Assembly: GCF_004138165.1 (NCBI RefSeq)
Contig: NZ_RYFF01000024.1
Coordinates: 1 to 64,000 of the forward strand
Length of the DNA stretch: 64,000 bases
DNA from: Candidatus Chloroploca sp. Khr17
GTDB lineage: Bacteria; Chloroflexota; Chloroflexia; Chloroflexales; Chloroflexaceae
Direction: 5' to 3'
Position numbers and translations under genes: made by a program. This document shows positions 1-64,000 of this stretch, piece by piece. The notes under the pieces are model-generated. The model saw only the letters and a list, made by a program, of their open reading frames with translations, made no database searches and was not told the DNA's origin. Numbering within the stretch: the first letter of the stretch is position 1; every line of letters starts with the position of its first letter.

Positions 1-435
1 ACGAAGCGCACGGCCGAGCGGCGCTACGCACGGGTGCTGGCGCTGCGAGAGGCGTACGTCGCGGCGCAGCCGGAGGTGGCGCCGGTGTTTACCAGTCTGG
101 AGCACCACTGGCCGAAGCTAGTCAACGCCATCGAGAGCGAGCGCATCCCGCTGACCAACAACACGACGGAGTTGGTGATCCGGCGTTTCGCGCAACACTA
201 TCAGAACTTCTGCGGCTTCCACAGTATCGAGACGGCTGAGCGTTATCTGGTCGTCTTCGAGTGGTGCTACCGCCTGACGCCGTTTACCCAAGACGCGCAG
301 GAGCGCATCCGGGGCAAGTGCCCGCTCGAACTGGCCGGCTACGACGTGAGTACACTGCCGATGGCCCAGCTCTGTCGGGGGCAGTTGCTCGGCTGGCCCC
401 CAGAGGGGCTGGCAGAAGTAGTCCCCAAGTCGTAA
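1..435 (+). CDS. Transposase-like protein, 3' part (5' end outside window)
   Basis: The reading frame is already open at base 1, so the start lies outside the window; 144 codons of the C-terminal part are present and end at TAA. The stretch IPLTNNTTELVIRRF, followed by a helical region rich in aromatic residues and by RGKCPLELAGYD, looks like the end of a DDE-type transposase, where an Asn-Asn pair precedes the catalytic Glu. This assignment is from general resemblance; I cannot name the IS family. No terminal inverted repeat was recognised between its stop and the next gene, so whether the element is intact on the left is unknown. It lies directly upstream of a duplicated exported-protein pair, which could have been copied with help from the element. 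Confidence 0.6.
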   Translation, partial: TKRTAERRYARVLALREAYVAAQPEVAPVFTSLEHHWPKLVNAIESERIPLTNNTTELVIRRFAQHYQNFCGFHSIETAERYLVVFEWCYRLTPFTQDAQERIRGKCPLELAGYDVSTLPMAQLCRGQLLGWPPEGLAEVVPKS

Positions 436-472
436 CGGTCGCTTGACTTGGGTTCTCATTATGCTATCCGTA

Positions 473-481
473 TGCTATACT
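473..481 (+). promoter_or_regulatory. Extended -10 promoter element
   Basis: TGC followed by TATACT, about 90 bases upstream of the exported-protein start at 574. A weak TTCTCA lies 17 bases upstream of the hexamer. Assignment rests on the TGn-TATAnT pattern only. Confidence 0.4.
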
Positions 482-573
482 CACCAGGCATGCGCTGCCT
501 TACGATGCGCAGCTTTGCGCCGTTGCGCCGTTGCGCCGTTGCGTCTACACGGGTCAACCTCAGGAGTGCGCAT

Positions 574-1389
574 ATGGAAAAACGAGAGCCGCGGTTCAAG
601 CGCATAGGGGTTGCTCCGCAACGCTTGTTCCTGTTCGTGCTGGTTCTGCTTGGGTTGGTGCTAGGCTTGGGTACATTCAGGCTGATGCAGCCTGGACACG
701 CTTTTTCGGCTGATAGCAATGCCGCCCCTCAATCCTCTATGCGTGGTGGCACGTACCAACTCCAGGGCCATCTGCGGTCACGTCCGGTAAGCTTTGCGCC
801 ATCATTGCGCCTCGGGTGGTCGAGGATTTCAACCGGTTCGCTGCCGATGCTTGCCCAAGCCCACGTGCTTACGCGCAGTGTCAGCATCAGCCCGGCGGCT
901 TTCATTCGTGATCTCGACTCGGCTAATCTGGTGATGGACAACGATCTGGCGCTGCGCTGGGCCGCCAATGTGAATGACGAAGCCGGCTTTTATCTGGCGC
1001 GTCCAGCGGATTGGGACGGCACGTCGCCGGTGACGGTGCGCGTCTTCTTTGCGCTGGGCGGCAACGGGGCCGGGGCCGTCAACTGGCGGCTCAAGCTCAA
1101 TACGTATACGCCTGGTTCGGGTGAATGGCTGACCAATCCAGGAACGCGCGATGCCGATAGCTTGTTGACCTTCCCGAGTGGCCCGTCGTGGTACCGTATC
1201 TACAGCCAGAGTTTCACCCTGACCGACAGTAACCTCGCCAACAATCCCCTCTGGTCATTCTTCCTGCTGCGGGGCAATGCGGCCAATAGTGAAACCTTTG
1301 CCGGGCAACTCTACCTGCTCAATGCAGAAGTTGCATATCTGCGCAATCCGCCGTCGTATGTTGTCTATCTGCCGATCATTCGGCGTTAA
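574..1389 (+). CDS. Exported protein, paralogue 1, with VYLP-type C-terminus
   Basis: A 271-residue protein. The ATG at 574 is chosen because AGGAG lies seven bases upstream and it gives a classical signal peptide: basic MEKREPRFKR, a hydrophobic stretch around residues 15-36, then a small-residue region. A variable linker (about residues 50-100) precedes a ~160-residue domain rich in alternating hydrophobic residues, W and G, probably a beta-sandwich. This domain is almost identical in protein and DNA to the second half of the next gene. The protein ends YVVYLPIIRR, like the tail of another exported protein in this window (42619-44886). I do not recognise a characterised family. A surface-exposed or secreted role is inferred from the signal peptide. 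Confidence 0.8.
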   Translation: MEKREPRFKRIGVAPQRLFLFVLVLLGLVLGLGTFRLMQPGHAFSADSNAAPQSSMRGGTYQLQGHLRSRPVSFAPSLRLGWSRISTGSLPMLAQAHVLTRSVSISPAAFIRDLDSANLVMDNDLALRWAANVNDEAGFYLARPADWDGTSPVTVRVFFALGGNGAGAVNWRLKLNTYTPGSGEWLTNPGTRDADSLLTFPSGPSWYRIYSQSFTLTDSNLANNPLWSFFLLRGNAANSETFAGQLYLLNAEVAYLRNPPSYVVYLPIIRR

Positions 1390-1512
1390 CGCTTCTGGAG
1401 GAAAGGTTTCAAGCAACTTTACTGTTCAGAGGTGTGCATCGCATTGCTGATGCACTCGGCTATTTGCTCTTTGCTATCTTCTAAATCCTTCGCTTAGAAG
1501 GGAGTTGTTGCT

Positions 1513-2406
1513 ATGGTACGCCGTCTAGCGCTGCTTTTGTTCACCGGCCTTGCGATCGTTGTTGCGTGGTTCGGGTGGCTGCAAAAGCCAGTCACCGTCG
1601 AATCGGCCACGGCTCACGCGAGCGTTACCTACGAGGGCTATCTTGAGGATGGTGGCGCTCCTGCGCAGGGCCAGTACGATCTCGTGTTCCAGCTTTTTGA
1701 TGCGCTCACTGATGGGCAGCCGATTGGTGAAGCGCTGGCTCTGCCTGATGTGACGGTGGTTGAGGGACGCTTTGCCGCCCCGCTGAGCCTGCCCGCACGC
1801 GATCAAGCGGTCTATGTTGAAGTTGCGGTACGCCCGCAGGGCAGCACTACCTTCACCGTGCTGACGCCTCGTCAGGTCGTGACTCCGGCAGCCACGGGAG
1901 CGGGAACGACGGCCGCTAGCCAGACCCGTACAGTGAATATCAGCCCGGCCGCATTGATCCGCGATCTCGACTCGGCGAATCTGCTGATGGACAACGATCT
2001 GGCGCTGCGCTGGGCCGCCAATGTCAATGACGAAGCCGGCTTTTATCTGGCGCGTCCGGCGGATTGGGACGGCACCTCGCCGGTGACGGTGCGCGTCTTT
2101 TTTGCGCTGGGCGGCAACGGGGCCGGGGCGGTCAACTGGCGGCTCAAGCTCAATACGTACACGCCCGGTTCGGGTGAGTGGCTGACCAATCCAGGAACGC
2201 GCGATGCCGACAGCTTGTTGACCTTCCCGAGTGGCCCGTCGTGGTACCGTATCTACAGCCAGAGTTTCACCCTGACCGACAGTAACCTCGCCGCGACATC
2301 ACTCTGGTCATTCTTCCTGCTGCGGGGCAATGCGGCCAATAGTGAAACCTTTGCCGGGCAGCTCTATCTGCTCAATGTCGAGGTTGAGTATGGCGTTGCG
2401 CCATAG
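1513..2406 (+). CDS. Exported two-domain protein, paralogue 2
   Basis: A 297-residue protein with signal peptide (hydrophobic residues about 5-25). The ATG at 1513 follows GAAGGGAGTTGTTGCT, a usable ribosome site. The first domain (about residues 35-125, starting HASVTYEGYLEDGG) resembles a beta-rich module seen at the start of many exported bacterial proteins, in the pattern GYL-(D/E)-G-x-P-x-x-G-x-YDL. The second domain (about 140-297) duplicates that of the preceding gene with few differences, but here the VYLP tail is absent and the protein stops at VEYGVAP. The shared domain with different N- and C-terminal contexts suggests modular exchange. Function unknown; probably cell-surface or secreted. 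Confidence 0.8.
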   Translation: MVRRLALLLFTGLAIVVAWFGWLQKPVTVESATAHASVTYEGYLEDGGAPAQGQYDLVFQLFDALTDGQPIGEALALPDVTVVEGRFAAPLSLPARDQAVYVEVAVRPQGSTTFTVLTPRQVVTPAATGAGTTAASQTRTVNISPAALIRDLDSANLLMDNDLALRWAANVNDEAGFYLARPADWDGTSPVTVRVFFALGGNGAGAVNWRLKLNTYTPGSGEWLTNPGTRDADSLLTFPSGPSWYRIYSQSFTLTDSNLAATSLWSFFLLRGNAANSETFAGQLYLLNVEVEYGVAP

Positions 2407-2448
2407 CGCCATGCTTGCATGCTACGCTTGCTGTCTTGCGGATGAGCT

Positions 2449-2570
2449 AAGGGCAATACCTTGCAAAGAAGGCGGCTCTTTTGACGCAAAGGCGCAAAGG
2501 CGCAAAGGTTTTTGCGTAGGTGAGCGTAACCCTTCGCGTCTTCGCGTGAGCTTATTTGAAAAGTATTGGA
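2449..2570. repeat. Dispersed repeat family A, copy 1
   Basis: Begins with a CTTGCAAAGAAGGCGG-type head, continues with GACGCAAAGGCGCAAAGGCG, then CTTCGCGTCTTCGCGTGAGC. The same head, middle and tail recur at 29480-29594 and, inverted, at 21808-21915. It fills most of the gap before the permease gene. Small reading frames here (KAQRRKG-like) are not genes. Confidence 0.75.
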
Positions 2571-2605
2571 GCTAAGGGGGGTGTTCAGGGAGAGCTTGCC
2601 CTCCC

Positions 2606-3709
2606 TTAGCGGAGACTCGCCTCTTGGGCGAGGCGACGCCCCTGCTCGGTGAGCATCAGGCGCATGCCATCGCACTGGATCAGGCCACCCTGTTCGGCCA
2701 GGCGAATCACGGTCGCGGCGAAGCGTGGTTGCCAGCGGAGATGGTGGCTCAGGTGGTTGCGACTGCACTCGTCGTCGGCCTCGGCGGTACCTTCGTGGTT
2801 GAGCAGGTGGAGCGTCAGCATCTGCTGGGCAAATTCCCAGCGCTGGCGCGAACGCCGTACCCCAAGCGCCACCAGGCCGCGGGCCGGCGCAAAGAGGAAG
2901 GCCACGAGGAAGGCAACCCCGGTCATCATTGCCATCGAACCGGCAATCGAGACATTGAACCAGCGGGCAAACCAGTAGCCAAGCACGGCACTGAGCACGG
3001 CAATGGCGACACTCAGGCCGAGCATGCGTGACAAGCGATCGGTCAAGAGATAGGCTGCCGCAGGCGGGGCAACCATCAGCGCAACGACAAGGATCGAGCC
3101 AACCGCATCAAAAGCGCCGACGGCCGTAATGGAGACGACGGTCATCAGGCCGTAATGCACCAGCACCGGGCTGAACCCGAGCGTTGCGGCGAGGCCAACA
3201 TCAAACGTTGCAAGCTTGAGCTCTTTGTACAAGAGCACAATCAGCCCTAGGTTGAGCACGAGCGTGATGCTGCCGATCAGCAAGGCCCGGGGAAGATCGA
3301 GCCAGCCCCAGGTAATGCGATCAAATGGCGCAAATGCTAGTTCACCAAGCAGCACCGCATCGGTATCGAGATGGACATTGCCCGCGTAGCGTGAAATCAG
3401 GATCACCGCAATGCTAAAGAGCACCGGAAAGACGAGGCCAATAGCGGCGTCTTCTTTGATCAGATTGGTACGGGTCAACATTTCAACGAGGCTGACCGTC
3501 AAGACCCCGGTTGCAACCGCACCCGCAAAGAGCAACGGCGAAGCGAGATCGCGAGTCACAAAATAGCCAAGCACAATGCCAAGCAAAACCGTATGGCTAA
3601 TCGCATCGCTCATCATTGCCATCCGGCGCAAGACGAGGAAGACCCCCGGCAAGGCACAGGCTGCGGCGACCACGATCGCAATGAGTTGCACTTCCATTGT
3701 TGACGACAT
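2606..3709 (-). CDS. Metal ABC transporter permease with C-terminal winged-helix-like domain
   Basis: A 367-residue ABC-3 family permease (Mn/Zn/Fe importers of the MntCD, ZnuB, SitD type). Eight or so hydrophobic segments fill residues 5-285, with the family sequence LVVALMVAPPAAAYLLTDR near 220. Residues about 290-367 are hydrophilic and helical and end with a short beta-like hairpin, IQCDGMRLMLTEQG, a pattern seen in winged-helix tails that some permeases of this family carry, related to DtxR-type regulators. The gene is the last of a three-gene operon and is separated from the upstream permease by about 110 bases holding a six-fold heptamer repeat. Its substrate cannot be read from sequence; the DtxR/MntR-like operator upstream of the operon favours manganese or iron. 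Confidence 0.88.
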   Translation of the reverse strand: MSSTMEVQLIAIVVAAACALPGVFLVLRRMAMMSDAISHTVLLGIVLGYFVTRDLASPLLFAGAVATGVLTVSLVEMLTRTNLIKEDAAIGLVFPVLFSIAVILISRYAGNVHLDTDAVLLGELAFAPFDRITWGWLDLPRALLIGSITLVLNLGLIVLLYKELKLATFDVGLAATLGFSPVLVHYGLMTVVSITAVGAFDAVGSILVVALMVAPPAAAYLLTDRLSRMLGLSVAIAVLSAVLGYWFARWFNVSIAGSMAMMTGVAFLVAFLFAPARGLVALGVRRSRQRWEFAQQMLTLHLLNHEGTAEADDECSRNHLSHHLRWQPRFAATVIRLAEQGGLIQCDGMRLMLTEQGRRLAQEASLR

Positions 3710-3732
3710 CGTGGCACCCCTCTCTCTATACC

Positions 3733-3774
3733 ATTTCAGATTTCAGATTTCAGATTTCAGATTTCAGATTTCAG
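3733..3774. repeat. Heptanucleotide tandem repeat, six copies
   Basis: Six exact head-to-tail copies of ATTTCAG in the spacer between two permease genes of one operon, followed by a fragment of dispersed family A (3775-3806). Confidence 0.95.
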
Positions 3775-3820
3775 TGCTTCGTGCCTCTGCGGCTTTGCGT
3801 TAAATCCTGAAGCCTTGCGC

Positions 3821-4690
3821 CTACACCTGGAGCTGCATCTTGCGCGTGGCGCGCCAGATCAGCCCCCGGTTGGGTGCAAAAAGAAACGAGACCAGGGTGA
3901 GCGCCCCGAGACAGAGCACAATGGTTGGCCCGGTGGCGAGCCCACGTGCGGTGGCACTGATAAGTGCCCCAACGACGCCTGCGCTTGCGCCAAAGCATCC
4001 CGCTAGCACAATCATCACGCCGAGGCGGTCGGTCCACTGGCGGGCGGCGGCGGCTGGGGCGACGAGCATCGCACTCATCAGCACAACCCCGACGGTCTGG
4101 AGACCGAGCACAATGGCGACAATGATCAACGAGGTCAGCAGCACACTCAAGCCACGCACCGGCAAGCCAAGGCTCGCGGCATATTCAGGGTCAAAGGTGA
4201 GCACCTTGAACTGCTTCCAGAAGAGCGCAACGACCAACAGGGTTGGCACACCGAGGGCGACCATCACCTGGACATCACGGGCCACCATCGCGGCGGCCTG
4301 CCCAAAGAGGAAACTGCGCAACCCAGCTTGCGCCGCATCGGGGCGCTGCTGCAACCACGAGAGTAACACGAGACCAGTCCCAAAAAAGACGGCCAGGATC
4401 AGGGCGAGGCTACTATCTTCTTTGACGCGGGTGGTACGGGTCACACTCATCAACAAGAGGGCGGCAAGCCAGGCGGAGCCTGCGGCCCCGAGCATCAAAA
4501 TAAGTGGATCGCGTTGCCCGGTCAGCATAAAAGCCACCACAATGCCGGGGAGGGCCGCATGGGACATTGCATCGCCGAGCAGCGCCTGACGGCGTAGCAC
4601 GGCAAAGCAGCCAAGCACCCCGCTGACGATGCCAAGCATAGCCGACCCGAGGGCCACCATGCGCAGCGTATAATCAGCAAAGAGTTCCAT
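3821..4690 (-). CDS. Metal ABC transporter permease (ABC-3 family)
   Basis: A 289-residue integral membrane protein, the usual length for MntC/ZnuB-type permeases. It shows the family features: an N-terminal helix followed by LRRQALLGDAMSHAALPGI (the loop contacting the ATPase), ARTT-like VTRTTRVKEDSSLA, and MLVAPAAAARQWTDRL in the fourth quarter. Its ATG shares one base with the stop codon of the ATPase gene (TGATG), so the two are translationally coupled. With the downstream paralogous permease it would form the heterodimeric channel of a Mn/Zn/Fe importer. Confidence 0.9.
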   Translation of the reverse strand: MELFADYTLRMVALGSAMLGIVSGVLGCFAVLRRQALLGDAMSHAALPGIVVAFMLTGQRDPLILMLGAAGSAWLAALLLMSVTRTTRVKEDSSLALILAVFFGTGLVLLSWLQQRPDAAQAGLRSFLFGQAAAMVARDVQVMVALGVPTLLVVALFWKQFKVLTFDPEYAASLGLPVRGLSVLLTSLIIVAIVLGLQTVGVVLMSAMLVAPAAAARQWTDRLGVMIVLAGCFGASAGVVGALISATARGLATGPTIVLCLGALTLVSFLFAPNRGLIWRATRKMQLQV

Positions 4691-5478
4691 CAGTCGGCCA
4701 CTCCTTTCAGCATACCCTCGGTGCGGCTCGGTGTGGCTTCGTCATCTTCGGCATGCCCAAGGAAGGCAATGCGTCCACCATAGGTGGCGCGCAGATTTGC
4801 TTCGGTAAAGACCTCGGCGACCGGGCCACTGGCGATGCGGCGCACATTGATCAGACAGACCTGATCAAAATACTCGGGCACCGTTTGGAGATCGTGGTGG
4901 ACAACGATGACCGTCTTGCCGCTGGCGCGCAGATCGCGCAGCAGATCGATGATGGCACGCTCGGTGATGGCATCAACCCCCTGAAAGGGCTCGTCCATAA
5001 AATAGATCTGCGCATCCTGAACGAGGGCACGCGCCAGAAAGACCCGTTGCTGTTGCCCGCCCGAGAGTTGGCTGATCTGACGGGTGGCAAAATCGGCCAT
5101 GCGCACCTTCGCGAGGGCGGCCAGAGCCTGCTGGCGTTCAGCTTTGCCGGGACGACGGAACCACCCCAAGCTCCCGTAGCGGCCCATCATCACCACATCG
5201 AGCACACTCGTCGGGAAATCCCAATCAACGCTCCCGCGCTGAGGCACATACCCCACCAGGCGACGTTGCTCGCGATACGGACGGCCATAAAAGAGCGTCT
5301 GACCGGCAGCGGGGCGCACCAGACCGAGCGCAGCCTTGATCAGCGTCGTCTTGCCGGCCCCATTCGGCCCAACAATCGCCATCAGCGTACTGGCAGGCAC
5401 CTCGAGATCAACATCCCAGAGCACAGGCTTCTCGTGATATGCAACAGTCAAATCAGTAATGGTCAACGCAGGCTGCAT
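4690..5478 (-). CDS. Metal ABC transporter ATP-binding protein
   Basis: A 262-residue ATPase of the Mn/Zn/Fe importer type (MntB/ZnuC/SitB). Walker A is GPNGAGKTT near residue 40, the signature LSGGQQQR near 140, Walker B YFMDEPF, and the switch His in VVHHDL. The ATG at 5478 is preferred over a GTG one codon upstream because GGAGGA lies five bases before it. It is the first gene of the operon and is preceded by a good promoter whose -10 box is covered by a DtxR/MntR-like palindrome. No substrate-binding protein gene is found on either side of the operon. Confidence 0.92.
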   Translation of the reverse strand: MQPALTITDLTVAYHEKPVLWDVDLEVPASTLMAIVGPNGAGKTTLIKAALGLVRPAAGQTLFYGRPYREQRRLVGYVPQRGSVDWDFPTSVLDVVMMGRYGSLGWFRRPGKAERQQALAALAKVRMADFATRQISQLSGGQQQRVFLARALVQDAQIYFMDEPFQGVDAITERAIIDLLRDLRASGKTVIVVHHDLQTVPEYFDQVCLINVRRIASGPVAEVFTEANLRATYGGRIAFLGHAEDDEATPSRTEGMLKGVAD

Positions 5479-5511
5479 CACACTCCTCCAAATTTGCCAT
5501 GCCAGAAATTT

Positions 5512-5555
5512 ATTTTAGTTATACCTAAAATATCATAGACGAGGGTTTTTGTCAA
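5512..5555 (-). promoter_or_regulatory. Promoter and DtxR/MntR-like operator of the metal ABC operon
   Basis: Read on the minus strand: TTGACA (5550-5555), a 17-base spacer, then TATTTT (5527-5532). Overlapping the -10 box is the palindrome ATTTTAGGTATAACTAAAAT (5512-5531; seven-base arms, six-base centre). Its shape matches operators of metal-sensing DtxR/MntR regulators, which repress import genes when metal is plentiful. No such regulator gene lies in the window. Confidence 0.7.
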
Positions 5556-5921
5556 TGGCCCACATGGCACGTTGCTTGAAAGTTGCTCACCGATGGGCGT
5601 TCATCCTGCGGCATATCACGTTCTTTCAGCCAAACGATGAGCTTTTGTTCGTTCTGCCACCAGGTCGGCCATCGGCTTGCTGGTTTCTCCTTGAGCACGG
5701 AGTCCTTAATCCGTTATACGCGCCATGGGCGAAACCTCACAGGTTTGCGAGGCCTGTGAGGTCTGGTCGAACGGATTCATTTCTGGAAGCCCATCAGTCG
5801 GCACGCTCTGATGTCATGCGTGCAACCCCCAGCGGGAAGGGCTGGGGAGGGGTTGAAAAGGGCTTACTTGGAAGGTAGTGCTCTGCCACCAAGGCTGACA
5901 TGCTGGGCGAGAAGCAGCCAA
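5556..5921. other. Intergenic stretch without recognised gene
   Basis: About 370 bases between the metal-importer promoter and the M23 peptidase 3' end. It contains a family C palindrome (5732-5764) and otherwise no reading frame with coding character. Confidence 0.6.
5732..5764. repeat. Dispersed palindrome family C, copy 1
   Basis: AAACCTCACAGGTTT and AGGCCTGTGAGGTCT separated by three bases; a variant of the palindrome AGACCTCACAGGTCT found at 34520 and 61606. Confidence 0.8.
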
Positions 5922-7085
5922 CTACTCATCCGTGACGGTGATTGTCCCGATGGTCGTCCAGGGGCTACTATTCCCGGCATGATCGAGGCTCTGCACGCGC
6001 ACGAGGTACTCACCAGGATTGAGCGGCTCGGTCTTGACGACCGGGTCAGGCGTAAACCAGCGTGACGTACCTTCAGGATCGGCCCCGATATAAACGAGGT
6101 AGCCGTTTACGCCCGAGAGGGCATCTTCAGCGGGTTGCCAGGGCACGACCACGACCCCCGGTTTTACCGTCATGGCCGGGATCGCTATGGGTGTCGAGGG
6201 TGGTGTCTGGTCGAAACCAACCGGCCCATAACTGGCGAGGGTCTGCTTGCGATCGGGTCCCCAGGCGCGCACATAGAGCATGTGCTTGCCTTCGCCCTTA
6301 TCGGACAGTTGGGCATAGCCATCAACCACTGACGGGAACATCGGACGATCCTCCGCAGGTTCCTGGTTCCAGGCCTGGCTGAGGCCACCGCCGCCCCAGT
6401 TGATCGTAAAATTGATCCGCAGATCCTGATTTGTCCAGGTGTCGGGTTGGAGCTCAGAACTGAAGACGACCTCGGGTGGCTGGAGCGCCATGGCGGTCAT
6501 TACTTTACCGCCGTGCTGGCTGCATCCACCAATCTCGGGGAGGTCATAGCCTTCAGCGAACTTCAGCGGGATCGACTGCTTGCCACTCCAGCCATCACGA
6601 TTTGCCGTAAACGCGGTGAAATGGAGATGGGGGGTACCGCGTGAACCGCGGTCGCCGGCGTAGCCAAGGGTCTGACCGGCTTCAAAGAAGACACCGCGGG
6701 AGGTTGCCACCGCACTTTGGAGATGAGTATACATCGTGAAAAACTGATTCCCGTGATGGAGAATGAGCGTTCCACTGCCGGCTTCCCAATGCCAGACGGT
6801 GCCATTGGCGGCGGCGCGGATCGGTGCGCCATAGGTAGGTCCGTTGACCTGAATAAGATCAAGTGAATAGCGATCCCAGCTATTGTGGGTACCGCAAGCA
6901 TAACCTTGAATAATGCGCCAGGATTCGCCAGCCGGGGTTGGCAGAACCAGACTTTGAGCAGCCTGAGCGGGTGACGGGCTCAGGGTGGAAGCTGCGAGCA
7001 GAACCAGCAGCAGGAAGCAAGCGAGTATGCGTTGACGTGAGCCGAGGACAAACTTGCCGGGCAGAGTCGCACGTAGACTCAACAA
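5922..7085 (-). CDS. Exported M23-type peptidase with C-terminal Ig/FnIII-like region
   Basis: A 387-residue protein with a signal peptide (hydrophobic residues about 20-35, cleavage near AQA-AQ). The M23 domain spans about 45-190: H67-x3-D71 and H153-x-H155 match the zinc ligands of LytM-type endopeptidases, and H121 in YTHL matches the usual catalytic His. The C-terminal half (about 195-387) carries two beta-type modules; the last has FnIII-like features. It probably cuts cell-envelope peptides or is a remnant fold that binds them. The start is a TTG preceded by AGGAGG at seven bases; no ATG is available. It stands alone, with no operon partners. Confidence 0.85.
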   Translation of the reverse strand: MLSLRATLPGKFVLGSRQRILACFLLLVLLAASTLSPSPAQAAQSLVLPTPAGESWRIIQGYACGTHNSWDRYSLDLIQVNGPTYGAPIRAAANGTVWHWEAGSGTLILHHGNQFFTMYTHLQSAVATSRGVFFEAGQTLGYAGDRGSRGTPHLHFTAFTANRDGWSGKQSIPLKFAEGYDLPEIGGCSQHGGKVMTAMALQPPEVVFSSELQPDTWTNQDLRINFTINWGGGGLSQAWNQEPAEDRPMFPSVVDGYAQLSDKGEGKHMLYVRAWGPDRKQTLASYGPVGFDQTPPSTPIAIPAMTVKPGVVVVPWQPAEDALSGVNGYLVYIGADPEGTSRWFTPDPVVKTEPLNPGEYLVRVQSLDHAGNSSPWTTIGTITVTDE

Positions 7086-7393
7086 ACGAGAACCTCCTGG
7101 GTCAGTAATGGTGGGGCGAACCCCGCGATCGTTCCTGGATCAGGCCGGTGCAGACAGGGCATACGGCCTTGGGTAGAGCCTTTCGGAAGCTCTGGGAAGC
7201 ACGAGCAGACATGGCTCGACGCTTCGCTATGAAGACATGCACCGTGACGTTCATGGTCAGGCAGCCTGATAAACATATCACAAACTGACAAAATGATCAA
7301 ATTTTGGTTGCGACAGGCACACCGTGCCCGTCGCAACCAGGGTGGGGTTGAGGCAACGTGCTCGCACATCTTCTGGGAGCGAGGGGGTAGTTG

Positions 7394-7402
7394 TGGTATG
7401 AT
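7394..7402 (+). promoter_or_regulatory. Extended -10 element of a possible leaderless gene
   Basis: TGG-TATGAT, ending seven bases before the ATG at 7410, so transcription would start at or next to the start codon. Confidence 0.5.
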
Positions 7403-7409
7403 ACATGGC

Positions 7410-8354
7410 ATGGCAAAGCCAGATATTCTCATTGTGGGTGCGGCAGATACCGGTCGTGCGCCGATGGCGGCGGCGATGTTGCGGCGTTTGCTTGGCGAGC
7501 AGGGCTTGCCGTGGGACGTGGCCTCGACGGGGATTGTGGGGCACGATGGTTATTCGGCTGAGCCAGAGGCGCGCTCGGCGATGATGATCCTCGGGTTTGA
7601 TCTAGAGGCTCATCGTGCGCGTTCACTCACGCCTGAACTGGTGGTGCAGGCACAGGTGTTACTGGCGATTGATAGCGGCATTGCCCGTGTGGTGCGGATG
7701 CGCTTTCCTGATGCGGTGACGGTTAGTCTGGGTGAACTGGCCGGTCGGGCGCGCGATATCCCTGACCCTTTTCGCATGCAGGTCGGGGCCTGGGTGCAAT
7801 ATGGTAATGAAATTGTAATGTTGTTACGGGCTGGCATGATGCGTCTGTGCCAACTTGTTGACCCTGCCTTGTCGTCGGACACCGGGGCGGGCTCTTCGCT
7901 TGAACCTGCGGCTGCGCCGTCTGGAGAAGCAAGCGAGCCCGATCCGTCTCGCCTTGACCTGGAAGTGCGCGGCGTTGCGTTGCCTGCGACCGCTCTCTCA
8001 ATGGCACTGCCGCACGAACGGCGTGAGCCTTTGCCGCCGATGGAACAAGCGACGCTTTTGGTGCAACGAGCCGAGCGCATCTTGCTGCTCATCGCCGAAG
8101 TGCCTGATGTGATCATCTGGGCGGCGGCGCGTCACCATCTGCTGGCCGATCTGGGCGAGCTCGAGCAAACTGCACCTCTTGACGGCTTTGGGCGCGCTTA
8201 CCTGGCGTTGGTACGGGCAATGCTGGTGCTGGCAAACGCTCTCCCGACGCCTGATCAGGCGCACCTGTTGCTCAAGGCGTTTGCCCGGCTCGCTGCGCCG
8301 CTTACGGCAACAGATGTGACCGCTGCTTCGGCGATGTTGGGGCACTTTCAGTAA
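7410..8354 (+). CDS. Low-molecular-weight protein phosphatase-like protein lacking the catalytic Cys
   Basis: A 314-residue protein. The first ~150 residues follow the LMW protein-tyrosine phosphatase / arsenate reductase fold: a hydrophobic beta strand PDILIVG, then GAADTGRAP where active enzymes have C-x5-R-S-P, and later DIPDPF, the DP general-acid loop. The loop Arg and the DPF aspartate are kept, but the nucleophilic Cys is replaced by Gly, so phosphatase or reductase activity is unlikely. Residues about 155-314 form a separate region, with a low-complexity linker and a largely helical, leucine- and alanine-rich end. The start at 7410 gives the usual family N-terminus and sits seven bases behind an extended -10. 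An alternative ATG at 7398 has a GAGGGGG ten bases upstream. Confidence 0.75.
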   Translation: MAKPDILIVGAADTGRAPMAAAMLRRLLGEQGLPWDVASTGIVGHDGYSAEPEARSAMMILGFDLEAHRARSLTPELVVQAQVLLAIDSGIARVVRMRFPDAVTVSLGELAGRARDIPDPFRMQVGAWVQYGNEIVMLLRAGMMRLCQLVDPALSSDTGAGSSLEPAAAPSGEASEPDPSRLDLEVRGVALPATALSMALPHERREPLPPMEQATLLVQRAERILLLIAEVPDVIIWAAARHHLLADLGELEQTAPLDGFGRAYLALVRAMLVLANALPTPDQAHLLLKAFARLAAPLTATDVTAASAMLGHFQ

Positions 8355-8411
8355 TTTGTGCTCAAAAAAACGATCATCAAAGCTGATCGTTTTTTTGAGC
8401 ACAAATTACTG
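8349..8411. terminator. Bidirectional terminator hairpin
   Basis: A perfect 28-base inverted repeat (8349-8376 and 8384-8411) with a seven-base loop. A7 and T7 tracts lie inside the stem, so each strand gives a GC-containing inner stem followed by U residues. It contains the stop codon of the phosphatase-like gene and faces the convergent TetR gene. Confidence 0.85.
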
Positions 8412-8422
8412 ACGAATGAACA

Positions 8423-9025
8423 TCAGGTTCCCTGCGGGGCGAGACCCTGGCGAAAGACGGCGACAACTGTATCGGCGAGGCGCTTGGGGTCTGGTTCGCC
8501 GCTGACGCTGATCCAGCCGATACTTGGTGAGATATTGAGCGCATTGAAGATGCGGACGACGCTAGCAACATCAATCGAGGAGGCAATTTCGCCGACAGCA
8601 ATGGCCTCTTCGATCGTGGCGACCAGGTGGGCATCAATGCGTGCCAGATAGTCTTGCGAGCGTGGATGGCGTTCCAGCAGATCAATAATCTCGGGCAGCC
8701 AGAGTTGCATCGCGCAGGTACGATGCTCGATTTGCAGGCGCACACTTGTATGGAGAAAGGTGAGGAGACGCTGCAACGGCGACGCCTCGCTCGCCGCCTC
8801 GACCTGGGCAAAGGTACGCTCCATCAGCTGCATTGCCATCGTTGCCACCAGATCCTCTTTGGTGGGGAACTGATTGTAGAGCGTCGGCTTGGAGACGCCG
8901 ACGCGTGCCGCGAGTTCCTCCATCGAGAAGGCTGCATAGCCACGCTCGGCCATCAACTGGTGTGTCGCGGCGAGAATTTCATCACGGAGCAATGCTTTAC
9001 GGCGTTCGCGTAGGGTTTGACTCAT
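8423..9025 (-). CDS. TetR/AcrR family transcriptional regulator
   Basis: A 200-residue TetR-type repressor. The N-terminal helix-turn-helix is clear: ILAATHQLMAERGYAAFSM, then ELAARVGVSKPTLYNQFPTK, about residues 15-55. The remainder is the helical ligand-binding domain. ATG 9025 is chosen over a TTG four codons upstream. It lies on the same strand as, and downstream of, the RND pump and membrane-fusion genes, separated from them by a strong hairpin. By analogy with AcrR-type regulators it likely controls that pump; the ligand is unknown. Confidence 0.9.
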   Translation of the reverse strand: MSQTLRERRKALLRDEILAATHQLMAERGYAAFSMEELAARVGVSKPTLYNQFPTKEDLVATMAMQLMERTFAQVEAASEASPLQRLLTFLHTSVRLQIEHRTCAMQLWLPEIIDLLERHPRSQDYLARIDAHLVATIEEAIAVGEIASSIDVASVVRIFNALNISPSIGWISVSGEPDPKRLADTVVAVFRQGLAPQGT

Positions 9026-9066
9026 AGATTTTCTCAATAATGAGGGCTGTCGCCCTCAAACCCCAG

Positions 9067-9119
9067 GCTTGTGCTGGCGCAAACGGCCAACGGAGTTGGC
9101 CGTTTGCGCCAGCACAAGC
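9067..9119. terminator. Perfect 25-bp hairpin, three-base loop
   Basis: Arms 9067-9091 and 9095-9119 are exact complements with loop GGA. It lies between the membrane-fusion gene and tetR, so it may end or attenuate pump transcription before the regulator. Confidence 0.8.
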
Positions 9120-9167
9120 GAGATTCTTGGGGGCCGTAGGCCCCCAAAACCCAGCCGGAGGCACTTC

Positions 9168-10730
9168 TTAGCCATCAAGTTGGATGGTGACACGGGCGCT
9201 CATGCCGGCGCGCAGCCCTGTCTGTTCATCGAGGGTGATCCGCACGGCGAAGGTACGGACATTGCCAACGACCGTCGCGGTCGGGGCGATGAAACTGACG
9301 TTGCCGGTAAAGGTTTGCCCTGGGATCGCGTCGAGCGTGACGGTGGCGGGCATGCCCTCGCGGACGCGGGCGACATCGGTATCGCTGACACTAACTTCGA
9401 CGCGCAATTCGCTGACATCAACGATCTGCACCACGGGCAAGCCCGCGCCACCGACGCTGTCACCGATTTCGACGTTGACAATGGCAATGGTGCCGTCGAA
9501 GGGGGCGCGGAGCACGGTTTTGCCGAGGTTGAGTTGGGCTGATTCGACGGCAGCGCGGGCCTGCTCAACCTGGGCGAGCGAGCCAGCCAGGGTGGCCGCG
9601 GTCGGATCGCTCGTGGCACGGGCGAGATTGGCCTGGGCAGCCGCAACACCGGCGCGGGCGGCGTCGAGCGAGCCAGCGCGCTGATCGCCGCGCAAGCGGT
9701 CGAGTGACGCACGGGCCTGGGCAACCTGGGCATCAACGGCGGCGCGTTGCTCGGCGGTGGCCCCATCGAGCAGGCGCTGCAGGCTTGCTTCGGCGTTGGC
9801 AACGCTCGCTTCGGCGGCACGGATGCCTTCGACCTCATTCTGGGTCGTCTGGTCGTAGGCGAGTTGGGCCTGGGCAAAACGCGTCTCGGCATTTTGCACC
9901 GCCCGTAGCGTCTGCTGCTCGGCGTCCAGCGCCTCTTGCGGGATCTCCAGCCCAAACTTGCTCAACTGCAACTCGGTTTCGCGATTGCGCCAGTAGATAT
10001 CTGAATAGGCTTGTTGGGCGTCACGCAGACCATTGGCGGCAATATCGAGTTGGAGTTGCGCGTTGGTCTTGGCCGCCGAGAGATTTGTCCGTTGCACTTC
10101 AAGATTCGCACGGGCCTGGGCGACGCCTGCTTCGGCCTGCTGGAGATCGGGGGTGCGTGGGCCGGCGGCTACTTCGGCCTGGCGGGCGAGCGCACTGGCA
10201 AGCGCAGCCTCGGCAGCGGCGATATCTTCGGACGTAACGCTCCCAGTAGTCTGGCGCAGCCCTGCCTGGGCCTGCGCAACCTGGGCGCGGGCAGCGGCGA
10301 CCTCTTCAGGGGTAGCCCCTTCAACGAGGCGCTCGTAGCCGGCCTGGGCCTGGGCCAGCCCAGCTTCGGCCTGGCGCAAGGCTAGTTCAAGCTCGGAGAC
10401 ATCAAGCCGGATCAGTTCTTGGCCTTCACGGACGCTCATACCCTCTTCGACCATCACCTCGGCGACGGTACCTGGCACCCGGAAGAGGAGCGACGCGCTT
10501 CGTTTCGGGGCGATTTCGCCCGACGCAGTCACGCCGAGCGCGAGCAGCGGTGCGGCGGTCGGGGCGGCGAGCACCCCCTCGGCATCTGGTTGGGCAGGGC
10601 TACTGCCTGTCGAAGACGCGGGCAGAGCTATCGTCGGCACAGGCGTAGCTGCGCTTTCGGGCTGTGCCGTAGTGGCACAGCCAGCGAGCAGCGCGGCTGC
10701 CATCCCACTCAAGACAAGTTTGCGTAACAC
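9168..10730 (-). CDS. RND efflux membrane-fusion lipoprotein (HlyD/AcrA family)
   Basis: A 520-residue periplasmic-adaptor type protein. A lipobox, AALLAGC, lies within the first 20 residues. The GTG at 10730 is chosen because AAGGAG lies eight bases upstream, whereas the GTG at 10739 is directly on it. A lipoyl half-domain (GTVAEVMVEEGMSVREGQELI) is followed by a very long coiled-coil hairpin with repeated LAQAQAGYERL-type heptads (about 110-370), the second lipoyl half (VLRAPFDGTIAIVN), and a beta-barrel region. The coiled coil is longer than in AcrA. It follows the RND pump gene in the same operon. In a Gram-negative cell it would bridge to an outer-membrane channel; none is encoded here. 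Confidence 0.9.
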   Translation of the reverse strand: MLRKLVLSGMAAALLAGCATTAQPESAATPVPTIALPASSTGSSPAQPDAEGVLAAPTAAPLLALGVTASGEIAPKRSASLLFRVPGTVAEVMVEEGMSVREGQELIRLDVSELELALRQAEAGLAQAQAGYERLVEGATPEEVAAARAQVAQAQAGLRQTTGSVTSEDIAAAEAALASALARQAEVAAGPRTPDLQQAEAGVAQARANLEVQRTNLSAAKTNAQLQLDIAANGLRDAQQAYSDIYWRNRETELQLSKFGLEIPQEALDAEQQTLRAVQNAETRFAQAQLAYDQTTQNEVEGIRAAEASVANAEASLQRLLDGATAEQRAAVDAQVAQARASLDRLRGDQRAGSLDAARAGVAAAQANLARATSDPTAATLAGSLAQVEQARAAVESAQLNLGKTVLRAPFDGTIAIVNVEIGDSVGGAGLPVVQIVDVSELRVEVSVSDTDVARVREGMPATVTLDAIPGQTFTGNVSFIAPTATVVGNVRTFAVRITLDEQTGLRAGMSARVTIQLDG

Positions 10731-10862
10731 GAAAGACACTCCTTAATATATGTACGTTGTTAGCGCTGATATCGTGTGCTAGCGACGGGCGAAGCCCTCG
10801 CCCGTGACCATGGTGCCGCTTTGGGATGGCGCAGGGGCGGGTGCTTCGCCCCTACGTGCTCA

Positions 10863-13800
10863 TTAATCGGCTGATGATTCCGTCTGTGTTGGCATCGTTG
10901 CGGATGCCGGTGGTGTCGGAGTGATTGCGGTTGCCCCCGTGGCGACCGTTGGTTCAGGCTGGGCTTCGGGTTCACCTGCGCTGGGAAACTTGCGGATAAA
11001 CCAGTTGTTGAAGCGCGAGGTCATCCCTTCGATCAGACTGTACACCGTCGGCACGACCAGCAGGGTCAGGATCGTTGAGGTGGTCATCCCGCCGATGATG
11101 ACCCAGGCGAGGCCACTGCGGAACTCAGTGCCTTGCCCGGTACCAAAGACGTGAATGCCCATCGCGGTCGGCAGTGCGCCAGCGATTAGCGAGATAGCGG
11201 TCATCAGGATTGGGCGGAGACGGATCGCCCCGGCGAGCCGCAGCGAATCGTGTTTATTAAGGCCAAGTGCGCGGAGCTGGTTGGTAAAATCGACCAGCAG
11301 GATCGAATTCTTGACCACAAGACCAAGCAGCAAAATCAGGCCGATCATCCCGGTGATGTCGAGGTCAATGCCGATGATGCGGAGCGCCAGGAAGGCCCCG
11401 ATGAAACTGAAGGGCATGGCCATCATAATCACCAGGGGCTGGGTAAAGGAACCAAATTGCGATGCGAGCACCATATAGACAAAGAGCACCGAGAGCGCCA
11501 TCGCGAGCAAGAGCGAGTCAAATCCTTCGGTGGTTTGCTGCAGCAAGCCGACGTAGCTAACCACAACGTCATCGGGAATGCCGAGCGCATCCAGGCGCTC
11601 ATTCATCTCGTTCTGGACATCGGTGAGATTGCGGCCTTCGAGATTGGCCCCGATCAGCACCTGGTTGAGTCGATTGAAACGACGGATCGTCACCGGACTA
11701 CTCGAGACCTCGATCGTGCCGAGTGAACTGAGGGGGACGGTGCCGCTACGGGTAGGCAGACTGATCGCCCCGAGCGACTCGACCCCTGTCCGGTCTTCTT
11801 CTCGCAGCCGCACCACCACATCATAGTCCTGCCCGCCCTGACGGAGCACCGTCGCACGCTCACCATTGATCAGGGCACGTACCGAAGTGGCAATATCATC
11901 GTTGGTAACCCCAAGCTCGCCAATGCGGCCAGGATCGGCAATGAACTGCAACTCGGGCTTGCCCGTCTGGAAATTGGTATCAAGATCGACCAGGCCATCT
12001 ATCTGGCGGAACTCGTTCTCGACGGCGGCGACAACCGGTGCAATCTCGCTAATTGGACGAGGTGATTGGAGGCTGACCAGGAACTCGCGGCCGGCGACGC
12101 CGGTACTGGTGGGTTGGAAACTGGGCAGGGCAAACGAGAGACGCGGCAAAAAGGCGAGTTGCTCACGCAGGCGTTCCTGCACCGGAATTGTCGGCGTGCG
12201 ATCGACCAACTTCACAAAAAACTCGGTACGTTCGGGATTGCCCGAAAAACCGACATTTGAGATGACCGTTTCAACCGCGGGATCGGCGAGCAAGATCTGC
12301 TCGGCTTGTTGCGCGAGGCGATTTGTCTCGGCCAGGGTCGTACCGGGCCGGGCCTCGAAGCCCATCAGAAACTCGTGGGGATCCTGTTCGGGGAAGAAGG
12401 TAAACTTGAGGCCACCGGCCACCACCACACTGATCAGCAACACACCGATCGATGTGGCAACAACGATCATCCGGTTACGGGTGCTTGCCAGGGTCCAGCC
12501 GAGCAATTTGCCATAGGCTGCGCCCATGCGCCCCGGATCTTCTTTTGCCTCCTGGAGCAGGCTGCTATCGCGATCATCGTTCTCCTGTTGAAGGCGATCA
12601 ATATCGAGCCCCGGCAATGCCTCGCGGCGGGAACCGTGGGTATCGTGAGGCTTCATTTTGGTATTGGGGAAGACATTCGATGACATCATCGGGGCGAGGG
12701 TAAACGCCTCGACGAGCGAGAGCAGAATCGCCACCGCAATAACGACGCCAAAGGACTGGAACACAATGCCAGCGGTACCTTCGGCGAAGGTCACCGGCAC
12801 AAAGACCGCGACGATCGTCAGCGTCATCGCCAGCACCGAGAGGCTCACTTCAGATGTGCCTTTGGATGAAGCGATGCGGGCCGTCTCACCGCGTTCCATC
12901 CGGCGGAAGATATTTTCACGGACGACAATCGCATCGTCGATCACGAGGCCCACACATAACGAGAGGGCAAGCAGCGTGATGAGGTTAATTGTCAGCCCGA
13001 AAAAGGGCATAAAGATGAAGGTACCGATGAGAATCACCGGCAGACCAATCATCGTAATGATCGTACTGCGGAGATTGCGAAAGAAGAACCAGACCACAAG
13101 GAAGGCGGCAATCGAGGCGAAGATTAATTCTTCGAGGGACGAAATAACCGACGCCGTCACCGCCTCGGAATCATCTTGTGGAATTGTATAGATAAGATCC
13201 GAGCGCGTACGAAAAAGATCCTCAACGGCTGCACGAACATTTTCAGCAACGGTTACGGTATTGCTCCCCGACTGCTTGCGGACACTGAGGATGATCGCAT
13301 CATCGCCATCGAGGCGCGAAAAGCGCGTCACCTGAGCGACGCCATCTTCCACCGAAGCGACATCGCCAATGCGGAAATTGGTACCGGTAATCTGGATCCG
13401 CGCAATATCTTCGGGGGTTTGCAGCAATGACGGCGCACGGAGACTAATCGACTGATCGCCCTGCTCGATGGTACCGAGGCCAAGATTGGCATTGGCTTGT
13501 TGGAGTGAGCGGGTGATTTGCGAAGGCAGAATGCCAAACGCCTGGAGGCGGGCAAGATCCATCAGCACATTGATCTGGCGCACCTCACCGCCGCTTACCT
13601 CCACATTGCCCACACCGGGAACCCGCTGCAGGAGCGGCACAATCTCATTTTCGAGTTGAGAGCGCAAGGCAAGCGGCGACTGACCGGCGGTAGCAGCGAC
13701 CGCGATTGACATAATCGGCGCTTGATTCGGATCAAAGCGTTCAAAGACCGGTTGGCGCACATCGCGTGGCAACGACGGCAAAATCGCATTGACCTTTTCA

Positions 13801-14168
13801 CGGACATTCTGATCAATCTCATTAATATCCGTCCCGGCTTCAAACTCCAGCACAACAAAACCGAAACCTTCACTCGAGTTCGAGGTCAGGTCACGAAGAC
13901 CGGCCAGCGTATTGACGGCATCTTCAATTGGGCGAATCACCTGATCGGCGACACTCTCGGGGCCGGCGCCGGGGTAGTTTACCGACACCACAAAGACAGG
14001 CACATCAATATCGGGCAGCAGATTGACCGGAGTCGTACGGAACGAGAGAATGCCAAACGTCATAATCGCCAGCATCACCATCGTGATAAAGACTGGCTGG
14101 CGGATTGAGACATCCGAGACCCAGAGGCCGTTCAACTTTTCTTTTTGGCGTTGGGGCGTAGCCATCAA
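10863..14168 (-). CDS. RND-family efflux pump (AcrB/HAE1 type)
   Basis: A protein of 1101 residues, the usual size of hydrophobic/amphiphilic RND exporters. The first transmembrane helix begins after SIRQPVFITMVMLA, and the porter domain contains GAGPESVADQVIRPIEDAV. The proton relay is intact: Asp-Asp in LCVGLVIDDAIVV (about residue 410) and Lys in GLVVKNSILLVDF. A ~50-residue hydrophilic insertion lies between TM6 and TM7. The C-terminus carries a Pro/Thr-rich tail. GAGGAGG lies just before the ATG. Operon with the membrane-fusion lipoprotein downstream, and probably with the TetR gene beyond. The substrate is not predictable. Confidence 0.93.
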   Translation of the reverse strand: MMATPQRQKEKLNGLWVSDVSIRQPVFITMVMLAIMTFGILSFRTTPVNLLPDIDVPVFVVSVNYPGAGPESVADQVIRPIEDAVNTLAGLRDLTSNSSEGFGFVVLEFEAGTDINEIDQNVREKVNAILPSLPRDVRQPVFERFDPNQAPIMSIAVAATAGQSPLALRSQLENEIVPLLQRVPGVGNVEVSGGEVRQINVLMDLARLQAFGILPSQITRSLQQANANLGLGTIEQGDQSISLRAPSLLQTPEDIARIQITGTNFRIGDVASVEDGVAQVTRFSRLDGDDAIILSVRKQSGSNTVTVAENVRAAVEDLFRTRSDLIYTIPQDDSEAVTASVISSLEELIFASIAAFLVVWFFFRNLRSTIITMIGLPVILIGTFIFMPFFGLTINLITLLALSLCVGLVIDDAIVVRENIFRRMERGETARIASSKGTSEVSLSVLAMTLTIVAVFVPVTFAEGTAGIVFQSFGVVIAVAILLSLVEAFTLAPMMSSNVFPNTKMKPHDTHGSRREALPGLDIDRLQQENDDRDSSLLQEAKEDPGRMGAAYGKLLGWTLASTRNRMIVVATSIGVLLISVVVAGGLKFTFFPEQDPHEFLMGFEARPGTTLAETNRLAQQAEQILLADPAVETVISNVGFSGNPERTEFFVKLVDRTPTIPVQERLREQLAFLPRLSFALPSFQPTSTGVAGREFLVSLQSPRPISEIAPVVAAVENEFRQIDGLVDLDTNFQTGKPELQFIADPGRIGELGVTNDDIATSVRALINGERATVLRQGGQDYDVVVRLREEDRTGVESLGAISLPTRSGTVPLSSLGTIEVSSSPVTIRRFNRLNQVLIGANLEGRNLTDVQNEMNERLDALGIPDDVVVSYVGLLQQTTEGFDSLLLAMALSVLFVYMVLASQFGSFTQPLVIMMAMPFSFIGAFLALRIIGIDLDITGMIGLILLLGLVVKNSILLVDFTNQLRALGLNKHDSLRLAGAIRLRPILMTAISLIAGALPTAMGIHVFGTGQGTEFRSGLAWVIIGGMTTSTILTLLVVPTVYSLIEGMTSRFNNWFIRKFPSAGEPEAQPEPTVATGATAITPTPPASATMPTQTESSAD

Positions 14169-14297
14169 GCCTCCTCAATTGAGGGTTATAAGCACACAGC
14201 GCATTGCACTGCACATGGCTCATGCACACAACTTGCACGAGCTTTGTCTTTACTGTACCGTAAAGTCTTTGAACGCGCAAGTAGGAAATGTCGAACA

Positions 14298-14360
14298 ATT
14301 ATGGGTAGGTTGAGGCCCCCAGACAGCAAAGTTGTCTGGGGGCCTCAGCCTACCCATAAT
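14298..14360. terminator. 28-bp hairpin between carrier gene and RND operon
   Basis: Arms 14298-14325 and 14333-14360 match except for one G-T position; seven-base loop. It lies beyond the carrier stop and upstream of the RND promoter region, so it would separate the two units. Confidence 0.75.
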
Positions 14361-14385
14361 CTTAGCCGTGGCAGGGCGACCGCCC

Positions 14386-15387
14386 CTACGGGGTGGTTGG
14401 CACGAGAACGGCAGCTTCGTCAGCGCCAAAAATCCGATCGGTAAACTTGACATACCAGGCGGCCGACTGCACCTGAATGACATAGGCCAGGGCGATGATC
14501 AAGGCAATCTCGGAGCCTGCAGGGCCAAAAGCAGTCATTGCTACGGCGAGGGCAATTGACAGGTTGCGCATCACACTGCCGTAGACCAGGGCGATTGCAT
14601 CTTTGCGAGTAAAAAAGAAGCGCCCAATCAGCGTACTGATGAGGAAATTCAGCCCATAGAGCAAAAGTAGGGGCAGGAAGAGGCGCAACAGCAAGAGAGG
14701 ATTTTCGAGGATCGTGCTTGCTTTCAATGCAATGGCGGTAAAGACAATGCCAAGCACCCCAAGCGTTGAGAGGCTAGGGAAGCGTGGCATGATCTCCTTC
14801 TGGCAGCGCTTTGCGCCAAACTGCTTGATGAGCACCCGTTGTGTTGCATAGCCAGCCACCATCGGCAAGAAGACGATCAACATAATCTGGCTAAAGATAG
14901 ACGTTATCGGCACGTCAACAATGGTACCCATCAGCAACTTGAGATAGAGTGGGGTCGCAATTGAGCCGATGACAAGGCCGACCACGGTCATCTTGACTGC
15001 TGCAGGAACATTGCCCCGCGCAAAACCTGTCCACGAGATCGTCATCCCTGAGGTTGGCAAGAGCGCCGTCAGCAGCAGGCCCATCACGATGAAAGGCCGA
15101 TCAGGAAAGAACCATTGCCCGATGGCAAAACCAAGAAAAGGCAGCACGGCAAAATTGAGCCCTTGCGTGACCAGTTGCAACCTGGTATCCCCGCCGGTGA
15201 GCACTTCACGCACATTGAGCGTGACCATCATCGGGTAGACCATCAGGAACGTCAGGGGCATAATCGCGCTGCGTAACGCGGTTGCATCAAAGACCCCCCC
15301 ATAGAGCAACCCTAAACCCATCGTAAGAGGGATGCTCCAGACCAAGCGCTTTTGAAGAAAGGCCAGCACATTCCACACCGCCTGCAT
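14386..15387 (-). CDS. BASS/ACR3-type transporter (bile acid:Na+ symporter superfamily)
   Basis: A 333-residue membrane protein with about ten hydrophobic helices. The sequence LLPTSGMTISWTGFARGN resembles the arsenite-permease / bile-acid symporter core, and MRNLSIALAVAMTAFGPAG matches the second unwound helix of the fold. The start at 15387 is chosen for GGAAGGA at seven bases. An arsenite exporter of the ACR3 class usually has a Cys in helix 4, which I do not see here; the substrate may instead be an organic anion. No ars genes are adjacent. Confidence 0.8.
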   Translation of the reverse strand: MQAVWNVLAFLQKRLVWSIPLTMGLGLLYGGVFDATALRSAIMPLTFLMVYPMMVTLNVREVLTGGDTRLQLVTQGLNFAVLPFLGFAIGQWFFPDRPFIVMGLLLTALLPTSGMTISWTGFARGNVPAAVKMTVVGLVIGSIATPLYLKLLMGTIVDVPITSIFSQIMLIVFLPMVAGYATQRVLIKQFGAKRCQKEIMPRFPSLSTLGVLGIVFTAIALKASTILENPLLLLRLFLPLLLLYGLNFLISTLIGRFFFTRKDAIALVYGSVMRNLSIALAVAMTAFGPAGSEIALIIALAYVIQVQSAAWYVKFTDRIFGADEAAVLVPTTP

Positions 15388-15832
15388 GATCTGTTCCTTC
15401 CCATTATCAACCCAAGTAAGACCCAATTACGCTTCAAGGTGCTGCATTGCCATCCTGAGCGCCGCGAAACAGCTCTGCCGTCAGGATGCCTGAGACCCTT
15501 CGTAGCAGTTGTTACGCTAGGGCGCTTGCAGCTTCCATAGAAGCTGCAAGCGCCCTACTTTATACGCATGATTGATTTGCAGCACCATACACCCCCCTAT
15601 TTGATGCTTTAGGAGGATGTATGGTTACAAAACAGATTTAACAGACCTATAAGGCCTGGTTTAGCGAATTAATTTCTTGAAAACCATCGAGCTGACGTTG
15701 CATCAGCCCTCCTTGCACGCTTCATGCGTATCGACAGACAGAATCGGGTATGGTATAGTCTTTTCTATTTGATGCCGCCTGCGGCGCACCTGAAGCCCGG
15801 CGCTGGGCATGACGCATGACACGAGAGTAGCT
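15388..15832. other. Divergent intergenic region with hairpin, mini-ORF and promoter
   Basis: Contains a 17-bp perfect hairpin (15518-15534 / 15541-15557), a seven-codon reading frame MVTKQI with AGGAGG five bases upstream of ATG 15621 (stop 15639-15641), and the pnuC promoter. Nothing else recognised. Confidence 0.6.
15731..15759 (+). promoter_or_regulatory. Promoter of pnuC-nadR
   Basis: TCGACA (15731-15736), 17-base spacer, TATAGT (15754-15759), preceded by TGG as an extended -10. Confidence 0.6.
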
Positions 15833-16558
15833 ATGACGCTCGAAGCATCACAAAGCAAGCGACTCGACCGCGTATGGTTGGCGTTTCTGATGATTGCAGG
15901 GGGTGCCTTGAGCGCGTTTCTTGCAACGAGCGTCTTCGACGCGACCGTCTCCCTTTCTGGCATTCTGTGCGTTGGGCTGATCGCGATTGGTCGCCGTGAG
16001 GGGTACCTCATCGGTCTCTACAACAGCCTCTCCTACTCGATGTTGGCCTACAACAACGGACTCTTCGGCGAAGTCTATCTCAACCTGCTTTTCTTCGTCC
16101 CAACGGGCGTCATCGGTTATGTGCTCTGGTCGCGCCATACGAGCCAGGACAGCACTGTGGAGATGAGGCAACTTGGTTGGCCACAGCGGTTTATGGTCGT
16201 CGCAGTCTGCATCATAGGCACCGTAGGACTTGGGCTTCTCCTCGGGCTGAACCCGCGCCAAAATACACCCTTCATTGATGCTTCCACGAATGTGCTATCC
16301 ATTGTGGCGACATTCCTCATGATGTGGCGGTACAAGGAGCAGTGGTTGCTCTACATCCTGCTCAACCTTGTCACCATCGTCATGTGGTTGCTGCGCTTCA
16401 TGGCCGGAGGGGCGGCGGGAGACTTGATGATCATGATGTGGTCACTGTTTTTGTTGAATGCGTTGTTTGGGTCTTGGCGATGGCACATGGGGGCAAAGAG
16501 CGCAATGCCAGCGAAAGCTGGTGTGAATACCGAGGTAGGAACATGCGACGTGGTCTAA
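15833..16558 (+). CDS. pnuC: Nicotinamide riboside/nicotinamide transporter PnuC
   Basis: A 241-residue membrane protein of PnuC type, with about seven hydrophobic helices. The Trp/Asn-rich sequences GLYNSLSYSMLAYNNGLFGE and WLLYILLNLVTIVMWLL match the substrate-binding helices of the family. The start at 15833 has GAGAG upstream; an in-frame ATG at 15809 is possible. The last 16 bases overlap the start of nadR, which phosphorylates imported nicotinamide riboside and so drives uptake, making this a salvage pair. Confidence 0.92.
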   Translation: MTLEASQSKRLDRVWLAFLMIAGGALSAFLATSVFDATVSLSGILCVGLIAIGRREGYLIGLYNSLSYSMLAYNNGLFGEVYLNLLFFVPTGVIGYVLWSRHTSQDSTVEMRQLGWPQRFMVVAVCIIGTVGLGLLLGLNPRQNTPFIDASTNVLSIVATFLMMWRYKEQWLLYILLNLVTIVMWLLRFMAGGAAGDLMIMMWSLFLLNALFGSWRWHMGAKSAMPAKAGVNTEVGTCDVV

Positions 16559-17553
16559 CGCTGGGCAAGTTTGCCCCCTTCCACCGGGGGCACCAGCTGC
16601 TTCTCGAGACCGCCTTGTCTGAGGTGGACGAACTGGTCGTTATGGTTTATGCCACCGACGTGATCGCCGTACCGCTCCAGGTTCGCGCCGGATGGATCCA
16701 CGCGTTGTACCCGACGCTCCGGATCATCGAGGCATGGGACGGTCCAAGCGGCTACGGTACCACTCCGGAGATCGTTCGTGAACAGGAAAACTACATTCTC
16801 AAGAAGCTCAACGGACTGCGCATTACCCATTTCTACTCCAGCGAGTTCTACGGAGACCACGTCAGCCAGGCTCTTGGTGCCATCGACCGCAGGATCGACG
16901 AGGCACGCTTGGCCGTGCCCATCAGCGGAACCGCTCTCCGCGAGGACTACTTTGCGGGCCGGCCCTACCTCGACCCTCTCGTGTATGCTGACCTGATCAC
17001 GAAAGTCTGCTTTCTGGGCGCACCCTCGACCGGCAAGACAACCCTCGCCAGCACGATGGCGGAACAGCACAAGACGGTGTGGATGCCGGAGTACGGGGCA
17101 GACTATTGGCGGGAGCACCAGGTTGATCGGCGCATCACGCTAGAGCAGTTTGAAGAAATCGCGCCAGAACATAACCGCAGAGAGGATACGCTGACGCGAC
17201 AGTCCCGAACGTACCTCTTTTGCGACACAAACCCCATGACAACATATGTCTTTGCGAAGGACTACCATGGCACCGCCGGTCCGGTTCTGACCCGCCTGGC
17301 AAAGGAAGCGGAGAAGCGGTACGACGTATTCTTCCTTTGCGACACGGATATTCCCTACGCCGATACGTGGGATCGTAGTGGCGATCAGAAGAGGAAATGG
17401 TTTCAAGATCAGATCGTCGGCGACCTCGCGGAACGGCAGGTACCCTTCTTTCGCGTCAGTGGCACGCTCGAAGAACGAGTCGCGCAGGTACACGATGTCC
17501 TTCGACGGCATCGTAAATTCGGCAACGTACTGGATATCTATCGCAATACGTGA
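16543..17553 (+). CDS. nadR: NMN adenylyltransferase / ribosylnicotinamide kinase NadR
   Basis: A 336-residue bifunctional NAD-salvage enzyme. The N-terminal nucleotidyltransferase domain begins GKFAPFHRGHQ, with the HxGH motif and a later ISGTALR motif. The kinase domain starts at about residue 155 with P-loop GAPSTGKTT. The helix-turn-helix found in enterobacterial NadR is absent, so this is the two-domain form without repressor function. ATG 16543 has GAGGTAGGA upstream and lies inside the end of pnuC. Product: NAD from nicotinamide riboside via NMN. Confidence 0.93.
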   Translation: MRRGLTLGKFAPFHRGHQLLLETALSEVDELVVMVYATDVIAVPLQVRAGWIHALYPTLRIIEAWDGPSGYGTTPEIVREQENYILKKLNGLRITHFYSSEFYGDHVSQALGAIDRRIDEARLAVPISGTALREDYFAGRPYLDPLVYADLITKVCFLGAPSTGKTTLASTMAEQHKTVWMPEYGADYWREHQVDRRITLEQFEEIAPEHNRREDTLTRQSRTYLFCDTNPMTTYVFAKDYHGTAGPVLTRLAKEAEKRYDVFFLCDTDIPYADTWDRSGDQKRKWFQDQIVGDLAERQVPFFRVSGTLEERVAQVHDVLRRHRKFGNVLDIYRNT

Positions 17554-17607
17554 TGACTCTTAGCGTGGTTGAGGTAGTGCCAAAATCCGGTATACGTGAC
17601 ACGGGCG

Positions 17608-17640
17608 AGACCTCACAGGTCTGCCAGACCTTGTGTGAAA
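17608..17640. repeat. Palindrome family C, degenerate copy
   Basis: AGACCTCACAGGTCT is intact at 17608-17622; its partner arm (AGACCTTGTGTG, from 17626) is eroded. Lies between nadR and the convergent phosphohydrolase. Confidence 0.65.
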
Positions 17641-17785
17641 GGCCGCCCTCCCCCGCTGGGTAGGCGCGCCGGAACGAAAGACCTGTGGGGTCGCTTCTCG
17701 TCCTTATTTGAAAAGTATGGTTCTAGGCGCTCACCAAGCTGCGAGGCGTTCAGCAGCGCCCCAACGTGAGGTGCCGTTGGGCTGC

Positions 17786-19267
17786 TCAGCATAGGTCCTC
17801 CGGTATCCGCCCCTGTATCGATCCTGGAATGGGAACGCCGAGCCCATAGAGCGCCAGCGGCGCGATGTCGAGCAGGGAGCGATCGGCCAGGCGCTGCGGG
17901 CGCACCCCAGGCCCGGCGATAATCAGCGCACCCTCTGGATCGTGGTCGCCACTGATCAGCGGGTGCAGGTTCGGTTGCGCCGCAGCCGGGTTCCACTCCA
18001 GCAGCAGATCGGGCGGTAGATAGTCGTCTGCGGCGGCATCGGCGTAGGGCTGCGTGTGAACCGCGTTGATGTACGGACGGCCTTGCTCGTCACACCACTC
18101 GAGCAGTGCCACGGCGAGTTGCTTGCAGAGTTGCTCGTAGTCGTCAGGATCGACGCAGCCGGTAGGCTGGCGACCCCGCACGTTGATCCACAACTCCTGG
18201 TGGTCAAGCGCGGCATAGGCCTGGGTCTGCGCCCAGTCGATCCCACCCACGCGCAGGCGCGTTTCGACCGTACGGCGCAGCGGGGGCAGCGCCGCCAGGG
18301 CTTGCTGGCGGAGGCGAAAGCTTACCCGACGACGGGCCGCATTTAGCAGTGCTCTGCTCAGGTGCGCCCGCGTGCCACGCCACGCGCCGGACTGGTAGTG
18401 CAGCAATCCCTGCGATGCCAGCCAGTTGTTCAGCTGGTCGCGTGTGCCGCACAGTGGCCCAAAGCCGTGATCCGAGCAAATTACCGCCAACCCATCAGGT
18501 GGTAGGTGGCGCAACAGCCGCGCCAGATGCCGATCCATCGTTCGGTAGCCGTCGTAGATCAGTTCTCTGCCAGCCCGGTCGGGTGCCGCGTGGAGCGCAG
18601 CCCAGCGATAGTGCTGCCACACATCGGGGAGGCTGTAGACGACCACTAGCAGATCCCAGTCTAGGCGTGCCAGAAAGTACTCTGCGGCGCGGGTGCGGCC
18701 CTCGGTCTCGCGCTCCACCGCAGCGACACCCTCGGACAGGCGACCTGCCTGCATGTAGGAGGCTAGACCACAGTCGATGATGTAATCTCCGGTGCTGCGA
18801 CGCAGCGCACGGAAGCTCCCCGGGGGGTAATCAAAGCCAGGGGCCAGCTCGCTGGGGGCGTCAACGCCGGCCAGGAGTACACCGCGCAGCGGGCGCGCTG
18901 GGTAGCTGTGCGGCACGTTGAGCACAATCGCCGTGCGCCCTGCCTCACTGGCCACCTCCCAGAAGGACGGCATGCGGCGGTCGCGCCCCGTTGTGGGCAG
19001 CAACTCGTAGCTATCGTGGCGATGGTGAAAGTCATGCAGCACTGCGTGGCGCACAGGCTCGCAGCCTGTGGCGAAAGATGCCCAGGTTGGCCCCGTTGTC
19101 ATGTTCGTCACAGAGCGCAGCACCCCGTGGGCTCCCTCGCGCAGCAGACGTGCAAAGGTCGGCAGTTGCCCGGCAGCTACCAGCGGCAGCAGCAGCTTGA
19201 GGGTCAGCCCGTCGAGGCCGATCACCATGACCTTGCGCCTGATGGCCGGAGGCATGTCTGTACTCAT
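17786..19267 (-). CDS. Alkaline-phosphatase superfamily phosphohydrolase/phosphodiesterase
   Basis: A 493-residue enzyme of the type I phosphodiesterase / nucleotide pyrophosphatase branch. Metal-site elements can be followed: Asp19 in VIGLDGLT, nucleophile Thr in MTTGPTWASF (about 60), Asp/His in SLPDVWQHYRW, Asp-His in ICSDHGFG, and a late His in SGDHDPEGALIIAGPG. No signal peptide, so it is probably cytoplasmic. The start at 19267 has AAGGA upstream. The reaction is hydrolysis of a phosphodiester or phosphomonoester; the substrate is unknown. It lies divergent from a glycosyltransferase, which may hint at a glycan or cofactor substrate. Confidence 0.85.
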   Translation of the reverse strand: MSTDMPPAIRRKVMVIGLDGLTLKLLLPLVAAGQLPTFARLLREGAHGVLRSVTNMTTGPTWASFATGCEPVRHAVLHDFHHRHDSYELLPTTGRDRRMPSFWEVASEAGRTAIVLNVPHSYPARPLRGVLLAGVDAPSELAPGFDYPPGSFRALRRSTGDYIIDCGLASYMQAGRLSEGVAAVERETEGRTRAAEYFLARLDWDLLVVVYSLPDVWQHYRWAALHAAPDRAGRELIYDGYRTMDRHLARLLRHLPPDGLAVICSDHGFGPLCGTRDQLNNWLASQGLLHYQSGAWRGTRAHLSRALLNAARRRVSFRLRQQALAALPPLRRTVETRLRVGGIDWAQTQAYAALDHQELWINVRGRQPTGCVDPDDYEQLCKQLAVALLEWCDEQGRPYINAVHTQPYADAAADDYLPPDLLLEWNPAAAQPNLHPLISGDHDPEGALIIAGPGVRPQRLADRSLLDIAPLALYGLGVPIPGSIQGRIPEDLC

Positions 19268-19414
19268 ACGATCCTTCACTCCAGTCGGCAATCTTATGCG
19301 AATTATACCTGACTATGAGGTGTATTGCCAGCAATGCGGTCACATGTCGCCTCCGCCTGGCACCGCTTTGGACATCATTTTTTAGCAGCCATGCACATCG
19401 TTGAATTCGGTAAA

Positions 19415-19600
19415 GCGATTGCATTTTTTCCGTCGCCGTAAACGGCTCGGCTTTTGGTTGGCAAAGGCCACCTTCGTGGCCTGATTCAGTCGGCGCAGGC
19501 CGGCTTTGCATGCGGTAGCCGAGGCGTTGACGCCGACGGTGTGGGCGCATGGGGGCATTCAAACGGTCTGGTGGCACGGACAAACAGAAAATGCAATCGC
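19415..19600. mobile_element. MITE-like segment with terminal inverted repeats
   Basis: GCGATTGCATTTT at 19415-19427 is exactly complementary to 19588-19600, with further partial matching inward. The ~160-base interior is GC-rich, contains a small hairpin (GGCCAC CTTC GTGGCC) and codes for nothing obvious. No target duplication was evident. Confidence 0.45.
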
Positions 19601-19643
19601 CCTAATGAATCCGGCCCGCGCCGCAGATGCCATCACATGGCCG

Positions 19644-19652
19644 TGCTATAAT
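19644..19652 (+). promoter_or_regulatory. Extended -10 promoter upstream of microprotein/glycosyltransferase
   Basis: TGC-TATAAT, a perfect -10 hexamer with extended motif; no clear -35 box. About 115 bases before the microprotein start. Confidence 0.55.
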
Positions 19653-19768
19653 GGTCGGCAGCACGCAGCCGACAACCCCCATCAGATGGCCCATGAGGGA
19701 GATCTGCGGTACGCTCCTCGCACCTCCGCAGCCCCTCGCCCTATGCAGCGCTCGCTGGAGGTGCTCCC

Positions 19769-19912
19769 GTGTCATACAACCGCATTTCCCGGTCGAACCC
19801 GGCTTTTGGTGATGCCGAGCGAGCGGCAGTGCTGGAGACCATGCGCTGCCCAGCGCAGCAGGATGAGGCCTGCGCCGCGCTGGAAGATGCGATCAGGGAG
19901 GTACACGGATGA
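19769..19912 (+). CDS. 47-residue microprotein coupled to glycosyltransferase
   Basis: A GTG-initiated frame of 47 residues, starting SYNRISRSNPAFGDAE and ending DAIREVHG. GGAGG lies seven bases before the GTG, and the TGA overlaps the ATG of the glycosyltransferase (ATGA), as expected for a translationally coupled gene pair. The middle has two cysteines (MRCPAQQDEAC) and is otherwise helical and acidic. I do not recognise a family. It could be a small partner of the glycosyltransferase or serve only as a translational leader. Confidence 0.55.
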   Translation: MSYNRISRSNPAFGDAERAAVLETMRCPAQQDEACAALEDAIREVHG

Positions 19913-20790
19913 CCCGCCAGCCGCGTGTCATCTGTGTCGTGGTCGCTTGGGGGCTTCCCGAGCAGACGCAGGCGTGCCTCGCGTCGCTCCAGGTTTCTAT
20001 CTACGCACCGCTCCAGATCGTGCTGGTTGACAATGGCTCGCCGGTCGCCCTGCACGACACACTCGCGTGCCCAGACGCGTGCGAGCTTATCCGTCTGGAG
20101 CACAACTGCGGCTACACGATCGGGACGAACCATGGTCTCCGCCGCGCTCTTGCTCTAGGTGCGGACTACGTCCTGTTGCTGAACAACGACGCGCGCGTGG
20201 CACCGCACGCCATCGCACGGCTCGTCGCCGCTGCCCAACAAGCGCCACATGCCGGCGTGCTGGGTGCAAAGATCCTGTACGACGACACGCCGGATCGCAT
20301 CTGGAGCTTCGGGAGCCGCCGCAGGCGCTGGAGTCCGGTTCCGCTCGATCTCGGTCGCGGGCGCCGCGATAGCGCCGCGCTCAGCGCCGTCATCCCGGTG
20401 GACTACGTGAACGGCTGTGCGATGCTGCTGAGCCGCGCGCTGCTCACCCACGTTGGCCTGCTCGACCCGCTCTTTCCAATGTACTACGAAGACGTCGACC
20501 TGTGTCGGCGAGCACAGGCCGCTGGCTTTACGGTGCTGGCTGTCGGTGACGCACGGGTCTGGCATCTCGTCTCGCGCACGGCCCAGCAGCTTCCACGGCT
20601 GAGCCTGCGCTGCCACACGGCGGGTCGGCTGCGCTTTTACCGGCGGCACCCCCACGGCCCGGCACCGGTGCTGACCGCCGGTTGGCTGGCGCTGCGCACC
20701 GCCGTCGACCTAGCGAGGCTGGCGGCGCGTCGGCGTGCGCAGCTTCCGGCTTACCTGGCCGGCCTGGCCGATGGGCTGCGCACAGTCTGA
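19909..20790 (+). CDS. Family 2 glycosyltransferase (rhamnosyltransferase-like)
   Basis: A 293-residue GT-A fold enzyme. Motifs in order: IVLVDNGS, LNNDARV (the DXD-like metal/nucleotide site), VDYVNGCAMLLSR, MYYEDVDLCRRAQAAG (the ED base motif) and VWHLVS. The C-terminal ~60 residues are amphipathic and basic and may lie on the membrane. This is the layout of GT2 enzymes that add deoxyhexoses to polysaccharides or glycolipids. It overlaps the microprotein by four bases, and no other glycan genes follow. Confidence 0.9.
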   Translation: MTRQPRVICVVVAWGLPEQTQACLASLQVSIYAPLQIVLVDNGSPVALHDTLACPDACELIRLEHNCGYTIGTNHGLRRALALGADYVLLLNNDARVAPHAIARLVAAAQQAPHAGVLGAKILYDDTPDRIWSFGSRRRRWSPVPLDLGRGRRDSAALSAVIPVDYVNGCAMLLSRALLTHVGLLDPLFPMYYEDVDLCRRAQAAGFTVLAVGDARVWHLVSRTAQQLPRLSLRCHTAGRLRFYRRHPHGPAPVLTAGWLALRTAVDLARLAARRRAQLPAYLAGLADGLRTV

Positions 20791-20939
20791 TTCCAGTGTT
20801 GAGTAAAGTTTCTGACATTATGCCTGCCAACTCTTAGTGCTTGGGCACTTTGCGTGAGCTTCGTTAAAAAGCATTCAGTCTCACCGCAATGTCGTCCAGC
20901 AATGAATCCGTGCAAGCTCGCGCTGGGCCACTTTGCCAC

Positions 20940-21047
20940 AAAAAAGACTGGTTGTTTTAACGCAAAGGCGCAAAGGCGCAGAGGCGCAGAGGCGCAGAGA
21001 GGCATATGGAAACTCCGCGGCCCCCTGTCTCTGCGGCTCTGCGTTAC
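20940..21047. repeat. Dispersed repeat family A, copy
   Basis: Repeated GCAAAGGC and GCAGAGGC units, ending CTCTGCGGCTCTGCGTTAC. It runs up to the 3' end of the methyltransferase gene. Confidence 0.7.
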
Positions 21048-21649
21048 AGATTGCGGCGGGTGGAGATCCACGCCGAGGCCCAGCGATGCTCGGCGACGGT
21101 CGTCTCGCCTTCGACCACCTGCTCAATCGTGAAGGTCTCTGCAAACAGGCTCAACAGCACGATGCGCGGGATGCTCACGGGGATGTCGTCGGCTGCGTCG
21201 TTGCGCAGGTGGGCAAAGAGCACGTAGCGCCCCCCAGGAGACACGAGCCGCGCTACTTCGTCGGCGTAGGCGCGCAGGTCGTCGCCTGTCAGCGCGTGCA
21301 TGCAGCCGATGTCGATCGCCAGGTCGTACGGCCCGCTGAGGAAGGGCATAGCGGTCACGGACGCCTGGAAGAGCCGCACCCGTTCGGATACTCCAGCCTG
21401 GGCAACGCGCTCGGTCGCTAGGGTGATCGCCTCGGGCACGAAGTCGACCCCGTCCACCTCCCAGCCCGCTGCCGCCAGGTAGATGCAGGTGCGGCCCACC
21501 CCACAGCCCAGGTCGAGGGCCCGCCCCGGCGGGAGCGTCGCCGCCAATGTCACGATCTCCGGCGGCGGGAGCGGCAGATCCCACGGCAGGTTGCGCTCTT
21601 GGTAGCGCCGTTGGAGCGAGGCAAAGCGCTCGGCCGATAGTTCAGTCAT
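21044..21649 (-). CDS. Class I SAM-dependent methyltransferase
   Basis: A 201-residue methyltransferase. Motif I is ALDLGCGVGRT, followed by the acidic end of strand 2 in VDGVDFVPEA, motif II-like YDLAIDIGCMHAL and motif III SPGGRYVLF. The start at 21649 has AAGGA upstream. The length and the GCMHAL segment recall thiopurine/tellurite-resistance type enzymes, but no substrate can be given. The stop codon abuts a family A repeat. Confidence 0.85.
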   Translation of the reverse strand: MTELSAERFASLQRRYQERNLPWDLPLPPPEIVTLAATLPPGRALDLGCGVGRTCIYLAAAGWEVDGVDFVPEAITLATERVAQAGVSERVRLFQASVTAMPFLSGPYDLAIDIGCMHALTGDDLRAYADEVARLVSPGGRYVLFAHLRNDAADDIPVSIPRIVLLSLFAETFTIEQVVEGETTVAEHRWASAWISTRRNL

Positions 21650-21807
21650 TGGGCAGGATCCTTGTCTCAGGGCGATCATCATCAAGCCTGGCCTCATCCT
21701 ACCACACCCCAGGGCAACTGACGTAGGCTTGACCATTGGCAGCCCTGGTCAGTGCGACCGCTCAGAGCCTCGGCAGGGGCGTACTCTCTTGCTCCAAGCC
21801 CAATACC

Positions 21808-21915
21808 ATTCAAAGAAGCTCACGCGAAGGCGCGAAGGGTGAGCGCACCGACGCGAAAAACGTTGCGCCTTTGCGTCAAAACAACCGCCTTCTTTGCAGG
21901 TATGGGCTTTAGCCA
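21808..21915. repeat. Dispersed repeat family A, inverted copy
   Basis: Reverse-complement relative of 2449-2570: starts AAAGAAGCTCACGCGAAGGC and ends CGCCTTCTTTGCAGG. It fills the gap between the DUF58 gene and the methyltransferase. Confidence 0.75.
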
Positions 21916-21930
21916 GGCACGCTGTCTCTT

Positions 21931-23256
21931 TTACGCTGCCAGATCTAAATTCACCGGCATTTTCAGGGCATCAGCAATGGGCTGATCCTGCTGGATGCGA
22001 TATGTTGGTACCCGCAGTTCTGCTAGGCGCTGCACGATCAGATCGGGGCTTTGCCAACCGCCAAAGCTCTGTGGATCAACGAGCACCACGGCGGCGCGCA
22101 CCCCGCGATAGCGGAGTTGTTGCAACGCCTCGACCCAGCGCTCATCGAGTGACGAGGTCACAATAATCAAGGAACAGTTGCGCCCAAAGCGCTGACTCTC
22201 GGCCAGCAGAACTTCGGCGAGCGAACTGGTGCTCTGGGCACGCAAGACCGCCAGCGCTTCCAGCATCTTGAAGAGTTGGCGGGCCTCGCGTTCGGCAGGA
22301 ATGATTTCGCGGTGCTGGCCCCACGCAACCAGGCCCACAATGCGATTCTGACTCAGCAAGGTTCGGGCCAGTGAGGCCGTCGCGGTGACGGCGTACTCTT
22401 CGGTGCTGGCGAGCTCGGCTTCATCCACCTCATCGGATTGGGCCGGGCGTGACCACCAGGGCCCGCGCATGATGCGGCGATCACGACGCAGCACACTACT
22501 CAACATGCGCGTATCGCGTACGACGGCACGCTCTTGCATATCGAGCACCAGGTAGACATCGGCACTCGGATCGAGTTCAAACTCTTTCACCATCATCCGC
22601 CCGGTGCGTGCGGTCGAACGCCAGTGAATGCGGTTCATCGCATCACCGGGAACATAGTCGCGGATCGTGGCTACATTGGGCGATGAGTGAAAGGTTCGTG
22701 CGCGCGTCGCCTGGCCGCCGGGGAGATCCGCCCCCGGCAAGGCAAAATCGTGCAAATCGACCGTCTGCGGGTAGACCAGGATCTCGCTGGTTGAGGCGAT
22801 TTGGCGTTGCAGGCGCACAATATCAAAAGGGTCGCCACTGATCAAGGTGGACGGCCCAAGGCGAAAGCGCCCGCGGCGCGTGCAGCGGGTCCGTGACAAC
22901 CAACGACCCCGTTCGCGCCCGCCCAGCGACGCAACAAAACCAGCCCCGTGACGGGGTAGATCCGAGCTATCACGCAACTCGATCCAGAGCTTGGGCAAGA
23001 TCCAGCGGTTGCGGATCATAATCCGCTCGCGGGCATACTCGCCCACCGTTGCTCTGGGGGTCAGGGTTTCGCGTTCAAGTTCGAGGCCACGCAGATTCAG
23101 CCATGCCCAGATGAACGAAAGGACAAGCAGCGCCAGCAGCAGATAACTCAAATGAAAAAAGAGCCGCAGGCCAGTCCCCTGGGCCGCAAGAAAACTTGCC
23201 CCGGCCAGAAGCAAGACAAAGAGTGGGCGTAAGACCATTACCATACTGAGCAGCAT
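21931..23256 (-). CDS. DUF58 domain protein
   Basis: A 441-residue protein with two N-terminal membrane helices (about residues 5-45), a beta-rich middle, and the DUF58 hallmark DYVPGDAMNRIHWRSTARTG near residue 220, followed by a von-Willebrand-A-like strand SADVYLVLDMQ. DUF58 proteins usually work with a MoxR AAA ATPase and a TgpA-type transglutaminase in envelope assembly; no MoxR is in the window and the transglutaminase is 30 kb away. ATG 23256 is chosen because longer starts would run into the upstream gene. Last gene of the MscS-PD40-DUF58 operon. Confidence 0.85.
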   Translation of the reverse strand: MLLSMVMVLRPLFVLLLAGASFLAAQGTGLRLFFHLSYLLLALLVLSFIWAWLNLRGLELERETLTPRATVGEYARERIMIRNRWILPKLWIELRDSSDLPRHGAGFVASLGGRERGRWLSRTRCTRRGRFRLGPSTLISGDPFDIVRLQRQIASTSEILVYPQTVDLHDFALPGADLPGGQATRARTFHSSPNVATIRDYVPGDAMNRIHWRSTARTGRMMVKEFELDPSADVYLVLDMQERAVVRDTRMLSSVLRRDRRIMRGPWWSRPAQSDEVDEAELASTEEYAVTATASLARTLLSQNRIVGLVAWGQHREIIPAEREARQLFKMLEALAVLRAQSTSSLAEVLLAESQRFGRNCSLIIVTSSLDERWVEALQQLRYRGVRAAVVLVDPQSFGGWQSPDLIVQRLAELRVPTYRIQQDQPIADALKMPVNLDLAA

Positions 23257-23276
23257 ACCCCGGTGACAAGCCGGTG

Positions 23277-25145
23277 TCAAGGACGGAGATCCTGGCGTTG
23301 CTGCGGGCGCCATGCCGGGTATTCGTGGCTCCGTTCGTTGACCAGCATTGCTTCGATGTTTAGCGAAGCGAGATCGAAGCTGTAGATGCCATAGTTGCGG
23401 GTTCCCGGACGGCGCAATACTGACTGCGAACGGTTGCTCGCAAAGATGATCCGTTCACCCGTCGGTGCCCAGGCTGGCGTTGTATTATCCGCCTGATCAA
23501 AAGTCAGCCGCTGGACACGCCGACCGTCGCTTTCAACCAGAAAGAGTTCATTGGTGCCTGCGCGATCCGAACGAAAGACGATCTGTTCACTGACGGGGGA
23601 CCAGGCCGGAAAGACGTCGGTGGCTGGGTGATTCGTAATATTGCGTAGCTTCATACCCGCCGACATGTCAAGCACATAAATATCGAAATGGCCCGTTCGA
23701 TTGCTCGCAAACGCGATCCGTGTCCCGTCAGGTGACCAGGTTGGATTGCCATCGTCGCCGGGGTGATTCGTCAGATTCCGCACGTTGCTCGCATCGTCAA
23801 GCGCGATCACAAAGATCTCCCAGTTCCTGTTCCGGTCACTTTCGAAGGCAATCCGCGTGCCGTCTGGCGACCAGGCGGGATGAAGATCGTTTGCTTCGCT
23901 GCTGGTGAGATTCAAGAGTTCAGTGCCATCTGCGTTCATAACATAAATATTGTAGGTACCATCAAGATTAGCTGCATAGGCGATTTTTGTGCCATCGGGT
24001 GACCATGCCGGAGTCATATAATCAATCAGGGGTGTTCGCGCCCGCAAGGTTTGCTCTTGTCCCTGGGAGACCAGGCTGAGACTGCGCGTTCCTCCCGCAC
24101 CTGTTGCGACGGCAAGCGTGGCGATAACGGGCAGGCGTGGCGGCGAAGGAAAAGCCGGGGCGACTTCATTGCTCCGATGCCCGCTGATCTGCTGGATCTC
24201 TTCGCCATTGTCGCGCATTGTATAGAGGTTAAAGGTGCCACTCTGATTCGCGGCAAACGCGAGGCGCTGACCATCACGCGACCAGCTTGGGTTGATCGTA
24301 TCACCAACTCCCTCAGTCAGCGGCGTTGCAGCGGCACCATCAACATTCATCACATAGATCTTCCAACTGCCATCACGACGACTCTGAAATGCAATTCGCC
24401 GTCCGTCCGGGCTAAACACGGGATGATCGTCGTCGCCCTCGGCATTGGTCAAATTGATCATCCTTGAGGCATTGGCGAGGCTAGTGAGAAAAATATCACG
24501 TGTATCCTCACCATCTGGATCAAGTGCCGAAAAGGCAAGGAAACGACCATCGGGGCTAAAAGATGGCCTGGCAAGATCAGCCAATTCGCGAGAAAACTCG
24601 CTCCGCTTGCCGTCGGCGAGATTGAGGATCATCAAGACCCGCCCGGCGCTTCGTACGGCGACATACGCAATCTGCCCGCTATCAGATGACCAGGCCGGGT
24701 CAACGGCACCTTGGCTTTCATTCGTTAGCTGGCGCAACCCGGTGCCATCAGGATTGATCAGATAGATATTTGGCGTGCCATCGCGATCCGAGACAAAAGC
24801 GATCTGCTGGCGATTAGGCGACCACGCCGGTGACTCATCATTGCCAGGATCGTTGGTCAGGCGGGCGAGGCCAGAACCGTCTACATTCAGGACGAAAATC
24901 TCGCGGTTGCCGGTGCGTTCTGATACAAAAGCCAGGCGTTCGGTCTCCTGCGGAACCCTGGTTGGCGTGCTCGGTGGCGGTGGGGTTGGCACGGGGGTCA
25001 TTTGTGGCATCGCGGTTGGTTGAAAGAGATCACTCCACGTTGACGTCGGCAGGGCCGCGCCACAACCACCCAGACCGAGCAACCCCAAGAGGATCAGCGC
25101 CATCCAGTGTACCGGTCGCATGCTACGCGCTGATCGCCATGTCAT
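23277..25145 (-). CDS. TolB-like PD40 beta-propeller lipoprotein
   Basis: A 622-residue exported lipoprotein: lipobox LGLGGC near residue 28, then a Pro/Thr linker and about eleven PD40 repeats of the type SPDGTRIAFASNRTG-IYVLD-LTN. This makes one or two beta-propellers of the TolB C-terminal kind. The ATG at 25145 overlaps the mscS stop (ATGA), so the genes are coupled; an internal ATG at 25121 would also keep the signal peptide. A role in binding envelope proteins or ligands is likely. It is not part of a Tol-Pal locus, since no tolA, tolQ, tolR or pal is present. Confidence 0.85.
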   Translation of the reverse strand: MTWRSARSMRPVHWMALILLGLLGLGGCGAALPTSTWSDLFQPTAMPQMTPVPTPPPPSTPTRVPQETERLAFVSERTGNREIFVLNVDGSGLARLTNDPGNDESPAWSPNRQQIAFVSDRDGTPNIYLINPDGTGLRQLTNESQGAVDPAWSSDSGQIAYVAVRSAGRVLMILNLADGKRSEFSRELADLARPSFSPDGRFLAFSALDPDGEDTRDIFLTSLANASRMINLTNAEGDDDHPVFSPDGRRIAFQSRRDGSWKIYVMNVDGAAATPLTEGVGDTINPSWSRDGQRLAFAANQSGTFNLYTMRDNGEEIQQISGHRSNEVAPAFPSPPRLPVIATLAVATGAGGTRSLSLVSQGQEQTLRARTPLIDYMTPAWSPDGTKIAYAANLDGTYNIYVMNADGTELLNLTSSEANDLHPAWSPDGTRIAFESDRNRNWEIFVIALDDASNVRNLTNHPGDDGNPTWSPDGTRIAFASNRTGHFDIYVLDMSAGMKLRNITNHPATDVFPAWSPVSEQIVFRSDRAGTNELFLVESDGRRVQRLTFDQADNTTPAWAPTGERIIFASNRSQSVLRRPGTRNYGIYSFDLASLNIEAMLVNERSHEYPAWRPQQRQDLRP

Positions 25146-26242
25146 TGCTCGGCTCCTGCCACATGTTCATTCCGTCCAGACTGATCGCGGTCATTCGCCA
25201 TTCCTTTGCGTACCGGCTCGATCCGAATGCGCTGGATCGGTATGGGCTGGGGCAACCCTTCACTGGCAAAGCGGGCAAAGACACGCCGGTAAAATTCGTG
25301 CCTGAGCGGGAACTGATCATTGAATTCTCTGATACGCAGGATGACATTGAATTGCACGCCGAGTTCGCCAAATGCGGCGAGCCGAACACGGACAGTATGT
25401 TCCGGTACGCCACCCAGTTCGTGGTGCATCATGCCTTGGCCCTCTTCACCCAGCAACGCTTCGACGCGGGCAAGATCGCTATCATACGGCACGGCCACAG
25501 GCAGAAAGATCAAAAACTCAGAGTTGGGGCGATCAAAGTTGGTCAGGATCGTATTGGTCATCAATGAATTGGGCACGACGAGCATGTTGTCGGTCAATTC
25601 ACGCAGATAGGTGTCGGCCCAGCGAATATCGTCAACAAAACCCTCTTGCCCGGTACTCAACTGGACATAATCACCTGGCTGAATCTTATTGGTCGCCAGG
25701 ATCATGATCCCGCTAAAGAGATTCGCAAGCGGCTCGCGCAGCGCCAGCGAGAGCCCAATCGAACTACCGGCCAGGATCGTCAAGAGCGGGCCAATGGGCA
25801 CCCCAAGGTAGGCCATCGCGGTGGTGCCGAGGACAATAAAACTAAAGGCACGCAACACATTGTTGAGCAGCGAAATTGACCCCATTGTATGTCGGATAAA
25901 ATAGAGCCGGACGGCATTGGTCACCAGGCGCACCAGAAAACTCATTCCTGCCAGCACGGCCATCAGGTTCAGCAACAGGCGCACGGCACTCGCGATCCGC
26001 AGATCGGGTACCACCGTCGCGAGGGTTGAGGCCAAGCCGAGAAAGCTCAGCCAGAAGATCGCTTGTCCACTGAGCGCACGGAGCGCTACCTCGGCGAAAA
26101 ACCATTCACGACGGATCGCATAGCGCTTGAGGAGCTTTAAGATCCCAAATTCGATCAACGCACCAATGGCGATCACGGCTAACAGGAAGGTGTAGGCTTG
26201 AAAAATTGCACTATTATTTGCTGCATCGTAGGCTTCGACCAT
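25142..26242 (-). CDS. MscS-family mechanosensitive channel
   Basis: A 366-residue membrane protein. Four to five hydrophobic helices (residues about 15-165) end in the pore-lining helix, ILAGSSIGLSLALREPLANLFSG, which has the Gly/Ala spacing of MscS TM3. The beta domain follows (GDYVQLSTGQEGFVDDIRWADTYLR) and then the alpha/beta C-terminal domain. It would open on membrane tension to release solutes. First gene of an operon with the PD40 lipoprotein and the DUF58 gene. Confidence 0.9.
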   Translation of the reverse strand: MVEAYDAANNSAIFQAYTFLLAVIAIGALIEFGILKLLKRYAIRREWFFAEVALRALSGQAIFWLSFLGLASTLATVVPDLRIASAVRLLLNLMAVLAGMSFLVRLVTNAVRLYFIRHTMGSISLLNNVLRAFSFIVLGTTAMAYLGVPIGPLLTILAGSSIGLSLALREPLANLFSGIMILATNKIQPGDYVQLSTGQEGFVDDIRWADTYLRELTDNMLVVPNSLMTNTILTNFDRPNSEFLIFLPVAVPYDSDLARVEALLGEEGQGMMHHELGGVPEHTVRVRLAAFGELGVQFNVILRIREFNDQFPLRHEFYRRVFARFASEGLPQPIPIQRIRIEPVRKGMANDRDQSGRNEHVAGAEQ

Positions 26243-26275
26243 AATCTTTGTCTGCTATCAGGCTCGACCAGCCTT

Positions 26276-26641
26276 TCAAGCCCCTTCTTCTTTGGCCCCA
26301 AATTCAAGATCCGCCAGGGTAAAGAGCGCCTCAAGATCCTCGCCGAGCTCAGGGGCTTCCTGCGCAACCAGGGAGCGGTATGCGTTGCGCTCCTCTTCTG
26401 AGGTATAGGCGACCAAGCGCTGCACATCGGCAAGATCCTGGGTACGTCCCGCCGTGAGTTTTAACAAAATCAGGTATGGCCGCGCAAGTACCGGGTAGCC
26501 AGCGGCATCATAGGCCGGGTGGGCGAGGGCTTCATCAAGCCAGGCATCAGTCCATGTCAGAATGTCAAGCGGGGGAGTTGCCGGATCAGCGGCTTGAAGG
26601 CTAAACCCGCCAATGCTCAATGACCCACTCAATGGTATCAT
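26276..26641 (-). pseudogene. C-terminal fragment of a nucleotidyltransferase-like (AbiEii/MNT-type) protein
   Basis: 121 codons. The segment VLARPYLILLKLTAGRTQDLADVQRLV matches the C-terminal helix pattern of stand-alone nucleotidyltransferases (PxPxYLxxLKLxAGRxxDxxD). The N-terminal GG/GS...DxD catalytic half is missing. The apparent ATG at 26641 has no ribosome site and lies inside a small hairpin (26631-26638 / 26651-26658), next to a family B foldback repeat. I read it as a 5'-truncated remnant. If translated it could not transfer nucleotides. Confidence 0.55.
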
Positions 26642-26690
26642 ACATCAATAATACCATTTCCCGTTGGGGATCGCATTCAGTACTCAGGGA

Positions 26691-26838
26691 ACTAAGTTTT
26701 CTGGTGTTGTCAGCCGGCCACGAATGGGGGCACGAAGAAACGAATACTGCACCGCAACGCCCATCTTCGTTTCTTCGTGATCAGTCTTCGTGGTCGGCGG
26801 CGCTACCGGGAAATGTAGTTCACACACGACTGATGATT
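26691..26838. repeat. Dispersed foldback repeat family B, copy 1
   Basis: About 150 bases, related in reverse complement to 39008-39160. Shared blocks: AAGTTTTCTGG, CACGAATGGGG, CACGAAGAAACGAATAC, TTCTTCGTGATCAGT, CGTGGTCGGCGG and GCTACCGGGAAA. Confidence 0.85.
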
Positions 26839-26894
26839 ATCAATCCGAATACTACAACGATTAATTAGTATAAAAACTAATCAGGAGGATCACC

Positions 26895-27308
26895 ATGAGC
26901 GATGAACTCGTGCCACTTCTTCCCTCGCTGGCGACGATCATGACGGCTGCAGAGGATCTGATGGTTCCCAGTGAACAGGACGCGCCCTTGCTTCCGTTTC
27001 ATTGGCCTGGCGACGAACCCCTGACGCCCGCAACGCTCAGTGCGTTGTTGGGGCTTGCTCCTGAGACCCCGGTGGAGCAGCGTGAGCTTGAGGCGTTCTT
27101 TGCCCCGTTGACTCGTACCCGCTCCTGGCATGGCCCGGCTGACCATGCGCTGGTTGAGCGTTTCGCCCACCTCCACGCGACGTTGCTGGCGACCCTGACC
27201 GACCCGGTTGTCTATCGGCTTGGCACGATCGAGATTCATGTGGTGATCGTTGGGCGTGATGCGTCCGGTGCGTTCGTTGGGTTGCATACGACGGTGGTTG
27301 AAACGTAG
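26895..27308 (+). CDS. nuiA: Nuclease A inhibitor-like protein (NuiA family)
   Basis: A 137-residue acidic cytoplasmic protein, the size of Anabaena NuiA. The family pattern is visible throughout: a start with an acidic ...SEQDAPLLPFHWPGDE, then LTPATLSALLG, ELEAFFAPLTRTRSWHG, and the conserved end VYRLGTIEIHVVIVGRD-G-F-GLHTTVVET. AGGAGG precedes the ATG. NuiA binds and blocks the non-specific nuclease NucA; here the nucA gene begins 13 bases after the inhibitor stop. The inhibitor would protect the cytoplasm from nuclease that has not yet been exported. Confidence 0.88.
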   Translation: MSDELVPLLPSLATIMTAAEDLMVPSEQDAPLLPFHWPGDEPLTPATLSALLGLAPETPVEQRELEAFFAPLTRTRSWHGPADHALVERFAHLHATLLATLTDPVVYRLGTIEIHVVIVGRDASGAFVGLHTTVVET

Positions 27309-27321
27309 GAGTTTCGTCGCT

Positions 27322-28521
27322 ATGAACGTCTTTGTGCTTGCTCTGCCTCGGCTCACCATTTTCTTGTTGCTGCTCACCGTGCTCGTTGGCTGTGTTTCAG
27401 GCTCAGCCCAGGTCGCCGATGCGAGTCGCCACCTTGCCCTTGGCAATCCGAGTGGGGCCACGGTTGATGTCAGGCAGCCGACCAATTACCTGCTGCTGCG
27501 CGATCAGTATGCGGTTGGCTACCATCGTGATCGTGGCATCCCCAATTGGGTTAGTTGGCACCTGCAAGCGAGCGATTTCGGCCCTGCTGAACGCTATAGC
27601 GGTTCTTTCATTACCGATCAGAGTCTGCCCGAGGGCTGGTATCGGGTTACGCATGCTGACTATACTAGTTCCGGGTATGATCGCGGCCATATGACGCCTT
27701 CGGCTGATCGGACGGCGACTGAAGAAGATAATATCGCCACGTTCATCCTGACCAATATTCTGCCCCAGGCCCCCGATAATAACCGCGGCGTCTGGGCGCA
27801 ACTTGAAGAGTATGCCCGTGCCGTGGTGCGCGAGGGCAACGAGGCCTATATCATCGCCGGGAGTGCCGGAAGCCTGGGCACTCTGGCGCAGGGGCAATTG
27901 ACCATCCCTGCACATGTCTGGAAGGTCTTGCTCTTCCTGCCTGAAGCCGAAGGTGACGACGTAGCTCGCGTGACTGCCGATACGCTGGTGCTGGCCGTCT
28001 GGATGCCCAACGATAATAGCGTCGCAGGTGCTTCGTGGCAAGACTATCAGACGACGATTCGTTGTGTCGAAGATCTTACGGGCTACGATTTTTTCTCTAC
28101 CGTCGAACCGACGCTCCAAGATCGCATCGAAGGCCAGGGTTGCCCCGATGGCGCGCCCTATCGCGCTCTGCTGCCCTTGGTGGTTGATGATGAGCCTACC
28201 CCGCCGCCGCCGGTCTTCGCTGGCTGCGACGCCGATCCTGGCCCCGGTGTGGCCCCTGAGCGCCCCGTGCGCATTGTCACCGTTGATAAAATTGCCGAAA
28301 CTGTGACCCTCGAAAATGTGGGGCCGACTCCGCTTAACCTGGATGGCTGGCGTATGTGCAGCATCCGCGGTGGACAGGATCATCCAATCAGTGGTATGCT
28401 CGAATCAGGGACGACACGGATCTTCCCTGGTCCAGATGCCAATATTTGGAGCAATAGCTCTTCTGATCCTGGGGCACTCTATGATGCCGAAGGCTATCTG
28501 ATCAGCTATTGGCCCGATTAA
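27322..28521 (+). CDS. NucA-type DNA/RNA non-specific endonuclease lipoprotein with lamin-tail domain
   Basis: A 399-residue protein. The signal peptide ends in lipobox TVLVGC (about residue 18). The His-Me-finger nuclease domain covers about 45-275, with active-site DRGHM near residue 120 and the Asn metal ligand in ILPQAPDNNRGVW. A proline-rich linker leads to a C-terminal lamin-tail (LTD) domain, ETVTLENVGPTPLNLDGWRM, about 300-399. Anabaena NucA is about 270 residues and lacks this tail. AGGAG overlaps the nuiA stop. It probably digests extracellular DNA and RNA while lipid-anchored; the LTD could hold the substrate or the cell wall. Confidence 0.9.
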   Translation: MNVFVLALPRLTIFLLLLTVLVGCVSGSAQVADASRHLALGNPSGATVDVRQPTNYLLLRDQYAVGYHRDRGIPNWVSWHLQASDFGPAERYSGSFITDQSLPEGWYRVTHADYTSSGYDRGHMTPSADRTATEEDNIATFILTNILPQAPDNNRGVWAQLEEYARAVVREGNEAYIIAGSAGSLGTLAQGQLTIPAHVWKVLLFLPEAEGDDVARVTADTLVLAVWMPNDNSVAGASWQDYQTTIRCVEDLTGYDFFSTVEPTLQDRIEGQGCPDGAPYRALLPLVVDDEPTPPPPVFAGCDADPGPGVAPERPVRIVTVDKIAETVTLENVGPTPLNLDGWRMCSIRGGQDHPISGMLESGTTRIFPGPDANIWSNSSSDPGALYDAEGYLISYWPD

Positions 28522-28530
28522 GAGGAATAC

Positions 28531-29478
28531 ATGCAATTCACCGGTCTTCATCATGTGACAGCGATTTCGGCCCGCATTCAGGCCAATTACCAGTTTTATA
28601 CCCAGACGCTCGGGATGCGTCTGGTCAAGCGCAGTGTCAACCAGGACGATGTCAGTGCCTATCATCTCTTCTATGCCGATGCGAAGGGTTCACCAGGCAC
28701 CGACCTGACCTTTTTTGATTGGCCGGTACCGCCCGAGCAGCGTGGTGGTCGTTCGATTACGCGTACTTCGTTACGTGTCGCCGGCCCGGCGGCGATCGCC
28801 TGGTGGTGGCAACATCTGCGTGACTTGGGCGTCAAGGTTGGCGAACCCGCCGAAAGCGATGGCCGCCTGACTCTTGCTTTCGAGGATGGTGAAGGCCAGC
28901 GCCTGGCTCTCGTTGACGATGGCGGCGTCGGTTCGGCCTATCCATGGGAACATAGCCCTGTGCCAGCGGCCTATCAGATCCGCGGTCTGGGGCCGGTCAT
29001 GCTGAGCGTACCCGAGCTTGCTCCGATCGATGTGCTGCTCACCAAGGCACTCAATATGCGCCTCGTGCGTGACTATGCCCATCCCGATGATGCGCGTTCG
29101 ACGGTACACGTCTATGCCATGGGTGAAGGAGGCCCCGCAGCCGAGTTGCATCTTGCTGTGCAACCCGACCTCCCGCTTGCGCACCAGGGTGCTGGCGGTG
29201 TGCATCATCTTGCCCTGCGCACCCCTGATGATGCCTACGACGCCTGGGCGCAGCGGCTACGAGCCCTCCGCATTCCCAACAGTGGCAAAGTCGACCGTTA
29301 CTGGTTCCGCAGCCTCTATTTCCATCTCCCAGGTGGCATCTTATTCGAGATCGCCTCGGATGGCCCTGGCTTCGCCGTGGACGAAGACGAGGCGACCCTG
29401 GGCGAGAAGATTGTGCTCGCGCCCTTCCTTGAACCGCAGCGCGAAGCGATTGTGGCAAAACTCAAGCCGCTAAGCTAA
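28531..29478 (+). CDS. VOC-family ring-cleaving dioxygenase-like protein (MhqO type)
   Basis: A 315-residue protein of two glyoxalase/VOC modules. Candidate metal ligands are His8 in GLHHVTAI, a His in GGVHHLALR (about 230) and a Glu in ILFEIASD (about 275), the H-H-E triad of Fe(II) extradiol enzymes. The overall pattern fits the MhqO/LinE-like group, thought to act on hydroquinones. GAGG lies before the ATG, nine bases after the nuclease stop, so it is probably cotranscribed with nuiA-nucA, although no functional link is obvious. Confidence 0.85.
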   Translation: MQFTGLHHVTAISARIQANYQFYTQTLGMRLVKRSVNQDDVSAYHLFYADAKGSPGTDLTFFDWPVPPEQRGGRSITRTSLRVAGPAAIAWWWQHLRDLGVKVGEPAESDGRLTLAFEDGEGQRLALVDDGGVGSAYPWEHSPVPAAYQIRGLGPVMLSVPELAPIDVLLTKALNMRLVRDYAHPDDARSTVHVYAMGEGGPAAELHLAVQPDLPLAHQGAGGVHHLALRTPDDAYDAWAQRLRALRIPNSGKVDRYWFRSLYFHLPGGILFEIASDGPGFAVDEDEATLGEKIVLAPFLEPQREAIVAKLKPLS

Positions 29479-29479
29479 G

Positions 29480-29594
29480 CCTAGGGCCAATGCCTTGCAA
29501 AGAAGGCGGTTCTTTTGACGCAACGGCGCAAAGGCGCAAAGGTTTTGCGCGAAGGTGCGCCACCCTTCGCGCCTTCGCGTGAGTTTCTTTGCGC
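29480..29594. repeat. Dispersed repeat family A, copy
   Basis: Same head-to-tail order as 2449-2570, including CCTTGCAAAGAAGGCGG and CCTTCGCGTGAG. Confidence 0.75.
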
Positions 29595-29610
29595 TGGGTC
29601 ACACCCTCCA

Positions 29611-29661
29611 GGGCTACGCTGAAAATGGGGGAACTTGGTTCCCCCATTTTCAGCGTAGCCC
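29611..29661. terminator. Perfect 24-bp hairpin, loop TTG
   Basis: Arms 29611-29634 and 29638-29661. Probably ends the nuiA-nucA-dioxygenase transcript before lon. Confidence 0.8.
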
Positions 29662-29715
29662 TATCGCGCCCTCAAGGCAAGTGTAAGCGTTTCGCTAGAA
29701 CATGCTAGCATTGCA

Positions 29716-29744
29716 TTGACTCCGATCTGAACCAGTTTCATAAT
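29716..29744 (+). promoter_or_regulatory. lon promoter with flanking inverted repeat
   Basis: TTGACT, 17-base spacer, CATAAT. A nine-base inverted repeat CTGAACCAG (29727-29735) / CTGGTTCAG (29770-29778) brackets the -10 and the expected start site and could bind a stress regulator. Confidence 0.55.
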
Positions 29745-29791
29745 ACCTATAACAAGAAAAATGACGTTTCTGGTTCAGTGAGGAGATTTTC

Positions 29792-32227
29792 ATGAGTGAG
29801 CATACCGACGCTGCCCAGCTTTCGATAGAAAATGTGTTGCCCCTGCTTGTCCTTGAAGGGGCCGTTGTCTTTCCCCATACGGTCATTAGCATTACGCTGG
29901 ATGATGGCAATCTGCACGCTGCCGAGGCGGCGCTCAAGGGCGATCGCCAGATTCTCCTGGCGGTCAAGCGCCCCGATGCCGATGAGTCGGCAGAGCTCGC
30001 GGCCCAACTCTTTCCGATTGCGGTGATCGGGCGGATTGAGCAGTCGGGTGTGTTGCCCGGTGGTGCCAGCGGCATCATTGTGCGCGGTCTCGTGCGGGCC
30101 GAGTTGCAGGATCAGGTTGCGAGCGAGTCGGCACCTTCTTTTCGCTTTGTCCGCCGCCCTGATGTGGTTGAACTGACCCCCGCCCTCGAGCAGTTGATGG
30201 TTGAGGTGCGCGCGGTCATTGATGCGGTGCTTGCGTTGCGCCCTGGCATGACCCAGGAGATTCGTAATTTTGTGCGCTCGATTGAAGATCCGGGCCATTT
30301 GGCCGATAATACCGGCTATTCCCCTGATTATATGCTCGAAGAACGCCTCGATCTGCTCGCAACCTTTGATGTCACCGCACGCCTGCTCAAGGTGCGTGAG
30401 GCCTATCGCAAGCAACTCGCCCTGCTCGAAGTGCAGCATCGTCTCCGCCAGGAGGTGCAGGATAGTTCGACCCGCCAGCAGCGCGAGTTCTATCTGCGCC
30501 AGCAGTTGCGGGCGATCCAGAAGGAGCTTGGTGAGGACGATGCCGAGGCCACTGAGCTTGACGATCTCCGTGAGAAGCTCGCCGCTGCGCAGTTGCCGGA
30601 GGCAGCGCGCAAAGAGGCTGACCGTGAACTGAATCGCCTGAGCCGGATCAATGGCAGTTCGCCCGAGTATCAGATGGTGCGTACGTATCTTGAATGGCTC
30701 GCCGAGTTGCCCTGGGGGGTCTATACCGGCAAGCCGATTGATATGACCTTCGCCCGCGAGGTGCTCGATGCCGATCACTATGGCCTTGAGCGCGTCAAGG
30801 AGCGTCTGCTTGAGTATTTGGCAGTCAAGCAACGCCGCGCCTCGCTCGGCGATGATACTGGGCGCGCCGGCCGCGAGCCGATCCTCGCGTTTGTGGGCCC
30901 TCCCGGCGTCGGCAAGACGAGCCTTGGGCAGAGCATTGCGCGTGCCCTTGGCCGTACGTTTGTTAGGATGAGCCTCGGTGGGGTGCGTGACGAGGCCGAG
31001 TTGCGCGGTTTCCGCCGTACCTACATCGGTTCACAGCCCGGCCGCATTATCCAGGAACTGCGCCGCGCTGGTACCGCTGATCCGGTGATCTTGCTCGATG
31101 AGATCGATAAGATCGGCAGCGATTATCGCGGCGATCCTGCTGCTGCGCTGCTTGAAGTGCTTGACCCTGAGCAGAATTACACCTTTACCGATCACTATCT
31201 CACTCTGCCTTTTGATCTTTCCAAGGTGCTGTTTTTGGCAACGGCTAATAATTGGGATACCGTGCCACCCGCCCTCCGCGACCGCATGGAGGTGATAGAA
31301 CTTGCCGGCTATGTCGAGAACGAGAAGTTGCGCATTGCCGAAACCCACCTCGTGCCTCGGCAGATCCAGGCCAATGGTCTGCGAAACGAAGAGGTTCTGG
31401 TGGAGGAGCAAGCCCTCCGCACCATCATCAATGGCTACACCCGTGAGGCGGGCGTGCGTAACCTCGAACGCAACATTGGCGGAGTTTTGCGCAAAGTCGT
31501 GCGCCAGATCACCGACACGGACCACACTGCCCCGCCCCCGGTCACGGTAGACGAAGCCTTCGTCCGACGTTCCCTTGGTCGTCAGCGCTTCTATAATGAG
31601 GCCCAAGAGCGCATCGATCAGCCGGGTGTCGCGACTGGTCTGGTCTGGACACCCGTTGGCGGCGATATCATTTTTGTCGAGGCCGTTGCTGTCGAGGGCA
31701 ATCGTGAATTGAAGATTACGGGGCAACTCGGCGATGTGATGCGCGAAAGTGCCGAAGCTGCGCTCACCTATGTGCGTTCGCGGGCCCACACGCTGGGCAT
31801 CGATCCACGCTTCTTTGAGACCCACGCGATCCATATCCACGTCCCTGCCGGTGCCGTCCCCAAAGATGGCCCCTCGGCAGGCATCACCCTTGCCACCGCG
31901 CTCGCCTCGGCGGCGACTGGCCAACTCGTGCGCGAGGATATCGCGATGACCGGCGAGATCGCGTTGCGTGGACGGGTCTTGCCCATCGGTGGCATCAAAG
32001 AGAAGGCGCTTGGAGCGCACCGCGCAGGCATTCGTACGATCATCCTACCCCGTCGCAATATGGCTGAACTCGACGAAATGCCCGACGAGATCCGCGCTGA
32101 AATGACCTTTATCCCGGTGGATACGCTTGACGAGGTGCTTCGCGTCGCGTTGCGTCCCGCTGAACGTGCCACCCTTGGCGAAATCCTCGTCGCCCCCAGG
32201 AGTGAGGAGTTGCTTCCGTCGGTTTGA
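29792..32227 (+). CDS. lon: ATP-dependent Lon protease
   Basis: An 811-residue LonA. N-terminal substrate domain LPLLVLEGAVVFPHTV, a coiled-coil region around 190-260, the AAA+ module with Walker A GPPGVGKTS (about 368) and Walker B VILLDEIDK, then the Ser-Lys protease domain with PKDGPSAG (Ser about 693) and the Lys in GGIKEKALGAHRAG (about 736). GTGAGGAG precedes the ATG. It degrades misfolded and regulatory proteins in the cytoplasm. It is monocistronic, ending at a strong hairpin shared with the convergent TspO gene. Confidence 0.97.
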   Translation: MSEHTDAAQLSIENVLPLLVLEGAVVFPHTVISITLDDGNLHAAEAALKGDRQILLAVKRPDADESAELAAQLFPIAVIGRIEQSGVLPGGASGIIVRGLVRAELQDQVASESAPSFRFVRRPDVVELTPALEQLMVEVRAVIDAVLALRPGMTQEIRNFVRSIEDPGHLADNTGYSPDYMLEERLDLLATFDVTARLLKVREAYRKQLALLEVQHRLRQEVQDSSTRQQREFYLRQQLRAIQKELGEDDAEATELDDLREKLAAAQLPEAARKEADRELNRLSRINGSSPEYQMVRTYLEWLAELPWGVYTGKPIDMTFAREVLDADHYGLERVKERLLEYLAVKQRRASLGDDTGRAGREPILAFVGPPGVGKTSLGQSIARALGRTFVRMSLGGVRDEAELRGFRRTYIGSQPGRIIQELRRAGTADPVILLDEIDKIGSDYRGDPAAALLEVLDPEQNYTFTDHYLTLPFDLSKVLFLATANNWDTVPPALRDRMEVIELAGYVENEKLRIAETHLVPRQIQANGLRNEEVLVEEQALRTIINGYTREAGVRNLERNIGGVLRKVVRQITDTDHTAPPPVTVDEAFVRRSLGRQRFYNEAQERIDQPGVATGLVWTPVGGDIIFVEAVAVEGNRELKITGQLGDVMRESAEAALTYVRSRAHTLGIDPRFFETHAIHIHVPAGAVPKDGPSAGITLATALASAATGQLVREDIAMTGEIALRGRVLPIGGIKEKALGAHRAGIRTIILPRRNMAELDEMPDEIRAEMTFIPVDTLDEVLRVALRPAERATLGEILVAPRSEELLPSV

Positions 32228-32234
32228 TGAGCGT

Positions 32235-32283
32235 CTGCCGCACGCAAAACTGCCAGCAAAGCTGGCAGTTTTGCGTGCGGCAG
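32235..32283. terminator. Bidirectional terminator, perfect 23-bp hairpin
   Basis: Arms 32235-32257 and 32261-32283, loop AAA; between convergent lon and the tspO-like gene. Confidence 0.85.
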
Positions 32284-32290
32284 AGTTGTC

Positions 32291-33076
32291 TTACCCTCGT
32301 CGGCGCAAGGCGAGGGCCGCCCCGGCGCTGAGCAGTGCAACCGCAGTTGCGACCCAGGCTGCCGGGCCAACCAGTGGTGTTTCGGCCTGTTTCCTCGCGA
32401 TCCCGGAAAAGGCCCAGGCCAGCACCAGCGGAAACGCAACATCCTGCTCGCGTACCCCCATCGCTGCCCCCAGACCTGCGCCAACCCCCAGCATCCCCGC
32501 CGTCCAGCCCTCGGGACTCACGCCCATCCCGTCCCATTCGGCATCATAGAGCACGACGGCGGCATTGACAATCGTCGCGACGCTGGCCCAGCCGAGATAG
32601 ATGCTAAAGGGCAACCGCGCAAGCAACCGGTCGGCCATAGGCATCTCGGTCGCCTTGCCGAGGCGACGGTCAATCGTGATCAGGGCAAGCAACAACCCGA
32701 TGATGACCCCCAGGCTGGCCCCCAGTTTGTTGTAATGCCAGAGCACAATCCAGATCGCATTGGCGGCACAACTGATGATGAACGGCAACGCGATCCGCTT
32801 GAGCCGTTCATTGTCGCGGTTCGATGGCAACGCCTGATAGACCGCGTAGCTCAATAGGCCGGTGTAGATCACCCCCCAGATGCCAAAAACATAGCCGGGT
32901 GGTGTGATTAAAATAGGAAACTTGTCCGAAATTTCACCCGTGGTTTGTCCGTTAATCGGAAGCGTATTCGCTAGCACATTCACCGTCAATGTGCCGGCGA
33001 GCGCTGCCAAGACCGCCCCCTGGCGTGTCAGATGAACGTACGATGGTTGAGCACCAGCAGCAGCAGCATTTGTCAT
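32291..33076 (-). CDS. TspO/MBR-related tryptophan-rich membrane protein (long form)
   Basis: A 261-residue membrane protein with seven or eight hydrophobic stretches. The central part has TspO-like features: TPPGYVFGIWGVIYTGL, NAIWIVLWHY and LPFSIYLGWASVATIVNA. The classical TspO/MBR family is about 160 residues; this belongs to a longer relative class often called tryptophan-rich sensory protein. The start at 33076 has GGAGGAG upstream. The ligand (porphyrin or sterol in TspO) is not evident. Divergent from the M20 peptidase. Confidence 0.7.
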   Translation of the reverse strand: MTNAAAAGAQPSYVHLTRQGAVLAALAGTLTVNVLANTLPINGQTTGEISDKFPILITPPGYVFGIWGVIYTGLLSYAVYQALPSNRDNERLKRIALPFIISCAANAIWIVLWHYNKLGASLGVIIGLLLALITIDRRLGKATEMPMADRLLARLPFSIYLGWASVATIVNAAVVLYDAEWDGMGVSPEGWTAGMLGVGAGLGAAMGVREQDVAFPLVLAWAFSGIARKQAETPLVGPAAWVATAVALLSAGAALALRRRG

Positions 33077-33144
33077 GAGTCTCTCCTCCGAGTATACTGT
33101 TTCTATCCACAATGTTAGACCTGTCCAAGGTACGAGGAGCCACC

Positions 33145-34512
33145 ATGTCTTCTTGGGAGTCCTATCTTGAGGCGCACCAGCCTCGTTTTGTTGATGAACT
33201 GCTCTCCTTCTTACGTATTCCAAGCATTTCGGCTATTCCGTCCCATGCCGCCGACGTGCAACGCGCCGCCGAGTGGGTCGCCGCACGGGTCGCCGCTGCG
33301 GGTCTTGAGCATGTCGAGATTTTGCCGACGGGTGGGCATCCGGTGGTCTATGCCGACTGGCTGCATGCCCCGGGCAAGCCAACCGTGCTGATCTATGGTC
33401 ACTTTGATGTTCAGCCAGTGGATCCCGTTGCTCTCTGGACGCATCCCCCCTTTGAGCCGCACATTATTGATGGCAAGGTCTACGCCCGTGGGGCCAGCGA
33501 TGATAAAGGCAATATGCTGGTACCGATCCTCGCGCTCGAGGCGCTCCTTCAGAGCATAGGACACTTGCCGGTGAACGTCAAGGTCTTTTTTGAAGGCCAG
33601 GAGGAGATCGGCAGCCCGCAGATCGGGGCGTTCTTGCCCCAACACAAAGACCGCTTTGCCTGCGATCTGGTGCTCAATGCCGATGGCGGCCAGTATAGCG
33701 AGACCGAACCCGCGATCCTCGTGGCGTTGCGGGGTGGCTGCGGCGTTCAGATCGATGTCAAAGCGGCCAAGATTGATCTGCACAGCGGCCTCTATGGTGG
33801 CGTCGTGATGAATCCCATTCATGCGCTGGTGATGATTCTCGACTCGATGCGTTCGCGTGATGGCCGGATCACCATCGAAGGCTTTTACGACCAGATCCGT
33901 CCACTCACTGACCTTGACCGTGCACGTATCGCCGCTGTGCCCTTTGACCCCGAAGCGATCATGGCCGATCTCGATCTGCCCGATCTCTTTGGAGAAGCCG
34001 GCTATACGCCGCAAGAGCGCGCCTGGGCCCGGCCAACCCTTGAAGTCAACGGGGTCTGGGGGGGCTTCCAGGATCCAGGGATCAAGACTGTGCTGCCAAG
34101 CATGGCTCACGCCAAAATTACCTGTCGCCTCGTCGCCGACCAGGACCCCGAACGGATCGTTCAGTTGTTGCAGGCGCATGTTGCCGCCCATACGCCGCCC
34201 GGTGTCACCGCGACCGTTACGCCACTCCCCTTCCGGGCGGCCCCTTATCTTACCGAAGGCAACGACCCCGGCAACCAGGTTGTGCGTGAGGTGCTGGTTG
34301 ACCTCTACGGACGCGAACCCTATTATGTACGCAGTGGTGGCTCGATCCCGGTCTGTAGCCTCTTCCAGCAGCACCTGGGCGTCTACAGCGCTAGTCTCGG
34401 GTTTGGCCTCGACGATGAACGCCAGCACTCACCCGACGAATTCTTCCGCCTTGCCAGCTTCCGTCGCGGCCAGACCGCCTACTGCATGACGCTCGAACGC
34501 CTCGGTCGCTAA
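33145..34512 (+). CDS. M20 family metallopeptidase (dipeptidase)
   Basis: A 455-residue zinc aminoacylase/carnosinase-type peptidase. Ligand motifs: GHFDVQPVD (first His/Asp), GASDDKGN (bridging Asp), FFEGQEEIGSP (catalytic and ligand Glu), VLNADGG (Asp), and a late His in DDERQHSPDE. The dimerisation lid domain lies about 205-325. The length and the DDERxHSPDE end match the CNDP/dipeptidase branch rather than ArgE or DapE. ATG 33145 has GAGGAG upstream. Cytoplasmic; probably hydrolyses dipeptides. Confidence 0.92.
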   Translation: MSSWESYLEAHQPRFVDELLSFLRIPSISAIPSHAADVQRAAEWVAARVAAAGLEHVEILPTGGHPVVYADWLHAPGKPTVLIYGHFDVQPVDPVALWTHPPFEPHIIDGKVYARGASDDKGNMLVPILALEALLQSIGHLPVNVKVFFEGQEEIGSPQIGAFLPQHKDRFACDLVLNADGGQYSETEPAILVALRGGCGVQIDVKAAKIDLHSGLYGGVVMNPIHALVMILDSMRSRDGRITIEGFYDQIRPLTDLDRARIAAVPFDPEAIMADLDLPDLFGEAGYTPQERAWARPTLEVNGVWGGFQDPGIKTVLPSMAHAKITCRLVADQDPERIVQLLQAHVAAHTPPGVTATVTPLPFRAAPYLTEGNDPGNQVVREVLVDLYGREPYYVRSGGSIPVCSLFQQHLGVYSASLGFGLDDERQHSPDEFFRLASFRRGQTAYCMTLERLGR

Positions 34513-34519
34513 TTGTGCT

Positions 34520-34552
34520 AGACCTCACAGGTCTGCTAGACCTGTGAGGTCT
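34520..34552. repeat. Palindrome family C, perfect copy
   Basis: AGACCTCACAGGTCT and AGACCTGTGAGGTCT with a three-base spacer. Eight bases after the peptidase stop, so possibly also a terminator. Confidence 0.85.
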
Positions 34553-34604
34553 TGTCTCCGCTACCAAGGGGTTTAAGGGCGAGAGCCCTCAAAAGGAATG
34601 AAAG

Positions 34605-35177
34605 ATGATCAATCTCCTCCCTGTCTTCACCGGCCAGCAAACGATGGCCGATCTCGTTGCCCCAATGAGGATCGTGGATCTTCGCAACGAAACCAACGAG
34701 TTGACTGCATATATCCTCGGCTTGCTTGCCGACTGTGACGATGAAGATGTCACCTTTCAGCCCGTTGATCCCGAGGCCAATGACCCCGTCGCCAGTTCCG
34801 CCGAAGAGGTCGGCATCGCCTGGACCCTCGGCCATGTCATTGTTCACCTGACTGCTGGCAATGAAGAAATGGCCGCCCTCGCCGCCGAACAGGCCCGTGG
34901 CGTGCCCTTCCACGGACGTTCGCGTTACGAAGTGCCCTGGGAGACAATGACGACGATGGCGCAACTCCGCCACCGCCTCGAAGAGAGCCGGCGCATGTGT
35001 CTTGGCTCACTTGACATGTGGCCTGATCAGCCCGATCTTGAGCTCACTGGCGAAGCTTGGCCTGGTGGCCCGGTGGTTGATGCCCGTGGCCGCTACCTCA
35101 TTGGCATCGGCCATGCTGTCAGCCATCTCGACCAGATCAAAGAGATCATTCGCCAGAGTCACGCAGTGAAACAATGA
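34605..35177 (+). CDS. DinB-like four-helix-bundle protein
   Basis: A 190-residue protein with the DinB/YfiT pattern: a helix around ETNELTAYILGLL, GHVIVHLTAGNEEM (first His), and IGHAVSHLDQIKEII (last two His) near the C-terminus; together these make the three-His metal site. Members include thiol-dependent transferases, but many are uncharacterised. AAAGGAATGAAAG precedes the ATG. Followed by a strong hairpin. Confidence 0.8.
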   Translation: MINLLPVFTGQQTMADLVAPMRIVDLRNETNELTAYILGLLADCDDEDVTFQPVDPEANDPVASSAEEVGIAWTLGHVIVHLTAGNEEMAALAAEQARGVPFHGRSRYEVPWETMTTMAQLRHRLEESRRMCLGSLDMWPDQPDLELTGEAWPGGPVVDARGRYLIGIGHAVSHLDQIKEIIRQSHAVKQ

Positions 35178-35224
35178 GCAACGCATAGGGATGGCGGGCA
35201 AAGCCCGCCATCCCTATGCGTTGC
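35178..35224. terminator. Perfect 22-bp hairpin, loop AAA
   Basis: Arms 35178-35199 and 35203-35224, directly after the DinB-like stop codon. Confidence 0.8.
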
Positions 35225-35257
35225 ACTGGTGTTGAACCTAGAAGGGCGAAGCATCCT

Positions 35258-36562
35258 ATGCCTGACGACTCGCAGTTTCACTCGGCTCTGCGCAAGCTTG
35301 ATGAAGCCTTGCAGGCCCTTCCCGAGGAGCCTTCTGAGGCCGATCGCGTGAGGGTTCCGCTCACCGAGATGCTTACCCGTCTCGTCGTTGGCATCGTGCT
35401 GCTTGGCCTCGATGCCCTCGCAGCACGCTCGGCGACCTGGGAAAACGAGGCTGGCATTGTTCGCGATGCTTCTTCGCCCGATCCTGCTGCTGGTGAGCCG
35501 GGTTCGGCGCGTTTCCGCCAGGCGTTGATTGGCTGGATCTTTGAGAGCGAGCAGCGGCTGCGTCCACAGGGCAATCCCGTGATCTGGCTGCGTGCGGTGA
35601 TCACGTATCTGTTTGGGACGCTGTTCACGGTGCTACTCGAGTTGTTGCCCTTGCCGCGCCCCAGTTTTCGCCGCACCAAACCACCCCTCGCCGAGCCAAC
35701 TGATGAAGAGACCCGCCGCTGGATCAGTCGTGGCCGCGACGAGGAGCTACGGAGTCGTCGTCTGGCCGCAGTCGCCCTGGAAGATGGGGTCAATCAGGCC
35801 ATCATCTATCTCGCCCGTCGCCCTGCGGTGGCCCAGGCGCTTGGCGAAATTGTGCGCTCACCGGCGATGGACGATGCGGCGCGCCAGCTTGTCGCTGGCC
35901 CGGTTGTTGATGAGGCGATCAAGCGGGTCATCGCCAGCCCTGCCCTCGATGATGTGATCGTCCGCGTTGGCCAGAGCCCGGCGCTGGATCAGGTCATTAC
36001 GCAGGTGGCGCAGAGCCCGGCGCTCGATGCGGTGATGCTCCAGGTCGCCAGCAGCCCGGCGCTCGACCAGGTCATTACGCAGGTGGCGCAGAGCCCGGCG
36101 CTCGATGCGGTGATGCTGCAGGTCGCTGGGAGTCCAGCGCTCGATACCGTGATCGATCAGATTGCGCAGCGTCCTGCCCTTGAGCAAGCCGTCAGCCGCA
36201 TTGTGCATAGCCCGGTGATCGAAGAGGCGGTCAGCCATATTGTACGCACGCCGGCGATGGAGGATGCCGTCAAACATCTGGTTAGTACGCAGGCCATGAA
36301 TGAAGCGATTGACACCCTGGCCCAATCGCCGGCGCTCGTCTCGCTGGTCACGACGCAAGGAACCTCGGTTGTCACTGAGATTCTGGTGCAGGTGCGTTTG
36401 CAAGCGATCCGCGGCGACCAGGGGCTCGAAGGCTTTATGCGCCGCCTGTTCCGGCGGCGACCCCGTACGACCTTGCCCCATGAAGCGCGTGGCCTCCTGA
36501 TCGATCCCGAGGCTCAGCAAGCGCGGCGCCTACGCTCACGTTTCAAAGGAGGTGAGCAATGA
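35258..36562 (+). CDS. Membrane protein with tandem 13-residue SPALD repeats
   Basis: 434 residues. An N-terminal region with one hydrophobic helix (residues about 45-62) and another around 115-130 is followed by about eleven tandem 13-residue repeats (residues about 201-360) of the form SPALDQVITQVAQ, drifting to RPALEQAVSRIVH and TPAMEDAVKHLVS. The hydrophobic pattern is that of a helical solenoid. A basic end (RRLFRRRPR) closes the protein. From memory, similar SPxx repeats occur at the N-terminus of RDD proteins in Actinobacteria; here the RDD part is the next gene, joined by an ATGA overlap. It probably forms a complex with it at the membrane. Confidence 0.8.
   Translation: MPDDSQFHSALRKLDEALQALPEEPSEADRVRVPLTEMLTRLVVGIVLLGLDALAARSATWENEAGIVRDASSPDPAAGEPGSARFRQALIGWIFESEQRLRPQGNPVIWLRAVITYLFGTLFTVLLELLPLPRPSFRRTKPPLAEPTDEETRRWISRGRDEELRSRRLAAVALEDGVNQAIIYLARRPAVAQALGEIVRSPAMDDAARQLVAGPVVDEAIKRVIASPALDDVIVRVGQSPALDQVITQVAQSPALDAVMLQVASSPALDQVITQVAQSPALDAVMLQVAGSPALDTVIDQIAQRPALEQAVSRIVHSPVIEEAVSHIVRTPAMEDAVKHLVSTQAMNEAIDTLAQSPALVSLVTTQGTSVVTEILVQVRLQAIRGDQGLEGFMRRLFRRRPRTTLPHEARGLLIDPEAQQARRLRSRFKGGEQ
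35981..36136 (+). repeat. 78-base tandem duplication inside the SPALD gene
   Basis: Units 35981-36058 and 36059-36136 are nearly identical and each encodes two 13-residue repeats, pointing to recent copy-number change. Confidence 0.85.
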
Positions 36563-37137
36563 CGGCTCCACCCTTGGATCCGCCACCCGTCGTGAGCGAC
36601 CCCGAACCGGCGGTGTTGCAGTTTGTCGGCTATGCCGGCTTTGCTTCGCGCCTCGTTGCGATGGTGGTTGACCTGCTGATTGTTAGCATTACGTGGATCT
36701 TCTGGGGGTTCGCCCTTACCTTTTTGAGCCAAACCTCGGGGATCAATGGCTTGCTCGCCTTCGTAAACAGCTTTTTCAACTGGATCATACCGTACCAGAA
36801 TCTGCTCAGCATCTTGCTCGAAATCTCAACCTTGCTCCTGATCGCCCAGCTCTACTTTACCTTCTTCTACGGCTTTGGTGGTGCCACCATCGGCAAATAC
36901 CTGATGGGTTTGCAGGTTGTCCGGCGCAACGGCCAGCCGCTCTCGCTGGCGCGTGCCGCGCTGCGTACGCTGGCCTATCTGGTCTCAACCCCACTGATTT
37001 ATGCCGGTTTTATCAACATCCTCATTGACGACCGCCGCCGTGGGTGGCACGACCTGCTCGCCGGAACCGTGGTTGTCCATAGCTGGCGCGACTATCCTGA
37101 TGGACCCGAGTCGTTTGAGTTGGGCGAAGATGTATAG
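36559..37137 (+). CDS. RDD family membrane protein
   Basis: 192 residues. The RDD motif region is GYAGFASRLVAMVVDLLIV (R and D in the first helix) and DDRRRGWHDLLAGTVVV at the end. Three to four membrane helices, with GATIGKYLMGLQVV between them. Some RDD proteins act as sodium/proton antiporters, but the family is mixed. The ATG overlaps the stop of the SPALD-repeat gene, so the two are translated together. Confidence 0.88.
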   Translation: MTAPPLDPPPVVSDPEPAVLQFVGYAGFASRLVAMVVDLLIVSITWIFWGFALTFLSQTSGINGLLAFVNSFFNWIIPYQNLLSILLEISTLLLIAQLYFTFFYGFGGATIGKYLMGLQVVRRNGQPLSLARAALRTLAYLVSTPLIYAGFINILIDDRRRGWHDLLAGTVVVHSWRDYPDGPESFELGEDV

Positions 37138-37175
37138 CGATGTTTCGCTGCGCTCAGCATGATCATGCGACACCT

Positions 37176-38975
37176 TTATTCACTACGCAAGACCTCTTGC
37201 ACAACGATGTCGAGGGTCACGGCCCGCCCCAGTTGCTGCTCTATGTCCTGGCGCGCCTGTGTGACCTGCTGCCCGGTCAGTGGCGCGTCGGTTGTCTGCC
37301 GCATCGTCGCAATAATGCGCAGCGGGTCACTCCGGCGTAGTTCGATGTTGACTAGTTCTGCATGGGGAAAAGCCGCCTGTAGTTCACGCTCGATCCGTGC
37401 ATTCGACAGGGGATTGACGGCAAAGCCGACGATCAGGCTAAGGATGAGCCCAAACATCGCAATGCTGATCAGCGAGCCGATGCGCCGAACACGGGCGGCT
37501 TCGGCTGGGGGTGGACGCAGGCCAAGGTAGACAAACGTGGTCGTGGCGGCAAACATGATGGCGCTGATGTTGGTGAGAAAGAGGAGGAGACTGCCCTGGT
37601 AGAGGGGGCTGTCGCCGATGGCGACCGCAATGCCGACCGTACAGATAGGCGGCATCAAGGCGGCGGCGATCGCGACGCCAGCCAGGGCCGCCGGAATATC
37701 TTTGCGTGCTTGCGCATAGGCAGCGATGACGCCGGCGGCCAGCGCGACACCAAGATCAACCAGGCTTGGGTTGCCCCGCGCCGCCATTTCAGTGGTAACA
37801 AGCAGCCCTGGGCTCAGCATCCCGATCATCCACGCCACCCCAAAAGCGACCAGAAAGCCCTCAACGAGGGTCAACACGGCTTGCCAGATGATGCTGGTGC
37901 GCCCCCCGGCGATGCCGGCCGCAAAGGCGATCAAGGGCGACATTAATGGTGCCACGAGCATGGCGCCGATGATCACCGCATTGCTGTTCGACAAGAGACC
38001 CAATGAGGCGAGAATGGCGGCAATGACGACCAGGACGTTGTAATCGAGACTCGTGCGGCTCATCTGGTCGGCGCGACTCAGCAATTCACGTTGCTCGACT
38101 GGCGTCACGGTTGGGCGCAGCCAGCGTTTGATCCAGGTGAACAACGAGGGGTTTGGGCTTGCCTGGGCCGCGCCTCGCTCGCGAATTACGAGCACGACCG
38201 GCCCGTCAGCGCCACGCAATAACGCTTTGGCGACCCGGTTGTAGAACCAGTCCTCTTCGTCGGCATGGGCGTAGTCGTAGCCCGTCACAAGCATTGTCTG
38301 TTCATCGGTACGTTTGAAGATGCCCCGTATGGGATCATCATCGTTGATATGGGTGCGTGCGAGATTCGGATCAAGCCCCAGTTCCTCTAACCGCCGCCGC
38401 AAATAACGCCGTGTTGCACCACCGCTTTGGGCTTCGCCTACCGTCACCATCTGCATCGGACGCCCCAGATGCTCGGCCAGTTGGCTACCAACCCGTAAGG
38501 CTTCCCTCGACAGATCGGTCACATCGCAGGCCACCGTGATTTGCCTGATATCGGCAGGGCCTGGACGATAGATGACCACCGGGCACGGCGAAGTCGCCGC
38601 GATATTCTCGGCGATCGAACCAATGCCCGAACGCTGGGCAGGATCGCGACTGAGGCCAAGGAGAATCAGGTTGCTCCCATATTCACGTGCAACATCAAGC
38701 ACGCCCCGTGCCACACTCGAGGCATTGACGCCCAACGTCTTGACCGGCGTGCCTTGCTCATTTATCCGCTTTACAACCTGCTCGATCGCACCGACATTCT
38801 CGGCTTCATCTTCCACTGAACCAAGCGAGACAGTTAAGACGATGATACGCGCCTGATCGCCTTCTGTGAGCAACTCGGCCAGCCGAACCATCTCTTCAAC
38901 TGGCTCGGGCTCATCAGCTGCGACGATGACGGTACGTGATTTCCGACGGCTATTTTGGGGGACGCGCATCATCAT
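37176..38975 (-). CDS. USP-USP-DUF389 fusion membrane protein
   Basis: 599 residues. Two universal-stress-protein-like domains (about 15-140 and 145-270; the first ends SPCPVVIYRPG, the second GPVVLVIRERG) precede a DUF389 domain with six or so helices (about 315-525; SNAVIIGAMLVAPLMSPLIAFAAG, GVAIAAALMPPICTVG) and a ~75-residue C-terminal ferredoxin-like tail. DUF389 proteins are uncharacterised membrane proteins. The fused USP domains suggest nucleotide-dependent control. ATG 38975 has GAGGA at seven bases; a GTG at 38996 is the alternative. Confidence 0.85.
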   Translation of the reverse strand: MMMRVPQNSRRKSRTVIVAADEPEPVEEMVRLAELLTEGDQARIIVLTVSLGSVEDEAENVGAIEQVVKRINEQGTPVKTLGVNASSVARGVLDVAREYGSNLILLGLSRDPAQRSGIGSIAENIAATSPCPVVIYRPGPADIRQITVACDVTDLSREALRVGSQLAEHLGRPMQMVTVGEAQSGGATRRYLRRRLEELGLDPNLARTHINDDDPIRGIFKRTDEQTMLVTGYDYAHADEEDWFYNRVAKALLRGADGPVVLVIRERGAAQASPNPSLFTWIKRWLRPTVTPVEQRELLSRADQMSRTSLDYNVLVVIAAILASLGLLSNSNAVIIGAMLVAPLMSPLIAFAAGIAGGRTSIIWQAVLTLVEGFLVAFGVAWMIGMLSPGLLVTTEMAARGNPSLVDLGVALAAGVIAAYAQARKDIPAALAGVAIAAALMPPICTVGIAVAIGDSPLYQGSLLLFLTNISAIMFAATTTFVYLGLRPPPAEAARVRRIGSLISIAMFGLILSLIVGFAVNPLSNARIERELQAAFPHAELVNIELRRSDPLRIIATMRQTTDAPLTGQQVTQARQDIEQQLGRAVTLDIVVQEVLRSE

Positions 38976-39007
38976 GAAAGTATCCTCTATGCTCACGATA
39001 CTTACTC

Positions 39008-39160
39008 AGTAGTCTGGGAACGAAGTTTCCCGGTAGCACCGCCGACCACGAATACTGATCACGAAGAAACGCATAGGGGCGGTGCGGTATTCGTTTCTTC
39101 GTGGCCCCATTCGTGGTCGGCGAACGACCCCAGAAAACTTACGTTACACACTACTCATTA
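39008..39160. repeat. Dispersed foldback repeat family B, copy 2
   Basis: Inverted relative of 26691-26838. GCCGACCACGAAT (39041-39053) pairs exactly with 39109-39121, and CACGAAGAAACG pairs with CGTTTCTTCGTG inside it, so the element folds on itself. It is followed by a family A tail fragment (39239-39276). Together they fill the ~380-base gap before the synthetase gene. Confidence 0.85.
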
Positions 39161-39358
39161 GTCTGTCAACTGAATTTTCTTCTATGCCTCTGGAACAGCC
39201 AATCCGTCGCACGCTTGTCGTCCAGATGCGGTCTCAATACCCTGCGCGCTTTCGCGTGAGCTTCTTTGAAACGTAACGGTAGAAGATGCCATTGCCCTGG
39301 CAAGATAGGGTACAATAAGAGGCGCTTACCGCGATGCAATACTCTCTGGAGGTGTTCG

Positions 39359-41341
39359 ATGCCGAACGAGCCTGCCCCGACGTTGCTCTGGTCGCCTTCT
39401 GTTGAACTGAAGCAGCAGAGCAAGATGCAGCACTATATGACCTGGCTTGCCGAGACGCGTGGGTTACAATTCACGACGTATGATGAATTGTGGCGCTGGT
39501 CGGTTGATGAGATCGAAGCCTTCTGGGAGTCGATCTGGCACTATACAGATATTCAGTCGTCGACACCCTATACGACGGTGCTGTCGAGCCATACGATGCC
39601 CGGGGCTCGCTGGTTTGAGGGCGCGAAGCTGAATTATGCCGAGCATATCTTTCGCCGGGCGACGACAAGTCATCCTGCGGCAATCTTCCAAGCTGAGGGC
39701 AGGCCTCTAACCGAGGTGAGTTGGGCTGAATTGGAGGCGCAGGTAACCGGTGTTGCGGCAACGCTCCGTGAACTTGGGGTGCATCCAGGTGATCGAGTGG
39801 TGGGCTATATCCCGAATGTTCCGCAGGCGCTGGTGGCTTTTCTCGCGGCGGCAAGCCTTGGGGCGATCTGGTCGAGTTGCTCGCCTGATTTTGGCAGCCC
39901 GAGTGTGATTGATCGCTTTCAGCAGATCGAGCCGAAGGTTTTGATTGCGGTCGATGGCTATCGGTACGGCGGCAGGGCCCACGAACGCCTGGGGGCGGTG
40001 CGCGAGATTCACGCGGCCCTGCCGACGCTTGAAGCGACGATCCTGGTGCCCTATCTTGATCCAGCGGCGACTGGCGACGATCTCGAAGGTCGCGTGTTGC
40101 CCTGGGCGACGGCAATTGCAACCCCCGGGACGTTGCAGTTCGAGCACGTCCCGTTTGATCATCCGCTCTGGGTGCTCTATTCCTCAGGCACCACCGGTCT
40201 CCCCAAGCCTATTGTGCAGAGCCAGGGCGGTATTCTGATCCAGCATCTGAAAGAGTTGACCCTGCATCTGAATCTCAAGCCCGGCGACCGGTTTTTCTGG
40301 TTTACAACAACCGGCTGGATGATGTGGAACTTGCTGGTGGGTGGGCTGTTAACGGGTAGTACGATTGCACTCTACGATGGAAGCCCAGGGTATCCTGATA
40401 TGGGGGCGCTCTGGAAGTATGTCGAACAGGCGGGCATAACCTTTTTTGGGACGAGCGCAGGCTATATTACGGCTCTGATGAAATCTGATGTGCATCCGGG
40501 GGCCGAGTACGATCTGCATACGCTTGTGGGTATGGGTTCGACCGGGTCGCCGTTGCCACCCGAGGGCTTTGCGTGGGTCTATGCCAAGGTCAAAGCAGAG
40601 CTTTGGCTGGCCTCGATCAGCGGGGGCACTGATGTGTGTGGCTGTTTTGTGGGCGGCACGCCCCTGTTACCGGTGTATACCGGGGAAATTCAGGGGCGCA
40701 TGCTGGGCGTCAAGGCGCAGGCCTTTGACACCGATGGCAACAGTGTGACGGGGGTGATGGGTGAACTGGTGATTACCGAGCCAATGCCTTCGATGCCGAT
40801 CTATTTCTGGAATGATCCTGATGGCCGCCGCTACCGCGAAAGCTATTTTGAGGTCTATCCGGGGCTGTGGCGCCACGGTGACTGGATCGTGTTCAATGAG
40901 CACGGCGGGGTCGTCATTTATGGACGCTCGGATAGCACGATCAATCGGCAGGGCGTTCGTATGGGCACCAGCGAAATCTACCGTGCCGTCGAGGCGATCC
41001 CCGAAGTACTCGATAGCCTGGTGATTGACCTCGAAGGACTAGGCGGAGCCTCGTATATGCCGCTCTTTGTGGTGCTGCGCGACGGGGTGAGCCTCGATAA
41101 GGCGTTGGAACAGCGCATCAAAACGGCGATCAGGACGGCGCTTTCGCCGCGCCATGTGCCCGATGAGATCTTTGCGATCCCCGATGTACCACGCACGCTC
41201 AGTGGCAAAAAGCTTGAGGTGCCGGTCAAGAAGATCCTGATGGGTGTACCCGTCGAACGTGCCGCGAATCCCGACTCGCTCAAGAATCCCGAATTGCTGC
41301 CCTTTTTTGTCGAGTTGGCCCAGCGGTTGAAAGCACGGTAA
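39359..41341 (+). CDS. Acetoacetyl-CoA synthetase
   Basis: A 660-residue ANL-superfamily acyl-CoA ligase. P-loop YSSGTTGLPKPIVQSQGG near residue 275, A5-like FGTSAGYI, hinge and A8 YGRSDSTINRQGVRMG, and catalytic Lys in LSGKKLEVPVKK. The N-terminal ACAS_N-like part and the WFEGAKLNYAEH segment are typical of acetoacetate-CoA ligase. It activates acetoacetate with ATP and CoA, linking to ketone-body, polyhydroxybutyrate or leucine metabolism. ATG 39359 has CTGGAGG upstream. The NurA-like gene follows after nine bases. Confidence 0.92.
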   Translation: MPNEPAPTLLWSPSVELKQQSKMQHYMTWLAETRGLQFTTYDELWRWSVDEIEAFWESIWHYTDIQSSTPYTTVLSSHTMPGARWFEGAKLNYAEHIFRRATTSHPAAIFQAEGRPLTEVSWAELEAQVTGVAATLRELGVHPGDRVVGYIPNVPQALVAFLAAASLGAIWSSCSPDFGSPSVIDRFQQIEPKVLIAVDGYRYGGRAHERLGAVREIHAALPTLEATILVPYLDPAATGDDLEGRVLPWATAIATPGTLQFEHVPFDHPLWVLYSSGTTGLPKPIVQSQGGILIQHLKELTLHLNLKPGDRFFWFTTTGWMMWNLLVGGLLTGSTIALYDGSPGYPDMGALWKYVEQAGITFFGTSAGYITALMKSDVHPGAEYDLHTLVGMGSTGSPLPPEGFAWVYAKVKAELWLASISGGTDVCGCFVGGTPLLPVYTGEIQGRMLGVKAQAFDTDGNSVTGVMGELVITEPMPSMPIYFWNDPDGRRYRESYFEVYPGLWRHGDWIVFNEHGGVVIYGRSDSTINRQGVRMGTSEIYRAVEAIPEVLDSLVIDLEGLGGASYMPLFVVLRDGVSLDKALEQRIKTAIRTALSPRHVPDEIFAIPDVPRTLSGKKLEVPVKKILMGVPVERAANPDSLKNPELLPFFVELAQRLKAR

Positions 41342-41350
41342 GCGAAGCCT

Positions 41351-42559
41351 ATGGGACTCGATCTCTCAACGCTCAGCAAACAGGTACGCGAGATGAGCCA
41401 GGCGGCGGCTGGTGCAGCCGCCGCGACCGCCTCGCGGGCGGCTGTGCTACGGGCGCACTATCTTGAGGCCGAGGGCAACGAGGCACACTGGGCGCAGGCG
41501 GTTGATCTGAGCCGCCCGACCGCCCAGTGGTTGCTGGCCCGCCCGATTGAGCCGCTCGGAACGGTGCGCGATCTTCCTCCGCCCCCAGCCGCGTATGCCC
41601 TCGTTGCCACCGATGGATCGCAGATTGACCTTGATCGCCACGGGAGCGTGAGCTGTTACTTGCTCAATATCGGCCAGGTCTTTCTGCGCTACGGCCACCA
41701 ACCGACAGCGCGTCTCACCTCGCAGCCAACGCTCTACTACCGGGAAGAGGATCTCTATCTGCGGGAAGGGTCGCGGCGCGTGGCGATTGAAGGGGCGTAC
41801 CTGAGTGCGCGGCGCGATGTCGAAGAAGGGGTCGTGCTGGCCGAACTGGCCGATGAGTACCTGACCGACGACTTGCCAGCGCTTGCCTTGCAGGATGGGA
41901 CACTAGTACGCTGGGCGCTGGCAGGGGCCGAGCGCTTTGTCCAGGACTTCTTTCTTGAACCCTATCTTGGGTATCTGGAACAGTTACGCCGACGATCCAT
42001 TCCGGTTGCCTCGTATATCAGTCGGCCCCGTTCGCCAGAAGTGATGGGCATGATCCGCTTGATGTTGTGCCCTGATGTGGATGTCGCGGCAGGGCAAGGG
42101 GCGGTCTGTGCCGAGTGTAGCGACATCCGTGCCGGGCGCGAGGCCTCGTGCATGGTCTGTCAAAATCTGGTTGATGCTGACATCCTTGGGGCAGGGCTCG
42201 CTGAAGGGCAACGCGGGCCGATCTTCGGCTCGATGAGCCGGATCAACCTGGAACGGTACGGACACCATCTGATTCACTTCTTCTACCTGCGGGTCGCCCG
42301 TGAACTCTGTCGGATCGAAATTCCGCAATGGGTCGCACGCGAACCAGACCTGGTTGACCAGGTGCATACCCTCGTCTATGACCAGTGTGTCCGTGGCGAC
42401 GGGTACCCGGTAGCGCTCGCTCGCGCCCATGAACAGGCCGTTGTGCGCAGCGCCGACCGGCGTGCGTTTCTGCGCATCCTCGAAGGAAGCCTCTACCGCG
42501 CCGAAGCCCCGGCGAGTAGCTCGGCCAAACAAGCGAGCAAACAGTTTCCGCGGAGCTAA
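41351..42559 (+). CDS. NurA-domain 5'-3' nuclease-like protein with inserted CX2C-X10-CX2C
   Basis: 402 residues. The NurA start motif ALVATDGSQIDLDRHG (about residue 80) carries the first metal-binding Asp; LALQDGTLVRWAL (about 180) and the late AHEQAVVRSADR fit the rest of the site. Around residues 255-275 there is an inserted CAEC...CMVC cluster with exact CX2C-X10-CX2C spacing, likely a zinc knuckle. NurA nucleases normally work with a HerA ATPase in DNA end resection; no HerA is in the window. It is probably cotranscribed with the synthetase upstream and ends at a terminator hairpin. Confidence 0.75.
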   Translation: MGLDLSTLSKQVREMSQAAAGAAAATASRAAVLRAHYLEAEGNEAHWAQAVDLSRPTAQWLLARPIEPLGTVRDLPPPPAAYALVATDGSQIDLDRHGSVSCYLLNIGQVFLRYGHQPTARLTSQPTLYYREEDLYLREGSRRVAIEGAYLSARRDVEEGVVLAELADEYLTDDLPALALQDGTLVRWALAGAERFVQDFFLEPYLGYLEQLRRRSIPVASYISRPRSPEVMGMIRLMLCPDVDVAAGQGAVCAECSDIRAGREASCMVCQNLVDADILGAGLAEGQRGPIFGSMSRINLERYGHHLIHFFYLRVARELCRIEIPQWVAREPDLVDQVHTLVYDQCVRGDGYPVALARAHEQAVVRSADRRAFLRILEGSLYRAEAPASSSAKQASKQFPRS

Positions 42560-42560
42560 A

Positions 42561-42583
42561 CGGGCGACCTTTGGGGTCGCCCG
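42561..42583. terminator. Convergent terminator hairpin
   Basis: CGGGCGACC / GGTCGCCCG with a five-base loop, two bases after the NurA stop. Confidence 0.75.
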
Positions 42584-42618
42584 CTGCATCCGAAAAACCA
42601 CTTGCCCCTACGCAGGAA

Positions 42619-44886
42619 TTAACGTGCGCCAAAAGGCAGATAGACAAACCATCCTCGGCTCACGCGACGTGAAATGCTCAATTGAGTCGTAATATTGCTT
42701 CCCTCCGTGAGCGTAAAGGGTGTGCCAACAAGATCAAAGGTAGGATAGACACTGTCGCCGACGTGACGGAAGCGAACATAGGTATCATCCACAACCCCCC
42801 AGGGCGCACTACTGGCTGGATTGATCGCCTGAGGCAGACTGAACGTGACAACCCCATCTTGTACGGTTTGCCAGGCCGTGAAACGCCCATTTGTCTCTTG
42901 ACCGGCAACAGCACCACGATAGAGCGAGGCTTCCCATACGCCAACCTGACCAAATGAGCCACCCTGATCTTCAAGGCGAATGGTAATCCGCGTATCGAGA
43001 AGGGCAAACGACGTAAAGCTAGCCTGGACTTGATAGGCACCGTTCACCAGTGTAAAGGGATTAGACGCCAGATCAAACGTCGGGAAAACGGAAGCGCCTA
43101 TTGTGCGTATCCGCACATAGGTGTCATCAGAAACACCCCATGGGGCGGAACTACCCTCATTGACATCTAGCGGAAGCGTAAAGGTTACAACGCCATCAAC
43201 AGGCTCACGCCAGGCTGTGAAACGACCGCTTGTCTCTTGCCCATCAATCGCGCCCATATAGAGCGATGCTTCCCAGGGTCCAACGGCACCAAATGCCAGG
43301 CCCAAATCTGCCAGCGTAACAAGCACTGTGGCCGTCTGCGCCGGTGGCGCCGCAGCACGTGACACATTCAGGCTCGTGCTCAAGCTTTGACCTTCATTCA
43401 GGGTAAAGGGAGCACCAACGAGATCAAAGGTGGGATAGACATCAACGCCAGTCTGGCGGAAGCGGACGTAGGTGTTATCAGCCTCACCCCAGGGGACACT
43501 GTTGCCAGCTAGCACCTCATCAGGCAAGGCAAACGTCACAGCGTTGCCTGTTACTGGCTTCCAGGCGGTAAAGCGCCCAGATGTCTCTTGGCCTACAACT
43601 GCACCTGTATAGAGCGATGCCTCCCAGTTCGCAAACTGACCAAATATGCCACCCGCATCTTGCAACGTAATGGTGACATTCGTTGTTTGAGCCAGATGTG
43701 CATCAGCGACTGCGGTGATCGCCTCTGCCGTTGAAGTAAGCGCAACGGCCACGGCATGCTCACCCGAAACCAGCGTAAACGGATCACTGACGAGATCAAA
43801 GACAGGGACTGATGCACCTGCCACCGTACGTACACGGACATACGTGTCGTTGGGACGTCCCCAGGGGAGCACGCCTCCTTCATTCACCTCATCGGGCAAA
43901 GCAAAGGTCACCGCACCGTCAACAGTCGGTTTCCAGTCGGTGAAGCGACCACTCGTCTCTTGACCAACCGCAGCACCGGTATAGAGTGAAGCTTCCCAAT
44001 CACCAACTGCACCAAAGCCAGAAGCAAGATCAAGATCAGTGAGGGTGACGGTAATGGCAGCAGTTGGGGATGGCGCTTGGACATCACGAGCAAGGCGGAG
44101 ACGCGACTCGATATTGAGACCTTCAACGAGCGTAAAGGGGCGTCCAACCAGGTCAAAAGTAGGATAGGCTTCAGTTGAGCGTACACGTATATACGCTCCA
44201 TTTTCGACCGCCCATGGGGCAGCGCTACCCTCATTGATCTCGGCAGGTAAACGAAACGTCACCAGGCCCGCCTCAACCGGCTTCCAGGCCGTAAAGCGTC
44301 CACTTGTCTCTTGACCAGGTTCAGCTCCTGCATAGAGTGAAGCTTCCCAGGTATCGAGTGAACTAAAAGCTCCGCCCAGATCGTCAAGGTAAACGCGCAC
44401 TTCAGTGGTATCACCCGGCACCAGCGGCAGGCTCGTTGTGGTCGAAAAGAAAGCCACATCAACGTTGTAGCTACCAGCAACGAGGGTAAAGGAGTTGCTC
44501 ACAAGATCAAGCGTTGGATAGACCGTGGGGGCAGCCTGACGCACACGGACATACGTGTTGTCGACTTGATCCCACGGGGCCTGGCTCCCATCTGAAACAT
44601 CATCTGGAACCTGAAAGACCACGGTGCCAGCTTCGACGGGTTTCCATGCCGTAAAGCGACCGCTTGTCTCTTGACCAACGACAGCACCGGCGTAGAGGGA
44701 GGCTTCCCATCCTTCGATTGCTCCAAATTCAAGCCCCAGATCAGCTAAACGAATTGTCACCACGGCCGCCTGGCTCTGCGCAAGATTCACGGCGCGTACA
44801 GCTGCCGACGAAAAGTGCCCTACAAGTGCCAGGCCAAGAACCAGGATCAAAATAAGAGGAAAGAGCGCGAGTCGAGCAAGTTTCAC
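42619..44886 (-). CDS. Exported protein of six ~120-residue repeats, VYLP-type tail
   Basis: 755 residues. Signal peptide at residues 1-30 (FPLILILVLGLALVGHFSSA). Six tandem repeats follow; each begins with a beta strand such as TIRLADLG, then WEASLY-G, GQET(S/N)GRFTAW, a segment VTF-LP-(E/D)V, APWG-DDTYVR, and ends YPTFDLVGxPFTL. The C-terminus is GWFVYLPFGAR. The start is GTG with GGAG ten bases upstream. The repeats look like beta-sandwich modules, possibly adhesive or of S-layer type; I know no named family. Identical internal blocks between repeats show they arose by recent tandem duplication. Confidence 0.85.
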   Translation of the reverse strand: MKLARLALFPLILILVLGLALVGHFSSAAVRAVNLAQSQAAVVTIRLADLGLEFGAIEGWEASLYAGAVVGQETSGRFTAWKPVEAGTVVFQVPDDVSDGSQAPWDQVDNTYVRVRQAAPTVYPTLDLVSNSFTLVAGSYNVDVAFFSTTTSLPLVPGDTTEVRVYLDDLGGAFSSLDTWEASLYAGAEPGQETSGRFTAWKPVEAGLVTFRLPAEINEGSAAPWAVENGAYIRVRSTEAYPTFDLVGRPFTLVEGLNIESRLRLARDVQAPSPTAAITVTLTDLDLASGFGAVGDWEASLYTGAAVGQETSGRFTDWKPTVDGAVTFALPDEVNEGGVLPWGRPNDTYVRVRTVAGASVPVFDLVSDPFTLVSGEHAVAVALTSTAEAITAVADAHLAQTTNVTITLQDAGGIFGQFANWEASLYTGAVVGQETSGRFTAWKPVTGNAVTFALPDEVLAGNSVPWGEADNTYVRFRQTGVDVYPTFDLVGAPFTLNEGQSLSTSLNVSRAAAPPAQTATVLVTLADLGLAFGAVGPWEASLYMGAIDGQETSGRFTAWREPVDGVVTFTLPLDVNEGSSAPWGVSDDTYVRIRTIGASVFPTFDLASNPFTLVNGAYQVQASFTSFALLDTRITIRLEDQGGSFGQVGVWEASLYRGAVAGQETNGRFTAWQTVQDGVVTFSLPQAINPASSAPWGVVDDTYVRFRHVGDSVYPTFDLVGTPFTLTEGSNITTQLSISRRVSRGWFVYLPFGAR

Positions 44887-45119
44887 TATGATAATACTCC
44901 TTTGGGTCGTGGTGTAAGAAGGTCAAATACATTGCCTATTCTCTTATCCACCGCACACCCCATCTATAAAAAGGCTACTATAGCCTTCACCGCAAGTTAA
45001 GCTGAATATTTAAACAAAATCCTACTTCTGTCTAACAGAGTAACAAAGAGAGATGGAGAAGATAGGGAGAACTTATGGAGAAGCAGTGGAGAGCGGAGCA
45101 GGCAACCGATTGAGACATC
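44887..45119. other. Divergent intergenic region, nothing recognised
   Basis: About 230 bases, less GC-rich than its neighbours, between the six-repeat protein and the copper cassette. It must carry the promoter for the repeat protein, but no confident box was found. Confidence 0.5.
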
Positions 45120-45157
45120 TGGTATACTATCAATACCCCCCCCAGGGGGGAGGGGGT
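45120..45157 (+). promoter_or_regulatory. Promoter and likely CsoR operator
   Basis: TGG-TATACT (45120-45128, extended -10) followed by ATACCCCCCCCAGGGGGGAG and further G. ACCCCC (45135-45140) pairs with GGGGGT (45152-45157). CsoR sites are C-run/G-run dyads of this kind. It lies just before csoR, so autoregulation by copper is inferred. Confidence 0.6.
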
Positions 45158-45167
45158 GGAGGAGGCA

Positions 45168-45446
45168 ATGAACAACGAACACAAAGCAGATTTGCTCAAG
45201 CGGCTCAAGACGATCGAGGGGCATGTGCGTGGTGTACAACGGATGGTCGAAGCGGACACCTATTGCATCAACTTGCTCAACCAGACGCGGGCGATCCGGC
45301 AGGCCCTGACGAGTCTTGACCAGCGCATTCTTGATGAACATCTGCGCACCTGTGTCACCACGGCCATCCAGAGTGAGCGCCTCGATGAACGGGAACGGGT
45401 CGTGCGCGAGTTGTTGGATGTCTTTGAAGCGCGTCAGAGTGAATAG
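45168..45446 (+). CDS. csoR: Copper-sensing repressor, CsoR family
   Basis: A 92-residue all-helical DUF156 protein: LLKRLKTIEGHVRGVQRMVE, Cys in DTYCINLL, and His/Cys in DEHLRTCV. The C...H-x3-C set matches the Cu(I) site of CsoR. ATG 45168 has GGAGGAGG upstream. It would repress the csoR-copZ-copA operon through the GC dyad in front of it and release the DNA on binding Cu(I). Confidence 0.92.
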   Translation: MNNEHKADLLKRLKTIEGHVRGVQRMVEADTYCINLLNQTRAIRQALTSLDQRILDEHLRTCVTTAIQSERLDERERVVRELLDVFEARQSE

Positions 45447-45461
45447 GAAGGCAAAGCAAGG

Positions 45462-45677
45462 ATGAAAACCGAACAATTTCACGTCCCGGGGATTTCGTGC
45501 CAGCACTGTGTGCGTGCGGTCACCGACGAAGTAGGCAAACTGGTCGGGGTAGCCAGTATCACGATCGATTTGCCAAGCAAGGTCGTGACCGTTGCGTCGG
45601 AGAACACGCTCGCAGCGGAAACGATTGTGGCGGCGATTCGCGAGGCAGGGTACGAAGAGGTTGCTCCAGTTCTATGA
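45462..45677 (+). CDS. copZ: Copper chaperone CopZ (HMA domain)
   Basis: A 71-residue heavy-metal-associated domain, full length for CopZ. The motif GISCQHC at about residues 10-16 has the CXXC of Cu(I) chaperones. It lies between csoR and copA in the same direction. It carries Cu(I) in the cytoplasm to the ATPase. Confidence 0.92.
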   Translation: MKTEQFHVPGISCQHCVRAVTDEVGKLVGVASITIDLPSKVVTVASENTLAAETIVAAIREAGYEEVAPVL

Positions 45678-45713
45678 GCATAGCTTGCAGCAAAGCAATG
45701 CTCCTAAAGACCT

Positions 45714-48329
45714 ATGGCAGAACAAGAACTTATTGTACCGGTGACCGGGATGACCTGCGCCTCGTGTGTGATGCGGGTCGAAAAGGTGGTCAAGAAACTC
45801 CCTGGCGTGGCGAGTGCCAGCGTCAATCTTGCCACCGAGCAGGCGATCATCCGGTTTGACCCGGCCCAACTTGCGCCCCAGCAGATCCAGGCAGCTGTCG
45901 AGCAGGCCGGCTACGGCATTGTCACTGATCGCGTTGAATTACCAGTCACGGGGATGACCTGCGCCTCGTGTTCCAGTCGCGTCGAAAAGGCGTTACGCAA
46001 GGTGTCCGGAGTTTTGACCGCCGACGTGAACCTGGCAACCGAGCGCGCAACTGTGGTCTTTTCACCGGCGGCGACTAGTTTCAGCGAACTGAAGGCGGCG
46101 GTCGAACAGGCCGGTTACGGGGTGATCGAGACGAGCGAGCAAGAGGGTGAAACCGAGGATGCCGAGACCATTGCCCGCGCCGCAGAACTTGCCCGCAAGC
46201 GACGGCAGTTGACCGTGGGCATCATCTTTAGTCTGCCCCTCTTGCTCATCGCGATGGCCCGCGATGTCGGGCTCATCAATCCCTGGTTGATCGGGGCCGG
46301 GGCCGAGATGATGCGTCAGGATCACGGGGCTTCCATGGCGGCAATGATGCACCAGATCGCCGCCCGCGACGACCTGCTCAACTGGCTTTTTCTGTTGCTG
46401 GCGACACCGGTGCAGTTCTATAGCGGGGCCGACTTTTATCGCCACGCCTGGACGGCACTCAAAGCGCGTACGGCCAATATGGACACCCTGATTGTCATGG
46501 GGACGACCACGGCCTACCTCTATAGCATTGCCCTGCTTGTCAGCGGGGCACCAGGGCATGTCTATTTCGAGACCGCCGCCGTCATCATCACGCTCGTACT
46601 GGTGGGCAAATATCTCGAGTCGCGGGCGAAGAGTCAGACGAGTGCGGCGATCAAGAGTCTGATCGGATTGCAACCACGCACCGCCCGCGTGCTACGTGGT
46701 GGGCAAGAAGTTGATATTCCGGTGGCGGAGGTTCGCGTGGGCGAGGTGATGATCGTGCGCCCGGGCGAGAAAATCCCAGTTGACGGGGTGGTGCTTGAAG
46801 GCGCTTCGAGTGTTGATGAGAGCATGCTGACAGGTGAGAGCCTGCCGGTTGAGAAGTATGTTGGCGACCCGGTCGTCGGGGCGACGATCAACCGAAGTGG
46901 AAGTTTCCAGATGCGGGCCACCCGTGTGGGCAAGGCGACCGCGCTGGCGCAAATCATCCGACTCGTACAAGAGGCCCAGGGGAGCCGGGCACCGGTGCAG
47001 CGCCTCGTTGACCAGGTCGCCTCGGTCTTTGTCCCGGTTGTCATCACCATCGCTCTGGCAACCTTTGGCGTCTGGTATTTCATTGGGGATGTCGGCTTTA
47101 CGCGCAGCATGATCTTTGCGGTCTCGGTGCTTGTCATTGCGTGCCCGTGTGCGCTAGGGCTTGCGACGCCAACCGCGATTATGGTTGGCACCGGCGTCGG
47201 AGCGCGGCGGGGCATTCTGATCAAGAATGCCGAAAGCCTCGAACGCGCCGCCAAGATCCAGACGGTCGTGCTGGACAAAACGGGCACGATCACCGCCGGC
47301 AAACCTTCAGTGACGGATATCATCGTGCTCGCACAGGGCGGGCAACCTGTCCTGCCGACCTCGGTTACGGCTGCCGCAGCAGGCGAGAAAGACCCGGGGG
47401 ATGGCGTCGGTAAGGCGACGCTTCTGTCGGAACATGGCATCACCATAAACGGAAGCGCAGAGGAAGCCGAGCGTCACCTCTTGCACCTAGCCGCCAGCGC
47501 CGAAAGTCGGAGCGAGCACCCGCTTGGCGAAGCGATTGTCCAGGCGGCCCACGAGCGCGGCCTGACACTGACGCGCCCGACACGCTTTAGCGCCATCGTC
47601 GGGGCTGGCGTCGAAGCTGAGATCGAGGGCACAACCGTCTTGATCGGGACAACCCGTCTGATGGACGAGCGCGGCATTGGGACTGAGCAACTCGCAAGCG
47701 CAATCAGCGCCATGCAGCGCAAAGGCAAGACCGCGATGATCGTCGCGGCAGACAGCCTACCCTTGGGGGTCATTGGGGTCGCCGACACGGTGCGGCCAAC
47801 TTCAGCGGCGGCGATTGCCATGCTGCGCAGCCGCGGCATCGAAGTGGCCATGCTCACCGGCGACAACCAGCGTACCGCCGCAGCCATTGCCCACGAGGTC
47901 GGCGTTGATCGCGTGCTCGCCGAGGTGCGACCTGAGGATAAGGCCAATGAGGTCAAACGCATCCAGGGCGAAGGCCGGGTCGTGGCAATGGTAGGCGATG
48001 GCATCAATGATGCGCCGGCGCTTGCGCAGGCCGACGTTGGCATTGCCATTGGCACGGGCACCGATGTCGCAATCGAAGCCGCAGCGATCACGCTGATGCG
48101 CGGCGACCTCGCCGGGGTCAGCCAGGCGATTACGCTCAGTCAGGCGACGATGCGCACGATTCGCTGGAACCTTTTCTGGGCCTTTATCTACAACGTCATG
48201 CTGATCCCAGTCGCCGCCGGCATTCTGTACCCCTTCACCGAGGTGCAACTCAACCCGATGCTCGCCGCAGCCGCGATGGCGTTTAGTTCGGTTTTTGTGG
48301 TGACCAATTCGCTGCGTTTGCGGAAGTAG
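45714..48329 (+). CDS. copA: Cu(I)-translocating P1B-type ATPase with two HMA domains
   Basis: 871 residues. Two N-terminal metal-binding domains, each with GMTCASC (about residues 11 and 80). Membrane CPC motif in IACPCALGL (about 476), phosphorylation site DKTGT (about 521), SEHPLGEAI (HP motif) and hinge GDGINDAPA (about 761). A ~40-residue insertion ([11 protein letters not shown] through LLSEHG) sits in the nucleotide domain. It exports Cu(I) from the cytoplasm. The stop codon is part of a hairpin. Confidence 0.96.
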
Positions 48330-48393
48330 GGGCGCAGCAGCAATGCAGTGGGGCGTTTGTCCAACAGGCGAGCTATGGGCTGCTGCGCCCCTA
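48327..48393. terminator. Convergent inverted repeat, 15 bp
   Basis: TAGGGGCGCAGCAGC (48327-48341) and its complement (48379-48393), 37 bases apart; between copA and the convergent Cys-rich gene. Confidence 0.6.
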
Positions 48394-48753
48394 CTACGAC
48401 GAATTAAGCTCGAAGTACGCTTCTAAGCAGCCATTAAAATAGACATGCACCACTTGGTTGAAGGTGATACGGCTGACGGCGTCCCAGACTTCATTATCGT
48501 CGGGGCTATGGACAACGAGCATGCCATGTTCGGGGTGATACTCGTCTTCACCAGGGGGAATCACAAAGGCCAACCACTCGTTGGGATAGCGCAGCTCGAC
48601 GAGCGCAATGGGCTCCACAAGACCGCGCTCGTGCATGCCAGTATAGGGGCAGCCACACGAGCAATTGGGGCCACAACTACTATGATCGCCCGTCCCGCAG
48701 GAAGGCTGGGTGCCGCCATGCTCGGCGGTGGTCAGGTTCGTCATTATCGGCAT
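48394..48753 (-). CDS. Small Cys-rich N-terminal protein, unknown function
   Basis: 119 residues. The first 40 residues contain six Cys and a His (CGTGDHSSCGPNCSCGCPY), a likely metal-binding or Fe-S-like cluster without an exact known spacing. The rest is an alpha/beta region with EWLAFVIPPGEDEYHPEHGMLVV. I do not recognise a family. The start at 48753 sits seven bases behind an extended -10 (TGT-TACAAT, 48761-48769 on the minus strand), so the mRNA is probably leaderless. Next to the copper cassette, so metal handling is possible. Confidence 0.65.
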   Translation of the reverse strand: MPIMTNLTTAEHGGTQPSCGTGDHSSCGPNCSCGCPYTGMHERGLVEPIALVELRYPNEWLAFVIPPGEDEYHPEHGMLVVHSPDDNEVWDAVSRITFNQVVHVYFNGCLEAYFELNSS

Positions 48754-48760
48754 GGGAGCT

Positions 48761-48769
48761 ATTGTAACA
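48761..48769 (-). promoter_or_regulatory. Extended -10 of leaderless Cys-rich gene
   Basis: Minus strand TGT-TACAAT, seven bases before ATG 48753. Confidence 0.45.
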
Positions 48770-48810
48770 TATGGAAGGAGGCGCTGCGATGCGCAGCGCC
48801 TCCTTCCATA
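48770..48810. repeat. Perfect 19-bp hairpin, loop ATG
   Basis: Arms 48770-48788 and 48792-48810. It sits where the -35 of the Cys-rich gene promoter should be, between two divergent genes, so it may be regulatory rather than a terminator. Confidence 0.7.
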
Positions 48811-48858
48811 TAGGGATATCCACAACAGTTACCCCCTATCTCCATAGGTTCTTCATAA

Positions 48859-49209
48859 AGACTTGCTATAGTAGAAACATCCGCTGCCGCGCTCCAGTCT
48901 GGGGGCGTTGATCCAGCCGCGTTCGTGCAGACAATGATCGCCTCGCGCACCGAGCGCCTTGAGGCCGCCGTCGCAGCAGGTCATCTGACCCAGGCCGATG
49001 CCGACGCCCGTCTGGTAACAATTGAGACGCAGCTCACCGAGCGGATTAATCAGCCGTTGAGCATGGGTAGCAATGGCAGCCAGGGCAACCAGGGCAACCG
49101 GGATCGCGCCAACCAGGGGACACGTCAGCAGAGCAATGATGGCACCTGCGATGGCACAGGAACGTGTGACCAGAGTGGTGGACAACAGCGTCGTGGAGGC
49201 AATCGGTAG
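48859..49209 (+). pseudogene. 5'-truncated helical exported-type protein
   Basis: The frame is open from 48859, with the first possible starts GTG 48925 and ATG 48934, neither with a ribosome site. The segment ASRTERLEAAVAAGHLTQAD resembles the C-terminal helices of small secreted proteins that often accompany two-component systems. The signal peptide and first helices are missing, and there is no room for them before the upstream hairpin. The tail is low-complexity (GNQGNRDRANQG..., two Cys). An extended -10 (TGC-TATAGT, 48864-48872) lies just inside. Probably a decayed gene. Confidence 0.45.
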
Positions 49210-49217
49210 TTGTATTC

Positions 49218-49257
49218 GCGCTGTGGGCAAAGAAGCACCTTGCTTTGCCCACAGCGC
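49218..49257. terminator. 15-bp hairpin upstream of response regulator
   Basis: GCGCTGTGGGCAAAG / CTTTGCCCACAGCGC with a ten-base loop; between the truncated gene and the two-component operon. Confidence 0.65.
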
Positions 49258-49292
49258 AGCGAAGGCAGGCTGAAGGCTGAGGAAGAACGTCT

Positions 49293-49985
49293 ATGCCAGA
49301 AACAATCCTTGTTGTTGATGATGATCGCGAAATAGTCCGGCTTGTCTGCGCCTATCTCGAGCAGGCAGGCTTTCGTGCATCTGGTGTGTATAATGGGGAA
49401 GCGGCCCTCCGTGCAATCCGCACCGAACGACCTGATCTCATCGTGCTTGATCTGATGCTGCCTGACCGCGATGGCTTCGAGATTGCCCGTACGGTGCGCA
49501 GCGATCCGGCTCATGCGCAACTTCCTATTATTATGTTAACGGCGCGCATTGACGATACCGACCGCATTGTTGGGCTTGAGCTGGGAGCCGATGATTATGT
49601 CAGCAAGCCGTTCAATCCGCGTGAACTTGTCGCACGTGTCCGAGCGGTCTTACGTCGTACCGCAGGCGCACCTGCAGCCACGCACCGCCTAACTTCGGGG
49701 GATCTCGTGCTCGATCTTGATGCCCATCACGTCACCTTGGCGGGGGGTGCCCTTGAACTCACGCCTACCGAATTCGACTTGCTGGCACTGCTGATGCGCA
49801 ACCCTGGGCACGCCTTTACGCGCACAGAATTAATCGAGCAGGGGCTGGGGTACAGTTATGCCGGGTTGGAGCGTACGGTGGATAGCCATATCAAGAATTT
49901 GCGGAAGAAGATCGAGCGTGATAGCGATACCAACCCGTTGATCGAGACGGTCTATGGCATCGGCTACCGTTTGCGCAAGCTATGA
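49293..49985 (+). CDS. OmpR-family response regulator
   Basis: 230 residues. The receiver domain has acidic pocket VVDDDRE, phospho-Asp in LIVLDLMLPDRDG (about 53) and Lys in YVSKPFNPRE (about 105). A winged-helix DNA-binding domain ends RTVDSHIKNLRKKIE and YGIGYRL. GAGGAAG precedes the ATG. It overlaps the sensor kinase gene by four bases (ATGA) and is its partner. Confidence 0.95.
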   Translation: MPETILVVDDDREIVRLVCAYLEQAGFRASGVYNGEAALRAIRTERPDLIVLDLMLPDRDGFEIARTVRSDPAHAQLPIIMLTARIDDTDRIVGLELGADDYVSKPFNPRELVARVRAVLRRTAGAPAATHRLTSGDLVLDLDAHHVTLAGGALELTPTEFDLLALLMRNPGHAFTRTELIEQGLGYSYAGLERTVDSHIKNLRKKIERDSDTNPLIETVYGIGYRLRKL

Positions 49986-51346
49986 AACGTCTCTGGATCC
50001 AACTCACCTTGAGCTTCGGCTTAGTAGCCTTGACGGCCATCGTAACCGTAGCCTTGCTGGCGAATACCCGGGCCGCGACAACCTTTCGGGGCTATGTCGT
50101 GCGTAGTCAGGTCACCGACTCGGGGCTGATCGGGCGACTTGAGCGTTTGTACCGCGAACAAGGTTCGTGGGAGGGGGTTGAGACAATCCTCGCGGCCCAG
50201 TCTGGGCCTGGCCAAGGACGGGGTGGGCAGGGTCTGGGGGCATTGCGGAGCAGTGTCGCGCTAGCCGATGCCCAGGGACAACTGATCGCCGATCCCAACG
50301 GCATCGCGACGGGCAACAGCCTAGACGTCCGTGAGCGCGACAACGCCCTCCCGATCACGGTCGCCAACGAGACCGTGGGCTATCTGCTGGTCAGCGAATC
50401 ACATGGCGGCAGCCTGCCCGGTGCAGCCGAGCGTTTTTTGGAGGATCTGAACGATATTTTCTGGTGGTCGGCGCTCCTTGCCGCCAGCATCGGGCTCGTG
50501 CTCGGCTTGCTGCTGGCGCGGAGCCTGACGGCACCACTCAACCGATTAGCGCATGGAGCGCGACGCATTGCCCAGGGCCAACTTGACGAACGGGTACCGC
50601 CTGGCGGGCCCACCGAAGTAAGCCAGGTTGCCGAGGCCTTCAACGCCATGGCCGCCAGTTTGCAAGCCGGCGAGACCGAGCGTCGTCATATGGTCGCCGA
50701 CATTGCCCACGAACTACGCACCCCACTCACCGTCGTACAGGGGAATTTGCGCGCCATGCTCGACGATGTCTACCCGCTCAGCAAAAGCGAAGTAGCGACC
50801 ATCTACGATACCACGCTGAGCTTGCGCCGACTCGTCGACGACCTACGGGAACTCTCGCTTGCCGAGGCGGGGCAACTGGAACTGCACCTCAGCCCCACAG
50901 CAATTGGCCCCCTCCTTGAGCGCACGGTCACCCTCTTTGAAGAGCTTGCGGCGAGTCAGCAGATCACACTCTACGCCACGTATGCACCCGAACTGCCGAT
51001 GGTGACAGGTGATGCTGAACGTTTGACGCAAGTGTTACGCAACCTGGTGAGCAATGCCCTGCACCACACGCCAGCAAGTGGCACAATCAGCTTGCGGGCA
51101 ACAGCCGAAGGATCGCTGGTACGGGTCACCGTCGAAGACAATGGCACAGGCATTGCAGCCGACGATCTGCCCCACATCTTCGAGCGTTTTTACCGAGCAG
51201 ACCGGTCACGCAGCCGTGATCGAGGGGGAAGCGGGCTCGGGCTTGCCATTACCCAACAATTAATCAAGTTGCACAACGGCACCCTTGGGGTCACCAGCGA
51301 GCCAGGGCAAGGGACGTGTTTCTGGTTTACCCTGTCGGTGGCGTAG
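49982..51346 (+). CDS. HAMP-type sensor histidine kinase
   Basis: 454 residues. TM1 at about 8-28, an extracytoplasmic domain to about 150 with a Gly/Gln-rich loop (SGPGQGRGGQGLG), TM2 at about 155-178, and HAMP following LTAPLNRLAHGARRIAQG. The H-box is DIAHELRTPLT (about 240), N-box NLVSNALHHTP, G-boxes DNGTGIA and GSGLGLAI. The signal is unknown. Full-length and with all catalytic motifs, it would phosphorylate the response regulator encoded just upstream. Confidence 0.95.
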   Translation: MKRLWIQLTLSFGLVALTAIVTVALLANTRAATTFRGYVVRSQVTDSGLIGRLERLYREQGSWEGVETILAAQSGPGQGRGGQGLGALRSSVALADAQGQLIADPNGIATGNSLDVRERDNALPITVANETVGYLLVSESHGGSLPGAAERFLEDLNDIFWWSALLAASIGLVLGLLLARSLTAPLNRLAHGARRIAQGQLDERVPPGGPTEVSQVAEAFNAMAASLQAGETERRHMVADIAHELRTPLTVVQGNLRAMLDDVYPLSKSEVATIYDTTLSLRRLVDDLRELSLAEAGQLELHLSPTAIGPLLERTVTLFEELAASQQITLYATYAPELPMVTGDAERLTQVLRNLVSNALHHTPASGTISLRATAEGSLVRVTVEDNGTGIAADDLPHIFERFYRADRSRSRDRGGSGLGLAITQQLIKLHNGTLGVTSEPGQGTCFWFTLSVA

Positions 51347-51429
51347 GGGCACAGCGCTGCCGTGCCCCGGCGCTGCCGTGCCCCGACTGGCGCCGCATTG
51401 AAAAAAGACAGGGTTTGCCCACAACAAAA

Positions 51430-51462
51430 CGGGCAACGAGTGACGTAGATACTCGTTGCCCG
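51430..51462. terminator. 12-bp convergent hairpin
   Basis: CGGGCAACGAGT / ACTCGTTGCCCG between the kinase gene and the roadblock gene. Confidence 0.7.
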
Positions 51463-51489
51463 CGTGCAACACAGAGCCTGGGAGCCAGC

Positions 51490-51858
51490 CTAGACGAGAT
51501 TAATCAACTCGTTGGCAGTTCGGCGCATATCGAGGAAGACCAGACCAAGCTTGGCACGACTCTGCGCAAGAGCGGTCAAGACTGCCTCGTCGCCGATAGC
51601 CATCAGGATCACATATCCTTCTTCACCCCGGACAAAGACTTGATCGAGTTGACCGCGCCGCAACTCATTGGCAATCCGCTCACCAAGCGAGAGCATTGCT
51701 GCGCTCATCGCCGAGACTCGATCTTCCTCAACATCAGCGGGCAGCGCCGAAGCCATGATGAGACCATCAACACTGACGACAGCCGATGCCTCGATGTCAG
51801 GCGTATTCATTGACAGGGCCTTCAGATGCCGCACCATCTCTTCGGTTCTGCTTGCCAT
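51490..51858 (-). CDS. Roadblock/LC7 domain protein
   Basis: 122 residues covering one roadblock domain: ASAVVSVDGLIMASALP, a central long helix MSAAMLSLGERIANEL, and the final strands QVFVRGEEGYVILMAI. Bacterial members (MglB-like) pair with small Ras-like GTPases in polarity or motility control; no GTPase gene is in the window. It is preceded by its own ~220-base intergenic region and followed by a terminator, so it is monocistronic. Confidence 0.88.
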   Translation of the reverse strand: MASRTEEMVRHLKALSMNTPDIEASAVVSVDGLIMASALPADVEEDRVSAMSAAMLSLGERIANELRRGQLDQVFVRGEEGYVILMAIGDEAVLTALAQSRAKLGLVFLDMRRTANELINLV

Positions 51859-52077
51859 TTATATCCTCCTTGGGCCATCAACCAGTTGTGGGGTAAAGGC
51901 GAGAATGTGCCAGTTTCTACCGGCAAAGCACACGGGCCATAGCGCGATGACCATCCTGGCCTATTCTACTACATCTTGAGACTACGGGCAACTTGTTTAC
52001 TTCGTGCCAATGGGATAGAACGTGTGCCTCTACACGTGCAAGTGTAATGACTAGCACTTGTCGTAATTATACCATCA

Positions 52078-53382
52078 TCAGGGCCTTGTTTCGAGGCGGC
52101 TACGCAACATTCCATCAGCCTGTTCAATCGCCTGCTCAGGCGTAAGAAGGCGGCGCAAAACACTACTATGCATGTCAAGCAAAATATTCCAGACGACCTC
52201 GTTGGCGATCCGGCTATTGGGCATTGGCAAGCCGACCTGGGCCTGAGCGCGAAAAGCGATGGCCGCATTACGCAACTCTGGATCAAGGTCGGTATCTTCA
52301 GCTTCAAGATCGAGGCTCAGCAACACCGGTTGGCGGCCAGCGCGCAACAATTCGCGCTGGGCGACCTCGTCCAGCAGATAGGTGGCAAGGGCGCTTGCCG
52401 CCGTCCGCTCGGCTTGTTCGCCGAGGCGGGCATTGAAAACCAGCACATCACTCTGCACCAGGGGTTGCGGCTGTTGATTGCTCCCCGACAGATGCGGCAA
52501 AGGCATCACCCCTAGATTACCGGGCCAGATCGTCTGATAGACCGGCAAGGCATGGGCCCAATCAATCGTCATCACGGCCTGCTGCGCCATCACCGCATTG
52601 TCCACGCGCACTCCATCGAGCCGTGCGAGCAGTCGCGGATCTTCGCGGAGTTGCAGCAGCCAATTGAGCCAGGCTTCAGTGCCTTCACGCCCGTCGAGGC
52701 CAAGGATGATTGCGCCCTCGTCATCAAAGACCCGCCCACCAAAGGCATAGAGATAACCAAGCGTACGGTCGAGGTTGAGATTGTAGGCAAGCCCCCAGAT
52801 TGGCGGGTTGCTACTGGTGACGGTCAAGCCACGCGCCGTCGCGAGCAGGGGATCGAGATCAGATGGCGGCGCTCCGGTGAAATTCGCCCGATTATAGTAG
52901 AGGGCCAGCGTATCAAAGGTCAGTGGCACGCCATAGAGCGCCGGGCCATCAGCGGTTGCGGTGCGTGCCGCGCCAACCGCAACCGGCAAGAGTTGCGCCA
53001 CCGTGCGTGCGGGGATCAGATCCTCAGCGGGAAGCAAGACTGCCTCGTCACGCAATCCACCAAGCGTATGACTCGGCACAATCGCAACATGAGGGCCACC
53101 GCCTTCGGCAACGGCAAGCGCAAGATCGCTGCGCAGCGTCGCGGCAGGGCGGGTTTGCAGGACAATTTGCACCCCTGGGGTTGTCCGATTAAAGCGCTCG
53201 ATCAGCACCGCAAGCACCTGGGCCTCGGCACGGGGCCAGGCATGCCAAAGGATCAAGACGGTACGCTCGCTCGGGGCAACCGCAGAAGACGTCGGTGGTG
53301 GCGACGTGCTGCTCGTTGAACAGGCAACGAGCAGCACCGCCATCAACCAGGCAAGCAGGAGAGATCTAAGTTGCGCCAGCAT
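52078..53382 (-). CDS. Extracellular solute-binding lipoprotein (family 1)
   Basis: 434 residues. Signal peptide with lipobox AVLLVAC (about residue 21), a Ser/Pro/Thr linker, and the MalE-like domain starting TVLILWHAWPRAEAQVLAVLIERFN. Typical features are ALYGVPLTFDTLALYYNRANF and GRVFDDEGAIILG. The start at 53382 has GGAG eleven bases before it. Such proteins feed sugar ABC importers, but no permease or ATPase of that kind is in the window, so it is an orphan. It follows the transglutaminase gene after 54 bases. Confidence 0.88.
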   Translation of the reverse strand: MLAQLRSLLLAWLMAVLLVACSTSSTSPPPTSSAVAPSERTVLILWHAWPRAEAQVLAVLIERFNRTTPGVQIVLQTRPAATLRSDLALAVAEGGGPHVAIVPSHTLGGLRDEAVLLPAEDLIPARTVAQLLPVAVGAARTATADGPALYGVPLTFDTLALYYNRANFTGAPPSDLDPLLATARGLTVTSSNPPIWGLAYNLNLDRTLGYLYAFGGRVFDDEGAIILGLDGREGTEAWLNWLLQLREDPRLLARLDGVRVDNAVMAQQAVMTIDWAHALPVYQTIWPGNLGVMPLPHLSGSNQQPQPLVQSDVLVFNARLGEQAERTAASALATYLLDEVAQRELLRAGRQPVLLSLDLEAEDTDLDPELRNAAIAFRAQAQVGLPMPNSRIANEVVWNILLDMHSSVLRRLLTPEQAIEQADGMLRSRLETRP

Positions 53383-53436
53383 CTGCACCACTGCTCCTTT
53401 TGGGCTACACAACGAGCCAGTATAGCATGCATGGTG

Positions 53437-55824
53437 CTACGAGCGTTGGAATTGGCTCATCCGGTCGGGCAGAGCCGTAAAGATGCGCCGGACAAGCGCC
53501 CGATGCAAGGCCTTGCGCGCTTCATCAGATGGAAGATCAACGCGTGCCCCACGGAAGAGTTGCCCGGTAGTCTGCGCCGGCCCACCGTACTGTTCACGAG
53601 CATACGCCCTGGCAATCTGCACAATCGTTGTTTGATGGTCGGGCAATGCGGCGGCCAGCAGCGCCCCGTATTCCGCCGGAGTCACTTGCTCAGCCTGGCC
53701 GAGACCACTCCAGCGAGCCAGTAACGCCATCCCCGCATACGTCGCACCTACCTGACTCAGCCCATACAACTCGTATCGCCAGCGGGCATACAGAGCGAGC
53801 GCCAGCAAGCCAAGTGCCACCAGGATCATCCCAAAGGGACCAAGCGACAAGACGCTCCCGAAGGCCCCAGACGGTTCACCGGTCTGCAGAACACCAGGCA
53901 CGGGAATCTGATCGAGGCCCTCATCGAGCTCATCAAAACGGCCAGGATCGGGATTGAGCGGGGCAAGCGGGCCCCCAGCATCACTGCTATCCGAGCCGAG
54001 ATTGGCGGTGAGGCGACGCGACGGTACAACCGTGTAACTGGCAGCCGTTGGCTCAAAACGCTCCCAGCCAAAACCAGGGAAATAGACCTCGGGCCAGCTA
54101 TGGGCAACATTTTCACGGACAACATAGATGCCACGCTCGGTGTCAAACTCGCCGCCGGCATAGCCACGTACCCAGCGTGCTGGAATACCTTGTGAGCGCA
54201 GCATCACCACCATCGCCGAAGCGAAATAATCACAGTAGCCGGTTCGCTCTTCAAAGATGAACCAATCCACGAGATCGGCATCAGGAGGAGGCGCCGCGAT
54301 CGACTCGCTATACGGAATAGTGCGGAGGTAATCCTGGATTACGATGGCCTGGTCATAAGGGGTCAACGCCCCATTTTCGGCGATGAGACGGGCCGCGAGT
54401 TCGTACGTACGCGGTGTTACCGTCTCGGGCAGGGCGAGATAGCGCTCGCGCACCCATTGCGGATAATCACTACCCGAGGCGCGCAGGCTCGCGACATCGG
54501 CAAACGACATCAGCGCCGTCACCGTATAGACCTGCTCGGCCCGGAGGCGTTCTTGGGCCACGACGAGCGCGAGTTCATCAAAATTGGGCACGCTCACGCC
54601 CCCACTCAAAGCGTAGTTATGTTCAACCAGGGTAGGAAGGCTGATCTGATACGGCGTACCGCCCACCATCACCAGATCATCAAGCCGATCCGATTTCATC
54701 GTAAAAGTCTGCACAACTTCACGGCGGCCCTGCCCAGGTGAGACCGGAAGAGGTTCATCAGCCTCGCGGGGGGTACGCGCCTGCTCGGGGGCACCGACCC
54801 CGAGCGCAGCACGGGCCTGTTCACCAACGGTATTCTGCCAACCCTGGCCGGTATACTTATCAAACGCGACCGCCCGCCAGTAATCATACTCAAGCGAGCG
54901 CACCTCCATCACCGTATCGGCCGTCAACTGACGGGAACCACCAAGGGCTGCGCCACGTGACGTAAAGGCCCCGCTACCAGCACCGGGAGGGGCGGTAATC
55001 GTACTGAACATATCCTCCCACTGCTCGCGGGCGGCCTTAAAGGGACTACTGAGCATCGTCCAGGTACGGGTAGCCCGATCAATCGAGACCTCACCGGGTA
55101 AAAAGGCGGTCAGGATGATCAACAGGCCACAGACAAACGTCGCCGACCAGAGAAAGCGGAGCGGAAGCAGATCGGGATACTCGATCTGGCGGGCATCCCA
55201 GAGCGCCTGGCGCTGGATAACATTCTGGTAGACGAGCAACAGCAGCGCCGCGCAGAGAAAGACAAAAAAGGGCATCGTCGGCTTGGGCAAGACATAGGTA
55301 TAGTTAATCAACGCCACAAGCGCATTGAGCAAAATGGGCCGCCAGGTCCAGCCACGGCGCAAAACCATCCATGCCGTACTATAGGCCAGCAACCAGACCA
55401 GAAGGCAGAGGACAAAGACAAAGAGCAGAATATCCTCACCGCGCCCGCCGGCACCGATCACGCGGGTCCAGATCAAGGCACGGATCAAGAGATCGGTCGC
55501 CTGATCGCGCCAGGTGATCAGGCGTGCATCCATCAGATCGCCGAGCAGATGGATCGCCCAGGTAAACCCGAGCATCCCGCTCAGCAGATGAGCCAACCCG
55601 GGGTTCAGCCAAGGCAAACGGGCAAAGATTGCCCCGAGCACCAGACCAAGCAGCGCCATCGGGCGCAGCACTTCGAGCCCCGAGGCCCAATTGGAAACCG
55701 AGAGTGACCAGACGACGGCGCCGGTCATCAACAGGATCAGCAGAAACCCGGGTAAAACCTCAGCCAGTTCACGGCTCCACTCACGAGGAGCAGGCCGCTT
55801 GGCCGATGTGGTTAATGTTGTCAT
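53437..55824 (-). CDS. TgpA-like membrane transglutaminase
   Basis: 795 residues. Seven or so N-terminal membrane helices (residues 20-245), then an extracytoplasmic domain with a transglutaminase-like core: catalytic Cys in TGYCDYFASAMVVMLR (about 540), His in NVAHSWPEVYF, and an Asp/Glu in FEPTAAS. One more helix (about 665-685) is followed by a C-terminal DUF4129-like cytoplasmic domain. The layout matches TgpA/DUF3488 proteins, which act at the envelope. Twelve bases downstream of tatD. The usual partners MoxR and DUF58 are not adjacent, though a DUF58 protein is encoded at 21931. Confidence 0.9.
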   Translation of the reverse strand: MTTLTTSAKRPAPREWSRELAEVLPGFLLILLMTGAVVWSLSVSNWASGLEVLRPMALLGLVLGAIFARLPWLNPGLAHLLSGMLGFTWAIHLLGDLMDARLITWRDQATDLLIRALIWTRVIGAGGRGEDILLFVFVLCLLVWLLAYSTAWMVLRRGWTWRPILLNALVALINYTYVLPKPTMPFFVFLCAALLLLVYQNVIQRQALWDARQIEYPDLLPLRFLWSATFVCGLLIILTAFLPGEVSIDRATRTWTMLSSPFKAAREQWEDMFSTITAPPGAGSGAFTSRGAALGGSRQLTADTVMEVRSLEYDYWRAVAFDKYTGQGWQNTVGEQARAALGVGAPEQARTPREADEPLPVSPGQGRREVVQTFTMKSDRLDDLVMVGGTPYQISLPTLVEHNYALSGGVSVPNFDELALVVAQERLRAEQVYTVTALMSFADVASLRASGSDYPQWVRERYLALPETVTPRTYELAARLIAENGALTPYDQAIVIQDYLRTIPYSESIAAPPPDADLVDWFIFEERTGYCDYFASAMVVMLRSQGIPARWVRGYAGGEFDTERGIYVVRENVAHSWPEVYFPGFGWERFEPTAASYTVVPSRRLTANLGSDSSDAGGPLAPLNPDPGRFDELDEGLDQIPVPGVLQTGEPSGAFGSVLSLGPFGMILVALGLLALALYARWRYELYGLSQVGATYAGMALLARWSGLGQAEQVTPAEYGALLAAALPDHQTTIVQIARAYAREQYGGPAQTTGQLFRGARVDLPSDEARKALHRALVRRIFTALPDRMSQFQRS

Positions 55825-55836
55825 ATATTCTATCGA

Positions 55837-56622
55837 TCAGCGCATCCGTGGAAAGATACGCCGGGCATTTGCGTCTACGATCGTTGCCACCTCGGCGAGC
55901 GGTTGCTCACGCAGGGCGGCAAGCTGTTCGGTCACGAGCCGCACACGGGCTGGCTCGTTACGTTTGCCCCGATAGGGATGCGGGCTAAGATAGGGGCTAT
56001 CAGTCTCGGTGAGCAGCATCGTCAACGGCGCACGACGCGCCACCTCGTGCAGGATGGTTGCTTTGGGGAAGGTAAGCGGCCCCGAAAACGAGAGCAAAAA
56101 GTTCAATTCAAGGCAGATCTGGGCATAGGCCCAATCGCCCGAAAACGAATGCATCACCCCTGACACACCCCTGGCAGCCTCGGCGAGCACCTGGGCCGTA
56201 TCGTCGTGGGCATCGCGGCTATGGATCACCACCGGAAGATCCAGGCTGCGTGCAAGCTCGAGTTGCTGACGAAAGACGAGCGCCTGAGCTTCAGGCGAGG
56301 CCCGCATCCAATGGTAATCAAGGCCAATCTCGCCAAGGGCGACCACCTTGGGGTGGCGAGCGAGATCGCGCACCTGGGCGAGCCAGTCAGGGGGCAGATC
56401 GGCGACATGATTAGGTTGCACGCCAACGACCGCAAAGATCTGCGGGTACGCTTCAGCGAGCGCAAGAGCGGCACGCGACGAGGGCAGATCGTAGCCAATC
56501 TCGATGATCCGTGTCACGCCATCAGCGGCAGCGCGGGCCAGCACCGCCTCACGGTCGGCATCAAATTGCGCAAGCGCAACATGCGCGTGGGTATCAATAA
56601 AGGGAATGGAACCGTCACTCAT
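55837..56622 (-). CDS. tatD: TatD-family metal-dependent hydrolase/DNase
   Basis: 261 residues, full length. Motifs: FIDTHAHV at the start, ALGEIGLDYHW (Glu ligand), PVVIHSRDAHDDT, GVMHSFSGDW and LLTETDSPYL: the amidohydrolase-type two-metal site. TatD enzymes are magnesium-dependent DNases with repair or quality-control roles. No ribosome site is visible; an extended -10 (TGC-TACAAT, 56629-56637 minus strand) ends six bases before the ATG, so the mRNA is likely leaderless. First gene before the transglutaminase. Confidence 0.93.
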   Translation of the reverse strand: MSDGSIPFIDTHAHVALAQFDADREAVLARAAADGVTRIIEIGYDLPSSRAALALAEAYPQIFAVVGVQPNHVADLPPDWLAQVRDLARHPKVVALGEIGLDYHWMRASPEAQALVFRQQLELARSLDLPVVIHSRDAHDDTAQVLAEAARGVSGVMHSFSGDWAYAQICLELNFLLSFSGPLTFPKATILHEVARRAPLTMLLTETDSPYLSPHPYRGKRNEPARVRLVTEQLAALREQPLAEVATIVDANARRIFPRMR

Positions 56623-56628
56623 ATAGGC

Positions 56629-56637
56629 ATTGTAGCA
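56629..56637 (-). promoter_or_regulatory. Extended -10 of leaderless tatD
   Basis: Minus strand TGC-TACAAT, six bases before the tatD ATG. A separate plus-strand TACAAT (56647-56652) is a candidate -10 for ktrA, giving divergent promoters. Confidence 0.5.
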
Positions 56638-56662
56638 TAGCTGCGGTACAATATGAGTTATT

Positions 56663-56701
56663 GTTGGTGGCGGGGCCAGCTAAGCTCGCCCCGCCACCAA
56701 C
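56663..56701 (+). promoter_or_regulatory. Leader hairpin in front of ktrA
   Basis: Perfect 14-bp stem (56663-56676 / 56688-56701) with an 11-base loop containing AGCTAAGCT. If transcription starts from TACAAT at 56647, the hairpin forms the very 5' end of the mRNA, 22 bases before the ktrA ATG. Confidence 0.6.
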
Positions 56702-56723
56702 GGCACACAGAAAAGGACACACG

Positions 56724-57395
56724 ATGGCACGTGCAAGTCGTCAAGAAGAATTTGCCGTGATTGGGCTAGGGCGCTTTGGCAGTTCGGTGGCCTTGAATTT
56801 GATCGAGCGAGGCTATACGGTGCTTGGCATTGACCGTAGCGCCGAAATTGTGCAGACGCTCTCGGATCGTATTTCGCAGATAGTGGCGCTTGACTCAACG
56901 AATGAAGATGCCCTACGCGCCGTTGATATTACCTCGTTTGATACGGTGGTAGTCGCGATTGGCACCCACTTCGAGAATAATCTGATGACCACCGTCACCC
57001 TCAAGGGCCTGGGGGTGCGCCGTGTCGTCTGCAAGGCGATCAGTGAACGCCAGCAGCAGATCCTTTTGCGGATCGGGGCTGATCAGGTCGTCCTGCCTGA
57101 ACACGAAGCCGGGGCGCGCCTCGCCTGGCGCCTGGCTGAACCACGGGTCCTCGAGCACCTTGATCTTGGCTCGGGGTTCAGTGTTGCCGAAATCCATGTC
57201 CCCGAGTGGCTCGTGGGGCAATCACTGATGATGAGCGGGCTCCGCAAACGCTACAATATCAACCTGCTTGCGATTAAACGAAACGGCCAGATGATTGTCA
57301 CCCCGCCAGCCGACATGCTCTTTGCGCGTGGTGATATGATGCTAATTATTGGGGCCGATCATTCAATCAGCAGTTTTTGCCACCAGACACAATAG
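56724..57395 (+). CDS. ktrA: K+ uptake regulatory subunit KtrA (RCK domain)
   Basis: 223 residues. RCK_N Rossmann fold with GLGRFGSSVALNLIERG and the acidic GID at the end of strand 2; TVTLKGLGVRRVVCKA further on; then an RCK_C domain ending MLFARGDMMLIIGAD. AAAAGGA precedes the ATG. KtrA forms a cytoplasmic ring that gates the KtrB channel in response to ATP/ADP or c-di-AMP. Followed by two ktrB genes in the same operon, with only one base before the first. Confidence 0.93.
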   Translation: MARASRQEEFAVIGLGRFGSSVALNLIERGYTVLGIDRSAEIVQTLSDRISQIVALDSTNEDALRAVDITSFDTVVVAIGTHFENNLMTTVTLKGLGVRRVVCKAISERQQQILLRIGADQVVLPEHEAGARLAWRLAEPRVLEHLDLGSGFSVAEIHVPEWLVGQSLMMSGLRKRYNINLLAIKRNGQMIVTPPADMLFARGDMMLIIGADHSISSFCHQTQ

Positions 57396-57396
57396 C

Positions 57397-58749
57397 ATGA
57401 CCATTTCCACCCAACGACGCCCTCTGCCACCACCTGTGCGCCTGGCGATTGGGCTCATCAGCTTTATGTTCTTTGGGGCATTCCTGCTCCACCTGCCGAT
57501 CTCAGGCCGTGATGGCAGCCTTACCTGGAATGAGGCTCTGTTTACCGCAACCTCGGCGTTGACCGTGACGGGTTTGACCATTATCACTCCGGCCAGCGAT
57601 CTGTCGACCTTTGGCATGCTGATCTTGCTGACCCTGATCCAGATCGGTGGCGTCGGCTTTATGGTCATTGCCGTCGTCATTCTGCGTCTGCTCGGGCGAC
57701 GCATTAGTCTGGCCGACCGACTCACCCTCAGCAATTCGCTGGGGTTGCTCTCGCCGGCGGCAATTGTCACCCTGACCCGCAATGTGCTGGCAAGTGTATT
57801 GTTGATTGAAGGCATCGGAGCCCTCCTGCTCTATTTCCACTGGCGCGGCGATCCACGCCTGAGTGAAGGCCAACTGATCCTCTATGCCCTTTTTCACGCC
57901 GTCTCGGCCTTTTGCAATGCCGGCTTCGAGCTCTTCAGCGGTACCCCGGGGTATCCTGACGGCATTCCCCGCGATACGCTGAGCCTGACGATTATGGGGT
58001 GGCTGATCTTTCTCGGGGGGCTAGGCATTCCGGTGATCGGCGATCTTTTGCTCTACTGGCGGCAACGTCGGTTTTCACTGCATACCCGCATCACCTTTAC
58101 GGTGGTTGCCTTCCTGGTCTTCGTGGGCATGGTGGGGGTTTTTATTGCGGAAGGGCGCGCAGGTGGCACCCTTGCCGAAGAACCCGCCTATCGCCGCCTC
58201 GTGATGAGTCTCTTCCAATCGGTCTCGGCGCGGGCGGGCGGTCTGGCAGGGATTCCTGATTTTGGTGAGATTAGCATTGCAACCCGTTTGTTGCTAATCA
58301 TGCTGATGTTCATTGGCTGTGCACCAGCCTCGATGGGGGGAGGCATTACGACAGGTACCTTCGCGGTGCTAATGATTTCGGTCTGGAGTTATGCACGAGG
58401 GCTGACTGAAGCCCAGTTTGGAGGGCGCACGCTCGCCGTCGGTACGGTGCGCAAAGCAGCAGCAGTGCTCACCGTCTCGTTACTCGTTGTCTTCACGACG
58501 ATCTGGTTGCTGGTTCTCACCCACGATGTCGCGCTTGATGTCGCTGCCTTCGAGGTCGTCTCAGCCTTTGCGACCTGCGGGCTCTCGCTGGGGATGACGG
58601 GCGATCTGAACCTCTTTGGTGAACTAGTGATTGTTTTTATGATGTTCTGGGGCCGTCTCGGGGCCTTGACGCTGGTCGTTGCGATCACGCGCCAGCAAAA
58701 TAACCTGCAGATGGTACGCTTCCCTGAAGAACAGATTCTCATCGGATAA
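57397..58749 (+). CDS. ktrB: K+ channel/transport subunit KtrB, copy 1
   Basis: 450 residues with four M1-P-M2 repeats of the SKT superfamily. Pore loops: TSALTVTGLTII, SAFCNAGFELF, SVSARAGGLAGIP and SAFATCGLSLG. The filter glycine is present in all four, but the third loop reads ARAGGLAG where relatives, and the next gene, have RTAGF. It starts one base after the ktrA stop and has no own ribosome site, so it is translated by coupling. Mediates Na+-linked K+ uptake with KtrA. Confidence 0.93.
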   Translation: MTISTQRRPLPPPVRLAIGLISFMFFGAFLLHLPISGRDGSLTWNEALFTATSALTVTGLTIITPASDLSTFGMLILLTLIQIGGVGFMVIAVVILRLLGRRISLADRLTLSNSLGLLSPAAIVTLTRNVLASVLLIEGIGALLLYFHWRGDPRLSEGQLILYALFHAVSAFCNAGFELFSGTPGYPDGIPRDTLSLTIMGWLIFLGGLGIPVIGDLLLYWRQRRFSLHTRITFTVVAFLVFVGMVGVFIAEGRAGGTLAEEPAYRRLVMSLFQSVSARAGGLAGIPDFGEISIATRLLLIMLMFIGCAPASMGGGITTGTFAVLMISVWSYARGLTEAQFGGRTLAVGTVRKAAAVLTVSLLVVFTTIWLLVLTHDVALDVAAFEVVSAFATCGLSLGMTGDLNLFGELVIVFMMFWGRLGALTLVVAITRQQNNLQMVRFPEEQILIG

Positions 58750-58753
58750 GTTT

Positions 58754-60106
58754 ATGCCATCGGCCAATCAATCACGGCCCCTGCCTCCACCACTACGGCT
58801 GGTACTGGGGCTCGTTGCCCTGATGTTCATTGGGGCTTTGATGCTCTGGCTGCCCATTTCAGGGCAGAACGGTGGACTCACCTGGAACGAGGCGCTCTTT
58901 ACGGCAACCTCGGCACTCACCGTGACCGGTCTCTCGACCATTATCCCCATCACCGATCTATCGCTCTTTGGCGTGTGGATGCTCTTGATTCTCATCCAGA
59001 GCGGAGGGGTCGGTTTTATGGTGATTGCCGTCGTGGTCATGCGCCTGATCGGACGACGAATCAGCCTGACGGATCGCATTGCCCTCAAAGACTCGCTCGG
59101 CCTCCTTTCACCAGGCGCGATTGTCACCCTAACCCGCAATGTCCTCGCGGTCGTCTTGCTGATCGAAAGCATCGGTGCCATGCTGCTCTACCTGCACTGG
59201 CGTACCGATCCAAGGCTCACTGAAGGGCAGGCGCTGCTCTACGCGATCTTTCACGCGGTTTCGGCATTCTGCAACGCCGGCTTTGACCTGTTTACCGGAA
59301 CCCCCGGCTACCCCGAGGGCATTCCGCGTGACAATTTCAGCCTGGCAATTATGGGTTGGCTCATCTTTATCGGCGGCCTCGGCATTCCGGTCATCGGCGA
59401 TCTCTTGCTCTACTGGCGGCAGCGTCGCCTGACCCTGCATACGCGCATCACGCTCACGGTCGTCAGCTTGCTGGTGGTGATCGGAACGCTCGGGTTCTTT
59501 TTTGCCGAAGGCCAGGCGGGAGGCACCCTCGTTGATGAGCCACCGCTGCGCCGCCTGCTGATCTGCTTCTTCCAGTCGGTCTCGGCACGCACGGCAGGCT
59601 TTGCCGGCATCCCCGATCTTGCCCATGTCACCGATGCGAGCGAATTGCTCTTGATGGTGTTGATGTTTATCGGGTGTGCGCCAGCTTCGATGGGAGGTGG
59701 CATTACGACCGGGACGTTTGCCGCGCTGATGATTTCCCTCTGGAGCTATGCACAGGGGTTGAGTGAAGCGCAGTTTGGGGGGCGCACTCTGGCGGTTGGG
59801 ACGATGCGTAAAGCTGGAGCCGTGCTAACGATTTCGCTACTTGTGGTCATCATCGCCATCTGGCTTATTCTGATGACCCACGATGTCTCGCTCGACCGAA
59901 CTGCCTTTGAGGTTGTCTCGGCTTTTGCCACCTGCGGGCTTACGCTCGGCCTCACTGGCGAATTGAATCTCTTTGGGCAATTTGTGATCATGGTCGTCAT
60001 GTTCTGGGGCAGACTCGGGGCCTTGACCATCGTCATCGCCATTGCCCGTCGCCAGAATCAGGCCCAGATGATCCGGTATCCCGAAGAGCAGATTTTAATT
60101 GGGTAA
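58754..60106 (+). CDS. ktrB: K+ channel/transport subunit KtrB, copy 2
   Basis: 450 residues, exactly the same length as the preceding copy and highly similar throughout. Pore loops: TSALTVTGLSTI, SAFCNAGFDLF, SVSARTAGFAGIP and SAFATCGLTLG, all with the filter glycine and a standard third loop. It starts four bases after the first copy. The two copies could form hetero- or homodimers on one KtrA ring. The stop lies in the arm of a terminator hairpin. Confidence 0.93.
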   Translation: MPSANQSRPLPPPLRLVLGLVALMFIGALMLWLPISGQNGGLTWNEALFTATSALTVTGLSTIIPITDLSLFGVWMLLILIQSGGVGFMVIAVVVMRLIGRRISLTDRIALKDSLGLLSPGAIVTLTRNVLAVVLLIESIGAMLLYLHWRTDPRLTEGQALLYAIFHAVSAFCNAGFDLFTGTPGYPEGIPRDNFSLAIMGWLIFIGGLGIPVIGDLLLYWRQRRLTLHTRITLTVVSLLVVIGTLGFFFAEGQAGGTLVDEPPLRRLLICFFQSVSARTAGFAGIPDLAHVTDASELLLMVLMFIGCAPASMGGGITTGTFAALMISLWSYAQGLSEAQFGGRTLAVGTMRKAGAVLTISLLVVIIAIWLILMTHDVSLDRTAFEVVSAFATCGLTLGLTGELNLFGQFVIMVVMFWGRLGALTIVIAIARRQNQAQMIRYPEEQILIG

Positions 60107-60153
60107 CCGTCGTTGCCAGACCACGCATGCGTAGTCTGGCAACGACGGTTACC
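60102..60153. terminator. Bidirectional terminator, 20-bp hairpin
   Basis: Arms 60102-60121 and 60134-60153 are perfect; the loop itself contains ACGCATGCGT, so the stem can extend. Between convergent ktrB and the hydrolase gene; includes the ktrB stop. Confidence 0.8.
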
Positions 60154-60163
60154 GGTCGCGCTG

Positions 60164-60952
60164 TCACTGAACGAGTGCAGCAGTGATCGCGTCCCAATAG
60201 GCAGGAAAGGTTGCCAGATTATTGTGCCGACCGCCAGCGATAGGATAAAAGCGAAGTGGGGCAGTTACCCTGTCGGACAGACGTTCACCATCAGCAAAAG
60301 GTACGATTTCGTCTTCTGTGCCGTGGATGATGACCACCGGGCAACTCACCTGACCAAACGAGGCCGAGACATTCAGCGGATACTTGAGCAAAAATGGGGG
60401 CAACCAGGGAAACTGACGGCGGGCAAGAGCCTCCAGGCTATAAAAAGGGCTCTCGAGGATCAGCATACGGGGTTGATGCTCAGCCGCTAGGCGCGTGGCC
60501 GGGGCACTCCCGAGGGAGCGGCCATACAGCACCACCTGATCCTCGCGATAGCGTTCAAGGATCCAAGCATAGGCAGCTTCAGCATCGGCATACACATCCG
60601 CTTCACGGCGGATCTGACCGCTACTCTGACCATACCCGCGATAATCAATGATGAGCAGATCATACTGATACGCCACGAGCTCTGGCGCGACCGCCCCCCA
60701 TGTCCGCAGACTCCCGGCGTTCCCATGGAGATAGAGAATAACCCCCTGCGGGTCTGGGACACGAAACCAGAGGGCATGGAGTTGAGCGCCTTCGGCGTTC
60801 AACCAGACCTCCTCAGCAGGATGGCCAAAGACATACCGGGTTCCCGGCTGATTGCGCTCAGGAAAGAAGATCAACTGCTCTTGCCAGAGAAAGATGACGA
60901 CGCAGACGAGCAGATAGAGCAACAGGCTGAGAATAAGCAGACGAAGAAGCAT
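60164..60952 (-). CDS. Alpha/beta hydrolase, membrane-anchored
   Basis: 262 residues. One N-terminal membrane helix (about 3-22), then an alpha/beta-hydrolase fold: oxyanion LHGNAGS, nucleophile in LYGRSLGSA (about 138), Asp in IHGTEDEIVPF and His in GGRHNNL. This is the YfhR/ABHD13-like group with the FFPER segment after the helix. ATG 60952 has AGGAAGG upstream, 13 bases after the cobU stop, so it is cotranscribed with cobU. Probably a lipase/esterase or peptidase facing the envelope; substrate unknown. Confidence 0.88.
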   Translation of the reverse strand: MLLRLLILSLLLYLLVCVVIFLWQEQLIFFPERNQPGTRYVFGHPAEEVWLNAEGAQLHALWFRVPDPQGVILYLHGNAGSLRTWGAVAPELVAYQYDLLIIDYRGYGQSSGQIRREADVYADAEAAYAWILERYREDQVVLYGRSLGSAPATRLAAEHQPRMLILESPFYSLEALARRQFPWLPPFLLKYPLNVSASFGQVSCPVVIIHGTEDEIVPFADGERLSDRVTAPLRFYPIAGGRHNNLATFPAYWDAITAALVQ

Positions 60953-60965
60953 AGGCACCTTCCTG

Positions 60966-61529
60966 CTACGCACGATGCCAGACCGGTGCGAGGTGTTTCA
61001 ACTCAATGGGAAGCCCGGCAATGACCAGGTAGACTTCATCGGCAACGGCGCTAATACGTTGGTTCGCAAGCCCAAGCAGGTCATGATACGCACGATCTTC
61101 AGGTGTGTCGGTGCCAAGCCCCATGCCAAGCTCTTTGGTGACGATGATCAGGGTCAGGTTGCGCGCTTGGGTCGTCGCAAGAATGGCATCCAGTTCCTCG
61201 GCAAGGCTTGCGGAAGCCTGGGCCTGATCGTCGCGATGGGCTTCCAGCAGGTTGTGAACCAGGCGCGAGAAGCAATCGAGCAATACAACGGTACCAGGTG
61301 GGGCATGTTCCAGCGCCATCACCAGGTTTGTCGGCTGCTCAAAGGTTGTCCAAGACAGAGGGCGACGGATCTGGTGATCCATGATCCGGATGGTCAGTTC
61401 CATATCCTCATCATCAAGCTCGGCAGTTGCAAGGTAGAGTACCGGCAGTTCGAATTGGGCCGCGTAGCGTTCAGCGCACAGGCTTTTGCCACTGCGGGTG
61501 CCACCAATAAAGAGAGTCATTGCGCTCAT
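60966..61529 (-). CDS. cobU: Adenosylcobinamide kinase/guanylyltransferase CobU
   Basis: 187 residues. P-loop GGTRSGKS at about residues 9-16, then a Walker B-like strand VLLDCFSRLVHNLL and the conserved VTKELGMGL...DLLGLANQRIS...VYLVIAGLPIELK of the family. The His used for GMP attachment may be in ELTIRIMDHQIRR. Catalyses phosphorylation of adenosylcobinamide and transfer of GMP in late cobalamin assembly. No other cob genes and no cobalamin riboswitch are near. Start 61529; ATG 61520 is also possible. Confidence 0.9.
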   Translation of the reverse strand: MSAMTLFIGGTRSGKSLCAERYAAQFELPVLYLATAELDDEDMELTIRIMDHQIRRPLSWTTFEQPTNLVMALEHAPPGTVVLLDCFSRLVHNLLEAHRDDQAQASASLAEELDAILATTQARNLTLIIVTKELGMGLGTDTPEDRAYHDLLGLANQRISAVADEVYLVIAGLPIELKHLAPVWHRA

Positions 61530-61605
61530 AGCAGATAAAAAATGAAAAATAAAACCCCGACCCTGAGAGGGGGGCGGGATGCAAGGAAAAGGTAAAGCGA
61601 TCATG

Positions 61606-61638
61606 AGACCTCACAGGTCTTCAAGACCTGTGAGGTCT
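61606..61638. repeat. Palindrome family C, perfect copy
   Basis: AGACCTCACAGGTCT and AGACCTGTGAGGTCT with three bases between; 22 bases beyond the stop of the ATP-grasp gene, so it may end that transcript before cobU. Confidence 0.85.
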
Positions 61639-61659
61639 ACCAACACACGGTAGAACGCC

Positions 61660-63039
61660 TCAGACGTCAATGACAAAGACGGGCACGGTACTGCCGCCAC
61701 CGGCGGTGACGTTGAGCAGCGTGACCGTGGAAAGCCGGCAGAGACTCCCCTCCACGTGCGAGCCAAAAAGGAAGGGGTCGGTATCAACGAGACGCTGACT
61801 AATTTCGACCTTGCCCTCAACAAGCGTCGGATAGGGTTCGTAGGCAATCTGGACACGCTCTTGCACGACAAATGGTTCACGCAACGCCGCCGTGAGGGCA
61901 GCCTCCCACTCATCGCGACTGGCTTCCCAGCCAATGGTAATGCCCTTGCCACCATATTCGTCGTTGGGCTTGAGCAGCAGACGATCGCGGTTATTGCGAA
62001 TAAAAGGGAGCAGGTCGATTTGCTCGTCTTGATAGCTTGTGGCACCTGGGCGAACGACGCGGGTCCAGGGAATATGGGCGGCGAGCGCGGCTTGCTGCGG
62101 TTGACTGAGCGTGCTGGTAAACTGCGCATCCGAGAGCAGGGCAAAGAGCGATTTTTTGTGGAGCAGTTTGGCCTGGAAAGAATTGACGATGACACACGCC
62201 CCCGCGGCATAGGCATGCACCAGCGGATGGTCAAGCGCTGCATCACCGTAGTGCAGTAAAAACTCCGTCGTGAGCACGCGCTTAAAGACGATGGTGACCG
62301 GTGTCGTCTTGCCCGCGACCTCAGCCAGAAGTTGCCCATCGCGGAACTGCAACTCATCAGGTGAACAGATCACCGCCGTGAGGCCATGGGTGGCAAAAAA
62401 GGCGGCAAAGAGGGCAAATTCGGTTGCGGTGGGCAACCCGTACCAATCAACAATCGCGACTGTCGGCTCGCCCCCGGGCGAACCGGCCTCGCGCCATGAG
62501 GCAAGCAACATCTCGAGCAAACGATGGCGGGCAGGCAACGAACGGAGCGTATAGTGACGCATAAACTCTTGCATCACCGGTGTCGCCAGAAAGACCTCGC
62601 TCAACAGGTCTTCATACGCAATCGCCGCAGGACTCTCAGCGTTATACTCGACAAACTGCAGCGACGTGCCATCAACGGTCAGAAAGGTATCCATGCGCGA
62701 ATGGGCGCTCGGCTCAAGGTAGCCGGGATGCATCGCAATGAGCGCCTCTTCCTGGGGCGTCAACAGCAGGATGTCGCGCACCGCCTGACCAGCGGCCCCG
62801 CCCTCGCGAGCGGGGGCCACAACGGTACGGGCAGCTTCGGCAACGAGATTGACGCCCTGCTGCAACCAGGCATACTGTGTTGCGCTGATAAGGCGCGGGC
62901 GCAGCACAGTCGTCAACGGACGGTCGCCGAAATAGAGCTGGCGCTCACGCATGGCACTGGTGAGATGCGTCCACGAAGCGGTTGCCAATTCGGGGGTAAG
63001 CAGGCGATGGTAGGCGTCAATTGCAGCCGAGAGACTCAT
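61660..63039 (-). CDS. Circularly permuted ATP-grasp type 2 protein
   Basis: 459 residues. An N-terminal region (about 40-200) with MDTFLTVDGTSLQFVEYNAESPAA, a middle alpha/beta part (VAIVDWYGLPTATEF), and the ATP-grasp core near the end: LLLKPNDEYGGKGI (phosphate loop, about 355) and PFVVQERVQIAYEP. This is the order seen in circularly permuted type 2 ATP-grasps, which make amide or peptide bonds on small substrates. It starts seven bases after the stop of another ATP-grasp gene, so they form an operon. Substrate unknown. Confidence 0.82.
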   Translation of the reverse strand: MSLSAAIDAYHRLLTPELATASWTHLTSAMRERQLYFGDRPLTTVLRPRLISATQYAWLQQGVNLVAEAARTVVAPAREGGAAGQAVRDILLLTPQEEALIAMHPGYLEPSAHSRMDTFLTVDGTSLQFVEYNAESPAAIAYEDLLSEVFLATPVMQEFMRHYTLRSLPARHRLLEMLLASWREAGSPGGEPTVAIVDWYGLPTATEFALFAAFFATHGLTAVICSPDELQFRDGQLLAEVAGKTTPVTIVFKRVLTTEFLLHYGDAALDHPLVHAYAAGACVIVNSFQAKLLHKKSLFALLSDAQFTSTLSQPQQAALAAHIPWTRVVRPGATSYQDEQIDLLPFIRNNRDRLLLKPNDEYGGKGITIGWEASRDEWEAALTAALREPFVVQERVQIAYEPYPTLVEGKVEISQRLVDTDPFLFGSHVEGSLCRLSTVTLLNVTAGGGSTVPVFVIDV

Positions 63040-63045
63040 AGTACC

Positions 63046-64000
63046 TCACTCACCCTGGGGCGACGCCAGCGGGGTGGCCGGGGTCGCCGCTGCGATGAGT
63101 CGGCCCCAGGCATAGTCGCTCGGCATGGCACGACCCTTGAGCGCCAGATCAATCGTAAAGTCAGCCATCTTCTTGACCACCCAATCAAAATAGTGCGGGG
63201 TCAAAGAGTTGACATCAAAATCAGGGGCCGGGTTGGTAAAATCGATCGCGTAAGGCACGCCGTCTTTCAACGCAAACTCGACGGTATTCATATCATACCC
63301 GAGCGCCTCGTTGATCTTGAGCGCATTCGCCGTCACGATCCGGCCCTCTTCGGGGGTCAGGTAGTTGTCATCGCGGAAATAGCGATGCGGCCATGGGGCA
63401 TTGGCATCAAACTTGATCGTCATAATCTCTGTGCGGCCAATCACGATACAACGGACGTACTTCTCCCAGGCGATATACTCCTGGAGCATCATACACTCGG
63501 TTGTCGTCTCGTTATAGGCACGCCAGAGATCATCAAAATTATTGACTCGGTAGACCTGCTTGAAGCCGCCGCCCCAGGCGGGCTTGAGAATAACGGGGAA
63601 GCCGCCGACATACTCGACATGGTCGCTCCACGGAATGGGATATTTTAGATTGCGCAGCGACTCATCAACCACGCCCTCAACATAAGCGTGGGAAGGCAGC
63701 GCGACCGTGCGCGGATGCGCAATGCCAAGCCGCGTACAGATACTTGCGCCAAAGAACTTATCATCGGCGCTCCACCAGAAGGGATTGTTGATAACATGGG
63801 TTCCCGAGAGCACCGCATTTTTGAGATACGTTCGGTAATACGGGATTTCGTGGCTAATTCGATCGATGATTACATCGTATTCGCATGGTTCAGCCATAAT
63901 GGTGCCCCCGAGTTTCACAAACTCAGCGGCCACACCCTGATCGCGGCGATTAACTTCTTCGATAAAGGCGGGGGGCCATGACCACTCGCGGCCCACAATG
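63046..64000 (-). CDS. ATP-grasp ligase-like protein (5' end outside window)
   Basis: At least 318 residues; the frame remains open to the window edge, and VGREWSWPPAF looks like the end of the first beta strand, so only a few codons are missing. The core has YDVIIDRISHE, FPVILKPAWGGGFKQV (ATP-binding Lys and Gly loop), MLQEYI, and metal-site residues VEFALKDGVPYAIDFTNPAPD. Resembles RimK / glutathione-synthase-type ligases. In operon with the permuted ATP-grasp gene, 6 bases apart. Confidence 0.82.
   Translation of the reverse strand, partial: IVGREWSWPPAFIEEVNRRDQGVAAEFVKLGGTIMAEPCEYDVIIDRISHEIPYYRTYLKNAVLSGTHVINNPFWWSADDKFFGASICTRLGIAHPRTVALPSHAYVEGVVDESLRNLKYPIPWSDHVEYVGGFPVILKPAWGGGFKQVYRVNNFDDLWRAYNETTTECMMLQEYIAWEKYVRCIVIGRTEIMTIKFDANAPWPHRYFRDDNYLTPEEGRIVTANALKINEALGYDMNTVEFALKDGVPYAIDFTNPAPDFDVNSLTPHYFDWVVKKMADFTIDLALKGRAMPSDYAWGRLIAAATPATPLASPQGE

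Follow-up and report, generated by a model that had tools for sequence, protein, structure and literature searches.

The repeat protein and the RDD-family membrane protein encoded by overlapping genes in Candidatus Chloroploca sp. Khr17 are strongly supported as obligate partners. Repeated fusion and splitting of the partner and the RDD domain is shown, as is turnover of the repeat array within the partner. The two genes rather probably specify a single membrane complex in which a cytosolic helical arm is docked on the RDD membrane protein by way of a conserved tail.

The gene pair and its RDD member

The window (the whole 64,000-nucleotide stretch of DNA analysed) contains the pair with the following features.

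35258..36562, + strand: repeat protein (the RDD partner), 434 aa; conserved start, full-length alignment with 9 relatives
35258..35818, + strand: partner N-core (residues 1-187), with long helices predicted
35819..36325, + strand: 13-residue repeat array of 13 uninterrupted units (consensus SPALDxVIxQVAx), each modelled as one helix
35975..36130, + strand: tandem 78-base units of two repeats each, 92.3% identical
36326..36478, + strand: conserved tail, a long helix ending in the arginine cluster RRLFRRRPR
36545..36555, + strand: Shine-Dalgarno sequence of the RDD gene, AAAGGAGGTGA, read from the sequence
36559..36562, + strand: ATGA start/stop overlap of the repeat gene and the RDD gene
36559..37137, + strand: RDD membrane protein of 192 aa; scores 80.6 bits with PF06271 (curated cut-off 24.1)

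The limits that the preliminary description gave for the pair (35258-37137) are correct, and the ATGA overlap it reported is present. Alignment (MPDDSQF / MPGNEPF / MAGNQRF) shows the repeat protein to have its conserved start at the ATG of 35258, with another in-frame ATG ahead of it at 35216, and the Shine-Dalgarno sequence of the RDD gene, a strong one, lies within the 3′ end of the repeat-protein gene. The flanking genes are DinB_2, M20 peptidase and DUF389/Usp. Directly after the DinB_2 stop codon, the two 22-base arms of a perfect inverted repeat enclose an AAA loop (35178-35224); no T-run accompanies the repeat, the core of which has a single occurrence in the genome.

RDD proteins are defined by a conserved Arg at the start of TM1, an Asp within TM1 and an Asp following a His near the C-terminus (PMC5996927). 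The window protein shares these with the PF06271 family, the TM1 pair in GYAGFASR...VVD and the later HD aspartate in WHD, and the defining R and D columns are invariant in the RDD alignment (A4). Searches of PDB sequences with the protein and with its profile gave no match. The PADLOC model PD-T4-6 matches the RDD protein through the C-terminal part of the model (1.1e-6), which suggests that the defence protein PD-T4-6 contains an RDD-like domain.

A variable array between a conserved core and tail

The array occupies residues 188-356 of the partner, with one degenerate unit ahead of it and one half unit behind. Self-identity of the repeat protein is 0.488 at lag 13 and 0.453 at lag 26, against a maximum of 0.18 among 10,000 shuffles, so that the 13-residue repeats first described stand, though their count, put at 'eleven or so', does not. 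The 78-base duplication is also real. Its units (35975-36052 and 36053-36130) include an exact run of 50 bases, but 'fresh', as it had been called, needs qualifying: the same duplication is present in two sister species and so did not originate in the window genome alone. In one of these (L002) the two units are 98.7% identical to each other, whereas the corresponding units of the window genome and L002 are 91.0% and 82.1% identical. With copies more alike within a genome than when orthologous copies are compared, ongoing duplication or homogenisation is the better term, and the DNA units of the array look, from their sequences, homogenised within genomes. Comparison among relatives, which had been proposed at the outset, gave arrays of 6, 8, 13, 13 and 15 units; two sister species have 13 and 15, so that within the genus array length differs by 26 residues (78 bases).

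The SPALD repeats were initially taken as the defining feature of the protein, which they are not. They are a lineage-specific expansion between the conserved N-core and tail, since other lineages have other arrays or nearly none. Most Chloroflexota partners have the same N-core and tail with the array small or absent, the N-core being kept in forms with and without it, and many are roughly 235-340 residues long (among the relatives and in an RDD-only alignment search of GTDB genomes). At the array position one locus (L080) has a 22-residue unit, QAGQYLTYLNEHPEQVEALVQK, and related spacers occur in two others (L078, L083). The tail is the partner segment common to the Chloroflexota and Actinomycetota forms and reads roughly LVQxQSxGLAxEVxEEVRxRxVSADxxxExxVRRLLRRxPRxxLP. 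Upstream of this same tail, many Actinomycetota forms have a 9-residue VDVDALVAR-type array. Such arrays are seen in L117, L119-L127, L129-L131, L133 and L134, some of them highly regular, with identity of 0.57-0.61 at lags 9 and 18 in L133. Arrays of SPxx 13-residue repeats are also found in Actinomycetota, in L113 (two genes) and in L115 and L118 (both fused). The actinobacterial fusions annotated 'RDD family protein' are like the window pair in having the same tail and RDD, and in some cases SPxx arrays, and unlike it in that many have the 9-residue array, a window-like N-core being detected in Actinomycetota in L116 only.

No Pfam or NCBIfam family reaches its curated cut-off with the partner, the best for the window protein being GerD at 18.2 bits against 29.5, and two short-form partners (L066, L036) have zero Pfam matches. 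Matches of the repeats to GerD, LmuA and similar families are weak and were set aside as composition effects.

Co-presence, adjacency and fusion

Evidence for the partnership comes from genome comparisons of several kinds. A profile of the tail (A5) finds 16 of 61 related genomes, spanning 9 genera, and the RDD profile (A4, at 150 bits or more) finds exactly the same 16, the two profiles being independent in that they were built from different genes or domains. If presence were independent, identical sets would arise with a chance of about 5e-15, a figure made too optimistic by the relatedness of the genomes. The remaining 45 mostly have just a generic RDD, at most about 57 bits, with an intermediate partial match of 96 bits in one (G059). 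In an RDD-only scan, made without regard to the partner, 24 of 39 RDD loci have the partner tail either immediately upstream or in one frame with the RDD; one further locus (L076) has an N-terminal fragment of the partner, and the other 14 are mostly RDDs of other phyla or of a different type. Conversely, a tail-only profile has matches in 22 of 346 Actinomycetota genomes, 20 of them fused to an RDD or directly adjoining an RDD gene. Of the remaining two, one is at a contig edge (L114) and the other (L132), a RelA-type protein, is a false positive. The pair is retained across two phyla rather than being confined to close relatives, and the functional link is stronger than the preliminary description had it; neither of the outcomes that it named as refuting the link (no fused forms, no conservation outside close relatives) was observed.

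Ordinary RDD proteins, in comparison, are without a dedicated partner, as illustrated by the second RDD of the same genome (C40, L029). Actinobacterial plasmids of Miltoncostaea, Rhodococcus and Streptomyces carry RDD genes beside which no partner was seen, while Nonomuraea has a divergent two-gene pair. Around 25 Chloroflexota and 20 Actinomycetota loci no conserved third gene is general. Two observations concern individual records. A record titled Candidatus Gracilibacteria (L084) and a genome assigned to the window's family (G018) have identical pairs, and the record is probably a mislabelled or mis-binned MAG. In genome G030 (L028 / L076) the partner of one RDD paralogue is fragmented over different frames, whether through a frameshift or an assembly error.

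Fusions of SPxx repeats to RDD domains in Actinobacteria, named in the preliminary description, are seen in L115 and L118, and the search for fused forms that it proposed found them in both phyla. Nine single-gene fusions were found, three in Chloroflexota (L071, L075, L068) and six in Actinomycetota (L115, L118, L121, L131, L133, L134). On a tree of the RDD domain, which comes from a quick search and has many weak branches and some long ones that are probably misplaced (L053, L029), parsimony requires at least 6 changes between the fused and split states, 2 of them forced by strongly supported branches. Partnered RDDs lie largely apart from partnerless ones on this tree, the latter being mostly together. 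Repeated fusion and splitting is a classical sign of physical partnership, and by this established reasoning the two proteins would be physical partners.

It might be countered that the repeat protein is a mere neighbour, its array reflecting neutral expansion and the overlap ordinary operon packing. Repeat expansions are common and potentially neutral, and array length is not conserved, but the identical presence among the 61 genomes, the nine fusions and the retention across two phyla all contradict this reading, which is close to untenable.

Predicted structure, possible workings and known systems

Structure prediction of the repeat region, another of the checks proposed at the outset, gave, with modest confidence, a short helix for every repeat. 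The AlphaFold2 models of the window repeat protein (pLDDT 70, pTM 0.47) and of the fused L071 protein (pLDDT 77, pTM 0.48, with a low-confidence linker) agree in having an N-core of long helices, a short helix of mostly 10-12 residues for each repeat, and, in the tail, a helix some 40 residues long that reaches the arginine cluster. The fused model gives no confident prediction of contact between partner and RDD. With pLDDT near 40 for residues 252-292 of the window model, an arm or superhelix shape is not established. By Foldseek and VIA-align the model of the repeat protein resembles other helical structures only weakly (best Z 5.0), and the lack of a match does not show the fold to be new. 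As for sidedness, no signal peptide was seen in the repeat protein, the arginine cluster precedes the first membrane helix of the RDD in fused forms, and the RDD loop behind the second membrane helix is positively charged, which together, by the positive-inside rule, argue for a cytosolic location. Hydropathy of the N-core helices is about 0.7-1.5 in most short forms, and for two of them reaches 1.9-2.0 in the window clade, enough for membrane insertion; most short-form partners are therefore probably not integral in the membrane, and the N-core helices of the window clade are borderline.

In the complex proposed here, the RDD protein would be the membrane-embedded half and the repeat protein its dedicated subunit, probably on the cytosolic side. 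The arginine-ended tail helix would dock the repeat protein beside the first membrane helix of the RDD, and the N-core with its string of short helices would form an arm, which may bind a ligand, a partner protein or a lipid surface, whether in the cytosol or at the surface of the membrane, and through this binding scaffold or regulate the RDD protein. Recombination between near-identical 78-base units would lengthen or shorten the arm in two-helix (26-residue) steps, and lineages would have used repeat units of different kinds to build it in front of a shared docking tail.

Other workings for the pair are to be weighed against this one. Antiport has been shown for one RDD protein, the Na+(Li+,K+)/H+ antiporter of Halobacillus andaensis (PMC5996927), and the pair might be a cation/proton antiporter in which the RDD moves these ions and is tuned by the repeat protein. 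The antiport-essential HD aspartate (D154 in H. andaensis, after His) has its equivalent in the WHD of the window protein, but the position of D158, also essential there (HD plus 4), is glycine in the window protein (WHDLLAG) and variable across the subfamily. Moreover, the related SppI of Bacillus subtilis, an RDD protein that binds and inhibits the membrane protease SppA, has all six residues, yet its deletion or overexpression leaves salt and alkali resistance unchanged (PMC7568657), and an antiporter would seem unlikely. So too would a role for the pair in organising lipids or storage-lipid synthesis, with the repeats as amphipathic helices on the membrane surface in the manner of apolipoproteins. 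The hydrophobic residues at helix spacing, read from the repeats, would suit such a role, as would a wax-ester/acylglycerol-synthase-like gene directly downstream of the pair at seven loci (L036, L037, L073, L074, L081, L082, L087). However, the seven are one clade of one Chloroflexota lineage; the gene is absent beside the pair in the window and in other Chloroflexota loci, and a similar one is nearby in just 1 of 20 Actinomycetota regions.

A bolder reading arises from the RDD part of the fused L071 protein (L071:2990-4513, model residues 299-493), whose best match among solved structures is the membrane domain of PEX2/PEX10/PEX12. In peroxisomes these domains form the retrotranslocation channel. 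The match to 7t92_A has Z 8.3 (the next being 4.7) and rmsd 3.6 over 126 residues with a Foldseek E of 0.25, and Z values such as 8.3 can, by the aligner's own warning, be chance for helical bundles. Weak matches to Pfam Pex2_Pex12 occur in 5 of 8 members of A4 (an alignment in which close relatives of the window protein are numerous), in 1 of 24 others and in 0 of 10 reversed controls, the controls having been run because membrane proteins draw chance Pfam matches (Ammonium_transp, for example). A remote relation is possible on these matches. The full reading, with RDDs as bacterial relatives of the PEX2/PEX10/PEX12 membrane domains and this subfamily as a bacterial channel, or a device akin to a translocator, under the control of an exchangeable cytosolic repeat arm of variable length, is considered very unlikely.

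For the arm-and-RDD complex that we favour, SppI with SppA offers a parallel in that an RDD protein acts within a two-protein membrane complex, though here the complex is proposed and the partner is a helical-repeat protein, not a protease; no SppA-like gene is beside the window pair. The existence of fused actinobacterial proteins is not new, since public genomes already contain them and standard annotation would name them 'RDD family protein'. The two-part module, its exchangeable arrays and the co-presence of its members appear undescribed, neither partner nor module having been found in the family libraries searched or in about 5.4 million open papers.

RDD proteins are widespread in bacteria and almost unexplained, with one antiporter and one protease inhibitor reported. 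With its obligate partner, its natural fusions and an arm that varies in length, the subfamily offers a defined complex for testing, and the fused proteins could serve directly as constructs for structural studies. The family would also provide a case of membrane proteins in which the cytosolic arm was made anew from one kind of repeat or another, always before one and the same docking tail.
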